Origin: Bolinopsis microptera
Taxonomy: Eukaryota > Ctenophora > Tentaculata > Lobata > Bolinopsidae
Reading direction: 5' to 3'
NCBI RefSeq assembly: GCF_026151205.1
Contig: NC_087081.1
Span: 6,505,246-6,569,245 of the forward strand
Length of the DNA stretch: 64,000 bases
Below the pieces are notes generated by a model. The model saw nothing but the letters and a program-made list of their open reading frames with translations, did no database searches and was not told the DNA's origin. Below are positions 1-64,000 of the stretch, piece after piece; position 1 is the stretch's first letter, and every line of letters begins with the position of its first letter. A program made the position numbers and the translations under genes.

Positions 1-1
1 A

Positions 2-235
2 CCAATATCTCTTCTTGCTTCTTTCTCTAAAGTATTTGAAAAGCTAATGCATAACCGAGTTATAAGTTTTTTAGATAAATACAACATACTATGTGAAAAC
101 CAATACGGATTTCGCCCGGGTAGGTCTTGTGAACATGCTCTTCTCAACGCAAAAGACACCATTCTTAATTCAATGTCCAAAAAGCAGGTAACTTTACTTC
201 TTTTAATCGACTTCAGCAAAACTTTCCTAATCTAG
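2..235 (+). pseudogene. reverse transcriptase fragment, fingers to motif A
   Basis: Open from the window edge, without its own start (the ATG at 47 is internal). It reads PISLLASFSKVFEKLM, then a GFRPGRS block and LLIDFSKTF. In non-LTR reverse transcriptases this is the conserved order of blocks leading to catalytic motif A. A TAG follows two residues after the motif. Catalytic motif C is missing, so it cannot encode an active enzyme. Confidence 0.7.
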
Positions 236-594
236 TACCATTGTCTCTCAAGAAAACAATTCCCAAAAGCGCACCATTATTTAATACTAACCCGGATTCT
301 ATTCTCACTACACAATGGTCAGAAAAGTATGGTCAACACCCTTACAACAACTCAGTATTTTTTAAAGGTCCATTATTAGCAATAAACCGATATAATGTTG
401 CAGCAACTTCCCCGACTAGTCTATTTAACCTGAACATTTACAAAACTTGTATAAAAACTATGCTCATCGATCAGCAAAATGAAAACATCGAAGACGAATG
501 GCCTAATTTCATGTTATTTTGTATAACAGGACTAAGAAAATCAAAGCGTAACATAAACCAAAATGCCGATAATAACCTTGTCTCTACATCTTAG
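226..594 (+). pseudogene. LINE ORF2 C-terminal fragment
   Basis: About 122 codons open in the frame one base away from the preceding fragment. There is no ATG at its start; the frame simply opens at the deletion junction. The segment SVFFKGPLLAINRYN followed by a short charged tail resembles the domain after the thumb of jockey/CR1-like ORF2 proteins. Together with the upstream fragment it marks one deleted element. It could also be a second insertion of a related element. Confidence 0.5.
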
Positions 595-2544
595 ATTATA
601 TGCACACACTTATGCATCACTCAATAAACGTCGCATATCTCATAAATTACACTGCCAACATTGGACATTTTTTATTATCGCCGCGTATTTCAAATCAAGT
701 TACAAATTCTACAAATTTTGAAGTGCTCAGTCTTGTTTTACTTTTTTAATCTTTACCTACTAACCATTGGAAAATGAAACTTTAAGTTATAAACCTTCCT
801 TGCATACTTTACCGGTAGAGTCTAAATTGAATAGTTTGAGATTTTTATTTATGCATGTGCCCCACGGGGATGAATTTTTTATTAGTATTACCATTGATGT
901 TATATATATTTTTTGAGTAAACATTGGCTGGTACCACGGGCCAGTCCCCAACAAAAAAGCTTCACTACGTAGTATGCAGGAGACATATTGTGTGTAGGTT
1001 GTATGCTGGTTTGTATACAAACTAACAGAGTCAATGGAAACCAAGACCGTTGCTATTAATATCCTGGTCTCGGGCAAATGAGTGGCCCCCGATATCAGCA
1101 GAAGGAGGTATTCCCAGCCACAGCCCTGTTTAAAGAAGCAATATTCCCGACAAAACTCCTGCCCCCGGTCCATTGTAGACTGACAAAGTGAATGAAGAGT
1201 AAGTGGTTTGTTACAAACAACTTTTATACTCACTGACAGAAAGTGTTAAAAGTAAGCAAAGGCGTGGGAGCAGCCAAGCGTGGAAGTTTTATCAAAGATG
1301 GCGGTTAAAAGTATCAAGTTGAACAAAAGTCTGAAAACCACTTCCAGTCCTACAGGCTCCTGAGGTCCACATATACAATATATCATAAAATCAGGGGAAA
1401 CATCCCACGCACCCAAAGAATCTACTTCAAGGAATTTGAAAAGAGCTGTAAAGATTAGGGACCTGCACAGTTTCACGCCCTCACTTTGAGTTGTGGAGTA
1501 CCCTGGTCATCTCCTCTAACTCTGCTAATAGCTCCAACTAAACTTTTTTACTGTATTTTACTAGAAACTAACACTGAGTTTGCTATGAAACTAACTTTAA
1601 AAACAAGCCGATAGAGTCATCAAGGGATCGTCGGTTGAATTTTACAATAGCACTTATAGATTGGAAATAAGATACGATCAACTCAATATTAGGTTGAGAC
1701 GGTGACTATTTAAAGGTAATGATACTACTCATACAACTACCCCAGATAACGCTAACTCCTGTAATATCCGATACTAAATATTTTCACATGCCTCACCTAC
1801 GTCACGGAGCTCACTTTACCTCTTTCTGTAGAGCTGATTTCTGTTACCCCCACGTACTAGCTGATGAAATTGATATTTTCAGGGATTTTATATTAGCTTA
1901 TATTCAAGTTGTCTTTAATTCTGATGAGATATCAAGATGACCGCGAATGCAGATGCAAGTAACAATGACTAAAAAAATAATATCAAAATCAGCGTAACTA
2001 AAACCAAGTTATATTCCGGAAATAAAAGAAAATTTATCAAACTTAAAATGTAAAAATAAAATAAGTTGGATCAGCATCAACTCAACATGGCTCCGTGCAG
2101 TCATCCTCTACCTGATCCCCAAAAGTCTCAAAAACACGAACCAAATTACAGGAAAGAGAGGAAACGGCGGGACATTAAACCAATTGTGATAATAGCTCAT
2201 GTAAATCGGGTATTTAGGGGACAAATTCCGCAAATACCATAGATTCGGGGTCAACAACATAATGTCATGGCTAAATACATGCGAACAGTCTGTTGAAGAT
2301 TAGTCTAGATAGGTTCCCGGCCTGATCAGGACTTAACTTTTCAGACTGCCCCGGAAGAGTAATTAGGAGGGTCTTTTCAGGCGGAATATCTCCTAAAGTC
2401 CTCAGATATGGATGATATAACCATTGTGGTACTGGGGGTATTTGAGGAATCTATTAGCGGAAGGATGTTTCATGTCTTTCATCGTCTTTGTTTTATTGCA
2501 AAGCCTGGAAATCAAGCCCACTAACTGATAGTTCAGCAATATTA
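595..2544. other. no recognised gene
   Basis: AT-rich DNA. Minus-strand frames at 787-1233 (148 codons) and 1246-1476 are open, but show no domain, signal peptide or splice context I can defend. Confidence 0.5.
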
Positions 2545-2585
2545 GAGCATTGTTTTCTGTGTTGGAATGAGAGAAAACAATGCTC
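2545..2585. repeat. 14-bp perfect stem-loop
   Basis: GAGCATTGTTTTCT at 2545-2558 is followed after 13 bases by its reverse complement at 2572-2585. It could be the end of a small fold-back element. No flanking duplication was found. Confidence 0.6.
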
Positions 2586-3967
2586 CTTAAAAATAAAATA
2601 ATCCTTACAATGCTCCCCTTTCAAAATACTCCGTCTCAAACAAACCTAATGGGACTAGTGTACAAGTATTGACGTACGAGAGGACAAGTGTACATTGTGG
2701 CAAACGAACTTGTCTAGACAAACCATGGACGTTTGAGGGGGTCCTTTGAGGACTAAAGCAACCACAAGAACCGGTCTTTGAGGACTAAAGCAACCAGAAG
2801 TACCCACCGTCTAAGTAGGTCCTCATTGTTTTAGAGCAAGTTGTATCAAATTGTACCTAGTTTCAAGTATCAGCTACAGTCAACAACAAATAACAAACAA
2901 AAGTTAAACAGATACAGATACCGACGGTTGAGTAGCCAAGTATACGATAAACTGACGCAACAAAGAGAGAAAGAGAGAGAGAGGAGCAGCTCTCATACCT
3001 TTAATACACAACGTCCTCGCCAGGACACTACACATGGACTACAACAGGTCTAATTAACAGCTAGATCTAGCATCATCATTCATCATGGAATGTAGTTGTA
3101 GAGTCCACTAGACGCGCTTCACTAACTCTTGTTGTTCTGGATAAGATCTATCATAAAGCAGCTAGATCTTGTACACACTTAATGATGTCATGATAATAAA
3201 GGGGGTATAAACTATAAAGGGAGATAAAAGGAGCATGTAAAGACTAAACCAGGACAGAGCTTGCAACAATCCTGGACTGCAGTTAACTGACTAAGTAAAC
3301 GATAATTAATGATTAAAACGAGAATCCTGCTATGTTTTACAAAGCAGCTTGATTACAATTATATGCCAGCAAATATTGGGGGCTGGGGCAGAGAGTCAGT
3401 TTGGTGCACTTTGTAGTGTAAAGTAGCCGACACCAGAGTAACACAAAGAGTTGGCAGGAAGGGGGGAACTACAAATAGGGGGCCGTCAGCGTAGGGCAGC
3501 TGCAAATAGGAGACACGCCGCTACGAGTAAGGCTAGGTCGCTATGAATGGGGGACAGGGTAGGTACAAATGAGGGACCGTTTATGAGGTAGGGATGAAAC
3601 TGTGAGCTGATGAGCCTGTCTTTAATGATAGACCCGACAGCGATCAACAAACTTATTTACATGATAAACGTGATCTTGTGTAGAGGGCTTTAAGGAGCCT
3701 ATTTGTTAAATCTAAATCAGTAAAAGACGTCTTTACAATTAAATATAAAGGATCGATTCTAATTTCTAAACCGCAATTGAATAACTTCCATTAAGTTGCT
3801 TAAAATAGCCAAATCCATAGTAGTACCGATGCAAATTTCATGACTACATAAAAGCTAAAAGTTAATGTCGTGGTGATCAAAGTACTCACAGTTAATCAGC
3901 TCTGAAAATTCGGGTACCAGCTTGCCAGTAAACCAGTAGAGCAAATCAAGCAGCAGCAAGCAGTGAA
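2586..3967. other. no recognised gene; short direct repeat at 2743-2800
   Basis: The only structure seen is a direct repeat of TTTGAGGACTAAAGCAACCA (about 2743 and 2776). The rest is unannotatable AT-rich DNA, with an AGAGAG-rich patch near 2963-2990. Confidence 0.45.
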
Positions 3968-4148
3968 ATGACTACTCCCAGACGAGCCCTAATTGCTATT
4001 CTCCTACTCTTTGATTGGTTCACTATCTGTACCAATGCCACATTTTCTGGTTACATGCCTGTTTTCGGTATAATCAGGCCCCGGCAAATGCAAGGAGCCA
4101 ATGAAGGTGCAGGGGTTATTCCTGGACCAATCAACAGTTTTAGTGAGG
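3968..4148 (+). CDS. candidate first exon of a secreted protein (signal peptide)
   Basis: An ATG at 3968 opens a frame that begins MTTPRR and continues into the hydrophobic run ALIAILLLFDWFTI, ending CTNA. This is a textbook n-region, h-region and small-residue cleavage site for a signal peptide of about 24 residues. The mature part has basic residues in GIIRPRQMQ and continues to NSFSE. There the DNA reads GAG|GTATGC, an acceptable 5' splice site, and the frame reaches a stop a few codons later. I infer exon 1 of a plus-strand secreted protein or peptide precursor. Downstream exons were not recognised; the 18-bp minisatellite begins 0.65 kb further on and would lie in the first intron. A chance ORF is the alternative. 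Confidence 0.4.
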
Positions 4149-4165
4149 TATGCCAGGTATTTTAG

Positions 4166-4805
4166 ATGGCTGGACGTAGTGACGGGGTATGTCAGGGGGG
4201 AGGTTAAATGGAACCTTTATTCAGACTGATTAGCTGGAATGGTGGAGGTAGTGGGGTGAAATTTAGTGAAATACTGATTGATTTAACATCAGGCAGAACT
4301 TCCATAAAGCATTCATAACTCAAAACTGCAGAACTTTAAAAAAATATGATCTTTTTTCAGACTGGTTAGCTCGCAGACTGGTAGTGGTAGTATAGTGGGT
4401 GAAGTACTGACTTCATTGATTTAACAGTATAAGATGATACAGAACTTGAAGAAAAATTGACAACTCAAGACTGCTCTTAGCTGAACGCAAGGTTCCAGAA
4501 AAATTTACCCTCATGGTACAAAACACGAACAGTTTACGTCACTAGGATATCTAGACAGTTTGAAAGAGAGTTTACCGCTTCGAACCACTGCACCTGTACC
4601 TAATTATCTAGATCAAAGCAGATAAAAACCACAACCCGGCTAACTACTGCCATGTGAATTAGCGGTTAATTTGTTAGAAGGATGGAGGAACAACCAACTT
4701 GAAAACAATATTTCCGCATGAAAACTTCCAAAACGGTTCCAAACCCACCATTTGAAAACAAAAGATAACAGCAAAACAAACAGCTCCAAACAACAGAAAT
4801 AGAGG
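4166..4805. other. no recognised gene
   Basis: AT-rich non-coding sequence between the candidate signal-peptide exon and the 18-bp minisatellite. It contains partly repeated phrases (gactgattagctgg / gactggttagctcg), but nothing assignable. Confidence 0.45.
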
Positions 4806-5891
4806 TGAAACAAGTAGAAACAAGTAGAAACAAGTGAAAGTAGTGGAATAAGTGAAAGTAGTGAAACAAGTGAAAGTAGTGGAACAAGTGAAAGTAGTGG
4901 AACAAGTGAAAGTAGTGGAACAAGTGAAAGTAGTGGAACAAGTGAAAGTAGTGGAACAAGTGAAAGTAGTAGAACAAGTGCAAGTAGTGGAACAAGTGAA
5001 AGTAGTGGAACAAGTGAAAGTAGTGGAACAAGTGAAACAAGTAGAAACAAGTGCAAGTAGAAACAAGTGAAAGTAGTGGAAAAAGTTAAAGTAGTGGAAC
5101 AAGTGAAAGTAGTGGAACAAGTGAAAGTAGTGGAACAAGTGAAACAAGTAGAAACAAGTGCAAGTAGAAACAAGTGAAAGTAGTGGAACAAGTTAAAGTA
5201 GTGGAACAAGTGAAAGTAGTGGAACCAGTGAAAGTAGTGGAACAAGTGAAAGTAGTGGAACAAGTGAAAGTAGAAACAAGTGAAAGTAGTGGAACAAGTT
5301 AAAGTAGTGGAACAAGTGAAAGTAGTGGAACCAGTGAAAGTAGTGGAACAAGTGAAAGTAGTGGAACAAGTGAAAGTAGTGAAACAAGTGCAAGTAGTGG
5401 AACAAGTGCAAGTAGTGGAACAAATGAAAGTAGTGGAACAAGTGAAAGTAGTGGAACAAGTGAAACAAGGTGAAACAAGTGAAAGTAGTGAAACAAGTGA
5501 AAGTAGTGGAACAAGTGCAAGTAGTGGAACAAGTGAAAGTAGTGGAACAAGTGAAAGTAGTGGAACAAGTGAAAGTAGTGGAACAAGTGAAAGTAGTGGA
5601 ACAAGTGAAAGTAGTGGAACAAGTGAAAGTAGTGGAACAAGTGAAAGTAGTGGAACAAGTGAAAGTAGTGAAACAAGTGAAAGTAGTGGAACAAGTGAAA
5701 GTAGTGGAACAAGTGAAAGTAGTGAAACAAGTGCAAGTAGTGGAACAAGTGAAAGTAGTGGAACAAGTGAAAGCAGTGGTACAAGTGAAAGTAGTGGTAC
5801 AAGTGAAAGTAGTGAAACAAGTGCAAGTAGTGGAACAAGTGCAAGTAGTGGAACAAGTGAAAGTAGTGGAACAAGTGCAAGTAGTGGACAC
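4806..5891. repeat. 18-bp minisatellite, about 1.1 kb
   Basis: Tandem copies of GTGAAAGTAGTGGAACAA with point variants (gtgcaa, gaaaca, agcagt) and several shortened units (gtagaaacaa). Because the unit is a multiple of three and free of stops in most frames, it keeps long frames open on both strands: SESSGT and VKVVEQ on plus, FHYFHL and TCSTTF on minus. These are products of the repeat rather than genes. Higher-order blocks are visible, such as the recurring aaacaagtagaaacaagtgc at 5037-5055 and 5140-5161. Confidence 0.95.
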
Positions 5892-8080
5892 TAGATACCA
5901 GAACAAAGGAGCTATTTACTGCACGTTATGTCCGCCACACAATAAACCGGTCTATGGTGAGGGGGGCTATTGAAAAGGGGGCTATTGGGGCTTTGGTGCA
6001 GGGTTTGTTTGGTAGGGAGCAGGGTTTGTTTGCAGCCGGAAGTTGAGACAACCAACAGGATTAGGATAGTGGATGGGTGATGTCATCGTGTGGTGAACAC
6101 AGTGTTTGGAACTACTCAGTAGTCAGTGAGTGGTGGGAGCAACTGATTAACCAATACATACAGCATTCACACTGAACTTAAAACTAGCCTCGACCCTAAA
6201 TCCCACATTGTTTTCCTTCTTCCTGTACTACTAGTTACTAGGTGGGGCTGCCATGTAGCCGCCCTTTTTATTGAAGTAAGTAGTAAGGAATTTAAAATTA
6301 GAACATTGCTCCTTCCAAGACACGGAGGGCTGTTTCGGATCTACAAATATTGGCGGCAACGTAGATCAGTTTTACACATTACACAATACACATTAGCAGC
6401 AAGATACTGGGAAAAAATACAGTTTTGCAAAGAAAGTGAACAAGCAAATACTACATAATAATCCACCAGACACCTACTTCAGTGCAAAGTGAAGGCTGCA
6501 GTCTGCGTTCTGCAGACAGTCTACAGGCTGTCTACCCCAATAATAGTCGGTTTTAAAGTTCGGTTTCAATGTCTGGCTACAAATTGAGTTATTCTAATTC
6601 TCAGGACCAGGAGAGAAAGGACCTAATTCTGACCAAGAGTTGCACTAAATGTAACCAACAGTACCGCACTAACCAACAGGGTCTTAGTTAAAGACTACTA
6701 ACAAATCGGAGAATAACGTCAGGACAATGATGACCTGTGTGATATCTTGCTGAGACACTGTTCAAGAATCAAGACTAAGGAGTAAGGTGTGAAGACTAGG
6801 TAGACTTTGTAAGGGTGGCAGCACGACGGAGAAAATTGAGGAAATGAGTTACAGAATTTCTGCTAGGCACTAGGCACTAGCAAAAAATTGGTGAAGAAAG
6901 CCTGGAGTAAGTACTTAACATTAGAGTAAGTACCTAACATTGTAAATTATTAACAAGGTAAATAAGTAGCAACTTTAAAAAGTTTCAAAGTAAATAAGCA
7001 GCCACTTAAGTACTGACTCCCGACCGCCCAACTACAAATGAGACATGATAGGTTGTCTAAACACAGTCAGATGAGTGAGGCACCAACTAGATGTGTGATG
7101 AGTTGTCGAAACCCTATTGAAAACTACGGTGAACTAGGGGTTTTTACCACCTTTTGACACTGGAGCACTGGGAAGTGGTGACAGAAGTTACGAGGTCTAG
7201 TTTCCAGTAACTGTATTTACTGTAGGTTAGTGGTTCCAACATCCTGTATCCTGGGTGTGGAATGGAGATACTAAGTCTGGTTAAGTAGTTGATAAGTTGA
7301 TAATGTTGATAAGTTGTAATGATGGAATAATTATACAGTCACGTTTGGGAACGTACGCGCCAGCAAACATATGAAAACGAAATTAGAAGTAACATTCTGT
7401 ACTACAAACTTCGGAACATTTGTAATCTTCAGGGGTGTGAAACACAAATATATAATCTGATTAGTTATTATCTAGTCAAAGAAGCCTAGTAGGCGTCAAC
7501 AAGCACATTAAAACGAAATTAAAAGTAAGAAAACATAAGACAAAAGTTAAATTGCTAAAAGGTCTAGTTGTTAGTACAAGGTCTAGTTGCTGGTAAATTT
7601 ATCTAGTGCGACTCAAAGTTGGTGGTTCCCACATCACGTTGTTCAAACTCCAATCTAAGAGTGGGGAAACAGGAACATCAAGTCAGGTTAAGTAACTGTT
7701 ACGTTGTAATATAAAGGTGTAATAGTCAAACAATCTAGTCACAGAGGTAAGTTAAGAAGTTTCAAACACACAACTACGAAATTAGAAGTAAGAATATTAT
7801 ATAACCAAGTTTGATGGCTGTATCAAGTTTAATTGCCCCTGACAGAACTATAAGGAGTGCTAACGACTAATATAAAATCTGCTTAAGTAAATATAAGGAT
7901 GAAACAAAGTGAGAATATGATAAAGTTTAATTACCCCTGGTCGACTAAAGACCGACTAACGACATCAATTACACCCACAATAACCACGTGACTCAACTCA
8001 AGACTCATCAGGAAACCTTAAAACCTTACTAAAGCCCTCAACTACCAGCAATACCTTGCTACAAACCCCACTACCAGCAA
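5892..8080. other. no recognised gene
   Basis: AT-rich, stop-dense in all frames. Loosely repeated phrases (7300-7800, such as aaattagaagtaa) suggest old degenerate repeats. Confidence 0.45.
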
Positions 8081-8085
8081 TATGA

Positions 8086-8128
8086 GAGACTGAGTCACGT
8101 GCTACAAGAGACTGAGTCACGTGCTACA
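8086..8128. repeat. 20-bp direct repeat with E-box
   Basis: GAGACTGAGTCACGTGCTAC occurs twice in tandem. Each copy overlaps an AP-1-like half-site with the E-box CACGTG. Confidence 0.7.
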
Positions 8129-8266
8129 ATTAAGAGCAACATGAGAGTTAATTGCTGCCCTGAACTAACAAGATCTCAGAGCTCAGATCATTCGCCACCG
8201 TTTCAAAAAACCTAATCTTAATCACACTCAGGCCCCCGATTACTGAATCTTGAGTACTTGTAACAA

Positions 8267-8384
8267 ATTTATCCGTCATGTAGGCTAAATACTGTGTTCT
8301 GATTGGTTGGTTTGTGTCACGTGGGATGGATACTGTGTTCTGATTGGAGGAGCGGTAATGGAGCTGCTCACTGATTGGTGGCTG
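8267..8384. promoter_or_regulatory. duplicated CCAAT/E-box module, copy 1
   Basis: About 115 bp, nearly identical to 11309-11421. It holds three GATTGG motifs (CCAAT on the opposite strand) around one CACGTG. In animal promoters this combination is typical of NF-Y plus USF/MYC-type bHLH binding. No transcription start can be assigned, so a dispersed repeat that carries these sites is equally possible. Confidence 0.45.
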
Positions 8385-9095
8385 GGAGGCGATGTTAATG
8401 ATACTGTGTGATTGTTGCCTCCAGATGTGGTGACATTGTGTCAGGTTTTGTGGCAACTGGCGGATACACGTGAGAGAAGGAGATATGTATCTAAGTGGAT
8501 TTAGAGTAGCAGATAGTGTTTGCTAAAAACATGTCTCCAACCTACGATCAACTAACAGTCAGATTTTGGCAGCGTAAATTAAACATTTTCAACTAAGAGG
8601 GACACGAGAGGACTTAACTTTGATTGAACCTCGTTGGACACTCTTAAAGTCGGCTGAAAAGAAATAACCGATACAGTACGTAGGGTAAATAGTCTTGGTG
8701 CACCCTCCCCGCATGCCCACCCGAGGACAGGCAAAGCTGGGCCTCGTTGCAGCGTCAAGATCCAGCCTCTCAATAAGTAAAAAGGAAAAGAATAATAAGT
8801 AGTGATACAGGTACTCCACTATCCACAGTGAATACTAAACGGCAGGTTTGCAAACAAATCAACAACTAAACCTCCTCGCTTTCAAATACTCAACCTACAA
8901 AGATATACCAAGTCCGTGCTAAAAGGGAAAAAACTCTTAAAATCCTCCGCAAACAAAAGAAACCCGTTATCCTGCTAAATGGTGGTAAACCAATCACTAT
9001 CCCAGCTGGTGGATAATGGCCTACCAGATATAACAAGTAGTGTTCTATCAAAACCCCTCAACACCAAGACTAAACACCCACATTTTCACAGGATT
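8385..9095. other. no recognised gene
   Basis: Non-coding by inspection. One further CACGTG at 8466. Confidence 0.4.
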
Positions 9096-9455
9096 CTGAG
9101 ATACCATCACGTGGAGTTCACGTGGAATTCCAGGATTTTTCTCGTGGGTCTCAATATGCAGCCACTATTCTAGAAAAATTCAAGGAAAAGAAGTGGATAA
9201 TAAGTAGTGGTGAACAGTGAACGCGACTAAACACAAGTGACATATTTTCACAGATTTTCCATCACGTGGAATTCACGTGAAATACCTGGAGATTCTGACT
9301 GAACACCAGAGTAGAATTAATATCGGGACAGTGACAGATTGCTGACTAGGCTTGAGTTGTAAACTTTGGTAAAAATTACAGCACGTGGAAATTACAGTTC
9401 TGCACGTGGAATTGAAAAACTTTGGCAAATGTTGCAATCCTGCACGTGAGATGAG
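9096..9455. promoter_or_regulatory. E-box cluster (seven CACGTG in about 350 bp)
   Basis: CACGTG occurs at about 9110, 9121, 9263, 9274, 9381, 9404 and 9443. A stretch of about 65 bp with two E-boxes, each followed by GGAATTC- or GAAATAC-like sequence, is repeated imperfectly at 9070-9135 and 9226-9290. By family knowledge such sites bind MYC/MAX, USF, MITF or CLOCK-type bHLH factors. A regulatory role here is inference. Confidence 0.4.
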
Positions 9456-11308
9456 GGCCAAGGGGAATTTGGCACCAGATCGTGAAAATAGAATAAGTAA
9501 CGGAAAAGTATATTCCGAGCCTTGTTATGATTGAAGAGATCAGGGTTATTGTTAAGAACTTAAGAATGTTTAGGTATCGTTATTAGTTTAATAGAACCGT
9601 GTGGTCAGACGAAAATATATTGTCGGGGTATAAACGGGCTTATGCGGTCATTCCTTATTTTGGGAGGTAAAAGAAACAATTGGGAGAATAAGGATTAGTC
9701 ACATTTGGTCACATTTTGGAGGAAAACGTGGTCTGGGATTGTATCATAACAAAAACCCTCGTTTAGGGCCGGCACAAGTTTCAATACCTGGGAATCTCCA
9801 TGATTATCGTAAGTTCACTTAAATTTTCCCCGCATGGATTGAGTTTGTGGTTTACCATTTGTCAAAATATTCATGTGTAGAGAAGTTTTCACGTCTTATA
9901 TTACAATAGAGTAGCAAAACACGAACTCTGCAAAAAAACAATCAACTTGCAACAAGACACGCACATTTTTACTTGTAGCAATAAAACTGAGAGCACTGAT
10001 TGGTGAATCCAGAAAAAAACGCAGGGTGTGGGTCGAACATTATAAAACCACCACGATAAGTTATCAGTACTGGAGGTTTGCGAGATAAACGGGGATAATG
10101 TAGCAAGATTGCAAGGGGTTGCAGCAGGATCATAAGGGGTTGGGTATCCCATTAACTAATTAATTAGTGCCCGGTTGATAATCTCAGGGGAACAAGTAGG
10201 AGAGTCTGAGTAGTGCAGGGTTACTAGGTTACTAGGGTTACTAGGGTTACTAGGGTTACTAGACGTGGAGTAGTGGTGGTGGGAACGGGATGGTCTGCGG
10301 AAGCTGGGGAATTAAAGCGATGAGTGGAAGAGAGAGGAAGTGATTAGGAGTTGGATACCAGCTGGGAGAGGGTTAGGAGATTAACGGAAGCTTTATGATG
10401 TTATATCACTGGAAGATATCTTCTATCTTATAGAGTTGTAGGACTTAGGAGTAAGGAAGATAAAGAGGGACCAATTATTATAGGAGTAAAGAAAGTGAAG
10501 AGGGACAAACCAATTAATATAGGGGCAAAGAAAATGAAAAGGGACCAATTAATCATCAGAACTTTTCCTCGACTTCCGATAAGGGGGGAACGCTCTACAA
10601 GGTTTTGAGACATAAAATTAAGATTTACAACGACGCAGACGGGAATTGAAAGACAGAGAAAGGATATCAAGTGATGTAAACAGAGCGAGATCTTATCCGG
10701 TAAAGTTATGTAGAAACACTTAACATGACACTTGCGGACCAGATATCAAATATTGAGACAAAGGTATATTAAAAACACACTGATATAACTAAGTGTATCA
10801 TAAAATTAAATCTAGGAGAGGAGAAGGTATGACAGGAGTAATAACATCTAGAAATAGCCCCCCAATTGTTGCGTATCCTGGTTCCTCCATTTAAGATATA
10901 TGTTCACGTCACCAGTAAGGGACCATTACGACAAATATCCGCGACTTTCGACAAATACCTCTCATTTTGGACAATTACCAATCACTCTGGACAAATTTCA
11001 TGACCCGGATAAAAGTTTTTGACTTATTAATCCAGGGATCAGGACTTTATTTCCGTTGTAACAGTCACAAGTTCAGAGGTAATGTGTTTTTGGTTGGATG
11101 TTTAGTGTTTACTAACGTAATAACCGACTCCAGCGTGGCTGACAAAATTACCACCTTATCAGCGGAGGAATGGTATTCAAACAACATTATTTGAATATTT
11201 GTTTTAATTTTAAGCGTAAGTCATGGGTTTTTCAACAAGTCATGAAATAACGATTCTCTTAAATTGCCGGGTTCAAATAAACCATGCTACTGGTTTAACT
11301 CAGAGATT
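9456..11308. other. no recognised gene; short 9-bp array at 10217-10262
   Basis: Non-coding. It contains about five tandem copies of TTACTAGGG, a telomere-like but non-canonical nonamer. Confidence 0.45.
10217..10262. repeat. 9-bp tandem repeat TTACTAGGG
   Basis: About five copies, the first one base short. It resembles the animal telomere hexamer TTAGGG with an inserted trinucleotide. Too short to be a telomere tract. Confidence 0.8.
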
Positions 11309-11421
11309 TATCCGTCACGTACGCTAAATACTGTGTTCTGATTGGTTGGTTTGTGTCACGTGGGCTGAATCCTCTGTTCTGATTGGAGGAGCGGTAATGG
11401 AGCTGCTCACTGATTGGTGGC
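11309..11421. promoter_or_regulatory. duplicated CCAAT/E-box module, copy 2
   Basis: Near-identical to 8267-8384, including GATTGGTTGGTTTGTGTCAC, the E-box and the two further GATTGG motifs. Differences are single substitutions and a short changed patch (ggatggatac versus ggctgaatcc). The sequence flanking both sides differs, so this is a dispersed or duplicated module. Confidence 0.5.
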
Positions 11422-12405
11422 AAAGAAATAACGGTTCTCTTAAATTGACGGGTTTAAATAAACAACTGCTGGTGTAACTCAGAGTGAAGATGCAAAATAA
11501 AAACATATTCCTACACACCACAAGATTGTGTAGAGCAGCGTAAATTAACTTGCTAATTTAATTGAGCTTAAGTCATGGAATAACGGTTCATTTCAATAAC
11601 CAGGTTAAAATAAACCACAACTGGTAACCTACAATCATGATTCAAAATGAAAATATATTCAGACACACAAGATTTGTGGTTTGTCTACTGAGCAACGAAA
11701 ATTAACTTGCTAAATTAAAGAGAACTTCACTAGTGTTACTCTTAAATGGTGATAAGAAGGTGATAAGAAAGAATCGTTTTAAAATGCGATAAGAGGGAAT
11801 CTCATGCAGGAGTTAAAGCATAAAGTAATGAAGTCTGTGTTGAATTAGAATTTATCAAATTACACTCGAAATTATGATTATTAAACTTATGATAAAGTGC
11901 GGCGAAGAAATTATGACTTTAAAGATAAGGAGAATTGAAAGACTGCCGACTGTTCAGAAAACCAGAACAATTAAATAAATATCGCAGAACATTGCTGGCT
12001 ACACCAAATAAGAATTCCCACGGCTGCATCATAGCCCAAAACAACGAATCACCAAATTATCTGAGATCAAACAATGCCGTTAACAATCAGAAACAAGATG
12101 TTATCAGCTACTCAGCCAATAAACATCTTATCACAAAGCTACCACTCGTAAAGAAGATTAGGTCAGCAGGTTGACCAGTTTGGTGACTGATACCACCGAG
12201 ATATGATCTGAGGAGTGGGGACTTTAACTGGGGGACCTTAACTCTCAAAGGGAGCTGTGGAGAGTGTTACTGAGTGTTACAGTGTGTTACAGAGTGGTAG
12301 GGAGAGTGTTACAGTAGGAGTAAGTGAGGACAGTGTGGAGTGGTTTATTGATGGTATGTGATAGAACACGCCTCATGCTTCCATGCTGACCACTCTAAAT
12401 ACCTT
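11422..12405. other. no recognised gene
   Basis: AT-rich. Repeated phrases (aataacggttctcttaaattg, taaataaaccac...actggt) occur at about 11250, 11430 and 11580, suggesting decayed tandem duplication. The plus-strand frame at 11935-12174 has no recognisable feature. Confidence 0.4.
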
Positions 12406-12781
12406 GCATTCCTGTACAGATTGGAGGAGTTCAGGAGGTGAACTTGACAGGGGGTGATACCTTGCATTGCTGTACAGATTGGAGGAGTTCAGGAGGTGAA
12501 CTTGACAGGGGGTGATACCTCGCATTCCTGTACAGATTGGAGGAGTTAGGAGGTGAACTTGACAGGGGGTGATGCAAAACTGTACATATTGGAGGAGTTC
12601 AGGAGGTGAACTTGACAGGGGGTGATACCTTGCATTCCTGTACAGATTGGAGGAGTTCAGGAGGTGAACTTGACAGGGGGTGATACCTCGCATTCCTGTA
12701 CAGATTGGAGGAGTTCAGGAGGTGAACTTGACAGGGGGTGATTGGAGTTCAGGAGGTGAACTTGACAGGGGGTGATGCAAA
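12406..12781. repeat. 58-bp minisatellite
   Basis: Six to seven copies, some truncated, of a 58-bp unit containing TACAGATTGGAGGAGTTCAG and GAGGTGAACTTGACAGGGGG. The fourth copy is shortened at its start and the last keeps only the second half. Confidence 0.9.
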
Positions 12782-12886
12782 ACTGTTCTAAATTAAAGTT
12801 CCTTTCAATTTCGTGATTCAGAGCCCTTCATACTGAAGTGGACATTCATCTTTAATTTAATATAATCAGCTCATTTCATTGAATTT

Positions 12887-13010
12887 ACCAGTGGTTACCA
12901 GTGGTTACCAGTGGTTACCAGTGGTTACCAGTGGTTACCAGTGGCTACCAGTGGTTACCAGTGGTTACCAGTGGCTACCAGTGGTTACCAGTGGTTACCA
13001 GTGGTTCACC
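12887..13010. repeat. 10-bp tandem repeat GTGGTTACCA
   Basis: About twelve tandem copies with occasional GTGGCTACCA variants. GGTTACC is palindromic-like, so the repeat reads similarly on both strands. Confidence 0.95.
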
Positions 13011-16000
13011 ACAAGTGATGTTGACAGACAAGCAGATAGAATCACGAACAGAACGGATATCTAATCTGTTTCAAGTCTGCTACCCATTAAGCAAGAACAC
13101 ATTAGGAATGCCATGGAGTTGTATTGCACAGATCAATAGAAAGGAAATCACCTGGATTCTAACTTAAGTAGGGGCCGAAGTAACTATCAAATACCTATAA
13201 CGTTATAAGCTATTTAACATTTTGATTATTTAAAGGCTCTTATTCCCACGGTTGCTTTTCTCGACAAGCTAATTTGAATATCACCCTGGAAACTGCAGGA
13301 TGAAACGAGCACGGAGATAAGGAAATGGGTCAAAAGTGGTTGAAAGAGAGTTTAAATAATTACCATTTTGATTGATTCCTGAGTTATTCTAACCGCTACA
13401 TGAAAAGCTAATTTGAATATCGCCGTGGAAACTGAGCACTCAGACTAGAGCAGGAAACAATTATGGAAATGAGAAAAACGGGGTCAAATGGAGTTAGAAA
13501 AATGTGGTTAAATACTTTTGCTGATAAAATTTAGGCTCTCGTAAGTGAATCACGTGAAACCCATTTAAGGAGTGTTTATCAAACGTCAGAGCAAATATAA
13601 CAGCATTTTTAACATCAGCTGTATAATATACACGTATTATACTCGACAATACAAATGCAATTTTATAATTACAGATAACACCTGGGAACGAGATAAAGGT
13701 CTAACAAATCTAGTAAATTAGATAAAGTTATAACTTTTCAGGGTCGCGCCTCTTTTTACTCAGTGTGTTATTGTGATACGGTATGTTTCATTGAGGACTA
13801 AGTTACAAGACAGGGAAGATGAATGCAAAGATAGACAGGCACGGGCGGGCACCCCATTCCATTTAATGCTAAATAAAATAAGTTTTAATCGAATCTAATA
13901 TAATTATAACTTAATCTTTAAAGTATAACCTTAAGCAGAAAAAGTATGTATACGGCGCAGATAAAAGTTATAACAGTAAAGGAACTACGAACATAATATC
14001 ATAAAAATATTCGTTTACTATTATTAAATATCTTTAAGATCATTGCTAATCTGGGCAGCCTGCTCCCCTGAACAAACCTAATAAAGTCAGGTGAAGAGTC
14101 ACCGCACACAGCGCTATAAGTCAGTCTGTCCGAATACTTTTTCCGAAAATTACCCGGAGAATAATGACTATAATGGGGTAAATTAGCCGGAAGATCTGAC
14201 GGTCAAGTTCGTTTCCAGGACACTTCCCACCTTGCCCTCTCGTCTGCACGTGTGTTTCTGGGCAAGATCCAGTGATGACATCACATATGACGTCACGGAT
14301 ATCACCTAGACAACGGACAGATACACGATCTGTATCACTATACTGCACGTGCAGGGGCCGTGATATAGTGCTGAGTCGGCGCTGTGATCCACCAACCAGG
14401 GTTGTGTATCTGGGGAATCAGCCAATGGGTGGCCCTGGAACTGAGCACGTGGGCGCAAGCAGATAGAGTCGGTGTTGCAATTTTGAATAATAACAAGGTT
14501 TGGCGACCTATTCAATTAAGAGCAAACAATGGGTGTCTGCGTTCCCTGTAGTAGTAGTAGTAAACACTATAAATAGAGGTGTGCAATGTTTTGGACTGCT
14601 ACTTCCAAAAACCCACACGATAATACGGCAAACAGTAACGGTACATTTGGAGCTTTGGAGGAATTTCGGCGATTTCCTCGCATATTTTATAACTTGACCG
14701 GTTAAATTTTATTGACATAGTAGCAAGCTGTAGAGTATTGAAACCTATGAAAATATAATTAATATAAATGGACTCAGTAGATTATAATCTATCAGAAACA
14801 CGTAATGTCGTAATGTTGGCATTAACAACATTAAACAACTTAAAGAGCCAACAATTCTACAATTTCTGAGAATTCCGGGAATTCCTGTAAGAACTCAAGA
14901 ATGCTAAAATATGCTCCAATAAAACGAAACCAATATATTCATCAACCATATGTACATGCAGGATCGCAAATATTCAAATGGATTTTCATTCGAATATCTG
15001 CTTGCACAGACGGGGGATACGATTAGCTAATTAGAGCCCAATCTTCACTAATCGATACGATCTCACAGTTCATAAACCTTTGGGATCGAACATTTGTGGA
15101 ATGTGAACTTAAACACCACCTGTTTATCTACAGTCTAAATCACATACTCGAAACTGTGTTTGTAAGCTGGTGACTGGAAGTACCAAGCATATTACTCTAC
15201 TAAAACTACACCTCTACTACTACTATATCCAACTTGACACCTCTACTTGAGGTTGAGAGGTGGAACGCTTCCAAAGTACTAATCTTACAATGAGTACCTT
15301 AGTTTCTCTCTCTGAAGGTTGGACCCAGCCCAGTTCTTAATGTTATAGTCCACTGTAATTCTCCCTGATCCTCACTGAAAGCTAAGTCGCTGGAGCCTAC
15401 AAATATTTACTGGAACTTGAAAAAACCTTGATAAATAATAATAATATTTTTGGCACCCTTTCCCGGTGCATCATGAGATATTAATGGTGAGATTGCTGAC
15501 TCGGGGCTTGTGGTCGGAGCAAACGAGGCAGCAGAATCCCCCAGACTTTTCCATGCCCACTTAAGTGCCCGCAGCACATCTATCCTGATCCCATATATCA
15601 TGATAGTAGTCAAAAACGACACCGCAATTTAGTAAAATGATTAAGTAGCAGGAGCATTGGGAACGAATTGTCATATTATCTAGAGTGCATATTATATTAT
15701 CTAGAGTGCATTTCGAATGTATATTTTGGAGTGATGCAGGTAGCATAAATAAAATGTTTTGATCGAGTACTATAAGGTAGGACATACCCTACTTCTGATG
15801 GCACTAAGTGATGGGGGTTTCTAAATAGAAAATAGGAGACATTAGAGGCCGGGGCAATTTTTTTCTCCAATTGTACGAGGTCTGTATTTCTAAGGGAGCT
15901 GCACACAACGTGTTAAAACCACATTGACTGTGAACTCTCTCAACCAGAGTGAGAGATATTGCCCAAAGTTAGCGTAATGAGTTTTATATATAAAATCAAC

Positions 16001-17397
16001 TTGTTTTATTATACTTTTATTTACTGAAATGTTTTCTGGGGGTTGTGTGAGTGCAGCTTGTCCAATACTTGTTTAAATTTACCGACTTAAGTCCTAATAT
16101 TGGAGCCTCTAATGTCATGGGTTTCTGGAGCCTCTTACGTATTTGATTTATTTTGGATATTGATTTATTCTCCGATATAAACCAGCTTGCATGTTGTGTC
16201 CCAATTTTACCACAGAATACTTACTTTAGCCCCCACGTTTCGATTTAACAGAAAAGTGTTGCAACAAACAATTTAAGATTTTTTACGATTCGTAGTTCTG
16301 GAAATTATCAAACCGCAATAACAGGTACAGCAACGAGTGACAAAACAGCACCAAACCATTTGAAATGACCATTATAAACCACATACAAAGGAACAATAAT
16401 ACCTCCTCAGACTAAGGAACAATGAAATTGTTATGTAAAACAAAACCATAATGGTGCTGAAATCCCGGAACAAATGCTATTAATAGCCCCCTCCAGAACT
16501 TGGAAATCAGCCTAAATCTCAGGAGTGCACCACAACAAAACCACTCCATGTTCTCCGCGTGAAAAACCGGAACAAAGTCCCTGAAGTCACTACTTCACGT
16601 GTTTATGTCCGGATATAGAGACTTAACATCACGTTTCTACCTCCAGTATTCCACGTTTCTACCTGCTGGTTTCCGTGAAAATGGAGCTCTTCCTACCATG
16701 TTCACTCACCTGTCATTACTAGTGGAATCAGATCATAGGGCACCAGATTATGGGGGAATAATGTCATGACACATACAGTTACTGTTGAACTAGAATACTG
16801 GAATGGCTGAATTGGATTTCAACAATGCCGAATGAGTTTTATAAAGGAGTAAGTTCATTATTATCATCACATTATTTGGATTATAACGAGCCGAAATGTA
16901 ATCACAGTGATAAATGATGTGGTTAGGATGATACAAATAATCACAAGATAACGTGATTAGTAACCACATTTCAGAGGGTCGTGAGTATTATAGAGGAGTA
17001 AGTTTATCGTCATCATGTTGGTGGGTGCAAGTGCCACGTGCTAAAGATCTGACTAAGGAGCTGAGGAGCTGCTAAACACTTGTTAAGCTGTGCGAATATA
17101 TGAATAATGTGGGTAGGAGGTCAGAACTGGAAATATAGCAGGAGGAGGTTAGAACTAGAAATAAAGTAACAAAGCGAAATTTCGTAACAACTCAACATGG
17201 CCATTGGTTGATTGAGCTTGATGTAGCTCCTACAAACATAGAGATATTGTCGCGATTTCGGAATCCTCTGTTTGCAAGATCTGCAGGTATTATGACATGA
17301 AAAACTAACCGATGCAGAGAACATGTAGCAAAATTCCTGGTCATTTCAAACAGCATCTCCACAAAAGCATCACACACAAGAACCCAACAATAAAGTC
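13011..17397. other. no recognised gene; degenerate 140-bp duplication and scattered E-boxes
   Basis: An imperfect tandem duplication is visible at about 13265-13370 and 13402-13520 (shared AAGCTAATTTGAATATC and GGAAACTG). E-boxes occur at about 13548, 14246, 14345 (in the 12-bp palindrome CTGCACGTGCAG), 14446, 16597 and 17034. No exon-like frame was found. Confidence 0.4.
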
Positions 17398-17630
17398 ACC
17401 CCACGTGACTCAACAAACGCCCACGTGACTCAACAAACGCCCACGTGACCAGCTACCCTGCACCTGGTTGGTCGATACCCTGGCCCCTAATAGAAAGCAG
17501 GGTTGATTGTCACGGTTGGAGGGAGTTTGGAGACTGGGTGAGGAGAGTAGGGTGACTGTGCTGACTGTGTTGGAATGTCACGTGGGCGAGATATGTGAGC
17601 ACGTGGGCGAGATATGATAGCACGTGACTG
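17398..17630. promoter_or_regulatory. E-box/AP-1-like cluster
   Basis: Two tandem 20-bp units of CACGTGACTCAACAAACGCC, then a third CACGTGACC. Further E-boxes follow at about 17579, 17600 and 17621, the first two in the context CACGTGGGCGAGATATG. CACGTGACTCA overlaps a bHLH E-box with a TGACTCA AP-1 site. Function is inferred. Confidence 0.4.
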
Positions 17631-18934
17631 TGGCACCCTCCCATTAAATTAGAACAAATCTCCCCCATTAACTGCAGTCACATTTACTTTAACGCCATTA
17701 CACAAGAGGGGGACAGGGTGTGTTGAGTGCTTGATAAGAGATATATAGGGGGAGATATCAGAGGAGATAAGAAAGAGCACATTGGCAATGTTGAAACATC
17801 CATTTGCTTATTTCGACCACTTATCAACGAGTACGCAAGCAATGTGGAGCAGGAAAAAAGACTTTAGCAACGGAACAATATTTCGGCGTTCAGAGTCGGT
17901 ATTCAAGATACGAGCAGTCTGACTAAAAGATAAAAGGCTATCATCGCCCATCAGCCACCGATTATCAACCCTTGATAGTTTAAGAGCCCTATCAAGAGAC
18001 CAAATGAGATTTTAACAGACCCATCACGACCTCACCACCAACACATTCCTATTAACCCCACTTAAACAGCATGACCTCATCAATCACAATAATCTGATAT
18101 AGTGGTATTACAACCCTGCACTTATACACACCAGTAGCCCAGCTAGATTAGTCAGGTAACACCTAGGTTAGTGAGATCTGGCTAGCTAGCTCCCAATTAA
18201 CACATCTAGCTACCAGGTCCCAGTAACGACTCCAGCTAGTAATCAGGAAATGAAGTGGTAGATAGTGAGATAGGGCAGCTGCAGGAGCTGATTGGTACAC
18301 TAACCACCTCTACTCCCCTGCTACTACCAGATACTAGACCTGCTGTAGGTGGCTACTTAGTCGGTAACAAAGCGGACAATACAAGATTACATCACCATAT
18401 CATAGGTCTGATTGGAGCGTGTTAGATCTGATAAACGGTTAACAGAGTGTCATCTGATTGCCTGCGGAGTGTCAGCTTAGTGCCTGATTGGTATAACATG
18501 TATTAGTCATGTTCTGTTCTTCTGTCATACTTATCGAACACTTATCATACTTGTCAACCTATTAAGCCTTTTTAAAGGCTTAGCGTTGTAGTATTGTGTA
18601 CCTTTTATTAGACCAACGTTTGTACTGAAGTATGACTGGTCAGTGACCACGACCCACGTGACCACTGGTCACATGGGTCGTGGTATTACGTATTTTCAGA
18701 TTTGGCCTGCTAGTTGGATTACTGATAATAGATGGTAAAGGATTGCCATAAAGCCATGCCATCGCTGTTTCTGTATATGAATCTCAATAATCATCAAACG
18801 AACAAACTAGAGCGAAAATAGATCAAGCTCTGACAGAATTAGAACAAGATAGCCGTTGAAAATAGTTCCAAGAATATTTTTCGAACCTTTGATCTGTAGA
18901 ACTGTGGAAGTCAAAGCAAAAAAATAATATTTAA
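17631..18934. other. no recognised gene
   Basis: Non-coding by inspection. A quasi-palindrome around 18645-18680 reads GTGACCACGACCCACGTGAC followed by CACTGGTCACATGGGTCGTG. Confidence 0.4.
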
Positions 18935-19725
18935 GAGATAATAAGATAATACAGAAGAGCTGTATTGTGTGAAGAGCAAAACATAATATAAGAGATAATA
19001 CAGAAGAGCTGTATTGTGTGAAGAGCAAAACATAATATAAGAGATAATACAGAAGAGCTGTATTGTGTGAAGAGCAAAACATAATATAAGAGATAATACA
19101 GAAGAGCTGTATTGTGTGAAGAGCAAAACATAATATAAGAGATAATACAGAAGAGCTGTATTGTGTGAAGAGCAAAACATAATATAAGAGATAATACAGA
19201 AGAGCTGTATTGTGTGAAGAGCAAAACATAATATAAGAGATAATACAGAAGAGCTGTATTGTGTGAAGAGCAAAACATAATATAAGAGATAATACAGAAG
19301 AGCTGTATTGTGTGAAGAGCAAAACATAATATAAGAGATAATACAGAAGAGCTGTATTGTGTGAAGAGCAAAACATATTATAAGAGATAATACAGAAGAG
19401 CTGTATTGTGTGAAGAGCAAAACATAATATAAGAGATAATACAGAAGAGCTGTATTGTGTGAAGAGCAAAACATAATATAAGAGATAATACAGAAGAGCT
19501 GTATTGTGTGAAGAGCAAAACATAATATAAGAGATAATACAGAAGAGCTGTATTGTGTGAAGAGCAAAACATAATACAAGAGATAATACAGAAGAGCTGT
19601 ATTGTGTGAAGAGCAAAACATAATATAGGAGATAATACAGAAGAGCTGTATTGTGTGAAGAGCAAAACATAATATAAGAGATAATACAGAAGAGCTGTAT
19701 TGTGTGAAGAGCAAAACATAATACA
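18935..19725. repeat. 49-bp minisatellite, about 16 copies
   Basis: Highly homogeneous array; the unit includes AGAGATAATACAGAAGAGCT and GTATTGTGTGAAGAGCAAA. Because 49 is one more than a multiple of three, minus-strand translation cycles through all three frames, producing long spurious frames with a 49-residue period (SSHNTALLYYLLYYVLLF and so on). A few unit variants (tattata, aatacaag, atatagg) could date copy turnover. Confidence 0.97.
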
Positions 19726-20666
19726 GAGCTACTGAGCTATGTTAAGAGCTGATCTCGTACTTGCAATATCAGATATTGTAAACATAGGCGGGTCCCAGCT
19801 TAGCAAGGACTAATAAACATTTAATATACAACCTAGCAAGTAAACAAATTAGCTAATTAATAAACAGATCAACTAATTAAACTCTAGTCTAGTGATTAGT
19901 GGATATTATCTGGTCGTGTCTATTCACTTAATGTTTATTAGTCTGGCTGTATATTTTACAGATAGTAAACTGACAGATTGAGTCATTTTATATCGATTAA
20001 AACTAAGGTTATAGATTTCTGACACTCTAAAGTAACATTAACAGAATGATAAGGTACAGTAAAGCCCCAATTCACTGCCGAGTTTGGGGAAGAAAACAGC
20101 CGCGATAAATCTGGGTTTAAAGTTTACTATAGACCACTTTTTACATTCTAATCTCTGATAGCTGTATTTGTCTGTCATAATGCTGCGGACTGAATTTTTA
20201 AAAGAAAAAAATGTAAATTTATTCAGGAATAATAAAATAACGATTTGACGTGTCGATATAATAACAAGTCATCAGCTTGGCCGCAAAACACAAAAAGTAG
20301 CTATTTTGTGGTAAAAATGGGTACATTAAGAAACGGGAGCAATTAGTAAGGAAGGGAGAAATTGGTACAGATCACAATAAAATGTAGAAATAGGTGCACA
20401 TCACAATAAAATGTAGAAATAGGTGCACATCACAATGTGAACAATAAAAAGAAATTGGAACAGTGCACAATACAACACTAGCTATTTGGGAGCAAGTCAC
20501 GAGAGCGGACAATACGGTAGCAGGAGGAAAGAAAGTGCAATAACAACAGAGAGAGGTACACTACCACCAAGCCAGCCCACATAGCGGGAAATGCTTGTAT
20601 ACACACTGCTGTACTCGCTCTACTGCAGGATACAAGAAATAGCGCGGGAACGTGAGTGGTGCTGTG
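19726..20666. other. no recognised gene; 33-bp repeat at about 20365-20437
   Basis: AT-rich. A short array of about two copies carries AATAAAATGTAGAAATAGGT and GCACATCACA. Confidence 0.45.
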
Positions 20667-20754
20667 GTGGTAGTACATTGTGGGGCTGGGGGCCCTGAAG
20701 TGGTGTTGTGGTGGTAGTGCATTGTGGGGCTGGGGGCCTTGAAGTGGTGTTGTG
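20667..20754. repeat. 44-bp minisatellite, left part (split by a LINE)
   Basis: Two copies of the 44-bp unit (GTGGTGTTGTGGTGGTAGT..., then ...GGGGCTGGGGGCC). They continue on the other side of the LINE at 24233, and joining the two sides at the duplicated 10-mer restores an uninterrupted unit. Confidence 0.95.
20745..20754. repeat. target-site duplication, left copy
   Basis: TGGTGTTGTG, repeated exactly at 24233-24242. It flanks the 3' end of the minus-strand LINE. Confidence 0.9.
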
Positions 20755-20768
20755 ACTGACTTACTGAC

Positions 20769-23700
20769 TTAAGGCGGGTAGTATTCCCGAGATCCATTGA
20801 CAACAGTTCTCCACAGCTTTCTGTCCTCCATCAGTCTAGCTATCTCATCTACTGATTTCAGCCCAGTATCTGCTTTTAGGTTATCTAGTAGTGTTAGGTA
20901 AGGTCGCCCCCTGTTAGTATGCCCATGACTCGGCTTCCAGAGGATCAGTTTGTTCAGTGTCAGCTCCGGATGTCGGTGAGCATGACCTGCAAGTCTGAGC
21001 CTTCGTTGGGTTATCTTGGAGCTGACTTTAGGAAGATCACCGTACAGACTGTGGTTGCTGACATGGTCTCGATATTGATTGATGTTAAGGGCCATTCTTA
21101 ACATTCGTGTATAGCAACCATCAACCATCTTCTCCAGCCTTTTCGTCATAGTCCAAGTCTCAGAACCGTATAGAAGCACCGACTCGACTAGTGCTGTGAA
21201 CACTCTGGTCTTGATAGACTTTCTAAGGTTAGATTTCCAAAGTTTTTTGAGAGTGTGGCATGCTCCCCATGCTCTTCCTTTCCTAACCCTGATATCACTC
21301 TCACTGTCTCTGATTCTAGAACCAAGATAGGTAAAGTCTTCCACGTGCTCTATTGTGTTGTTACCCAGGGACTTGATGGTATCAGGGTTCTCGATGTTCT
21401 GAGAAATGAATTTGGTTTTCCCTTCATTCATTTTAAGTCCCACTGTAGCAGCAACTCTTTCTACCTCTAGCATCAGCATCTCTGCCTCCTTTACAGTATC
21501 TGCTATCAGAGCAATTTCATCTGCAAAACCAGTGTCTGTTATCTTCTCCGCCTTGACTCTCCTACTCCGATAAGGCTTAATGGTAAATCCTATTTCAGGA
21601 TGCTTGCTTAAGGCTTGTCTCATGCAATAGTCAAGGGCTATAATGAACAAGTATGGTGCTAATGTATCCCCTTGAAGAACTCCTGCCAGGATATCAAATA
21701 GCTCGGTATCCCCATCTGGTGTTATAACTTTGCCCTTCGTGTTGACATAGAGAAGATTAATGATATCTACAATACTGTCCGGTATTCCATAGGCCTTTAG
21801 TATTTGCATCAAAATTCCCCGGTGAAGTGAATCAAAGGCCTTCTTAAAATCAACAAACACCATAGCTACCGGTAAATTTCTCTGTCTAGCCCCCTCTAGA
21901 ATCCTTCTGAGTGCCAAGATGTGACTAGTAGTGGACCGTCCTTCCCGAAAACCATTCTGAGTGTCCCTAAGTACCCCCTCTATAGCCGGCTGGATCCTAT
22001 TAAGCACCATTCTATTGAGAGTCTTAGCTACGAGAGAAGTCAAAGATATCCCCCTCCAGTTTCCAGGGTTGGTCAAGTCTCCCTTTTTGGGAACCGGGAT
22101 GATGTTACTTATCCTCCACTGATCTGGCGCAATACCATCTGTCAGGGCTTTGTTGCAGAAGGACAGCACGATTTCATCCAGGTCGCATCTTTTGAGGACT
22201 TCAGGTGGTATGCCGTCATCACCTGGTGCTTTACCTTCTTTTATCCTGTGTTTAGCAGCTTTAAGCTCATCCACAGTAAAAGGTTCTGTACTGATGTTGA
22301 GTCCTTCAAATTGAGTCTCGATCCTAGGATGCTCGTTTTCCACATCCGGTATACTCCCTAACAGATTCGTGAAATGCCCAAGCCAATTTTTCTTCCTTTC
22401 TTCGGCTCCGTTGCCCCTTATTTGAGTTGCCCCCTTGGCCTTCCTGCCAGTTATCTCATTTATGACATTCCAACTTTCTTTGTTTTTGCATCTGTCTGCA
22501 GCCATTTCGACCCTTCTAACCTTGGCAACTAGATCTTCTTCAAAGATGTCCTGGTACACCTGATCCAGTTCAGTTTTTAGTAGCTTAACAGACAGTCGAC
22601 TGTCTTCACTAGGATCCCGGTGATAGACAGTCTCTGCTTGCTGCAAGGCTGTACGCACGCTTTGAACTCGCTGATCACCCGCGAAATCGTCACGTCTCTT
22701 CTTTTCTCTCTTAGGCAGTATGGCTTTGTTGGTATCAGCAATCGCATCAACAAAATGCCCATACAGTTCCGTAACCTCACTTTCATCGGTTTGCTCGCAT
22801 AAAGCAGAGTACCGATTCTTGACTTCTACTGCATATCTCTTCTGTAGGTCTTCATTCGATTTAAGTGCTCCCCAATTATACCAGGTTTTCTTGGGTTGCT
22901 TTTTTGCTCGTCGAAGAGATAGCTTGATCTTAGACAAAACAAGTCTATGATCAGTACCCAGTGTACTAAAGAAGCTGTAGACTTCAGTATTTTTGACACT
23001 GTTCCTCCACTTCTTCCTCACTAGAATAAAGTCTAACTGAGACTTATTCAGGGTTCCATCCGATAGGTGAGTCCACATCTTACCCCACTTCTTTCTGAAC
23101 CTGGTGTTTGTAATCTCCAGATTACATTCCAGGGCAGTATCCCGAAGCAGCTCCCCATTTCTGTTGGTTCTCTCATGGAAATACCAACCAAAGTCATTCT
23201 CGTCCCTCTTTGATAGGTGAGCGTTAAAATCCCCGATCACCTCCAAGAAGTTGTGAGCAGGGATCTGTGAGACTGCACACCTTAGATCGGTATGAAACTT
23301 CTCTGCTGCTTCTACACTATCTGCCTCCGTAGGTCCGTAGACACAGACGAAGGTTGGTTTAGGATTACCATTTAGAGATATCTTAAGGATTCTCTCCGTT
23401 ACTGGTGTTATCTCCGTAGTTGCGTCAAATGCCTTGCTAGTTAGGATGAATCCCACTCCGCCCACTGCTGCCTGGGCCCGATTCCTAGTAGCTGATGAAG
23501 TAATTAGATAGCTGCTCTTGCCAACTCTCTCTACTTTGACAGGCTCTTCATGGACTATCCTGTGCTCTTGGATACCTACAATCTCTGCTCCACTCTTCTC
23601 GAAAAGATGTACCATCTCCAGTTTCCTCTGAGCAGTTCTTATCGTTCTAGTGTTAAGAGTGCCTACCCAGGTAATGTCGGTACATGAAAATAAACTTTTT

Positions 23701-24035
23701 TTGTTGTTTTCGTTTATGTTGGGTGTTTCAGGTTGATTAGGCTCATCATTCACCAACCTTCCATTCGGATTTAAGTTGGTGAAATCATTACCACCTTCAC
23801 GTCCAGAAACAAAAGTAGGGGCTGATACCCTAGTGCTGTAAGAACTATTCATCATGTTTCTTTTCTGTTGGCTATGTGACACGTGAGCCACCTGCGCCAC
23901 TGGAATGGCTCTCTTGATAGCTACTTCATCAGTAGATGTTCCCACATACAGTAAATAAAACGGAAAGATGACAGATGGTGCTCCCATAGTTCCGGAATCT
24001 GTTACATCTTCATTAACCCAAATCACCATCATCAC
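20769..24035 (-). CDS. LINE ORF2: APE endonuclease plus reverse transcriptase (RTE-like)
   Basis: 1088 codons without interruption. Residues from about 120 to 360 form an AP-endonuclease-like domain: GTLNTRT, IQEHR (metal-binding Glu), YGPTEAD, GDFNAHL, LDFILV and GTDHRLV. It would nick target DNA. The reverse transcriptase follows, with GKAPGDDGIPPE, WRISNIIPVPKKGD, NGFREGRST, motif A VFVDFKKAFDS, motif B GVLQGDTLAPYLF and motif C TGFADEIALIAD. The second Asp of the usual F/YADD is Glu (GAT GAA), which may impair catalysis. The C-terminus has the RRLRLAGHAHRHPE block common in RTE-like ORF2 proteins. The first ATG codons (ATGATGATG at 24035) overlap the stop of the small upstream ORF. It would act by target-primed reverse transcription. 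Confidence 0.93.
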   Translation of the reverse strand: MMMVIWVNEDVTDSGTMGAPSVIFPFYLLYVGTSTDEVAIKRAIPVAQVAHVSHSQQKRNMMNSSYSTRVSAPTFVSGREGGNDFTNLNPNGRLVNDEPNQPETPNINENNKKSLFSCTDITWVGTLNTRTIRTAQRKLEMVHLFEKSGAEIVGIQEHRIVHEEPVKVERVGKSSYLITSSATRNRAQAAVGGVGFILTSKAFDATTEITPVTERILKISLNGNPKPTFVCVYGPTEADSVEAAEKFHTDLRCAVSQIPAHNFLEVIGDFNAHLSKRDENDFGWYFHERTNRNGELLRDTALECNLEITNTRFRKKWGKMWTHLSDGTLNKSQLDFILVRKKWRNSVKNTEVYSFFSTLGTDHRLVLSKIKLSLRRAKKQPKKTWYNWGALKSNEDLQKRYAVEVKNRYSALCEQTDESEVTELYGHFVDAIADTNKAILPKREKKRRDDFAGDQRVQSVRTALQQAETVYHRDPSEDSRLSVKLLKTELDQVYQDIFEEDLVAKVRRVEMAADRCKNKESWNVINEITGRKAKGATQIRGNGAEERKKNWLGHFTNLLGSIPDVENEHPRIETQFEGLNISTEPFTVDELKAAKHRIKEGKAPGDDGIPPEVLKRCDLDEIVLSFCNKALTDGIAPDQWRISNIIPVPKKGDLTNPGNWRGISLTSLVAKTLNRMVLNRIQPAIEGVLRDTQNGFREGRSTTSHILALRRILEGARQRNLPVAMVFVDFKKAFDSLHRGILMQILKAYGIPDSIVDIINLLYVNTKGKVITPDGDTELFDILAGVLQGDTLAPYLFIIALDYCMRQALSKHPEIGFTIKPYRSRRVKAEKITDTGFADEIALIADTVKEAEMLMLEVERVAATVGLKMNEGKTKFISQNIENPDTIKSLGNNTIEHVEDFTYLGSRIRDSESDIRVRKGRAWGACHTLKKLWKSNLRKSIKTRVFTALVESVLLYGSETWTMTKRLEKMVDGCYTRMLRMALNINQYRDHVSNHSLYGDLPKVSSKITQRRLRLAGHAHRHPELTLNKLILWKPSHGHTNRGRPYLTLLDNLKADTGLKSVDEIARLMEDRKLWRTVVNGSREYYPP

Positions 24036-24202
24036 GAGCTTGTTCTGAGGATGCCCGGCTTTTTTTCGGGGGGTGCACCCCTAGATCCGCTGTGTTCAGT
24101 TACAACTCCATCACTGAAGTTGCATGCAGCCCCACCTCGAGCAGGATGTGGCTCTTCACCACGCACAGACGGTCTGAATGTACAGAGTTGAATCTGCAGC
24201 AT
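24032..24202 (-). CDS. candidate short RTE ORF1 (56 aa)
   Basis: Inside the element's 5' region, an ATG at 24202 opens 56 codons ending in TGA at 24032-24034. The stop overlaps the ORF2 start codons as TGATG. RTE elements are known for a very short first ORF overlapping ORF2. The product is basic and Pro/Gly-rich (RGEEPHPARGG, then RGAPPEKKPG) without a known domain. The stop/start overlap suggests reinitiation as a way to translate ORF2; this is inference. The same frame is also open through the flanking minisatellite, which is irrelevant to the element. Confidence 0.5.
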   Translation of the reverse strand: MLQIQLCTFRPSVRGEEPHPARGGAACNFSDGVVTEHSGSRGAPPEKKPGILRTSS

Positions 24203-24232
24203 CCTAGGTTTACCCGTAATAGAGCAAAACCT

Positions 24233-24593
24233 TGGTGTTGTGGTGGTAGTACATTGTGGGGCTGGGGGCCTTGAAGTGGTGTTGTGGTGGTAGTACATTG
24301 TGGGGCTGGGGGCCTTGAAGTGGTGTTGTGGTGGTAGTACATTGTGGGGCTGGGGGCCTTGAAGTGGTGTTGTGGTGGTAGTACATTGTGGGGCTGGGGG
24401 CCTTGAAGTGGTGTTGTGGTGGTAGTGCATTGTGGGGCTGTGGGCCTTGAAGTGGTGTTGTGGTGGTAGTACATTGTGGGGCTGGGGGCCTTGAAGTGGT
24501 GTTGTGGTGGTAGTACATTGTGGGGCTGGGGGCCTTGAAGTGGTGTTGTGGTGGTAGTACATTGTGGGGCTGGGGGCCCTGAAGTTGGGGCCG
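24233..24593. repeat. 44-bp minisatellite, right part
   Basis: About eight copies of the same 44-bp unit as at 20667-20754, with single-base variants (acattg/gcattg, ggggg/gtggg). The first 10 bases are the right target-site duplication of the LINE. It ends in the GC-rich sequence GGGGCCGGCCGCCGGGGTGG. Confidence 0.95.
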
Positions 24594-26255
24594 GCCGCCG
24601 GGGTGGTACAAATTGGTCGAGGGAACTGTTTTACAGTGAAGGAAACGTTCTGAGGGTAAGTTAAATTCTTATTGAACATTGTTATGGTTAATGGTTTTCA
24701 GGATTCTTTAGCTAGTGTAACCCAGGATTTCGATTAAAGAATTAATTTTAAAAATATAAGTCCTGAAATAACATCAAAGACACTAACAGAGCCAAAAAAC
24801 ATAAGAAAACAGACCAAATCTCATTTCGGGAAAAGACAGCACAAAAAAGGTTAGAACTATGACATAACTGAGAGATCAGAGTGAAAGTTTTGAGATACAA
24901 TCTTGCCCTGACATGTTAACACTCACAAGATAAACAAAAGTAACGACAACTAAATTGGTGCAAGCAGATATCTATTATACACCCCGCGAAGGTGAGAAAC
25001 TGTTTACCCTGTGTATAAAACTCTAGCCAATCACCATGACAACACCGCCCACGTGACTCATACAAACCAATCAGTCACCCGTTCTCTTGGTAACGCACGT
25101 GACACACACGTGGTCAATCGAGGGAGGCGGATGCTAAAGGAATAACGTATTTTAAGATAATTGGACAATTAACAGTGAACAAGGGAGGGAGAGGGTTTTT
25201 CTCAGGGAACAGGTTAGTGTACAACAATCTGTGCCCCCTGGAGGGTAGGATAATAATAGGGGCTACAAGCTGTTAATGTGTACAGGTGTAAACTGTAACA
25301 CCTTGAGATGAGGGGGCAGTGTAAACAATGTGACAGTTTTAATAAACCTAAATAGCAGCTAGAGTATAATCCTCCTTGACTAATATAAGTATGAACCATT
25401 AAGTGGGTGTAAGGGAGTAATATGGTGGCAAGCTGCACAAGTGTAACACATTGAGGTAAAGTAAACAATGTGACAATTTAAATTGATGTAAGTTAGTAAA
25501 ACTAAATGGCAGTAGTATTAATGTCCTCTACCACTGTAACCTTATGAGGACCAGGTTCTACAGGTGCAGTGTACAGTATAAGATAGCGAGACTTATGTGA
25601 ATAATGTTTTAAACTATTTTCTACAATTAAATACATTTATTGAGTATTATGAAACGTTTTAACCAGGTGTAGCTAGTCCACAGGCCCTGGCTCCATAATA
25701 ATAATATGAAGAATTCGTTTCACTCATTGATGAAAAGCTCGAACATTATATGTTTTACAGGATATAAGTGACAAATACACACCATGAACGTGAAAAGCAG
25801 TTAGACTTAGTGACAAGGTTGCCAAGATTACCCAGACTCTCCGATTTCAGACAACCATTTCACTGTCCACACCATCACATGGACGAGAACCAGCTCTTTT
25901 TTCTAAAGAATGCCCCTTTGTTTGCGAGCTCTACCAGTAACAATGAAGAAGACATGAACCCAACAACAATAAAACAATAGAACTTTTGTCTTCATCTGTT
26001 AAATGTGTTGTCTCCCTTATCTGCAGCTTTCTTCAGCGTATCAGAATGTAGCAGCCTACTACCCATCGGTTACTGGGCCGTGCTCAGCCTGTCATTCCGC
26101 CGAACATAATAGCCTGAGGTCCCCAGGTAACCCATCGGTAAAAGGGGGGTGGGGCAGATCAATTGAACTTACACTACTCACACTTATAATAATACACGTA
26201 CAGCTATGTGTAGGTGATGTCATGACAAAGTATTGATTGAAATAGTTGACTCAGC
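24594..26255. other. no recognised gene; CCAAT/E-box cluster at 25025-25115
   Basis: The frames at 25768-25980 and 26003-26236 are open, but I cannot link them to a domain or a consistent splice phase. Confidence 0.4.
25025..25115. promoter_or_regulatory. CCAAT/E-box cluster
   Basis: Within 90 bp: CCAATCACC, CCCACGTGACTCA, CCAATCAG, GCACGTGAC and ACACGTGG. The combination matches the modules at 8.3, 11.3, 14.4 and 34.8 kb. Promoter function is inference. Confidence 0.4.
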
Positions 26256-26838
26256 TACAACAACAGGAATATTAAAGGAAGATAACAACAGGAATATTAA
26301 AGGAAGCTAACAGCAGGAATATTAAAGGAAGCTGACAGCAGGAATATTAAGGGAAGCTAACAGCAGGAATATTAAAGGAAGCTGACAGCAGGAATATTAA
26401 AGGAAGCTGACAGCAGGAATATTAAGGGAAGCTAACAGCAGGAATATTAAAGGAAGCTAACAGCAGGAATATTAAAGGAAGCTAACAGCAGGAATATTAA
26501 AGGGAGCTAACAGCAGGAATATTAAAGGAAGCTGACAGCAGGAATATTAAAGGAAGCTGACAGCAGGAATATTAAAGGAAGCTGACAGCAGGAATATTAA
26601 AGGAAGCTAACAGCAGGAATATTAAAGGAAGCTGACAGCAGGAATATTAAAGGAAGCTAACAGCAGGAATATTAAAGGAAGCTAACAGCAGGAATATTAA
26701 AGGAAGCTGACAGCAGGAATATTAAAGGAAGCTAACAGCAGGAATATTAAAGGAAGCTAACAGCAGGAATATTAAAGGAAGCTAACAGCAGGAATATTAA
26801 AGGAAGCTGACAGCAGGAATATTAAAGGAAGCTGACAG
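26256..26838. repeat. 25-bp minisatellite with binary A/G variants
   Basis: About 23 copies of AACAGCAGGAATATTAAAGG plus AAGCT. The base after AAGCT is A or G in an irregular order along the array, so the array carries an internal variant map. A few units have AAGGGAAGC or AAAGGGAGC. Confidence 0.97.
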
Positions 26839-27275
26839 CTCGCAGAGAGGAAATGAACAATTAGCTGAGTAGCCGGAACAGTGTGAGGAACTGACGGTTA
26901 TTAAATTACTACGTCAGTTGGCGCGGAAGCAGGCATGTTAACAGAACATGAACATCACTAAAGCTACTTATTTAAGCTATTTATTTAAGCTATTTATTTA
27001 TTTAAAGCCATTACTGTCTCTTTAACTTCCGGCACTGATTTATCTGCAGAAAAATGGCGAACATTTTTTGTCGTCAAGATAAGACTCCCTGTAAACTGTA
27101 GAGATGCTTCAAATTCACTGAGATTAATGACAACTATTTGCCAATGTTTATTGGCGTTAAATTAGCAGTCTAGTCGTCTTCATCCGTAAAACCCCGATTT
27201 ACCGCGCACCCAAAATCGCAAAATTAATAAATATTGTTGTCTCCTGAAACCACTTTAGGGTTAGACGGGTTCCTG
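26839..27275. other. no recognised gene
   Basis: AT-rich spacer. TATTTAAGC direct repeats lie at about 26966-27005. Confidence 0.45.
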
Positions 27276-27287
27276 CTAGTAAGTATA
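27276..27287. repeat. target-site duplication of the second LINE, left copy
   Basis: CTAGTAAGTATA, repeated exactly at 29109-29120. This defines the insertion boundaries. Confidence 0.85.
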
Positions 27288-29108
27288 CATACATGTTACA
27301 TGGCGAGATCTCCATCCAAAAGGATTAGTCTGCGTCATCTGCGTCATTACTTTGTATTATACAACTTCGGCGGGTAATATTTCTCCATCCTTTTCGATCT
27401 GCAGCCAATCTTCTCATACAATCAATCGTGAGTCCATTACGATCCAATCTCTGCTCAGCATCTTCAATAAACACATCATTTAAGCTCTTCCTAGGCCTGC
27501 CTCTTGATCGTTTCCCATGCTTCGGTTTCCATTCAAGTAGATAGTAAGGTAACCGATCTTCAGGCATTCTACTGACATGTCCAAACCAACGTAGCCGTTT
27601 TGTTGCTATTATGTCAGTAAGAGCAGTTATTGAAGCCCTTCTTAAAACATCTTCATTTCTTACTCGATGGAACCACCTCACTCTCAGGATTCTGCGTAAG
27701 CAGTACTGATGGAAAGACTCTAATCTTCTTGTCTGCACTTGAGTCGTGTTCCATGTCTCACTTCCATAGGTCAGAATGGTAAGAACAGCTGCGATGTAGA
27801 TTCGCACTTTGTTGTTAATGCTTATGTTCTTATTCTTCCAAATGTTATTGAGTTGGTTAAAAGCTCCGGTTGCTTTTCCAATCCTAACACTTATTTCTTT
27901 ATCGATCTTGCCATCCGATGTAATTTTGGCACCCAAATAAGTGAATTGAGTGACCTGCTTTGCAGAGTTTCCATCGACAGTAATATCTATGGTCCTATTC
28001 TCTGGGAGTGGGTGCTGCGACGTATCTTTCCCAATTACCATGATCTCTGTTTTCTTTGCGTTCATCTTTAAACCCCCAAGCCCACAGTATTTCGCAATAT
28101 TGTCCGTTGTTTCTTGCAGTCCCTCGACAGTGTCATCCATGCCTGCTATGTCATCAGCATAGTCCAAATCAATGACACATTTTTCTGGTTGTCTGGAACT
28201 TTGTCTGTACTGAAGAGTAAAACCACGCGATATATTTTTAAACTTCTCGGCAAGTTCTAATCCCCAGTTAAGTACAAGGTTGAAAATGGGAGGCCCTTGC
28301 ACATCACCTTGTCCAGTCCCCGAATCGACATCAAACCATCTTGTCAATTCCCCATTGACACGAACTGCACTTTCAGTTGCTCTAAAGAACGCTTTGAAAA
28401 CATTGATGTATTTTGTTGGAAGACCATAATGTTCAAAAGCTTTCCAAATAAAGTCACGATTGATTGAATCAAAAGCAGCTTTAAAATCAATAAAGTTTAT
28501 ATACAAAGGGACGTTGAATTCTATACAATTGTGTATTATACAATGGAGGGAGTATAGCTGATCTATACAAGAACGGTTTCTCCTGAAACCACACTGATTT
28601 TCTCTAAGTAACTTTTCAAGCCCATTACTTAGTCTTTTTAACAACACGATTTGAAATAACTTCGATACGGTGGAGCGTAGAGTTATCCCTCTGTTGTTGT
28701 TGCAATATGTGAGGTCCCCTTTCTTTGGGATGATGGTGATGATTCCTTTCCTCCAATCACTAGGAATATCCTCACTTTTCCATACAGTTTCAAACAAATC
28801 TTTTAACCAAGGCAGAAGTCCAGGAGAACCGTACTTTAACTGCTCATTTGAAATTTCATCAATTCCAGCACTTTTGTAGTTCTTCAACTTCTTGATAGCT
28901 TCCTCAATTTCAAACAAGGACGGTGGCTCATCATCATTACTAAGATATTCAAAAGAAAGTACCTTTTCGTCCTCATCCAATAGAGAGAAATCCACCGCAT
29001 CTGCTGCTGGCGTCAAGAGTTCTTCAAAATATTCAGCCCAGCGATGTGACTGAGCTTTGGGATCTGATATAAGTGTCCCATTCTTATCCCGCACTGCCGC
29101 AGATCTGT
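27288..29108 (-). mobile_element. 5'-truncated LINE (reverse transcriptase part only)
   Basis: An 1821-bp insertion bounded by the 12-bp duplication CTAGTAAGTATA. It begins inside ORF2, just before the RT-proximal segment, and ends 37 bases after the ORF stop, without a poly(A) tail. Truncation at the 5' end with an intact 3' end is the usual outcome of incomplete target-primed reverse transcription. The reading frame is still open, so the insertion is probably recent. Confidence 0.9.
27325..29106 (-). CDS. reverse transcriptase, 5'-truncated LINE ORF2
   Basis: About 593 codons, open from the truncation point. The GTG at 29094 is not a real start. Visible blocks are RWAEYFEELL, IKKLKNYKSAGIDEI, WRKGIITIIPKKGD, RGITLRSTVSK, CGFRRNRSC, motif A INFIDFKAAFDS, motif B GTGQGDVQGPPIFN and motif C DLDYADDIAG with both catalytic Asp. 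The thumb/C-terminal region has TYGSETWNT and RLRWFGHVSRMPEDRLPYYL, then GRPRKS. The endonuclease half is missing, so it cannot mobilise itself. It is clearly distinct from the LINE at 20.8 kb. The protein ends in an Asp/Ala repeat encoded by tandem GACGCAGAT. Confidence 0.92.
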   Translation of the reverse strand, partial: RSAAVRDKNGTLISDPKAQSHRWAEYFEELLTPAADAVDFSLLDEDEKVLSFEYLSNDDEPPSLFEIEEAIKKLKNYKSAGIDEISNEQLKYGSPGLLPWLKDLFETVWKSEDIPSDWRKGIITIIPKKGDLTYCNNNRGITLRSTVSKLFQIVLLKRLSNGLEKLLRENQCGFRRNRSCIDQLYSLHCIIHNCIEFNVPLYINFIDFKAAFDSINRDFIWKAFEHYGLPTKYINVFKAFFRATESAVRVNGELTRWFDVDSGTGQGDVQGPPIFNLVLNWGLELAEKFKNISRGFTLQYRQSSRQPEKCVIDLDYADDIAGMDDTVEGLQETTDNIAKYCGLGGLKMNAKKTEIMVIGKDTSQHPLPENRTIDITVDGNSAKQVTQFTYLGAKITSDGKIDKEISVRIGKATGAFNQLNNIWKNKNISINNKVRIYIAAVLTILTYGSETWNTTQVQTRRLESFHQYCLRRILRVRWFHRVRNEDVLRRASITALTDIIATKRLRWFGHVSRMPEDRLPYYLLEWKPKHGKRSRGRPRKSLNDVFIEDAEQRLDRNGLTIDCMRRLAADRKGWRNITRRSCIIQSNDADDAD

Positions 29109-29120
29109 CTAGTAAGTATA

Positions 29121-30974
29121 ATAGTTAAAGTAGTATCGAATCTAACTTATCGAATAAGTTGTAATATCGGCGACATAAAAAAACTCGTTACAAGCCTGAA
29201 TTAAAGGAAGATAGCCTATCATTTAAACTATAAAGATGCTTCACATACACTGAGATCGATGACTAAGACAACAATTTGGCGATTATTTATCGGGTTCAAA
29301 TTGAAAGTCTCGCCACCATTTAATTAATTATCAAGTAATATATAACTGTATCAAGACAAGCAGTGACAAGCAGTGACACTTCAGATATTATAATAACGGC
29401 GATAAAAACTAAGCATTGCAAGGCTGGAGACGAAAAAGGGAGGAGGACAGCAAATAAGCGTTTTGACTGGCGGAGGGTAGCAAATAAGCGTTTTGAAGAA
29501 GGAGGAGGGTAGCAAAATGCAAATGATGGGCACACACTGCACTACTACACAATATATAACCCACAACAATAATAACACTGTATAAAACACAACAATATGA
29601 TGAGAATGTGTGATACTGCCTGTAAAACACACAGTGTGTGTCTACCTGTATATCTTTTGTTATGTCAGGGGACTGGGGTACTGAGGTGTACACTTAGACT
29701 AATATCCAGAAGATAGCATCAGATAAGTGAATAGGGCAAAAACGTGAAGTGAGAATTGCCAAAAACACACAGAATAATGCACTTACAACTTAGTACAATG
29801 TTTCGAAGAGTCACGAGAAAACAAATAAGAAATAGACTCAAAGATTTCAATTTGTAATGCTTATTATTCTCAGAAAGGACCAACAAATATAAAACTCTCC
29901 GAGCCTTACAACGTTCACTAACCACCATACACCATTAAACAGCTATTAAGTAACGATTATACACTTCTGTAAATTGCATGTTGAAACAAATCAACTTTCT
30001 TTCTGCACACTTCTGATACACAGTACTGGACCTTCTCAGAGGTTATTAGCGCCAATTATTGAGGAGGAGATTGCTTGCGGAGAGTTGCTTGCTAATATTT
30101 TAGGTACCTTTTCTCGACAGTAGCAAGATGCTGAAAGGAATGCAGTTTAAAATTGAGAAACCAATCAGAATCTTGAATTGCTTCTTAACTCCACACACGA
30201 AGGTAGAAAGGAGCTGTTTTACTGTTGCAAATGTTGAATTTTAAACGTAAAACAGCAACACTGGACGTAACTCTGTAGCAAAATGATGCGGAAGAGAAGT
30301 GTGACCATGACATTCTAAGGAATTTCAAGACGAGGACAAGATTAACGAACCAAAGCCGAAAGCCAGACCAGTCGTGAGTCTAGTCAATAAACAAATTCCA
30401 TCATACACACAAACACCGCGAAGACTTTTTCTTTGTAACTGCGACAAAACACAGAGTATAACGACAAGAGGGTCAGGTACGAGTCACCGATATCATAACA
30501 CAAAGGAACACGCTCTCCCCCTTAACCTCAGATAACACTACAAACAAGCCAGATAAACCGTGTCACGTGACTGAACACGTGGGCGTGACGCCGCGCACCA
30601 TATCACCTCCTTTTGACAGGTCGATATCAAAGTAATCGGGGGGATGTGCTCGTCAAAGACCTGCGAGCCCTACAAACGCAAGATAAAGTTTACCGACCGC
30701 AAATGAAATGATCTGCCCACTGCACGGAAACTGGAGCCTTAGTTTCGGTAAAAAGGTGGAAGGTGCTGGAGCTGTGGGGACCGGGTGCAGCTGGAGGGGG
30801 GCTACAAACTACAAAGTGAGCAGGTAACTGGAGGGAGGCTGCTGGGGAGTTACTTTAGTTAGCTGGGTCTTTAGATCATTTCTATTATCTGTACGGTCTG
30901 TGTTCCAATCAACACCGCAAGGAACGCTAGGAACGCTTTGATAAAAACTAAGACTAAACCTTGTGGAGAAGACC
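29121..30974. other. no recognised gene; paired E-boxes at about 30561-30582
   Basis: AT-rich. A roughly 31-bp phrase (GGGTAGCAAATAAGCGTTTT) is repeated at 29467 and about 29436. TCACGTGACTGAACACGTGG holds two E-boxes 15 bases apart. Confidence 0.45.
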
Positions 30975-31218
30975 AAAGAGAGACGAATAATGGAAGAGAG
31001 TGAAAGTGATGTGGGGGTCGTCTAGGTGGTCATGATAAGAGAGACGAATAATGGAAGAGAGTGAAAGTGATGTGGGGGTCGTCTAGGTGGTCATGATAAG
31101 AGAGACGAATAATGGAAGGGAGTGAAAGTGATGTGGGGGTCGTCTAGGTGGTCATGATAAGAGAGACGAATAATGGAAGAGAGTGAAAGTGATGTGGGGG
31201 TCGTCTAGGTGGTCATGA
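30975..31218. repeat. 61-bp minisatellite, four copies
   Basis: Four near-identical copies; the unit carries AGAGAGACGAATAATGGAAG and GTGGGGGTCGTCTAGGTGGT. One copy has AAGGGAGTG instead of AAGAGAGTG. Confidence 0.95.
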
Positions 31219-31989
31219 TAATTTGGGGTATATCTTTTTATTGGATTACAACACAACAGTAATACGGTAATGGAATTATAATGGAATAGGCCTGACAAAT
31301 TGGGGGAATAAAGCGGACGATTGTTTGACAATTATTAAGGATAATTGTTGTTCGTATGATAATTATGAAGGATAAAGAATATTTGAATATTGCTAATGTC
31401 AGGAAAATGGTAGCAGCTTCCAGTGCGGATAAACTACGATTTTAAAATAGTTTAGAAACTGGTCTGTCATAGTTTGATAAGTATAAAGGCTAAACGGTAT
31501 AAAATCATCATTAAAGCCTGAAAAAACGGTAGTAGAAATATGCTGGCACTATAACGGATGAATTATTAGAAACTTACCGCTCTTCTACCAGCTGTATCTG
31601 AGAGGCAGTTAAAACCACTGCAAATCCACAGCCAGCACGGATAAAATTAAACAGTCGCACTAAATACCAATGAAATTAAACCCATTCAACCTCCCAACTC
31701 CGAGCAGCTCAGGGCCCGAAATAGCAAGTAAATCATTATGATTGTTATGATGATGAGGGTCCTGCAGGTGAGATTTACTGCTAGAGTTGGGGGATTGAAT
31801 CAGGTTTAAGGGAGATGGAGAGCAGGTACCTAGTTCACATGTTTATAAACTATCTCAGTACACGTGAGGGAAGAAACAAGGCCTCACACGTGAGTCTTGC
31901 TGTAGTCTCTGTTATAGTTACAGCACTACGTATCTGTATAGATATCTCTTTCAATCATTTATATGCGCCAGATGGGTTTATCTTAGTTA
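31219..31989. other. no recognised gene; two E-boxes at about 31861 and 31886
   Basis: AT-rich non-coding sequence. Confidence 0.4.
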
Positions 31990-31990
31990 T

Positions 31991-32031
<41 letters not shown>

Positions 32032-32040
32032 GAGGGGGGG
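31990..32040. repeat. poly(G) tract
   Basis: About 50 nearly uninterrupted G, capable of forming G-quadruplexes and prone to sequencing and assembly length errors. It makes the frame at 31815-32342 a spurious glycine-rich ORF. Confidence 0.95.
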
Positions 32041-32122
32041 GTCACTCAGTGCGTGATAGTATCTCGATACAGAAGAGATCAGGCTCACATATCAAAGTTT
32101 CCCCCAGCAGTCCAGCAGCAAT

Positions 32123-32205
32123 CTTAGTGACGTCACGAAGTCACTTGTTCTTAGTGACGTCACGAAGTCACTTGTTCTTAGTGACGTCACGAAGTCACTT
32201 GTTCC
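32123..32205. repeat. 27-bp tandem repeat with CRE palindrome, three copies
   Basis: Three copies of a 27-bp unit, TTAGTGACGTCACGAAGTCA plus CTTGTTC. Each contains TGACGTCA, the full cAMP-response element bound by CREB/ATF bZIP factors. Further CRE-like and E-box sites follow at 32400-32445 (GGCGTCATGACACGTGG, TGACGTCATG). A regulatory role is inferred. Confidence 0.75.
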
Positions 32206-34107
32206 GGGTGACTGACTGGCCATGGCACCAGATTGAAGGACTCTGGCACCAGATTGATGCAGTTTACGGTTCACTTATTACTTTATTAGATGATAAATTT
32301 AGGGCCTCTTATTGTATCCAATATGTCCCCGATACAATGTGATTATTCTAACAGACTAATTGTAATAATGTTGTCTGGGACTGGTAGTTTAGTATGCAGT
32401 GGTGACACGCGGCGTCATGACACGTGGTGTGACGTCATGAAGCAGTGGGTCGTGTCATACTGATCGTGTTTTGGTAAATTTTGGGGGTGTTTTTTGGAGC
32501 ACCCTTCTTAGAAATAATAGGTTTTTGGGACACACCCTTGCAAATAGTATTAGGCATAATTGAAATTGAAAGCAGTGCCACCAAACGAACAACTCTAGAA
32601 ACAGAACAAATTGAAATTTTAGAAATATCTTTCTGATGCTGATAAAATCGAAAAATTGAAATGTTGAATATTTTACACCTCACTAAAGTTTTTGAGTATG
32701 AAGACAATGTGAAGATGATAAAACCTCTCAAGTGACAATCATGAAGTACTTGACGAGATAATGAGATTACAATATCTGAGCACTGTGTACCATGTTAAGA
32801 CATGATACTGGTTCATTCCTTAGACAGCATTAAAGAGACGCGATCATATTATCGTTAATCCATAAAAACTTATCAAATATTGATAGGGCGATCGCCGATC
32901 ATTGATCAATAGAAACTTGGACAAATAATAACGAGACGATCATTTAACTTCTAATCTATGCTACTTAGCAAGGTTAAACATCAAAGGACATGTTTGCAAA
33001 CACTGGTTTGCACCATCAGGTATTACCAGTAATCTGATTAGCACTTCGCTAAACACCGATATCCGAAACTGTGAGGAAGTTAAAGTGACAAGGTTATCAG
33101 TAATTAGTAATCAGTACTGTTTATATCGGTGACATAATGAAACCCAAACACGACTTATCGGTGCAATCGCTATTAAAATCGGTTTCGCCGCTCATCAAAC
33201 GAACTGAGCTCTGTTGAAATTCTCAGGCTGCATGGTTAACACTTCACAGGTTACTAAAACTGATATTAAAACTGATTTAACATTCAAGGATTGCGAAGAA
33301 ACAAATCTCCCTCAAACAGCCACGTTAATTATAACGAAGCCCACAATCCTGCAGAATCTCTGAGAAAGTTCACAAAACCGCTATTACAGCGGACTGAAAG
33401 TGCAAGGAGGAACAGTTAAAGCTGGAGGAATGACAAATATCAGTAAACAAAATATGATCCGCTCATAATATTTACAATACCTATACCCTCAAATTGTAGC
33501 CCTAATTATTCACAACCGGACGGATCCCTTTCTTTGTATTGAGTTTGTCAAATCACAGGACCACGATTAATAATGAGCCCTTTTATTTGGAGAGAAGTAT
33601 GTGCGAAAAGGATAAACGAAATTCCGAACTTCTGACCAGTCTAACGCTATGCAATTGCGAATCGAACATTTTCCGGGAATTAAATGCCAAATATTCGGAG
33701 GGTTTCACCTTTAGTAAGTCTAAGGAAATATCCAGAGTAAGTTTTAATATCTTAATCTGCAGACAGATCATCATGCTCGAGACTTTAAACCAACAATACT
33801 AACACAAGCTTCAAGATCATAAAACGTGTTTAAAACACAAACAACGAAACCGCGATAACAAGATCAGATATGTAAGAGGGGCGAGAATTATATCAGAGTT
33901 AATATTAGACAACAAGATTAGAAGTTATCCGCGGAAATTGTATCAATTATTGGTGGAAATTGTATCAAATTTAGTCCAGATCCATGACTCTGATGTTGTG
34001 ACATAGGAGAGGGCCATCTTGTAGGAGTAGGAACGGTTGCGGAGGAGCAAAAACAGAAATCATATCCCATATCCTAGATATATTCAACATAATCTGATAA
34101 TTTTCAG
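32206..34107. other. no recognised gene
   Basis: AT-rich. No exon-like frame with splice signals was found. Confidence 0.4.
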
Positions 34108-34173
34108 CTGCGATAAGTATAACGGAAGTGGGATCCTAGACTTGTTTGATGGAAGGTACACACTCATTCGATT

Positions 34174-34521
34174 ATGGATACTTCAAACCGGCAAAAAATA
34201 CCTTCCATACTGACGTCTGGATTGAAGATGAGACGGGTTTCTAGAATTACTGGGAAAATATTGTTAGATAAGACAGAAGGGTTTGTGGATATCATTATCC
34301 TTTTGACAGACGGATTTTTGTACTCATCAAAACAAAATCAGGCTAAGTATAAACCTCTTAGTTCCAGGATTAAACTGTTATTTCAGAGCAAACATGTTGA
34401 GACCTACCGTCAATCACATCCTGTAAATCTACCAGTTTTCAAAATTCAAACTATAGACGAACCCTGGTTCCTGACGGCTGACGCATATTCAACGAAACGG
34501 GAAAAGTATCAAACCAAATAA
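34174..34521 (+). CDS. unassigned 115-codon ORF with faint PH-domain-like pattern
   Basis: ATG to TAA, 115 codons. The pattern IIILLTDGFLYSSKQ, then KPLSSRIKLLF, then PVFKIQTIDEPWFLTADA and STKREK loosely follows the strand order of a pleckstrin-homology domain (display of a loaded strand, a middle strand, and a last strand before the EK..W helix). The helix Trp is missing, because the frame ends soon after STKREK; a weak donor (AA|GTATCA) lies there. An in-frame TGA at 34147 and a good acceptor (TTTTCAG) at about 34107 do not fit together in phase. It may be a decayed exon or chance. Confidence 0.2.
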   Translation: MDTSNRQKIPSILTSGLKMRRVSRITGKILLDKTEGFVDIIILLTDGFLYSSKQNQAKYKPLSSRIKLLFQSKHVETYRQSHPVNLPVFKIQTIDEPWFLTADAYSTKREKYQTK

Positions 34522-34794
34522 AAATACTACATTAACTCTAACAGAGAATACAAACTATAATCAGTCTAAACAGTTAAGAAGTTAAGAGTCCTAACAAACA
34601 TAAAAAGATAAAAGAGAGCCTCATAAAAATCTGCTAAAATAAGCCGAACAATCCTCCTCAGCGCAAGTAAGTAACAAGTTAACTCATGCTCAGAGTTAAC
34701 AAGTTGTTACTCAGAGTATATACCAATTACAGTGCCCCGTCCCTCTCAAAGGAGTCTAAACCAGGATACTGTCCTACCTACCCACCATCCCTCC

Positions 34795-34900
34795 TCATTG
34801 GCTCCCTCAAGTCACGTGGGCATCACGTGGGCGGTTGCTAAGCGACATGATTGGCTGACGAGGACACGTGGGCGGAATGGGGCTCTCTGATTGGCGGAGA
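34795..34900. promoter_or_regulatory. CCAAT/E-box cluster
   Basis: CATTGGCTCC, GTCACGTGGGC, ATCACGTGGGCGG, GATTGGCTGAC, ACACGTGGGCGGAATGG and GATTGGCGGAG fall within about 105 bp. The repeated association of ATTGG with CACGTGGGCGG suggests a real promoter-type module or a repeat derived from one. A 66-codon frame starting at 34851 is not supported. Confidence 0.45.
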
Positions 34901-35334
34901 GGTTGACAAGCTTGTGAGGAGGAGGAAGCGAGGGTATAGAAGAGAATGTGCTAGTTTAGAGAGAAGAACAGTGCGCGGAAACAGTGAAGTTAACCTGGTC
35001 AACAGTAAACACTGGGAGGTAACGACCAACAAGAGTGTTGTGATATCATGAACAAGTTTAGAATTAGCAGGAAAAAGGGGAAGTGTGGTACCTGGGAGAC
35101 GGTAATGACGGGCTGAATGACGACACGGAAAATATTATCGCGAACTTTATCAATGTTGACTGTTGAGGCGGCAACTACAGAGAAATAAACTAAGTCGATA
35201 CGACCAATCAATAACAGAGATTACGAAAACATCTTCGAACCAAGAATACCAACAACAAAAAACAGAAGGGAACTCAAAACAAAATTGCATGTTATATTTT
35301 AAAAGTATTGATGGTATCCTCTTCACAGTCATAC

Positions 35335-35965
35335 TTACACACGTGCCATGTTATTACCGCACGTGCACAACACCCATATCATTAGGGATCCTGTATCTGG
35401 GCTGTAGTAATCCCATTATTGGAGCTAATAACCTGCACTATACTTAATGTGATGTGTATATCTTTCTGCACACACCTGTGCGGGATCTTGTTATATATAT
35501 ATTGGTGCGGTTTTGGAGGTTATCTCATACTTATTTTAAGTATTAAGTGGTATTTTTGTAGACTGAGGAGTAGAACTAGACTGTAGAGGTGCGACCAAAC
35601 TGGTAACATTGCACGTGATACACAAATAAGGTAAAACAAACTGAATGTTGTTCAATACTACAATGTTCCAAATATCAACAAAAACCATGCTGTATAAATA
35701 CTGATATCTTCTGAAAACGTGATGGTGCAAAGATGTCTGAAGTGTACATCTGGGGCCTTATTGATACTCTTATTATCTCGTCACGATCAACACGTGTTGC
35801 CATGGTGATGCACGTGCTGATACGCTTCTGCACGTGCAGATTTTACTGCTCGATGCACGTTCACGTTAGAAGAGAAATCAAAGTCCGTGAAATTGAGAGA
35901 GTCAGATACTATAGCGCTTGAGCAGATACTTTATCATGTTTATTATACTTATCACACCACACGTG
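35335..35965. promoter_or_regulatory. scattered E-box cluster
   Basis: CACGTG at about 35340, 35360, 35613, 35790, 35811, 35831 and 35960. Two lie in perfect longer palindromes (AACACGTGTT and CTGCACGTGCAG). Confidence 0.35.
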
Positions 35966-36422
35966 ATGTATTATATTAGTTTATTGTAGCGAATTTTTGG
36001 AGATATCTGACAAATTTAACGTTGCTTCAATTTGTCGGGTATATCAGCAAAAAGTCGCTGCTATAAAACAGTACTGTAAACTTTACTGAAAAGTAGCAGC
36101 TAAATCGGACAAAATATAGTAATGAAGTACTGAAATTCGGGTCTCGGATAGATTTACAGCAAAGTTTTCATGAAACGCAATTTAGAGTATCATATCGGAA
36201 AATAAAGTCCAGTTGACCTGCTTTAACAGAGCCAATCACCTTCACCCATATAATTTAAATTCTTCGTCAACAAATTTAAAGCAAATCCCCGAAAGAAACG
36301 ACCAACAGAAAAATAGGGCCTCTCTGGTATAAGATAATGTGCGGGGTTAAAAACGGGTTGCATGTAAAAACCAAGTAACCATGGTAACATGACAAGTAAA
36401 AAGGGGTATTCATGGTTACAAG

Positions 36423-36461
36423 ATGAGATGACTCATCACCACGTCTCATGAGTCATCTCAT
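36423..36461. repeat. 14-bp perfect hairpin containing AP-1 sites
   Basis: ATGAGATGACTCAT and its reverse complement ATGAGTCATCTCAT are separated by 11 bases. Each arm contains TGACTCA or TGAGTCA. Confidence 0.7.
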
Positions 36462-37992
36462 GTCATGAGTAGTACTGTGTGGTAGAGCAAAACCGAGTAA
36501 AACACTCACTCCAGTTAGGCGACAGACTAAAGAACCAGCCCTACCCTATTAAACTATACTATTAGCGGATATAGCAACTTAGTGCGAATATATAGCGGGT
36601 ACACGTTAAAAACGGTAATAAATAATGCCTTTTTGGGACGCATTAAACTTTTGGGTAGGTAAGTAATGAATATAGTACATTAAGCAATTGTTCCCGTACA
36701 TTTCTAGAATAATCGCGGTGAACGTAGCACTGGTTCACGGAAAATCTAAGAACCTTAAATATTGGGGCATCAAAATATGAAACTGGTTTAAAGGTTAAAG
36801 AACAGCCTTTCGAATGTTAAAGCAGAAAAAGAACCCCTGACATTTGAAGATTCTTGTTATTATCCCTGTGGGCGCAATAATTGACGCTCACTCAATACTA
36901 CTTAAGGAACAGGGTTATAAACAGATTACAGATGGTCCACTAATTGCGAACTCGACGCTAATTGTACACTGTAACTAAGTATTCTATGAACATGATCAGA
37001 ACTTGAAATAAAGTTATTGTTCCTTAGAATTATTGACAAAATGATCAACAAGTGAACTCAGGGTGGGCCGAGAACAGTAACTATTCCCTAAGATTGATGA
37101 TGCCCGTGGAATACAAAAATTCATGACAAGATTTATACAAAAAGACGCTGATAATTTAGAGGACGCAATTTGATCTAATGACAGTAAATAACAGAAAACT
37201 AATTTGCGGTTTAAGTGTACAAAGGGGGGATACATGGGAGGGCGGTTCCTGTTAAACCAGGACTGATTGACACCGGATATCTTTAATATATTAATGTGTA
37301 TTATTAACTTTGTTTTGATAGATGTGTTTTTCTTCTCTAGCAGAATATGTAATATTTCAAAGTTTTGGTTCGAAAATAATAGTCAAAACAGAGCGAAATT
37401 AAAAAGTTTATTAAGCGCCGAATAAAGCAATTAGTTAAGAGTGAAGACTGCGTCAATTCATATTTATGAGAGATATGATCGGTTCTGTAAAATTGACTGG
37501 CTTTCACATAATTTTTAAGTAAGAGTGGAAAATGAGACTAACGAAGTTAGTAGTCATGTTAAATGAGCTTCTAACTGAACTTAATAATTGTATGATGATT
37601 AATATCTTAATATATTGGCTGACAATTTCGTGTTATCAATAGGTGTATTTTAAGATACCGTAGTCCGTATCAGCCATGAAACCAGGAAAATAGTGTTTCT
37701 TTTAAAAGATAAGCAACTTCATCAATCTGAAATCAACCCTGATATAACAACAAATCACTGCAGACAAACGCTTTATAAATACAATGACTCACGAAATATC
37801 AATAGGATGGTATTTAAGTGGACTAAGGTCTATTGTTTCGTTTATCATGTTACACTCAGACACTCTTACAACAGCGTGTAACACATGATAAACAAGTATC
37901 AACTTTCGGCCACTATTATATCGGTATGGGGTTCCTGAATAATTCTCAATATTCAAACAAAGAAACTGCAAATCACCATTATCCACACAGGG

Positions 37993-38090
37993 CCGGGTTT
38001 ATGTGACCACGTGACCTAACGATTGTTTATGTGACCACGTGACCCAACAATTGTGTATGTGACCACGTGACCTAACGATTGTTCATGTAT
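37993..38090. repeat. 28-bp tandem repeat with E-box, three copies
   Basis: Unit TATGTGACCACGTGACCTAA plus CGATTGTT, at a spacing of exactly 28 bases. Each copy holds one GACCACGTGAC. Confidence 0.9.
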
Positions 38091-39640
38091 ACAGTTTACA
38101 CCTGCATTCGGTAGGATGAAACGAGCAAATGAACTAGTTCACTAATGATGAAACCAACATTAGGAAATAATCTGTAGGAATCTCAAACAAGGGAATTAAA
38201 AAGTAGTAGGCCACGTTTATGTGGATATCATTATCACATAAATAGCAGTTTGTGTATTTATTTAAGTATTTGTATACTTTGAAATGAAACTACCACAACT
38301 ACCAGCTTTCAGGACATTGCATGTTGTTATTAGGTACTTACATGAGCAAATACCAGACGTATGAATCCTTATTATAATTATGATCACCAAACAACTGTAG
38401 CGAATGAACTCTTGAACTAAATTAGTTTACTAACGAATTGTATTTGTTTATATTACAGTCTGCATATATAACAGTATTACAGTCTGCAGGAATCCAATAT
38501 GGGTATTAACACAGTAACAGTCTGTTAATCGTGGGAAATACAGCGTTTTGTTGAATTTTAGGTGTCAGAAAGCAGAAGATATTCACGATGTAAAGATGTA
38601 AAGAAAGCAACAAATTTGCTAAATTATGAAAATCAACTCTCAAAAAATACCAGTCTACTTCTTTCTCATCACACCTACATTATTATTGCACTAAATATTA
38701 AATCAAACGCCCGTAATTTACAGGATACAATCTGCGGGAATTTAAAATTACTATCAAAGATCAGCATGGTCCACTAGATTGTGGATATCGAAAATGCAGC
38801 AGTTTTGGGATAGCAGCGTTCCACATGCCCCCATCTTTCTCATCACACCTACATTGCCCCGATGAAACAAAACACCAGTTAACAAACTAAAAAGTGAGGG
38901 GTTTACAGTAATGATAAACAAGGCTAAAGATAAGAGACAATATGTCACTTAACGTCCCGACAGTGATCACGTGACCCAAAGATTGTGACAAATAATGACT
39001 GTAGCAGCTTACAGACTGCGTGTAGCACATCCTAATGGACCCTGATAGACTGTATCTAACTGTAAGTGTAGTGTACCCTAGTGTAATTATAGTGGTAAAG
39101 TAGTGTAAACCACATTACCCATTAGTATAACCGGCTTGTAATCTTGACTGAGTGGTGCTCTTGTTTAGTTATTTTAAACAAGGGATCGTTTTTCTGCACA
39201 CCTGCAACACGTCTAGATAGAGCGCAGTAAGTGATTTAAACCGGGGTCAAAGTAATGTCTAGCCGGTCCGTGGCATGGGTAATAGTTTATAGTTAACTCA
39301 TTAACTGATTGATGACGTGGCAAATGCCAATATTACGGAGTATAACGGACTTGCAGTGAGATTGTGACTTCAGTTGAATAAGAAGAGTAATGACTGATAC
39401 AAGGGGCAACTATCACCAAATGTACATTATAATAAGGGGATAATAATATTTTAATTATATATGATATAGACTTACTGAAATTGCGAGATCAGTGCAGATG
39501 ATGGCTAACAAAAGCTTCAGGGATTGCGAGAGGAAAGACACAAATGTCGGGCCATTGGTGACTAACACAGAGTGTACATGAAATGAATTGAAACCAAACA
39601 CACAATCGACACTAAATGCACAATGGGACGCACATTTGGT
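38091..39640. other. no recognised gene
   Basis: AT-rich. A direct repeat of TTTCTCATCACACCTACATT lies at 38662 and 38835, and one E-box at 38968. Confidence 0.4.
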
Positions 39641-39745
39641 TTGTACCACGTGACACGCGCGTTAGACGTCACGTGATCGCTGCGCGCGTTCCAATTGATC
39701 AGTTGTTTGATCACGTGATATACTGAGTAACACGTGACGCGCGGC
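39641..39745. promoter_or_regulatory. E-box cluster with CpG-rich core
   Basis: Four CACGTG in 100 bp (39647, 39670, 39713, 39731), one overlapping GACGTCACGTGATC. GCGCGC-type sequence lies between them, unusually CpG-rich for this AT-rich window. Confidence 0.4.
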
Positions 39746-40269
39746 TGAAAACTGTAGGGTCTGTACTTCCACTGATCGACTTCCTCACCTAGAAGATTGT
39801 GCAAGTAGACTGCAGACAAATGTTAATCACCTTAATAACACCAGAATGTGTGTGTGTATGTGTGTCTGTCTGTCTGTCTGTCCGTGTGTAATTTCCGGTC
39901 GGTTATACAAAAAAAACGGTAAGAGTTACGGGACTGATTTTTTCGGTATAGTGTCGACAAAACTCTGATGAAGCCCATAGGAAATTTTTTTTTAAATCGG
40001 CCGATGGTAAGTGGTTTAATTGATGGTTTTGTACCACAAATGTTACATAAAATTGCGTGAGCAGAACGGCAAGAGTTACGGGGCTTGCTCTCTCTATCTC
40101 ATTACTGTGTAATATGTTATAGCTGCATTTAAGTAGCGTCATAATTGGATTAGCCTGGAAGATTCGCTGTAATGTTATACCTTAAGCTTATTAGGGGAGG
40201 GGGGACTGTTAGTGTTTGGGGTCTGTTTGGACTGCAGAGAGAGAGAGAGAGAGAGAGTTCATACGACAA
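39746..40269. other. TG/TCTG microsatellite and a decayed repeat, no gene
   Basis: (TG)n and (TCTG)n lie at 39848-39885, followed by two related phrases about 155 bases apart (ACGGTAAGAGTTACGGGACT and ACGGCAAGAGTTACGGGGCT). An (AG)n run lies at 40238-40257. Confidence 0.6.
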
Positions 40270-40333
40270 TGTTATGCGTGTTTTAAAATATAATATGCGG
40301 GTGTGGTGCGGAGTTAACAAGGGTTAATTTCTC

Positions 40334-40457
40334 TTTTAACTGTCCTGTTTACGGACTAGTGGTTTAACCCGTAAATATCAAGAGATATTTGGTCCTCGTG
40401 GAAGGTTCTAGAAGAATCAGGAGAGAGCTAGGAACTAGCTCGATTCAATCTATAACA
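40334..40457 (-). repeat. 3' LTR, truncated (124 bp homologous part)
   Basis: By eye identical to 43951-44074, from TTTTAACTGTCCTG to CAATCTATAACA on the plus strand. Beyond 40334 the similarity stops, so about 200 bp of the LTR are missing or diverged. Confidence 0.85.
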
Positions 40458-41336
40458 GATCCCTACGGACACAGAAAAAGATTTTATTGGTAGATAAAAT
40501 CTTTACGGGGTTTTTATTATACGTCCACAATTTTGAAAAACAAGCTATGGGTCTTGTCACAAATATCTCACATATTGAAAATCAAATGTTAACACGAATT
40601 CACAGATTCAATTCTTCTCCATATTCTATTAAAAATAATTTACACGAATTGTTCGTTGGTCTTCAAGGAAATTTTATTTTCTCCAGTCTGTTATTTTATT
40701 TATTAAAAAACTATAGTTTTCGGATTGTCCATTTAGAAGTATTTCAATGAGCCGTTGTTGGCGTGAGCTGATGTTCATCAACTAGGATCGTGTCTATTCT
40801 TGTTAGTTAAGCTTTAGTATGACGGTTGATCCAGAAGGTAAGTCTTTCGCCCAACTATTGTCAACTTAGATCTTCAAGGTCTTTGGGGTGATGTGGGCTC
40901 TATTAGTGTCTTCTAAGGACTAAGGTAACTGCAGGAGAAATTTTCAGGGCTTCATGAGGGCGGAAGTGACGTTTAGGACTTCGGTGGAGAAGAAGTAATG
41001 TGTAGGGCTTCAATAGAGCAGGAGTGACGTTTAGGACTTCAGTAGAGAAGAAGTAATGTGTAGGGCTTCAATAGAGCGGTAGTAACATGTGGGTAAGGGT
41101 CCATAGAAGAAGGGTATTATCAACATAGATTTTGTGGAATTCCCAATTATGATCTAATATGATCGACACCTCAATTATATTTTGATTTATGATTCTTACA
41201 ATCGTATGTTGTTTTTGGTTTTTATTTTTCAAGAAATGAATAGACGCATTTTTGATAACTGCACCAAGGTAGTAAAATTAGTAGTGATATATTACAAAAG
41301 TAACAGTGTTATATTATAATATATAGAATATATGTC

Positions 41337-41455
41337 TCAAAGGACTAAATTATTTTGATATAGGGATATGTCACAAAGGACTAAAATACTTTGATGTAGG
41401 GATATGTCACAAAGGACTAAAATACTTTGATGTAGGGATATGTCACAAAGGACTT
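41337..41455. repeat. 36-bp tandem repeat, about four copies
   Basis: Unit AAAGGACTAAAATACTTTGA plus TGTAGGGATATGTCAC. The last copy runs into the donor-like end of the neighbouring minus-strand ORF. Confidence 0.9.
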
Positions 41456-42204
41456 ACTCCCACCTGCTGTTGGCGGTCCACCATAGCAAGGTGGAAATAT
41501 TGTTCCGCTTCTATGGTCTCAGTCCTTTCCAGTAGTTTTTTGGGGTTCCAGATCCCTAGGAGATCTTTTCTGATCTCGTTCTGGTCCGCTATGGACGCGA
41601 ATGCGTGGACAGGGATGTATGGGGTTATTCCGCCACAGCATGGCGAGAGGGTGATACCCCGGTTTAAAGAAGTTTGAAGGCGGGGTTTGTGCCCAGGGCT
41701 CCAGGGGCACATGCCGGCCCATATGGCCTCGTGCTTCCGTAGCCTCGCTTGCTCAGGGGCACCTAGTTGAATCATATGATTAGTTGTTTGTTTATCAGAG
41801 ATCGCTTCCATCAGTTTTGAAGCTTTCTGTGATTGAGTATGACCATGATATTTAGCTAAATCGTTCAAAGGTCTTTTCTTACCACTTTTGTTAGCTGGCA
41901 GCAAGGCCTGACTTGTCACGTTCACTGACACCAAGGTCTCTCCGTTTGCGGGGCTATCTCCGTCTGCGGGGTTATCTCCGTCTGCGGGGTTATCTCGTCT
42001 GCGGGGCTATCAGTCTCCATTACGGTGACGCTCTCTAGTGACTCTATGAGCTCCTTCTCTGCTGCTCCTTCTGTCTCTGCTGCTCCTTCTGTCTCTGTTG
42101 CTGGTCCTGTCACTGCTGCCTCTTCTGTTGTCGCTTCCTCTTCTATCGTTGCGGCCTCTCCGTTCGTTACTGCCTGGGGTCCGGGCTCTTCTTTCTCTGG
42201 AAGA
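41443..42204 (-). pseudogene. unassigned ORF between the LTRs, broken by one frameshift
   Basis: Two minus-strand frames connect if one base is allowed for in a small 18-bp repeat (unit CCCGCAGACGGAGATAAC, 41945-42005): the first repeat unit is one base short. The first part is acidic and Glu/Ala/Thr-rich. The second (41443-41934) is globular-looking with KYHGHTQSQKASK, MCPWSPGHKP and LSPCCGGITPY. I do not recognise it. The region starts after a good acceptor-like TATTCTTCCAG (about 42205) and ends at CAG|GTGGGAG or GGA|GTAAGT, both good donors. A host exon captured between the LTRs is therefore possible. An Arg/Ser-rich frame (42010-42237) overlaps the acidic part in another frame. Confidence 0.35.
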
Positions 42205-42695
42205 ATATTTTTTGTTACGAACGGGGGAAATAGTCATTTATTAGATTGACCTTGTAATATATAATTGTAATTGTAATATCCTGCTACACGCCATTTATAC
42301 TTAATTAATATGGCGGTGTGAGTATGCCAGAAAGTGATTTAAACTAGTTGTATAAATATAAATTATAAAGTTTAACTGGCTAAAGTACTAAAACTAGCAG
42401 AGTATCATGATTAAAAGAAGTCTTCGATAATATGATCATAACTGATTAATCGGTTTAAAAGGTACCCGAGCGCTCAGGGCACACCTAAAATTATATCCGA
42501 GAAATAGTATCATACGACTTCGTTGCTAGTTTAGAAACTCACACATCTGCAGAATTACAGTAATCAAGTACTCACTTCCTTTTCTTGTTGTACTTTTTAT
42601 TGACCGTCACGTGGTCATGACGATAATCAAACCTATCAATAGGTAGACTTCTAGTAGCCCTTGGGTTATTCCTTGCTAACCTCTCATATACAGCT
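42205..42695. other. element interior without recognised coding
   Basis: AT-rich. The pol region expected after gag is not visible here. Confidence 0.4.
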
Positions 42696-43085
42696 TCATA
42701 GGGTCGTAGGGTCTACTTCCGTGCTAGTTATGCCGGTCAATGGGATAGTGTTATCGGGCGAATGATGGCCTGGTTGACTCACTGCAGTACCAGGTTCTGG
42801 GGCAATATGTTGTCCCGTGCCAGTCGATATATCTATCTCATTTTGAATCTGTACGAAATGATTCAGGGTAGGAGCTTGATCTAGAACGATCACGAAGATT
42901 TTTTTTCTATCTCTGGACCGAGATTTCGAATGGTTCCTGCTATTATCAGAATCAATATGACTCACTGATCTTGATCTAGATCTAGAACTGTAACGATTCA
43001 TTGATCTATTTCTCGATCTATTCCTTGCTCTATGGCTTGACGGACCTGCTGATCTACTCACGTTGCTATTACGGATATTTTTAAT
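42696..43085 (-). pseudogene. gag C-terminal Arg/Ser-rich part, in frame after a stop
   Basis: This frame is the same as the gag frame upstream, separated only by the TAA at 43086-43088. It is rich in RS and SR dipeptides (RNRSRNRSMNRYSSRSRSRS), which suits a nucleic-acid-binding nucleocapsid-like tail. After a run of eight A (about 42900-42907) the basic pattern continues in another frame (NLRDRSRSSS), suggesting a second small indel or slippage. No CCHC zinc knuckle is visible. Confidence 0.5.
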
Positions 43086-43694
43086 TTATGTATCGTCCGA
43101 ATTATTTTTGTTATCTTCAATGAAGAAAGCCTCGAGAGATTTGGCACTACTTACTGCCTTGTCATATGTTAAGTTCTTTCTGTCTCTGACAATTTCTATT
43201 TTTATGGCAATGTTTCTAAGGCCTTGTATGAAAGCTTCTAATTTATGACTTGTAAGGTCAGATGGAGAATAATTTAGATTCTGGGCTATGATACCAAGTC
43301 TATAATTATAATCGTCAATGGATTCATGGCTCTTTTGCTTTAGATTATATAATTTTGCAAGAGCATTTGCATTGCTTACGACCGGATTTATGGCATTCTT
43401 AAAAACATCGCATAATTTAGCTGCATCGGCTTTATCATCATCATCCAATTCTACGGATTTCAAAGATGCGTGTGTTCTATTGTCGACCAAGGATAGAAAT
43501 ATCATGTCAAGGTTTTTCTTTAACTCATTTATGGTTACGTATTCCGTGAACCGATCGCAAAACTGATGAAAGTTATCGCCGTATACAAACTGGCGGGGTT
43601 TACCTATGATTGAAATACGACTCATCTGGTCTGTAACAGTTTGAATCTTACCTGTTGTCAAGGGCATATCTTTTGGTGGCTTCGTGTCGTCCAT
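43086..43694 (-). CDS. gag-like capsid protein of the LTR element
   Basis: Best start is the ATG at 43694 (MDDTKPPKD), just after the presumed LTR and leader; an upstream ATG at 43832 lies inside the LTR. The core resembles retrotransposon gag capsid proteins: GDNFHQFCDRFTEYV, MIFLSLVDNRTHASLKSVEL, LYNLKQKSHESIDDYNYRL and FIQGLRN in the usual order. Such proteins assemble the cytoplasmic particle that packages element RNA. About 202 residues are encoded before a TAA, after which the same frame continues as an Arg/Ser-rich tail. The stop is probably a nonsense mutation; readthrough is the alternative. Confidence 0.65.
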   Translation of the reverse strand: MDDTKPPKDMPLTTGKIQTVTDQMSRISIIGKPRQFVYGDNFHQFCDRFTEYVTINELKKNLDMIFLSLVDNRTHASLKSVELDDDDKADAAKLCDVFKNAINPVVSNANALAKLYNLKQKSHESIDDYNYRLGIIAQNLNYSPSDLTSHKLEAFIQGLRNIAIKIEIVRDRKNLTYDKAVSSAKSLEAFFIEDNKNNSDDT

Positions 43695-43738
43695 GTCGTA
43701 CTTGTATTCTCGTCGCCGTTTTATCCTCGTCGCCAATC

Positions 43739-44074
43739 TGTTATCACCGGTGCGTGGAGAATAGATAGATACTCGAAGTTCAAGTGAAAGATAGTATGAT
43801 GATAAAATCAGAATAATTGGAATAATGAACAAACTAAGATCGCAGAACCTTGACCCTTACGCTAAACCTACATGTTTCGGAGAGGTCTAAGTTTATAATT
43901 AAAACAAGGTAGTTAACCGTTGTTTAACTATCCTCTCTACGAACTAGTGGTTTTAACTGTCCTGTTTACGGACTAGTGGTTTAACCCGTAAATATCAAGA
44001 GATATTTGGTCCTCGTGGAAGGTTCTAGAAGAATCAGGAGAGAGCTAGGAACTAGCTCGATTCAATCTATAACA
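43739..44074 (-). repeat. 5' LTR of the LTR retrotransposon
   Basis: Read on the minus strand it runs from TGTTATAG to GTGATAACA, giving short inverted termini (TGTTAT/ATAACA). The first 124 bp match the other LTR. Inside it a motif of about 31 bp (AACCACTAGTYCGTARA) is duplicated in tandem, once well conserved and once diverged. Confidence 0.65.
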
Positions 44075-44933
44075 ACGATTTAAATAAAAATAGAAAGCGG
44101 TTCAAGACGGGAGTGATGAGGTGTAATACTCGGTGTTCAGACCTTATGATCATGGAGTGTGGTGCCTCATGGCTAATAATGACTTAATTATCCACAAGAA
44201 ATAACTGATTATGAGATTATTGTTTAAGAAACTATTGGGTCACCTAATGCGGGTTTTGACTCAGCGGGTAATTACTCCCACCCTTTTTAACTGCGGCAGT
44301 GAAATCCCGGCCGTAGGCCGGGTTACACTAGTAATAACATAAGTTGAGAACATGTGAAACAATTGGTATAAAGTACACGACTATACGTACGCCTACGGCG
44401 ATTTTTTTCCTTTTTTATACTTTCAACTTCAAGTTCAATATTAAGATGAAATTAAAAATTTTGATTTATGGATATAATCCAACTGTGGAGCCGTTAAGAA
44501 AGTAGTTTCATGTTATTAAAGTTAAACCAAACCAAAGAGGTCATGAAGTCCACGGATTGTCAGCCGATAGCACATAACGCGAGTAAAATTCAGCTTGCGC
44601 ACTCGCGCTCGAGTGTCATTCGGGTATTAAAGTAGGTCGCAGGAACTGTTCAGCTCGCACTCAAGTCACATTTGCGGGTACGGTAGGACGGAGCTAGTCA
44701 GCTGCTTCAAGTTCATTAAACAAGCTGACAGTTGTGAAAAGTAACCAGCGGGCAATAAAGTTTTACATAGAGCTTCACATTTTAATCTGCTCATGCTTGC
44801 TATATATGCAGTGACGTTATGAGCGTCCAGTAAGAAAACGTGAACAGTTAATTAAACTTTTACCTGGAAGATATTAATATACTTGCGCTCGATAATTGGT
44901 GCACGATTAAATTCTTAACCTCTAACCTTGACC
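44075..44933. other. no recognised gene
   Basis: AT-rich. A short palindrome CGGCCGTAGGCCG lies near 44307-44320. Confidence 0.4.
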
Positions 44934-45027
44934 CTCGGGAGTCTCAAACATTAATTGCAATTACGGTGGTGCAAATTCTCATCAATTGCACCGCTTATAA
45001 TTGCAATTAATGTTTGAGGCTCCCGAG
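44934..45027. repeat. 94-bp fold-back palindrome (MITE-like)
   Basis: CTCGGGAGTCTCAAACATTA at the left pairs with TAATGTTTGAGGCTCCCGAG at the right. The pairing continues through AATTGCAATTA and an inner GGTGCAA/TTGCACC, so nearly the whole 94 bp can fold into one hairpin. No terminal duplication is evident. Confidence 0.85.
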
Positions 45028-46113
45028 CGTTAAATATTGTGAGACTTAAATAACGATGAAATCGCAAATGTATCAGATGCGGGAAACGCAGGAATGGAAG
45101 GGCAAGGTACCATTGTCATTAGGAAATAAGGAAGTGAGGAGGTAAGACTAAGAAGGTGCAGACATCTACTTACCGCGGTGATTTGAAAATGAATAACGGT
45201 CAGCCCCAGTTAGCACAGCTTTAATGCCATTACTGGCTGTTAAGCACGTGAAGGCACGTTGCATTTACTGGCAGAGAGTTATTGTCTAGTAATTTGACAT
45301 TTATTGGCAGATTGAGGGAGGAAACACAAAGCTTTGTGCAAAGTTAACATCTGTTATATTGGACGTTGAGACTTTGACCCTGCCTGGGGCCCTGAGGACA
45401 CGCAACTCGAGCAGAGTGTGCAGCAAAATTAATTAGTTTTAATAGCTACCTTTAATAGTTTTTTAATTAGTTTTAATAGCTCGCGTAGGAATTTACCAGC
45501 TTATTAAACTCACAACCAATGCCATTATTTCCAATCCACAGATTAGAAAGCACTTAAGCCAGATCTAGTTGCGGAGAGAAGAAAGAGCAGTGAAGAAGAT
45601 GGATACGAGACTAATTGATTATTGGTTGGAGCAAGTGGGGTACTCCCCGAGGGTAATACTTCACATGCTGATAAATCTGATTTTGGCCCACCCAGTCGGT
45701 CATACTTATATTAGGCTGGGTTGTGATTTTAATTAATTAAAAGTACAATACGTAGCATGGATTAGATCCCCAATATCACGATTATCAGTTTTAACATCAC
45801 TGAATATAAAGCAATTAAGGCAGAACGGTTGTTGACGGGATTGGTTAAACCCGTGAAGATGGGGTTTTGATCAATATGTCATGGAGAATTAGAGTCATCT
45901 CCACTAGCCAGTAATAATGCGTGCTCACAATATCTAACAGGTAGGTTTAGGGATTAGTCATGTTCAAGTATAAATCTTCTATGGTTGCGTCATTTGGTTG
46001 AAGAAAACAGTCTGCAGCAATATATCATTATCATGTTCATAGTCATACTCTGTGAGGGACGAAGGTCGTTCAACCAAGATGAAAATATAAGACGAGCCGT
46101 TTGGTTTAGTATG
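45028..46113. other. no recognised gene
   Basis: AT-rich. AATTAGTTTTAATAGCT is repeated near 45430 and 45465. Confidence 0.4.
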
Positions 46114-46427
46114 ACTAGCAGGAACCCGTATAACCCTAAAATGGTGTCAAGACTCAAGAGACTAAAATAATTATTACCTATTTAATTCGCGTTTTTGACA
46201 CCACTTGGAGGTCCAAATTTTGGGCTCTAAAACTCCTATTCCTTGGCCAATTTTTTATTTTTTCATGCTGATTTGAAAAGCATAAAAGCATTTGACCCAG
46301 TCAAAAAAGTTTCAGTTGTATATCTTTTACGGTTTTTGCGGAAAGTCGCGTTAAAGTTGATGCCGTGGTGTCAGTAAAATGGCACAGATATATATATATA
46401 TCGTCTCGCTTTATATATAGTAAGATT
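46114..46427. mobile_element. dispersed repeat, copy 1 (also at 62350)
   Basis: About 290 bp, nearly identical to 62350-62640, from ACTAGCAGGAACCCGT to GGTGTCAGTAAAATGGCAC, then an (AT)n run and CGTCTCGCTTTATATATAGT. The same terminal phrase occurs alone at 63038-63081. TGGTGTCA and TGACACCA occur inverted inside the element (46142, 46197, 46367). No coding potential. It is a non-autonomous transposon or a fragment of a larger one. Confidence 0.75.
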
Positions 46428-47117
46428 GTGAGTCGGTAGAATAAGATGGGAGTTAATATTTCATTTTTAGAACTTAATAAGATTACATTTTTAATTCAAA
46501 TAAAATTTATCAGCCGAAATGGATGTTACAAAATTTGCAATTAATAACCTTTCAGCTAATCAAACTAACATTTCACAAAAATCAGCGCTATAATTTTTAT
46601 AAACATAAAATTGAATCATATCTAAAAGTAAAACCAGACACAACATCAATCAGCTCGGCACGCCAACAATCACTAAATGTTATCAGTAACAGAGCTAACG
46701 TTAGCAGCCACTGCACGCTGATCACCATATAGAACTGTGCACCAGAGATTGTGTTTTTAACTGCTAACTGATAAGTGAGACTCCGTCTTGTTTTTGACAC
46801 CGCTGAAAGAGGGGCTACCAACGTCTTACTGTTACTTTAGTAGTTCCGGGGTGGTCACGTGGGTGGTCACGTGGGTGGTCACGTGGGTGTCAGGTGATCA
46901 GGGCGTGATTTAACTGACATGTTGCTGGTTGTGTTCTGCTGATGGTGTTCGTGCTGCTGTTATCTGATTTATATTGATTGCAAGTTCGAGTAACCGTTAT
47001 GGTGGTGGATAACATTTATCAGAAAATGAAGTGCACGAATCACGGCGAGATGATGTTGATTGATATAGTTCAGATGGTGGTCGATATGATTTAAATTGTT
47101 ACTGGGGGGATGAAGTG
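46428..47117. other. no recognised gene; three tandem E-boxes at 46852-46890
   Basis: GGTCACGTGGGTG is repeated three times at a 13-base spacing (46856, 46869, 46882). The rest is AT-rich. Confidence 0.5.
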
Positions 47118-47912
47118 ATACTGTTATTAGAGATGTATATAGAGATGAAGTGTTACTTTTATAGAGATGAAGTGTTACTGTTATAGAGATGAAGTGTTAC
47201 TTTTATAGAGATGAAGTGTTACTGTTATAGAGATGAAGTGTTACTGTTATAGAGATGAAGTGTTACTTTTATAGAGATGAAGTGTTACTTTTATAGAGAT
47301 AAAATGTTACTGTTATAGAGATGGAGTGTTACTGTTATAGAGATGAAGTGTTACTATTATAGAGATGAAGTGTTGCTGTTATAGAGATGGAGTGTTACTG
47401 TTATAGAGATGAAGTGTTACTATTATAGAGATGAAGTGTTACTGTTATAGAGATGGAGTGTTACTGTTATAGAGATGAAGTGTTACTTTTATAGAGATGA
47501 AGTGTTACTTTTATAGAGATGAAATGTTACTGTTATAGAGATGAAGTGTTACTTTTATAGAGATGAAGTGTTACTGTTATAGAGATGAAGTGTTGCTGTT
47601 ATAGAGATGGAGTGTTACTGTTATAGAGATGAAGTGTTACTTTTATAGAGATGAAGTGTTACTTTTATAGAGATGAAGTGTTACTGTTATAGAAATGAAG
47701 TGTTGCTGTTATAGAGATGAAGTGTTACTGTTATAAAGATGAAGTGTTACTTTTATAAAGATGAAGTGTTACTGTTATAGAGATGAAGTGTTACTTTTAT
47801 AGAGATGAAGTGTTACTTTTATAAAGATGAAATTTTACTGTTATAGAGATGAAGTGTTACTGTTATAGAGATGAAGTGTTGCTGTTATAAAGATGAAGTG
47901 TTGCTGTTATAA
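47118..47912. repeat. 22-bp minisatellite, about 36 copies
   Basis: Unit AGAGATGAAGTGTTACTGTT plus AT, with frequent TTTTAT/TGTTAT/TATTAT and GAAG/GGAG variants. It ends just before a 70-bp repeat shared with 53385. Confidence 0.97.
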
Positions 47913-47927
47913 TAGAGACGGCATGAT

Positions 47928-48002
47928 TTCTATAAATTACGGAGGTTGCAGCATAACAAAAAGTCCTGCGTTTGGCATTCGACCAGCCGACAAAAAGTCT
48001 AC
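47928..48002. repeat. 70-bp dispersed repeat, copy 1 (other copy 53385-53455)
   Basis: TAAATTACGGAGGTTGCAGC to CAGCCGACAAAAAGT, nearly identical at 53389-53453. Both copies sit beside ATAGA(G/A)ATGAAGTGT sequence. The pair brackets the GPCR locus. Confidence 0.8.
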
Positions 48003-48048
48003 CTCTAAATTTGTAAAAATAAAATTGATGTATTATATATTGGCAATG

Positions 48049-48432
48049 GCATTGCGCTGGCCAGCGCTAGCTGATGAATAATATCGCGATTGATATCGTA
48101 AATATTTGATTTTGGTATATTGCGCTGGCCAGCACTAACCGGCGCTAGCCGTCGATTAATAATAATATCGCAAATATTTGATTTTAATATTTTGCGCTGG
48201 CTAGCGCTGGCCAGTGCTAGCCATGACGAGTAATATCGCAAATATTTGATTTTGAGTTATAATTGCGCTGGTCAGCGCTAGCTGACGAGTAATAATAATA
48301 TCGCAAACATTTTGCGCTGGCCATCGATGGCCAGCGCTAGTTGTCGCTATCCAGCGCTAGTTGTCGCTATCCAGCACTGGAAAGCGAATAGCGCTAGTTG
48401 TCGCCATCCAGCGCTAGTTGTCGCGTTTTGAC
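48049..48432. repeat. imperfect repeats with palindromic GCGCTGGCCAGCGC core
   Basis: Four to five units of roughly 70 bp contain GCGCTGGCCAGCGCTAGC or variants, spaced by ATATCGCAAATATTTGATTT. Shorter units follow with GCGCTAGTTGTCGC (48340-48430). The GC-rich palindromes stand out in AT-rich DNA. Confidence 0.85.
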
Positions 48433-48554
48433 TTTCGCAAAAAAATATATGGCTAATTTTGCTTCTTGTCGCTCATCACTCATGTAATAGTTATCCATGT
48501 TCGCAAATACTTTATCATGCCAACAACAAATAATTTGGTGATTACAGTAACAAG

Positions 48555-49376
48555 ACTGCTTATTGCATTAAAAGTGATGCTATAAGATACACTTGGGCCG
48601 GATACTATCTAGTATTCGTCATTTCCTTATCTTTAATATCCGTTACCAGAAAGATAGCAGTATACGAAGCCCAAATTGTATCAATCATCATGTATAATTG
48701 CAGTAGTTGGTGTCCTACTGCAAAGTCACTAGAAAAACTAGACATTTGCCATAGAAAACACCTTAGATCATTACTGAACATTTATTGGCCTCATGGAACA
48801 ATATCCAATGCAAACTTATAGTTATACCTAAGATGTAAGTCAGTATGCAGTAAAGCTATCAGATCGACGATCGTGTCCCTAAAGCAAGGTGGAAGCTCCT
48901 AGGTCATATCTTGCGTAGTGCTGATGACTCCCCCGCTGCATTAGCGTTAAAGTTTGCTGTCACAACAAACTGTAAAGGGCGCGTCGGTGCGCATCGTAAG
49001 AATTTGTTCAAGATTATTGTGAATGATTTGACCCGTAGAGGTTTAAAACTTAACTCTTTGAATGATCTTAATAAGCTTAAGATATTAGCCGAATGCCGAT
49101 GATATAGTTGCTTGGAGAAACAAATTTTCACTCTAGCTGTCTTGATCTGTACTGATCACCATTTTAGGATGACTTGATTTCTTTTAGGGGTTTTGAATAT
49201 TGCAATGGTGTAAACAGTTCCTTAATAATAGGAGCTGAGACACAACCATTCTGAGTCATCGTTGTCGTCATCCAGCACATAGCATTCTGTGGCCTGATCG
49301 TATCTGCTACCGACGTTCTCCCAAGGATGGTCTCTATCATCTTTGATAAGTGGGTGCTAGGAAACTTCTTCTGCAG
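48555..49376 (+). pseudogene. decayed GPCR 5' copy interrupted by a LINE
   Basis: 48555-48638 matches the first 84 bases after the start of the intact GPCR at 51610 (ACTGCTTAT.GCATTAAAAG and onward). The match resumes at about 49226-49376, covering transmembrane helix 2 to the start of helix 3 (CATCCAGCACATAGCA, ACCGACGTTCTCCCAAGGAT). About 38 bases are deleted after CACAACCATTCT, and small indels break the frame. The interruption is a LINE fragment. This is an old, dead copy of the neighbouring receptor. Confidence 0.85.
48639..49220 (+). mobile_element. 5'-truncated LINE fragment inside the GPCR pseudogene
   Basis: Starts directly with coding sequence of a LINE ORF2 C-terminus: AQIVSIIMYNCSSW, LEKLDICHRKHLRSLLNIYW. 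After small frame breaks it continues ARWKLLGHILRSADDSPAAL, then the stop at 49100-49102. Similar CTTTAATA/CTTAATA sequences at the two ends (48631 and 49221) may be the target-site duplication. It differs from both other LINEs of the window. Confidence 0.75.
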
Positions 49377-49500
49377 AAATATTTTATCATTATATGTATA
49401 TATATATATATTTCATTGCTGAACTTCTACACAGTAAAAAAAGCGGTTTTGACAGGATCCTCGTAATTCTTTGCATCATTTATTAACATCAATTCTATAG
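49377..49500. other. AT-rich spacer
   Basis: Contains (TA)n at 49393-49412. Nothing else seen. Confidence 0.4.
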
Positions 49501-49513
49501 AATATATACATAT

Positions 49514-49726
49514 TTGTTTTCAGCATGCAAAAAGTGTGATGAAGACAATGAAACTACAGCACAATATCTCACAAGCTGTACAGTATCCTCCTTACACAGG
49601 AAATACTACTTTGGTAACTATACCGTCAGAGTGAGAGAGGACACCTTCCATCACACCTTCTCTATCAGTAACATTGTGGGGTTCGCTAGAGCTACCAAGT
49701 ATCTAGATTTCTATGAACCTTCTTAA
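49514..49726 (+). pseudogene. LINE ORF2 C-terminal fragment (zinc-knuckle-like)
   Basis: The frame reads ACKKCDEDNETTAQYLTSC, followed by LHRKYYFG and ISNIVGFARATKYL. The CxxC...ET...H/Q-L-C spacing followed by R..FG and a final helix is the pattern seen at the end of many RNase H-bearing LINE ORF2 proteins. The upstream TTGTTTTCAG is probably coincidental. No upstream coding part is present. Confidence 0.5.
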
Positions 49727-49839
49727 AGTCTCTTTTATATTAGCCTTAGTAATCGAAATTGTCCCTCTAACACGATCACCCTCCCCTCCCCAGATTGTTC
49801 CCAGACTTGCAACAGGTCCTGCTAGCCCAAGATGTGAAG

Positions 49840-50372
49840 TTCGTACGGTACGTACCTTTAAATTAGCTGTACGGTACGTACTTAATAAAGTAGGCTGAAA
49901 GGTACAAATCCAGTTGATAGCAATGGAAACAAGTTGGCCCAAATAGTATTCAGTGTTTTAAGTCCTTCGTCAATTTGTGAGACTAATTTTAGAGATTACG
50001 AGTATATTATGGACAAGCGTAGATTAAGGTTGCGACCTGAGCTAGCTGAAAAGCTGGTGTTCGTATACTGCAACAAAAGGATTGAATTTAATGATAATTA
50101 CAAGTAGTAGTAGTGTAGTACCGGTTAAGAGCGATCCGGTACACATATTTTCCTCTTAAATCTTTTATTGTTTTAACCACTGTGTTTATTTTCGACTTCT
50201 ATCTCAAAAATTATGATGATAATACTAATCAAAAATTGCAAGTTATTCACTGAAGTTGATTCTAAAAATTTGAAAAAAAAATTGTACCTTACAGTGCCTG
50301 TACGGTACGTACCTTTAAAAGTAGCTGTACCGTACGTACTTAAAGCCCTGTACCGTACGTACTTGCCATCTA
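49840..50372. repeat. scattered GTACGGTACGTAC repeats
   Basis: Five copies of TACGGTACGTAC or its complement GTACCGTACGTA, each followed by CTTTAAA- or CTTAA-type sequence, at about 49846, 49871, 50299, 50328 and 50351. They form two clusters with partly palindromic units (AGCTGTACGGTACGTAC). Confidence 0.75.
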
Positions 50373-51167
50373 AGCTGCTAGCCAGCCAGTTCTAAGGGCG
50401 TCCACAGGACAGTCGGCACTTCTAGCTTGACCCAATGCTTGTCTCTCTCTCTCTCTCCCCTCCCCTAATTTTTCTAGATTGTGGAAGGGACAACCATGTT
50501 TCTTACTCAGCTTCCCTTATGTGTTTCATTGACCTCTTCAGCCCTTTAAATTTATCTTTTGACATGACATCTCCCAGGACCTCCCAGGACCATAGTATAC
50601 CATACCAGACATTTCTTTAACTCCTCGATACAGCAAGGCTACTAAAACACGGAGAAGAAAAGAAATAGAGACAAGATTACGGCAACCATGGACTCTTACA
50701 AAAGACTAACTGAAGAAACATCCCGGTTTGATCTTTCTGAACTATAAATCTTATATCGGTATAGTATTGTTATCTATTTCTACCTATTGTTGCCTTTTTA
50801 TCTTTGCTAGTTAATCAGGTTTTTGGGTGCCGGGCCATCCTGGTTACCCTGCTATGGGCCGTTCCCCTGGCTTATGCAGGTCTAGTTTACCCATATTTAT
50901 GTATATATTCTATAGAATTGATGTTAATTATAAATGATGCAAAGAATTACGAGGATCTAATCAAATCCGCTTTTTTTATTGTGCATTTTATATATTATAT
51001 ATATACCCTCAGACTCAAGCTAAAGATCAAGCTGGATATCATTATCTCAAAAGAAAAGAGAAATTATAAGAAAATATTAGATATAGTTCTTATGCAAAAA
51101 ATTATGGCTCATTTTTCTTCTTGGCGCGTTGCACATGCAATAAAACTTATCCATTTTCGAAAATACT
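50373..51167. other. no recognised gene
   Basis: The plus frame at 50804-51181 is hydrophobic, but has no ATG start and no family pattern. 51095-51170 is a diverged copy of 48442-48518 (ATGGCT.ATTTT.CTTCTTG), showing that this flank belongs to the same duplicated locus. Confidence 0.45.
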
Positions 51168-51315
51168 TTATCAGTACATAACCAACGTGGAAACTTCTAC
51201 AAGTCATGGTATTCAAATATTGATATATGAATGATGAATATTAATTAATACTATCGATATTTATTTATCAACATAATTGTCCTGACACAGGGATTTTAGT
51301 CGAATAGCTACAGAT
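51168..51315 (+). pseudogene. GPCR 3'-tail fragment A
   Basis: 148 bp matching 52506-52653 base for base by eye. It covers the last 22 codons of the uninterrupted receptor ORF, its stop and about 80 bases beyond. It joins upstream unrelated sequence at the shared heptamer TTATCAG. Confidence 0.9.
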
Positions 51316-51616
51316 GACAACAGTCCTTACAGCCACAGTCTTCTGCTTGTCTCTCCTACCATATGTTGCTTACCATGTTGGGGAATCCATTGTTAGTGTT
51401 GATGACAAGAGCAAGAGTTCATTCCACACCACGTTCTTTAGAGTTGCACTGTCGCTCCTGTCTTTAAACACCATCAGCAACTTCTACATTTATAGTCTGG
51501 CCGTTTCTAGCTTCAGAGCATTTATCCGGTCAAAGATGCAGCTGTCTTATCAGTACATAACCAACGTGGAAACTTCTACAAGTCATGGTATTCAAATATT
51601 GATATATGAATGATGA
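51315..51616 (+). pseudogene. GPCR 3' fragment B (helices 6 and 7)
   Basis: About 302 bp identical by eye to 52274-52575, encoding helix 6, helix 7 and the tail. An ATG at 51314 gives a 99-codon frame that could be translated, but lacks helices 1-5. It ends directly at the start of the complete receptor, so its stop codons (TGA TGA) overlap that gene's ATG ATG. Confidence 0.9.
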
Positions 51617-52572
51617 CTGCTTATGGCATTAAAAGTGATGCTATAAGATACACTTGGGCCGGATACTATCTATTCGTCATTGCCTCATCTTTAATAGGAG
51701 ACACAACCATTCTCATAGCATCCATAAAGTACAAGGCATTTAAACTTCACCGAGTCATCACTGTCATCATCCAGCACATAGCAGTTTGTGACCTGATTGT
51801 ATCTGCTACCGACGTTCTCCCAAGGATGGTCTCTGTCATCTTTGATAAGTGGGTCCTAGGAAACTTCTTCTGCTACTTGATATCCTATGCAAGTTACTAT
51901 TCCAACGTGACGAGTGTGTTTCTTATCTGTGCCATGACAACCAGCAAGCTGCTCCTCCTGAAATATCCCCTCCAATTTGGAACAACCACTTCGAAGAAAG
52001 CACACTTGATCTGCGTGACATGTTGGTTGGCAGCTTTCACCTTACCTATGACACTCCTTCTCGTAGATAAAGACGATGTTTTCTTTTCAATTCAGGGCTA
52101 TGGATGCGATTATGGTTTCTCCTCGGAGATTTTGCACTATCTGATGCCTTTTATGGCAGTGCTATTTGCATTTATTCCAACATGCCTGGTTGTTTTAACC
52201 ACCGTTTGTTTGCTGATTGAAGCCAGAAAAGTTGTTACCCGGAGCAGAGAAAGTTTGAAGTGGCAGGGGATCGTGACAACAGTCCTTACAGCCACAGTCT
52301 TCTGCTTGTCTCTCCTACCATATGTTGCTTACCATGTTGGGGAATCCATTGTTAGTGTTGATGACAAGAGCAAGAGTTCATTCCACACCACGTTCTTTAG
52401 AGTTGCACTGTCGCTCCTGTCTTTAAACACCATCAGCAACTTCTACATTTATAGTCTGGCCGTTTCTAGCTTCAGAGCATTTATCCGGTCAAAGATGCAG
52501 CTGTCTTATCAGTACATAACCAACGTGGAAACTTCTACAAGTCATGGTATTCAAATATTGATATATGAATGA
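51610..52572 (+). CDS. class A (rhodopsin-like) GPCR, orphan
   Basis: 320 codons, uninterrupted. Seven hydrophobic helices at about residues 16-38, 49-73, 85-117, 131-152, 176-203, 219-243 and 262-284. Class A marks include Asp61 in helix 2 (IAVCDLIVS), Cys88 (helix 3) and Cys166 (loop 2) for the disulfide, Trp139 in helix 4, Pro190 in helix 5, and FCLSLLPY (Pro237) in helix 6. The DRY motif is replaced by TSK (111-113). NPxxY reads NFYIY (277-281), and helix 1 has Asp31 in place of the usual Asn. It would be a plasma-membrane receptor; the ligand is unknown. Only about 15 residues precede helix 1. The ATG ATG lies at the junction with fragment B. A spliced form ending at 52798 is likely. Confidence 0.88.
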   Translation: MMTAYGIKSDAIRYTWAGYYLFVIASSLIGDTTILIASIKYKAFKLHRVITVIIQHIAVCDLIVSATDVLPRMVSVIFDKWVLGNFFCYLISYASYYSNVTSVFLICAMTTSKLLLLKYPLQFGTTTSKKAHLICVTCWLAAFTLPMTLLLVDKDDVFFSIQGYGCDYGFSSEILHYLMPFMAVLFAFIPTCLVVLTTVCLLIEARKVVTRSRESLKWQGIVTTVLTATVFCLSLLPYVAYHVGESIVSVDDKSKSSFHTTFFRVALSLLSLNTISNFYIYSLAVSSFRAFIRSKMQLSYQYITNVETSTSHGIQILIYE

Positions 52573-52697
52573 TGAATATTAATTAATACTATCGATATTT
52601 ATTTATCAACATAATTGTCCTGACACAGGGATTTTAGTCGAATAGCTACAGATATTTTACCATGAAAATGAGGTTTTCATACAGTTTCTTTTTTCAG

Positions 52698-52798
52698 GAG
52701 GAAGAGCGAGTGGCACAGCAAACACAGAAGCGAACACTGGAAACGTGAATGAAAGGAGACGGGAGCCAACAAACACCAGTTTGATTGTGATACGGTGA
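52698..52798 (+). CDS. probable 3' exon of the GPCR (cytosolic tail)
   Basis: A pyrimidine-rich acceptor TTTCTTTTTTCAG ends at 52697. The sequence after it is open for 32 codons to TGA at 52796. A donor in the receptor tail (CATG|GTATTC, exon end 52546) joins in phase 1 and replaces the last residues (IQILIYE) with GGRASGTANTEANTGNVNER and a short Thr/Ser-containing end. The resulting receptor has 345 residues. Another donor (CAA|GTCATG, exon end 52540) is also in phase. Donor strength is only moderate, so both spliced and unspliced tails are possible. Confidence 0.5.
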
Positions 52799-54610
52799 CC
52801 CAGAACATTGTTAGAATAACTAAAATACCAAAAGAAGCTTTTAGTATTATTAGCACAATATATTCAATTACAAAAACAATGTCTAATTTTGATATCTGGA
52901 GTGGTTGTAAATTAAAATCTTAACTTAATTACAAAATAAAATAAGCGCAAAATACAGCTTATTACTCCTACATCAATATGTCGGATCTTATGATTGTTAC
53001 TTTGCTATGATCACAATGACAAACATTTGTTAATTTTAAGTCAGCACTCAGCAGAATTTATTTCAATTCTGGTATTACTTATACGTGATTTTTGTTAATT
53101 TGTTCTCCCCGTTTTCATTATTGCTCCATATTCAGGGATTCTTTACAACACATGATTGTGATTTTGTTATATTTAAACTTTTGGTATCAACGAAGTTTTT
53201 TAAATTAACTAAAAAAGTGGCCATGGAATGAATAATTTTGGTTTCTGCGATTGTGAAAAATTAAACAGCCTTACAGATTCTGCTGCTCAAGAAAACTATC
53301 TGCCGCTCCAATTTGACACTTAGAACTACAATAAGTCACCTGTCAAAAGTCGATGCCAAGCTTCATTACCTATTTCAGTATTTCTCGTAAATTACGGAGG
53401 CTGCAGCATGGCAAAAAGTCCTGCGTTTGGCATTTGACCAGCCGACAAAAAGTATTTTTTGAAGTTATAGAAATGAAGTGTTTCTTGGGAAATGATAGTA
53501 AAGTAGTAAAGAGATGAAATGGAGGTGAATTAAAGTTTTACGGTCACTGGTGGATCACTCAGGTATTTTCAATTTAAGCTACCGATAACATTATTCAATT
53601 GTTTGCTATTTATTAGGTTTTCTAAAACTAATATAGTTTTATTTGTTCAAAATTAAATAGTTGAAGGGGTGGATTTGTTTTCAGAGTTACAATTTTACAA
53701 TGATCTGCTGTAAAACTTCCGTACAATTAAAATTAGTTCAAGATGATGGAGATAAGATAAAATGAACATAATATATATTCAACAAGGATAAATACGTATA
53801 AAAATTTAATTTAAAAGCTCCACATATCGACTCTTGAGCCCCTACGATTCAAATGGTTGGCCGACTCAGTTCTCGATAAATAGCCACAAAAGCTATAATT
53901 CACATTTGAGTACTCTAGTAAGATCTTAGTGTGGTTACTAATAAACACCAAAAGATAAGTTCTCAAGTTCTGCTTGCTAGTGTCTAAGTTTGTCAGTTCC
54001 CTCGCTCATAATGTCGCACACAATGTCGCACAATATGCCGCATATGCCGCCTCAATATAAATATTACGTTAACAGTTCTCGGAGTGGACATCATTAAAAG
54101 TGGGTATCCTTCCCACGTATTAAAATCGGAAGCTCGCTGAATCTCGCGTATCTTTTTTGGTGTAATACATGGTTCGTCTCACCTCAATATTTAGGTAATT
54201 AAACTTTGATTTTCGATTACGAATCTTTTCACAGACTCCGCAAATCCTGAAAATAAATCATAAATAGATAGATAAGATAATGCTTGTTAGACTCTACATA
54301 ATCAATTTTGATGGTTATTATTTGTTCTCACGTAATAAAAATTAGATTAATAGAACAATTGTAACCTACCGCAATTGTTAAATGCGAGTTAATGAAGTGG
54401 TTAACTTCATTGTGAAGAAACGAAAATTGTCATAACTATGAACAAAATACAAATCATTGATATATTCAACAGAGTTTATAAAAAATATTACAAATAGTAA
54501 TTGTTTCTTAAAAAATGGACAATAAAATAAAAATTATTCTGTTGAAAAACCAACAAAATACGAAAGGATAATGAAAAGCTTACTTTGCAAAATATGCTCA
54601 GCTGTGATAG
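52799..54610. other. intergenic; 70-bp repeat copy at 53385-53455
   Basis: AT-rich. The 70-bp repeat seen at 47928 recurs, followed by TTATAGAAATGAAGTGTTTC, a relic of the 22-bp array unit. No exon recognised. The 3' end of the K2P gene transcript must fall in the upper part of this stretch. Confidence 0.5.
53385..53455. repeat. 70-bp dispersed repeat, copy 2
   Basis: Same sequence as 47928-48002 with a few substitutions (GGTTGCAGCATAAC versus GGCTGCAGCATGGC). It marks the right flank of the GPCR locus. Confidence 0.8.
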
Positions 54611-54708
54611 TTAGCTGTAGTGGTTGTTGTAGTGGTTGCTAGAGTTAAACCCAGCATTTTCTTCGTCCACTGCCATAAAGGTAGTCTCCACCATCTCGTG
54701 TTGTCCAT
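54611..54708 (-). CDS. K2P terminal exon
   Basis: Acceptor TTAATTTTCAG; enters in phase 1 after GAA A. Encodes NGQHEMVETTFMAVDEENAG and a tail ending NNHYS before TAA at 54611-54613. Its first 35 bases and acceptor are repeated twice more upstream. Confidence 0.85.
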
Positions 54709-57700
54709 CTGAAAATTAACATCATGATAAACTGATCATTCCTTTACTCATAAAGGTAGTCTCCACCATCTCGTGTTGTCCATCTGAAAATTAACATCAT
54801 GATAAACTGATCATTCCTTAACTCATAAAGGTAGTCTCCACCATCTCGTGTTGTCCATCTGAAAATTAACATCATGATAAACTGATCATTCCTTTACTCG
54901 GTGGTTGTGCAACTTATCCAAGTTATATTAGTAGCATTGCAGTACCCAGGTAGGATTAACTAAGCTTTAGATTAGTAGAGATTAGTAGCATTGCAGTACC
55001 CAGGTAGGATTAACTAAGCTTTAGATTAGTAGAGATTAGTAGCATTGCAGTACCCAGGTAGGATTAACTAAGCTTTAGATTAGTAGAGATTAGTAGCATT
55101 GCAGTACCCAGGTAGGATTAACTAAGCTTTAGATTAGTAGAGATTAGTAGCATTGCAGTACCCAGGTAGGATTAACTAAGCTTTAGATTAGTAGAGATTA
55201 GTAGCATTGCAGTACCCAGGTAGGATTAACTAAGCTTTAGATTTATTCACTGATTTTCGAACATATTAGTTTAAAGGGATAATACTTGAAACTTTGCTTA
55301 AAGTTCTTATATTATTATAAATAGGCAAATAGGTACAATCCTGACCGGCTGTTACGGTAACAGCCCTCTAACAGCCCTCTAACAGTCACTTATAATAACT
55401 ATGATTAATACCCCGACCTAATTAAGCCCAACTCACGAGTTTCATTTTGTTCAATCACGAGTTTTTCCTTATTTTCACTAATTAATTTCCCTCACTATTT
55501 TCACTAATTGAGGAGACCATTAGTGAGCATGATCGGCTGAGCTGGGGAAACATTTCAACTATATCCTATATTTTCCTGACCACTTATAAGTAGCAACATG
55601 TCTCCAATTTTGTCCACGACCCTACGTTCCCAACAAAAACTCGCATTAAACCTTTCACGATTTGCTGGTACTATCTTACTATTGCACTCTAACTGGCAGC
55701 TGATGAGGTTCTAAATGTTTTCTGGCATCGTTACTTGGAGTTGATGAAACTTTGAATATATTCTGACATGGTAAATTCCAGTTAATTGAGTTCCGAGTAG
55801 AATCTAAGTATGTGCTTGAGACTTTGTAGTTGGGCGTTGGCACCGCTACTCAATTTGAAGTCTGCAAAGTTTTTAAGGAGTTAAGGCTTTCTCCTATCAT
55901 TACTTGAAGCTGATGAAACTTTGCATATATTCTGGCATACTAATTCGAGGTTTTTAATTGAACTCTGAGTTTTATATCATCTTCTGAGTACCTAGAATGT
56001 TACAACTTTGTACGTGACCGGTCAAAGTTCTAATACTGTTAAGGTGTTATTGCCGTACCAGCACACGATGATCTATACTCCTTTTTGTCGTACAATTATG
56101 ATAACTATCACTTTATCAGGGTATTTAGTTGAGAAGAATTGGAAAGATCATGTGATTTTACTGATTCCAGATTACGAGCACAGGTGATTGGAATAAGTCT
56201 TAGAGCACAAAAAGTTTGATAAACTCACTCTCAAGTGACCTCCCCCTCCTCCCCCTCCCCCTCCTCCCCCAACAAGGTATCTTAAAAACCACTTACTTTC
56301 CATGTCATCATCTTTAGTGAGGAGGTCTGTTTGTCCGTCTCCGTTGTTGGTATTATTGGTGTGTCTCATCAACTTGTTTGCTCCGTCCATCACGACCTCC
56401 TGGGCTTTCGAGGTCAGTTTCCTTCCTTTTGCTTTCAGCATCCTAAGAGAGTTAAAAACGTCCAAAAAAACAAACTTAAAGTTGGCGTTACTTTTTTTAT
56501 AAAATTCAATCGGAAAATCATATGTCTTGCTTTATAAAATTCAATTAGAAAGTCAAATCGAAAGGTCAATCAGAATTTCGATATCATGTCCGCCACGAAT
56601 TATCGGTGCACTGTAAGAAGGATATCTACAATGTATTAAAGTATTAATATTGTACACAATATGTCAATATTATTAATATTGTCTGAAGTTACCTGGTATG
56701 AGCTGCAGATACAGACCGGATAGCATTGAACACTGAGGTCACTAACGTCAGACCTGTGGAGAACGGTATTATTGGAAACGCTGAAAATCAGCGGAGTGCT
56801 GCACACAAAAACGTAAAATCAAATGCTGTGAGCTGTCAACCAATAAATACGTATTGCCGCAAAAGGGGGACGAGGCAAAACACAGAGGAGAAACAAAACA
56901 AGAAAAAAGAAGAAACAAAACAAAAACCCACCAATACAAAAGACGAACAAGACCCGGATAAGAACGAGGTGGTTAGCCTCCGTCATGGAAATGTCACCCA
57001 GTCCCACCGTGGTCAGGGTGATGACGTAGAAGTACATGCACTTTACGAAGGAGTCAGTTGGGTTACTATTGTTCAATATCTGAGGAGGAATTAATTTTTT
57101 AAAGGAAACAAAATAGAATATTATACAAAATAGTTTTACAATCACAATGCTGGCAAGCATAACCGTTGCCCTTATATTCACAATACTATTTACCCCCTAT
57201 ACTATTATATCCCCTTTATTGTTTTCCAGGCATTAAGACTCATCGAAAGTAGTTCAGCAGGTATATTTAAGTTCAAAACATTCTAATTCAATGTAAAAAT
57301 GACATGAATAAGAAATAGTTATGTGGAGGTTTTTAAGAAATTTGCGCAAAATACGCGCCAGCATGTTATACGAAATTAGGTAAAAAAACCAAAATCGCCA
57401 TATTCAGGTGCCTTAAAAACCATGTTAAAATTGAGTTAGAGATCTGAAACTTTGCAGGGCGTCTAGAACTTGTCCAAATCGACTGTAAAAAAATGTCATG
57501 TTTCAGGAGTATCGGGAAATGGGTTTTCTGGAACCCCTGTTTTACAACAGATTGTCGTGAAGCATATATATATATGTATAGACGCTTTTGGCAGTCAATT
57601 GTAGCCTACATTTAAGTATCCGTAGATTCAAAAGTATAAAAGATACAGTCATTTCGAACCACAGGTTTTAAAGATAATTGTTTATACTTTAGTTTACATT

Positions 57701-60069
57701 ATATCGAAAAATAATTTAACGTCATCATCATCACTTGATGACGTCATCAATTTAAGTGTTTTTAAAACTTGATTTTTGACAAAATAACAACTTTTCAAAT
57801 CGATTTTTCACCATTAAAAAGTAATTTTATTCAAAATCTGAGGACATTTTCAACTTAGATAATTGTTCAAGCATTCTGAAAATCTACCGGAAAATTTTCC
57901 TACCTTGCTCCTTCATAAAGATATTTGCTATTGAAGTTAGTGCTTTTTTGAAGAATAATTTTTTTAAAACACAAACGTTGTGAATTAGTATTCTCTGATG
58001 TCGGGCCATCTCTTGGGTTGTGGAGCTCAATTTTGCTTCCTTAAGGTATAAATTGTGTAATAGGCTAGTTTTAAAGTTGAAAATCGAAAAGTTGCACACG
58101 TGAGGACACGCCCAAATTGATTTAAAATTGCTAAAATCACTGAAAATTGTTATTTTCACGATTTTTATCAACTTTGGAGTCCCGTTGTGATTAAAGTTCT
58201 TTTTTGAAATCTTCTGAAACTTTGCATGCTTATTAAACTATATATTAAATACCACTATGCAAAAATTTACGGTGATTCAATATTGTATGCGCACGCAACG
58301 TCCGCTCAAAGTTTGCACGTGCGGAAGGTGAGAATTTTGCTCATTCGTGATTTCGAATATATTCTGCTTTCCCACGATATTTAAATGGCATTATTTATGA
58401 ATTAAATGCCAACTTGAATGAGTAAAAAGTGCCATATTCAGTCTGTTATCGACAGATATACCTACCTAAACACAAGGAAATGTTTTCAAAGGTAAAATTT
58501 CGAAATCGTTAAAATTACCTCCTTATTAATGAAGTTTCGACTGTGTAAATTATCCTGACATTATAATCAAAAAGAGATGATATTTGACCAAAACCCATAA
58601 TCATGGGTAGAGTGAACCGCTGCCAGTGTCTCTCTTTTCCAAACAAAAGGAAATGATATTAATTTGAGGAACCGTCCGCAAATGCAAATTGATACCGAGA
58701 ATGAAATCGCTCGCTCGCTTTTACGAATTGTAATAAAGCTTATTGAATGGGAAAAGCGAGCGACCGATTTCATTCTCGGTATCAATTTGCATTTGCGGAC
58801 GGTTCCTCAAATTAATATCATTTCCTTTTGTTTGGAAAAGAGAGACACTGGCAGCGGTTCACTCTACCCATGATTATGGGTTTTGGTCAAATTAACATAA
58901 TAGAAATAATCTCATCTGAAAACGAGCAAACAGTCCATAGGACTGAAAAAATAATTAATTTTCTTTCAATTCGAAAGAATTAAACTCGAAATTATCCAAG
59001 TTGGGTTGATTAAATTTGATTATTCTGATTTAATAATTTCAATTTAATTATTATAATTTAACCATTATGATTTAATCATTATAATTTGACTACTCTAATT
59101 AATCATTCTAATCTGATTTGTTCAACTTACCGCAGACCACATACAAATGAATACAATGAGAGCAAGCAGGAGAACGAAAAGAGAGAACACTCTCGTCGTC
59201 ATATCTCGCAACTGAAATTAGGTATAAGTTAACTTCAATGGTTACAACAAAGGTTCTAATCTTATATAAATAAAACATTTTTTTTACTGAACTATGTACA
59301 TAGTATGGGTTGACTTATTCTTATTTAGCAGTGCAAATTTTGGAATTTGGCCGCCAAATTTTTTTAAAGGCCTAACTCAAAATTCTGTCCCAAAACTTAA
59401 GGTCATGAGACAATTCTACGTTGATTCTGAAAATTTCATGAAAAAAATATTGAAACCCTATTGAGTTCTATTGTTTTGAGCAAAGTCAGTTTTGCAAATA
59501 TCGCGAACTGAGATATGGGCAATTTTGCTCATTTTTTGCGATTATTTGAACACAGAATCCACAGTTAGGTAGATATTGAGCTGATAATCATAGAGAATGT
59601 GTAGTATAGGCTTACCTTCTATATAAAGCTGGTTTCATTCAAAAATATTGATATTTGACCAATTTATGGGCCAAAATCGATCAAATTTGGTGCGTATTCC
59701 CAAATATGGGCATATGGTTTTTATCCCATAACTCGGCCAATTTTTATCCAATTTTGATAAAACTTAATGTGTGTGTTCAGAAGACTAGTAGCTACAAGTA
59801 GAGCATCCCAAAGCATGGTTTTGGGCATGTTGAGGGTATTTGGCTAAATTGGGGCCAATTTGGACCGAATATGGGCGTGGCTGCCCCGCGGGCACTGTTT
59901 GGCTGTTGGGGTCCGGGACCCCCCCAAAATTTCGGTCACCGGTCCTAGTTTGTTGGTCAACTGGTATCTCGAAACCAAGTTTCACAAAAAAATCAGGGTG
60001 AACCCCCCCCCCCCCCCCCCTTAATACCCACAGTTTATATTCACTTGAATTATTGGGTACAATAATATG

Positions 60070-60118
<49 letters not shown>

Positions 60119-60135
60119 AAGCGAAAGTGAAAATG

Positions 60136-60172
<37 letters not shown>

Positions 60173-61913
60173 AACATTACTTACCTCAAACTGTCTGTTC
60201 ACTTTAGACATTATGGTGGAGAATAAGTTGATACTGGCACTGAGAAAGGCAACTATTCCCTTAGAGAAGAGTGCTAGGTACATCGCCATTATGGGGATAC
60301 CTGCAGAATTGAGTAAAAGTTAAAAGAGCAGTGGAAGTGAAAGATAAAAGTTACTAAGGCTATCTTTAAGCGAAACTTAAATTTTCGTGCTTTATAACCG
60401 TGAGCTTTAAGTTTTAACCGTGCCTTTATTTCGACTATTGAGCAACCCTTGAGTGTATAATTGATAGATAACCAAGGTGCCGAGTTTCAGTTAATGACCA
60501 AATTTGGTGATCTTACACCTGCGAGTCTTACTCCTTAGAGAGTCTTACACCTGAGAAATTCTTACACCTGAGTCTCATGCTAGACTTACCGACAACAGAA
60601 TAACAAAGTGTGAACCACTTCCCGGCATGAGTTCGTGGTGACATGCTGCCGTAACCTGAGTAAATCTTGTAAGTAAACGTTTTAAAAGTATTGATTTTTT
60701 AGAATTGCTGGGTTGACAGTATGTCGAAACAGATAAGGGAGTTTATCTGTCAGAAAACGAGAAAAACCTTGATTAAACTGTAATTTAGCTTATGACAAGA
60801 GATATTGGCAGAAATTACAGCGAAATTTTGACATTCAGTCATTTTTTAAGGGGAAGATTAGAGTTGGCGTTGTTTTTTATAACTATCCCTTGTCTAGAAA
60901 TTAATTAAAATGACTAAAAGAACGAAAAACCTTACCTATAGTGGTTAAAACAGTGGCACAGAAGTCTAAAGAGCTCCAAAAGTTCCACAGGTTCTTTTGC
61001 GTATTAACGTTGTCGAGCTTGAAGCACCGCGTTCCATGCAAACCTTTTAACTCCGCCCATCTATCTTCATCCCAGGCTGAAGATATTAAGAATTAGAATC
61101 AGAAATTATTTAAACATTCGTGGATATGGATACAGGTGGGAGGGTGAACCATGCTTGTTTTGAAACGTGACAGCGATTCTGGATTTTAGTTTGTCAATGA
61201 TGGTTAATCGCTTTTTAGTGTAAGAAATGATTAAGCTCACCACCCGACAGTACCCAGAAACAAAACAATGATAGACCCTCTCAAACTTTCTACATTCTAA
61301 GCAAAAAAGGGGCTTTAATTTAAAAAACGAAAAAAAGGGGGCTTCATTAGTAACTTACGTGTCATTCCTGGAAGATGAGGAATCCCATCTTCATCGTTAG
61401 GGTCGTGGGTTTTATTAAGGAAATATTTAAAGTCACCTTGAAGTCCCAGGTATTTGCCGATCGCTTTTGATCTGGGCATTTGAGAGTTAGTTGTTTTTGA
61501 TTTGATTTTATATTTTGTTTCCTTACACTCATACTTTGATAAAAACGTGAACCAAATTCATAATGACAACTTATCAGCACTGCTCGTCAAGCAGTTTTTT
61601 TACATCCATAGAATATAACTGATGATAAATAACAATAACTAATATATTAACTAATATATATATAATATATCGATAACTATATAACTAATATTAAATGATT
61701 TGATATTAGTTACCTATACAGTAAGAATAAATAAAATATATCTGAAACCACTCACCGATACTTCTCATTATTTTCGATAGACACAAATGCGAAAGCGCAG
61801 CCCGTTAAGAAGATTAAGTTGATGATAAGTAAGACGAAGGAGTTTAAAAGTGCTTTCTTTCCTTTGGCTGTTACTTTTCCGAAGAACCCAAAAATGGGGG
61901 GCATTCCCCGACT
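54611..61913 (-). CDS. two-pore-domain (K2P) potassium channel gene, ten exons
   Basis: Exons in order: 61756-61913, 61359-61471, 60936-61076, 60590-60655, 60185-60300, 59131-59211, 56932-57079, 56693-56780, 56297-56442, 54611-54708. All junctions are GT-AG with matching phase and give 384 residues, counted from the first M1-exon codon. M1 is 25-47, followed by a cap with sequon NKT (72). P1 filter is TTIGYG (135-140), M2 150-171, M3 206-225, P2 filter TTVGLGD (248-254) and M4 263-290; then a cytosolic tail. K2P channels dimerise and carry background potassium current at the plasma membrane. Leu in the second filter resembles TWIK-type P2; subfamily is otherwise open. The start codon must lie upstream, probably in the exon at 63316-63996. 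Introns hold tandem repeats and a long inverted repeat. Confidence 0.93.
54674..54898 (-). repeat. 75-bp tandem triplication of the terminal exon's 3' splice site
   Basis: Three copies start at 54674, 54749 and 54824 on the plus strand. Each contains the first 35 bases of the terminal exon, its acceptor (TTAATTTTCAG on the minus strand) and 40 bases of intron. Copies differ by one base (CCTTTACT or CCTTAACT). All three acceptors are identical and would join exon 56297-56442 in the same phase. Confidence 0.95.
54930..55245. repeat. 54-bp minisatellite in the last K2P intron, six copies
   Basis: Unit AGTAGCATTGCAGTACCCAG plus GTAGGATTAACTAAGCTTTA plus GATTAGTAGAGATT. On the transcribed minus strand each unit has CTACTAATCTCTACTAATC, i.e. 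two branch-point-like TACTAAT motifs. The array lies just upstream of the triplicated acceptors. Confidence 0.95.
55246..56296. other. K2P intron, low-complexity and decayed repeats
   Basis: Imperfect repeats around 55690-55990 share GTTGATGAAACTTTGAATAT and CTGGCAT. A C-rich tract lies at 56238-56269. Confidence 0.5.
56297..56442 (-). CDS. K2P cytosolic-tail exon
   Basis: Acceptor CTCTCTTAG, donor GAAA|GTAAGT. Encodes MLKAKGRKLTSKAQEVVMDG and an Asn/Thr/Asp-rich stretch ending LLTKDDDME. Phase 2 in, phase 1 out. Confidence 0.88.
56693..56780 (-). CDS. K2P M4 C-terminal half exon
   Basis: Acceptor GATTTTCAG, donor CCAG|GTAACT. Encodes AFPIIPFSTGLTLVTSVFNA and IRSVSAAHT, completing M4. Phase 1 in, phase 2 out. 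Confidence 0.88.
56932..57079 (-). CDS. K2P second pore (P2) and start of M4 exon
   Basis: Acceptor CCTCCTCAG, donor ATTG|GTGGGT. Encodes SFVKCMYFYVITLTTVGLGD, the second pore helix and selectivity filter, and LVLIRVLFVFCI of M4. Reading through the donor into the intron gives a spurious Phe-rich extension. Confidence 0.93.
57080..59130. other. K2P intron with a long inverted repeat
   Basis: The largest intron of the assembled gene. It holds the 141-bp inverted repeat at 58582-58892 and the frame at 57884-58171, for which I have no support. Confidence 0.6.
58582..58892. repeat. near-perfect inverted repeat (141-bp arms, 29-bp loop)
   Basis: Left arm 58582-58722 and right arm 58752-58892 are reverse complements with one mismatch found by eye (CGCTCGCTCG versus CGGTCGCTCG). 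The loop is about ACGAATTGTAATAAAGC plus 12 bases. Lying in a K2P intron, it would fold into a long double-stranded stem in the pre-mRNA. Mirrored ORFs in the arms are a by-product. Confidence 0.95.
59131..59211 (-). CDS. K2P M3 exon
   Basis: Acceptor TAATTTCAG, donor TGCG|GTAAGT; phase 0 on both sides. Encodes LRDMTTRVFSLFVLLLALIV and FICMWSA, the third transmembrane helix. Confidence 0.9.
60001..60174. repeat. poly(C) tract and (GTGAAA)n microsatellite in a K2P intron
   Basis: C-run at about 60005-60020; about 19 GTGAAA hexamers at 60068-60174. On the transcribed strand the array is (TTTCAC)n and begins about 10 bases after a K2P donor site. Confidence 0.95.
60185..60300 (-). CDS. K2P M2 C-terminal half exon
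   Basis: Acceptor TTCTGCAG (as CTGCAG|GT), donor TGAG|GTAAGT. Encodes IPIMAMYLALFSKGIVAFLS and further to NRQFE. GIP after the M2 start is typical of K2P channels. Phase 1 in, phase 0 out. Confidence 0.92.
60590..60655 (-). CDS. K2P exon from filter 1 into M2
   Basis: Acceptor TTTACTCAG, donor GTCG|GTAAGT. Encodes YGSMSPRTHAGKWFTLCYSV plus V. The intron splits the filter Gly codon of TTIG|YG, an intron position often seen in K2P genes. Phase 1 in, phase 1 out. Confidence 0.93.
60936..61076 (-). CDS. K2P cap and first pore (P1) exon
   Basis: Acceptor AATATCTTCAG, donor ATAG|GTAAGG. Encodes WDEDRWAELKGLHGTRCFKL, then NLWNFWSSLDFCATVLTTIG, the first pore helix. The Cys in the cap could form the inter-subunit disulfide known for several K2P channels. 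Confidence 0.93.
61359..61471 (-). CDS. K2P extracellular cap exon
   Basis: Acceptor AAATGCCCAG, donor ACAC|GTAAGT. Encodes SKAIGKYLGLQGDFKYFLNK and THDPNDEDGIPHLPGMT. NKT is a potential N-glycosylation site. Phase 2 in, phase 1 out. The pyrimidine tract is weak, so the exact 5' edge is the least certain of the set. Confidence 0.78.
61756..61913 (-). CDS. K2P M1 exon
   Basis: Acceptor with branch-like TCTAAC and TTTATTTTCAG; donor ATCG|GTGAGT. Encodes SRGMPPIFGFFGKVTAKGKK, then M1 NSFVLLIINLIFLTGCAFAF ending VSIENNEKY. Phase 0 in, phase 2 out. The strong acceptor argues that translation starts in an upstream exon, rather than at the ATG at 61943 within the acceptor tract. Confidence 0.92.
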
Positions 61914-63303
61914 CTGAAAATAAATACTGTTAGAAGAAAACATATAGTTTTAGATTTTAACCATAAAATCTTGTTAAAACGTCAACGAACTAACGAGGGT
62001 TCAGCATGAAGTTTGTGTGATGGTTGATTTCGAGAAGAAATCAAGCATAACACAAATTGTTAGCTGAAACCCCCCCCCCCCCCCCGCCTCTTCCCCTCCT
62101 CGTCCCCTTTATGCAATTTTCCGTTCCATGCAGTGGCTCATGTGTACAGTTCATGGATTGTTAAGACAAGGTAAATTTATCTAAACGATATTGTCTAGAC
62201 AATTTCTTAAATAATTACGAACCCTATAGATAATTATTTGTGTCTTTATTTATGATTTATTTATGTCGTTATTTATGATTTATCCTGAATTATTCGGCGG
62301 ATTTCGGTCATATCGACGAATTATTTCTGTGCGGTTATCGTTTATTTTTACTAGCAGGAACCCGTCTAACCCTAAAGTGGTGTCAAGACTCAAGAGACTT
62401 AAATAATTATTACCTATTTAATTCGCGTTTTTGACACCACTTGGGGGTCCAAATTTTGGGCTCTAAAACTCCTATTTCTTGGCCAATTTTTTATTATTTC
62501 ATGCTGATTTGAAGGCCATTAAAGCATTTGACCCAGTCAAAAAAGTTTCAGTTGTATATCTTTTACGGTTTTTGCGGAAAGTCGTGTTAAAGTTGATGCC
62601 GTGGTGTCAGTAAAATGGCACGGATAAATAAATATATATATATATATATACAATGAAAACAACGATTCTACAAACTCAGAGTTTCATGCAAATGCAATCG
62701 TCAGTGTTAGAATAACTTACTAAATTAATAAATCCATGTTTTCCTTACAAGCTCCTTCATAAAATTAACTTAACTAAACTAAATCAAAAACAAAATCAAA
62801 CGAAACGAAAGGAAAATGAAATACAAGAACAAAAACTAAAATTAAAATAAAATATAATATTCCTAAAAGCATTTCTTCAGCATAAACTTGTTGGTGTGCC
62901 TACATTTACTTATGAGTTCCCTCCTCCTATTTAATAGATTGCCATCTGAGTTTGTAGAATCGTTGTTTTCATTGTACAATGCTCCCCTCCCGGGTAGAGC
63001 ACTCTTGAAACTGGATTTCTCCAAAAAAACATCATATATATATATATATATATATCGTCTCGCTTTATATATAGTAAGATAATGGTTTTAAAATATCTAT
63101 TACCTATTATAATAATAGCAGAGATCTAACTGGTATTTGTTTTGCCGGTAGGATTGATTTGATTATTATCATGATGACCTGCATAACGGATATATATGTA
63201 TATTATATATATCCGTGAAAGATCAGAAAAGTTGTAAAATATCAATATCATCTACAATTAATTAATTAATAAACATAATTTATGATTAATTAATTAATAT
63301 TAT
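61914..63303. other. upstream intron of K2P or intergenic; holds dispersed repeat
   Basis: Contains a poly(C) run at 62070-62085, the dispersed repeat copy at 62350-62640 and (TA)n tracts at 62633-62650 and 63038-63054. No exon recognised. Confidence 0.5.
62350..62640. mobile_element. dispersed repeat, copy 2
   Basis: Nearly identical to 46114-46400 (shared TGGTGTCAAGACTCAAGAGA, TTTGACACCACTTGG.GGTC, GTGGTGTCAGTAAAATGGCA), then an (AT)n run. A detached copy of the family's end (CGTCTCGCTTTATATATAGT) lies at 63054-63081. Confidence 0.75.
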
Positions 63304-63315
63304 TCATAATTGCAC

Positions 63316-63996
63316 CTCTTCCTCATCTTCTGGAGTTATTTCGTCAGGTAAACCAAGTTGTATAGAATTCTGAGCCGAGAAAGCCACCAATGCTATCGAA
63401 GAAGGAGGTTTGAATTTGTAAAACAGTTTTGGTGGTAAAACTGACTCCAGAAACCGGTGGTCGGATTTTTTTCGTTGGATCATAGGTTGTAAGATTGGAT
63501 TTTCGGCTGGCTTGGGAGGATTACACGTGGAAATTCTTCTATTCTCCGACTTCAGTCTTTTATGAATCTTGAATTTTTGGTAAGCTGTTGCTGCAAATCC
63601 TACGATTCCAAGTGAGTATGATTTATTTGGGATATCAACTTCATCATTTGATAACAGTGTATTCCAGCTGAACCTATAATTTGACTTTGTCGTGTTTTCT
63701 TTTACAGTTCCTATGTAAGAAGGAATGCTGACAAATCTCCTCTGGAGGGCTGTAGGACGTTTCGAGTGGTTACTATGGCAACAGTCTGAGTTTTGGGGAG
63801 GAAGTTTTGTTTCTAGGATGACAATAGGACTGCAACCTCTGTTTACGAAGGTGGGCTTGAAGGCAATCTGAGCTCGGGACATTGGTCGGTAAAGGGCTGA
63901 ATCACTGTCACATCGGGAGAGCTCGGAGATGTTGTTGCATGTGTTATGGTTATCAGTTGTGATTTCTTCAGGAATTGGAGAGTTTACTGACATCAT
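63316..63996 (-). CDS. candidate first coding exon of the K2P gene, or exon of an unknown gene
   Basis: An ATG ATG at 63996 opens 227 codons to GAG|GTGCAA (stop at 63304 if read through). The protein is hydrophilic, Ser/Asn/Lys-rich and ends acidic (DEITPEDEEE), without transmembrane helices or a domain I recognise. GAG|GTGCAA at 63316 is a weak donor, but its phase 0 fits the phase-0 acceptor of the M1 exon at 61913. Joining them would give a 611-residue channel with a long cytosolic N-terminus, which is longer than usual for K2P. Alternatively it is the last exon of another minus-strand gene ending EVQL. The window edge hides what precedes it. Confidence 0.5.
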
Positions 63997-64000
63997 GAGG

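Follow-up and report, generated by a model that had tools for sequence, protein, structure and literature searches.

On the minus strand of the window (the whole 64-kb stretch of DNA analysed, with a GC content of 0.387) lies a gene for a K2P channel, as an earlier note on this DNA had proposed: the joined exons match KCNK10 over query residues 21-212 (phmmer, E 5e-18), and at E up to 0.001 the joined fragment matched 67 distinct chains, from KCNK10 and other K2P structures. The upstream exons were modelled within 56693..61904, on the minus strand (61904-61756, 61076-60936, 60655-60590, 60300-60185, 59211-59131, 57079-56932 and 56753-56693), the coding part between 61756 and 61076 being left out. 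They are followed by a penultimate exon at 56297..56442, minus strand, which encodes the start of the cytoplasmic tail (MLKAKGRK...KDDDME) and ends at the donor AAA|GTAAGT. Both K2P filters, TIGYG and TVGLGD, are found in the joined upstream exons, which thus hold two pore loops. The Pfam scan, run on single open stretches and not on the joined protein, identified Ion_trans_2 (PF07885) in the stretch with the second pore (56819-57196; 35.2 bits, cut-off 22.5) and no family at E 0.001 in that with the first pore (60901-61092), scanned alone. Shortly downstream of one K2P splice donor there is a hexamer array (TGAAAG, 17.8 copies, 60068-60174), and at about 58600-58890, in a K2P intron, an apparent long inverted repeat, with the same open stretch, TAASVSLFQTKGNDINLRNRPQMQIDTENEI, read from both strands. 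No title among the literature matches listed dealt with ctenophore K2P channels.

The interval in which the K2P gene can end is bounded by a gene on the opposite strand that ends at about 52600, a single-exon rhodopsin-type GPCR (51610-52572, plus strand, PF00001). The 3' end of this GPCR gene occurs twice on the plus strand (about 51317-51613 and 52276-52572), 959 bases apart and with the same last ~98 residues, the extra one lying upstream. Within the interval, the letters of the minus strand from 54898 to 54674 read as three head-to-tail copies of a 75-bp unit with one base differing, and TRF, run on the window, reports the same array (54674-54899, period 75, 3.0 copies, 98%). With its head-to-tail copies and a unit within roughly 10-100 bp, this array has the form of a minisatellite. 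Each unit joins 40 bases from the end of the predicted intron (...TTAATTTTCAG) to 35 bases from the start of the predicted exon (ATGGACAACACGAGATGGTGGAGACTACCTTTATG). Copy 1, the closest to the donor, occupies 54824..54898, copy 2 54749..54823 and copy 3 54674..54748, all on the minus strand; the sole substitution is at the start of copy 2, which reads AGTTAAGG where copies 1 and 3 read AGTAAAGG. A 29-base probe spanning the acceptor, allowed up to three mismatches, found three places, all perfect, while 100 shuffled sequences averaged 0.00, and a 321-base block searched against the species' own 264.65-Mb genome gave one place, among the best candidates scored. The letters, TRF and the probe all bear out the claim that the acceptor and the first 35 exon bases are tripled in 75-bp tandem units, with the coordinates correctly placed (first exon bases 54858, 54783 and 54708; donor exon 56442-56297), and the triplication over the predicted splice acceptor is confirmed as real.

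Joined to the three predicted acceptors in turn, the exon 56442-56297 reads into three different stops. From 54858, in copy 1, the product is NGQHEMVETTFM-S, with the stop ending at 54818; from 54783, in copy 2, it is NGQHEMVETTFM-SKGMISLS, with the stop ending at 54722; and from 54708, in copy 3, it is NGQHEMVETTFM-AVDEENAGFNSSNHYNNHYS. These tails have the sequences that the earlier note had listed, except that the long one runs for 20 residues after ...TTFM, and not for 19. The 40 bases upstream are common to all three acceptors, and so is the phase; the note was right about the latter, and we rejected it as independent support because an acceptor that is copied carries its phase along automatically. 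Copy 3 is most simply the ancestral exon, since it alone continues into unique sequence, and we predict that the stretch from 54708 (54611..54708, minus strand, running to a stop) is the original terminal coding exon of the K2P gene. This prediction draws on coding score and not on homology: an 80-residue tail query found no paralogous tail in the own genome at E up to 10, its two matches being the gene itself.

Acceptor-like sequence stands at each of the three sites. Each scores 6.3 on a matrix in which 28 modelled acceptors span 2.5-12.63, four of the 28 falling below 6.3. The matrices comprise 28 acceptors and 28 donors, from 21 introns modelled in four myosin loci and from seven K2P introns, and they lean toward consensus, the training introns having been placed by a generic consensus; one of the 21 myosin introns (CCA|GTAGAG) is probably misplaced, and the donor TTG|GTGGGT of the exon ending at 56932 was left out of the scoring. 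On the minus strand of the window, 169 of 3494 AGs score as high as the three acceptors. Between 56260 and 52600, 19 of 209 score at least 5, the three of the array included, and nine others exceed 6.3, six of them opening a tail of at least 10 residues. Because high-scoring AGs are this numerous, signals alone do not establish the terminal exon.

The coding score, whose training set of 2311 codons took in the other K2P exons, covered 15 of the 19 AG candidates (55699, 55536, 54614 and 52967 were left out). The top sum among these 15 candidate last exons belongs to the one from 54708 (4.43; 0.138 per codon), and the 12 scored candidates outside the array gave 11 negative sums and one of 0.53. 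The per-codon level of the 54708 exon was matched by 5.7% of 3000 random open stretches, and its mean of 0.138 lies below the 95th percentile (0.174) of this null, whose random pieces may contain exons. The score is modest, and it favours the 54708 exon a little.

Tandem arrays are common in this DNA: once overlaps are merged, the TRF count is 49 for the 64-kb window and 81 for a sample made up of 15 pieces of 10 kb each (150 kb). When only those with a period of 30-200, at least 2.5 copies and at least 95% match are counted, the window has six, the 75-bp array included, against two in the 150 kb, and it is therefore rich in young minisatellites. By period times copy number, the two qualifying arrays of the sample take up about 2.4 kb of its 150 kb. 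At such a density one would expect a splice site in one place or another of the genome to be covered by an array, although two arrays are a thin basis for this rate. A separate minisatellite with a different unit lies in the same K2P intron (54927..55243, minus strand; 54 bp x 5.9, 100% match by TRF), this perfect 54-bp array being 28 bases upstream of the 75-bp one.

We lean towards a recent tandem duplication that gave rise to a three-copy minisatellite over the final K2P acceptor, with the ancestral tail retained and shorter tails leaking through as noise. The ancestral gene would have had one acceptor and the 20-residue tail, because only copy 3 continues into sequence that is both unique and coding-like. 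The duplicated unit would have taken 40 bases from the end of the final K2P intron and 35 from the start of the final exon, and the duplication would later have been extended to three copies as a minisatellite; since the three 75-bp copies show one difference, they are young or homogenised. The spliceosome could in principle use any of the three acceptors, and the gene would then make the ancestral tail and perhaps, as splicing noise, one or two shorter tails. The acceptor at 54708 would be expected to matter most, with some leakage to the other two. Copy number is probably variable between individuals, and no sign of selection for three copies was seen. The acceptor score of 6.3, within the modelled range, and the best summed coding score of 15 both speak for this account, as do the frequency of tandem arrays and the second, perfect one nearby in the intron; against it, few of the modelled acceptors score lower, other high-scoring AGs are numerous in the interval, the coding score is modest and the tail has no homology support.

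Alternatively, the array could be wholly intronic or past the coding part, and the true last exon could lie elsewhere between 56297 and about 52600, which we consider improbable but take seriously. Since K2P tails show little conservation, they give no anchor for choosing the last exon; the own genome offers no related tail even at E up to 10, and the 19 AGs scoring at least 5 in the interval include better ones than those of the array, for example 55541 at 8.97. The coding score points the other way: the 54708 exon has the best sum of the 15 out of 19 candidates scored, while outside the array 11 of 12 sums are negative and the remaining one is 0.53.

If the minisatellite does cover the final acceptor, as we prefer to think, an acceptor array of variable copy number might act as a genetic dial, each extra copy putting another short-tailed isoform before the ancestral tail, so that individuals would differ in tail composition and the junction donors would be the raw material of new introns; this extension we regard as doubtful. 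A shade less probable again is the interpretation of the earlier note, in which regulated competition among the three acceptors would tune the tail of the channel, and with the tail its trafficking or partners. The anatomy that it describes is there, namely identical acceptors, one phase and three distinct stops, and a transcript whose early stop lies in the last exon can escape decay. However, the copies are too similar to show selection, and their near-identity, with the abundance of tandem arrays, favours a recent accident. Duplicated globin 3' sites were unequally used in one study, as far as the extract drawn on here goes (PMC5389562), and by analogy equal competition among the three acceptors cannot be assumed. 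On balance, the K2P array probably arose by accident, as a young minisatellite from which leaky isoforms may come, and its regulated use is a proposal.

A nascent intron at the copy junctions is highly unlikely. Here TTTATGA|GTAAAG would serve as a donor, and the copies would become 36-nt frame-keeping exons that add 12-residue repeats (NGQHEMVETTFM). Both junctions do read TTTATGA|GT in the letters, the 36-nt stretch is open as well as symmetric, and the excerpted report on a potato RdRp gene describes an event of this kind that has RNA support (PMC4974935). Provided that the predicted boundary is real, the duplication also spans a boundary with its acceptor; what the new copy lacks is a usable donor and a usable intron length. 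The donor-like GTAAAG of the copy 2/3 junction (54742..54747, minus strand), which would bound the symmetric exon and a 39-nt intron, scores 2.08, and the GTTAAG of the copy 1/2 junction (54817..54822, minus strand, position counted from the letters) about 0, against at least 3.88 in 27 of the 28 modelled donors. The would-be intron of 39 nt compares with about 98 for the shortest of 38 estimated introns, an estimate that under-counts short introns because those read through inside one match are uncounted. The combination of a 36-nt exon and a 39-nt intron was accordingly ranked low on donor score and length, though GTAAAG is in phase, and the 114-nt version, from copy 1 to copy 3, has a worse donor.

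The intron lengths come from 62 of 73 myosin matches (73 is a lower bound, and 11 rows were left out), with pairs limited to 4 kb and to profile gaps between -20 and 12. Among the omitted rows, C3:9154255 lies 59 bases after its tandem twin exon and, if that stretch is spliced, would be preceded by an intron shorter than the ~98 minimum. These tandem myosin-head exons (C3:9154012-9154485; L017:2812-3285) align to one and the same region of the profile (105-167 and 102-167) and, by the letters, are separated by 59 bases; the pair has the look of mutually exclusive exons, between which the spacer would be too short for splicing.

That the triplication is an assembly artefact can for practical purposes be dismissed, because an array of 225 bp is short relative to long reads (if the assembly is a long-read one), copy 2 carries its own substitution, and the genome search reports one place, among the best candidates scored.

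If the gene is transcribed as predicted, the array would provide a clean natural test of which acceptor the spliceosome picks when a single intron offers several that are identical and evenly spaced, and would show how tandem duplication over an intron-exon boundary alters proteins; if it is not transcribed so, the array adds a further minisatellite to a genome where tandem arrays are numerous. A narrow search of a partial literature, by titles and the starts of abstracts, returned no matching case of repeats with acceptors, and no first is claimed. Reed and Maniatis reportedly worked with duplicated beta-globin 3' splice site constructs in 1986. In the portion of a report that describes such constructs (PMC5389562), the likeness lies in the identical tandem 3' splice sites, with part of the exon placed behind the proximal one, and the difference is that the constructs are an engineered pair, whereas the K2P gene has a natural triple.

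Two natural cases come closer. In IFI6, a minisatellite supplies multiple splice donors (Turri 1995, cited in PMC4526556), and, as the citing passage has it, a single splice site is thus multiplied within the gene by the repeat units, and several mRNAs result. The K2P array likewise multiplies one splice site, from which several mRNAs would follow, and is in form the acceptor counterpart of the IFI6 donors, with the difference that transcripts are reported for IFI6 and the K2P acceptors are predicted. In the potato RdRp gene PGSC0003DMG402000361, according to the sections of the report used here (PMC4974935), duplication of a boundary led to a new intron, with RNA-seq proof, in two copies that differ at ten nucleotides. 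There too the duplicated stretch reaches from the 3' end of an intron, across its acceptor, into the 5' end of the exon that follows, and there too a GTAA-type donor-like site is brought into play. In contrast to the potato gene, the K2P array has three copies with one difference, a weak donor and a would-be intron of 39 nt, and it is known from DNA alone; moreover, the exon that it enters is a predicted terminal one, and what would differ between products is therefore the tail. As far as these partial sources extend, the boundary duplication of the potato RdRp gene and the minisatellite of donors in IFI6 are the nearest precedents for the K2P array.
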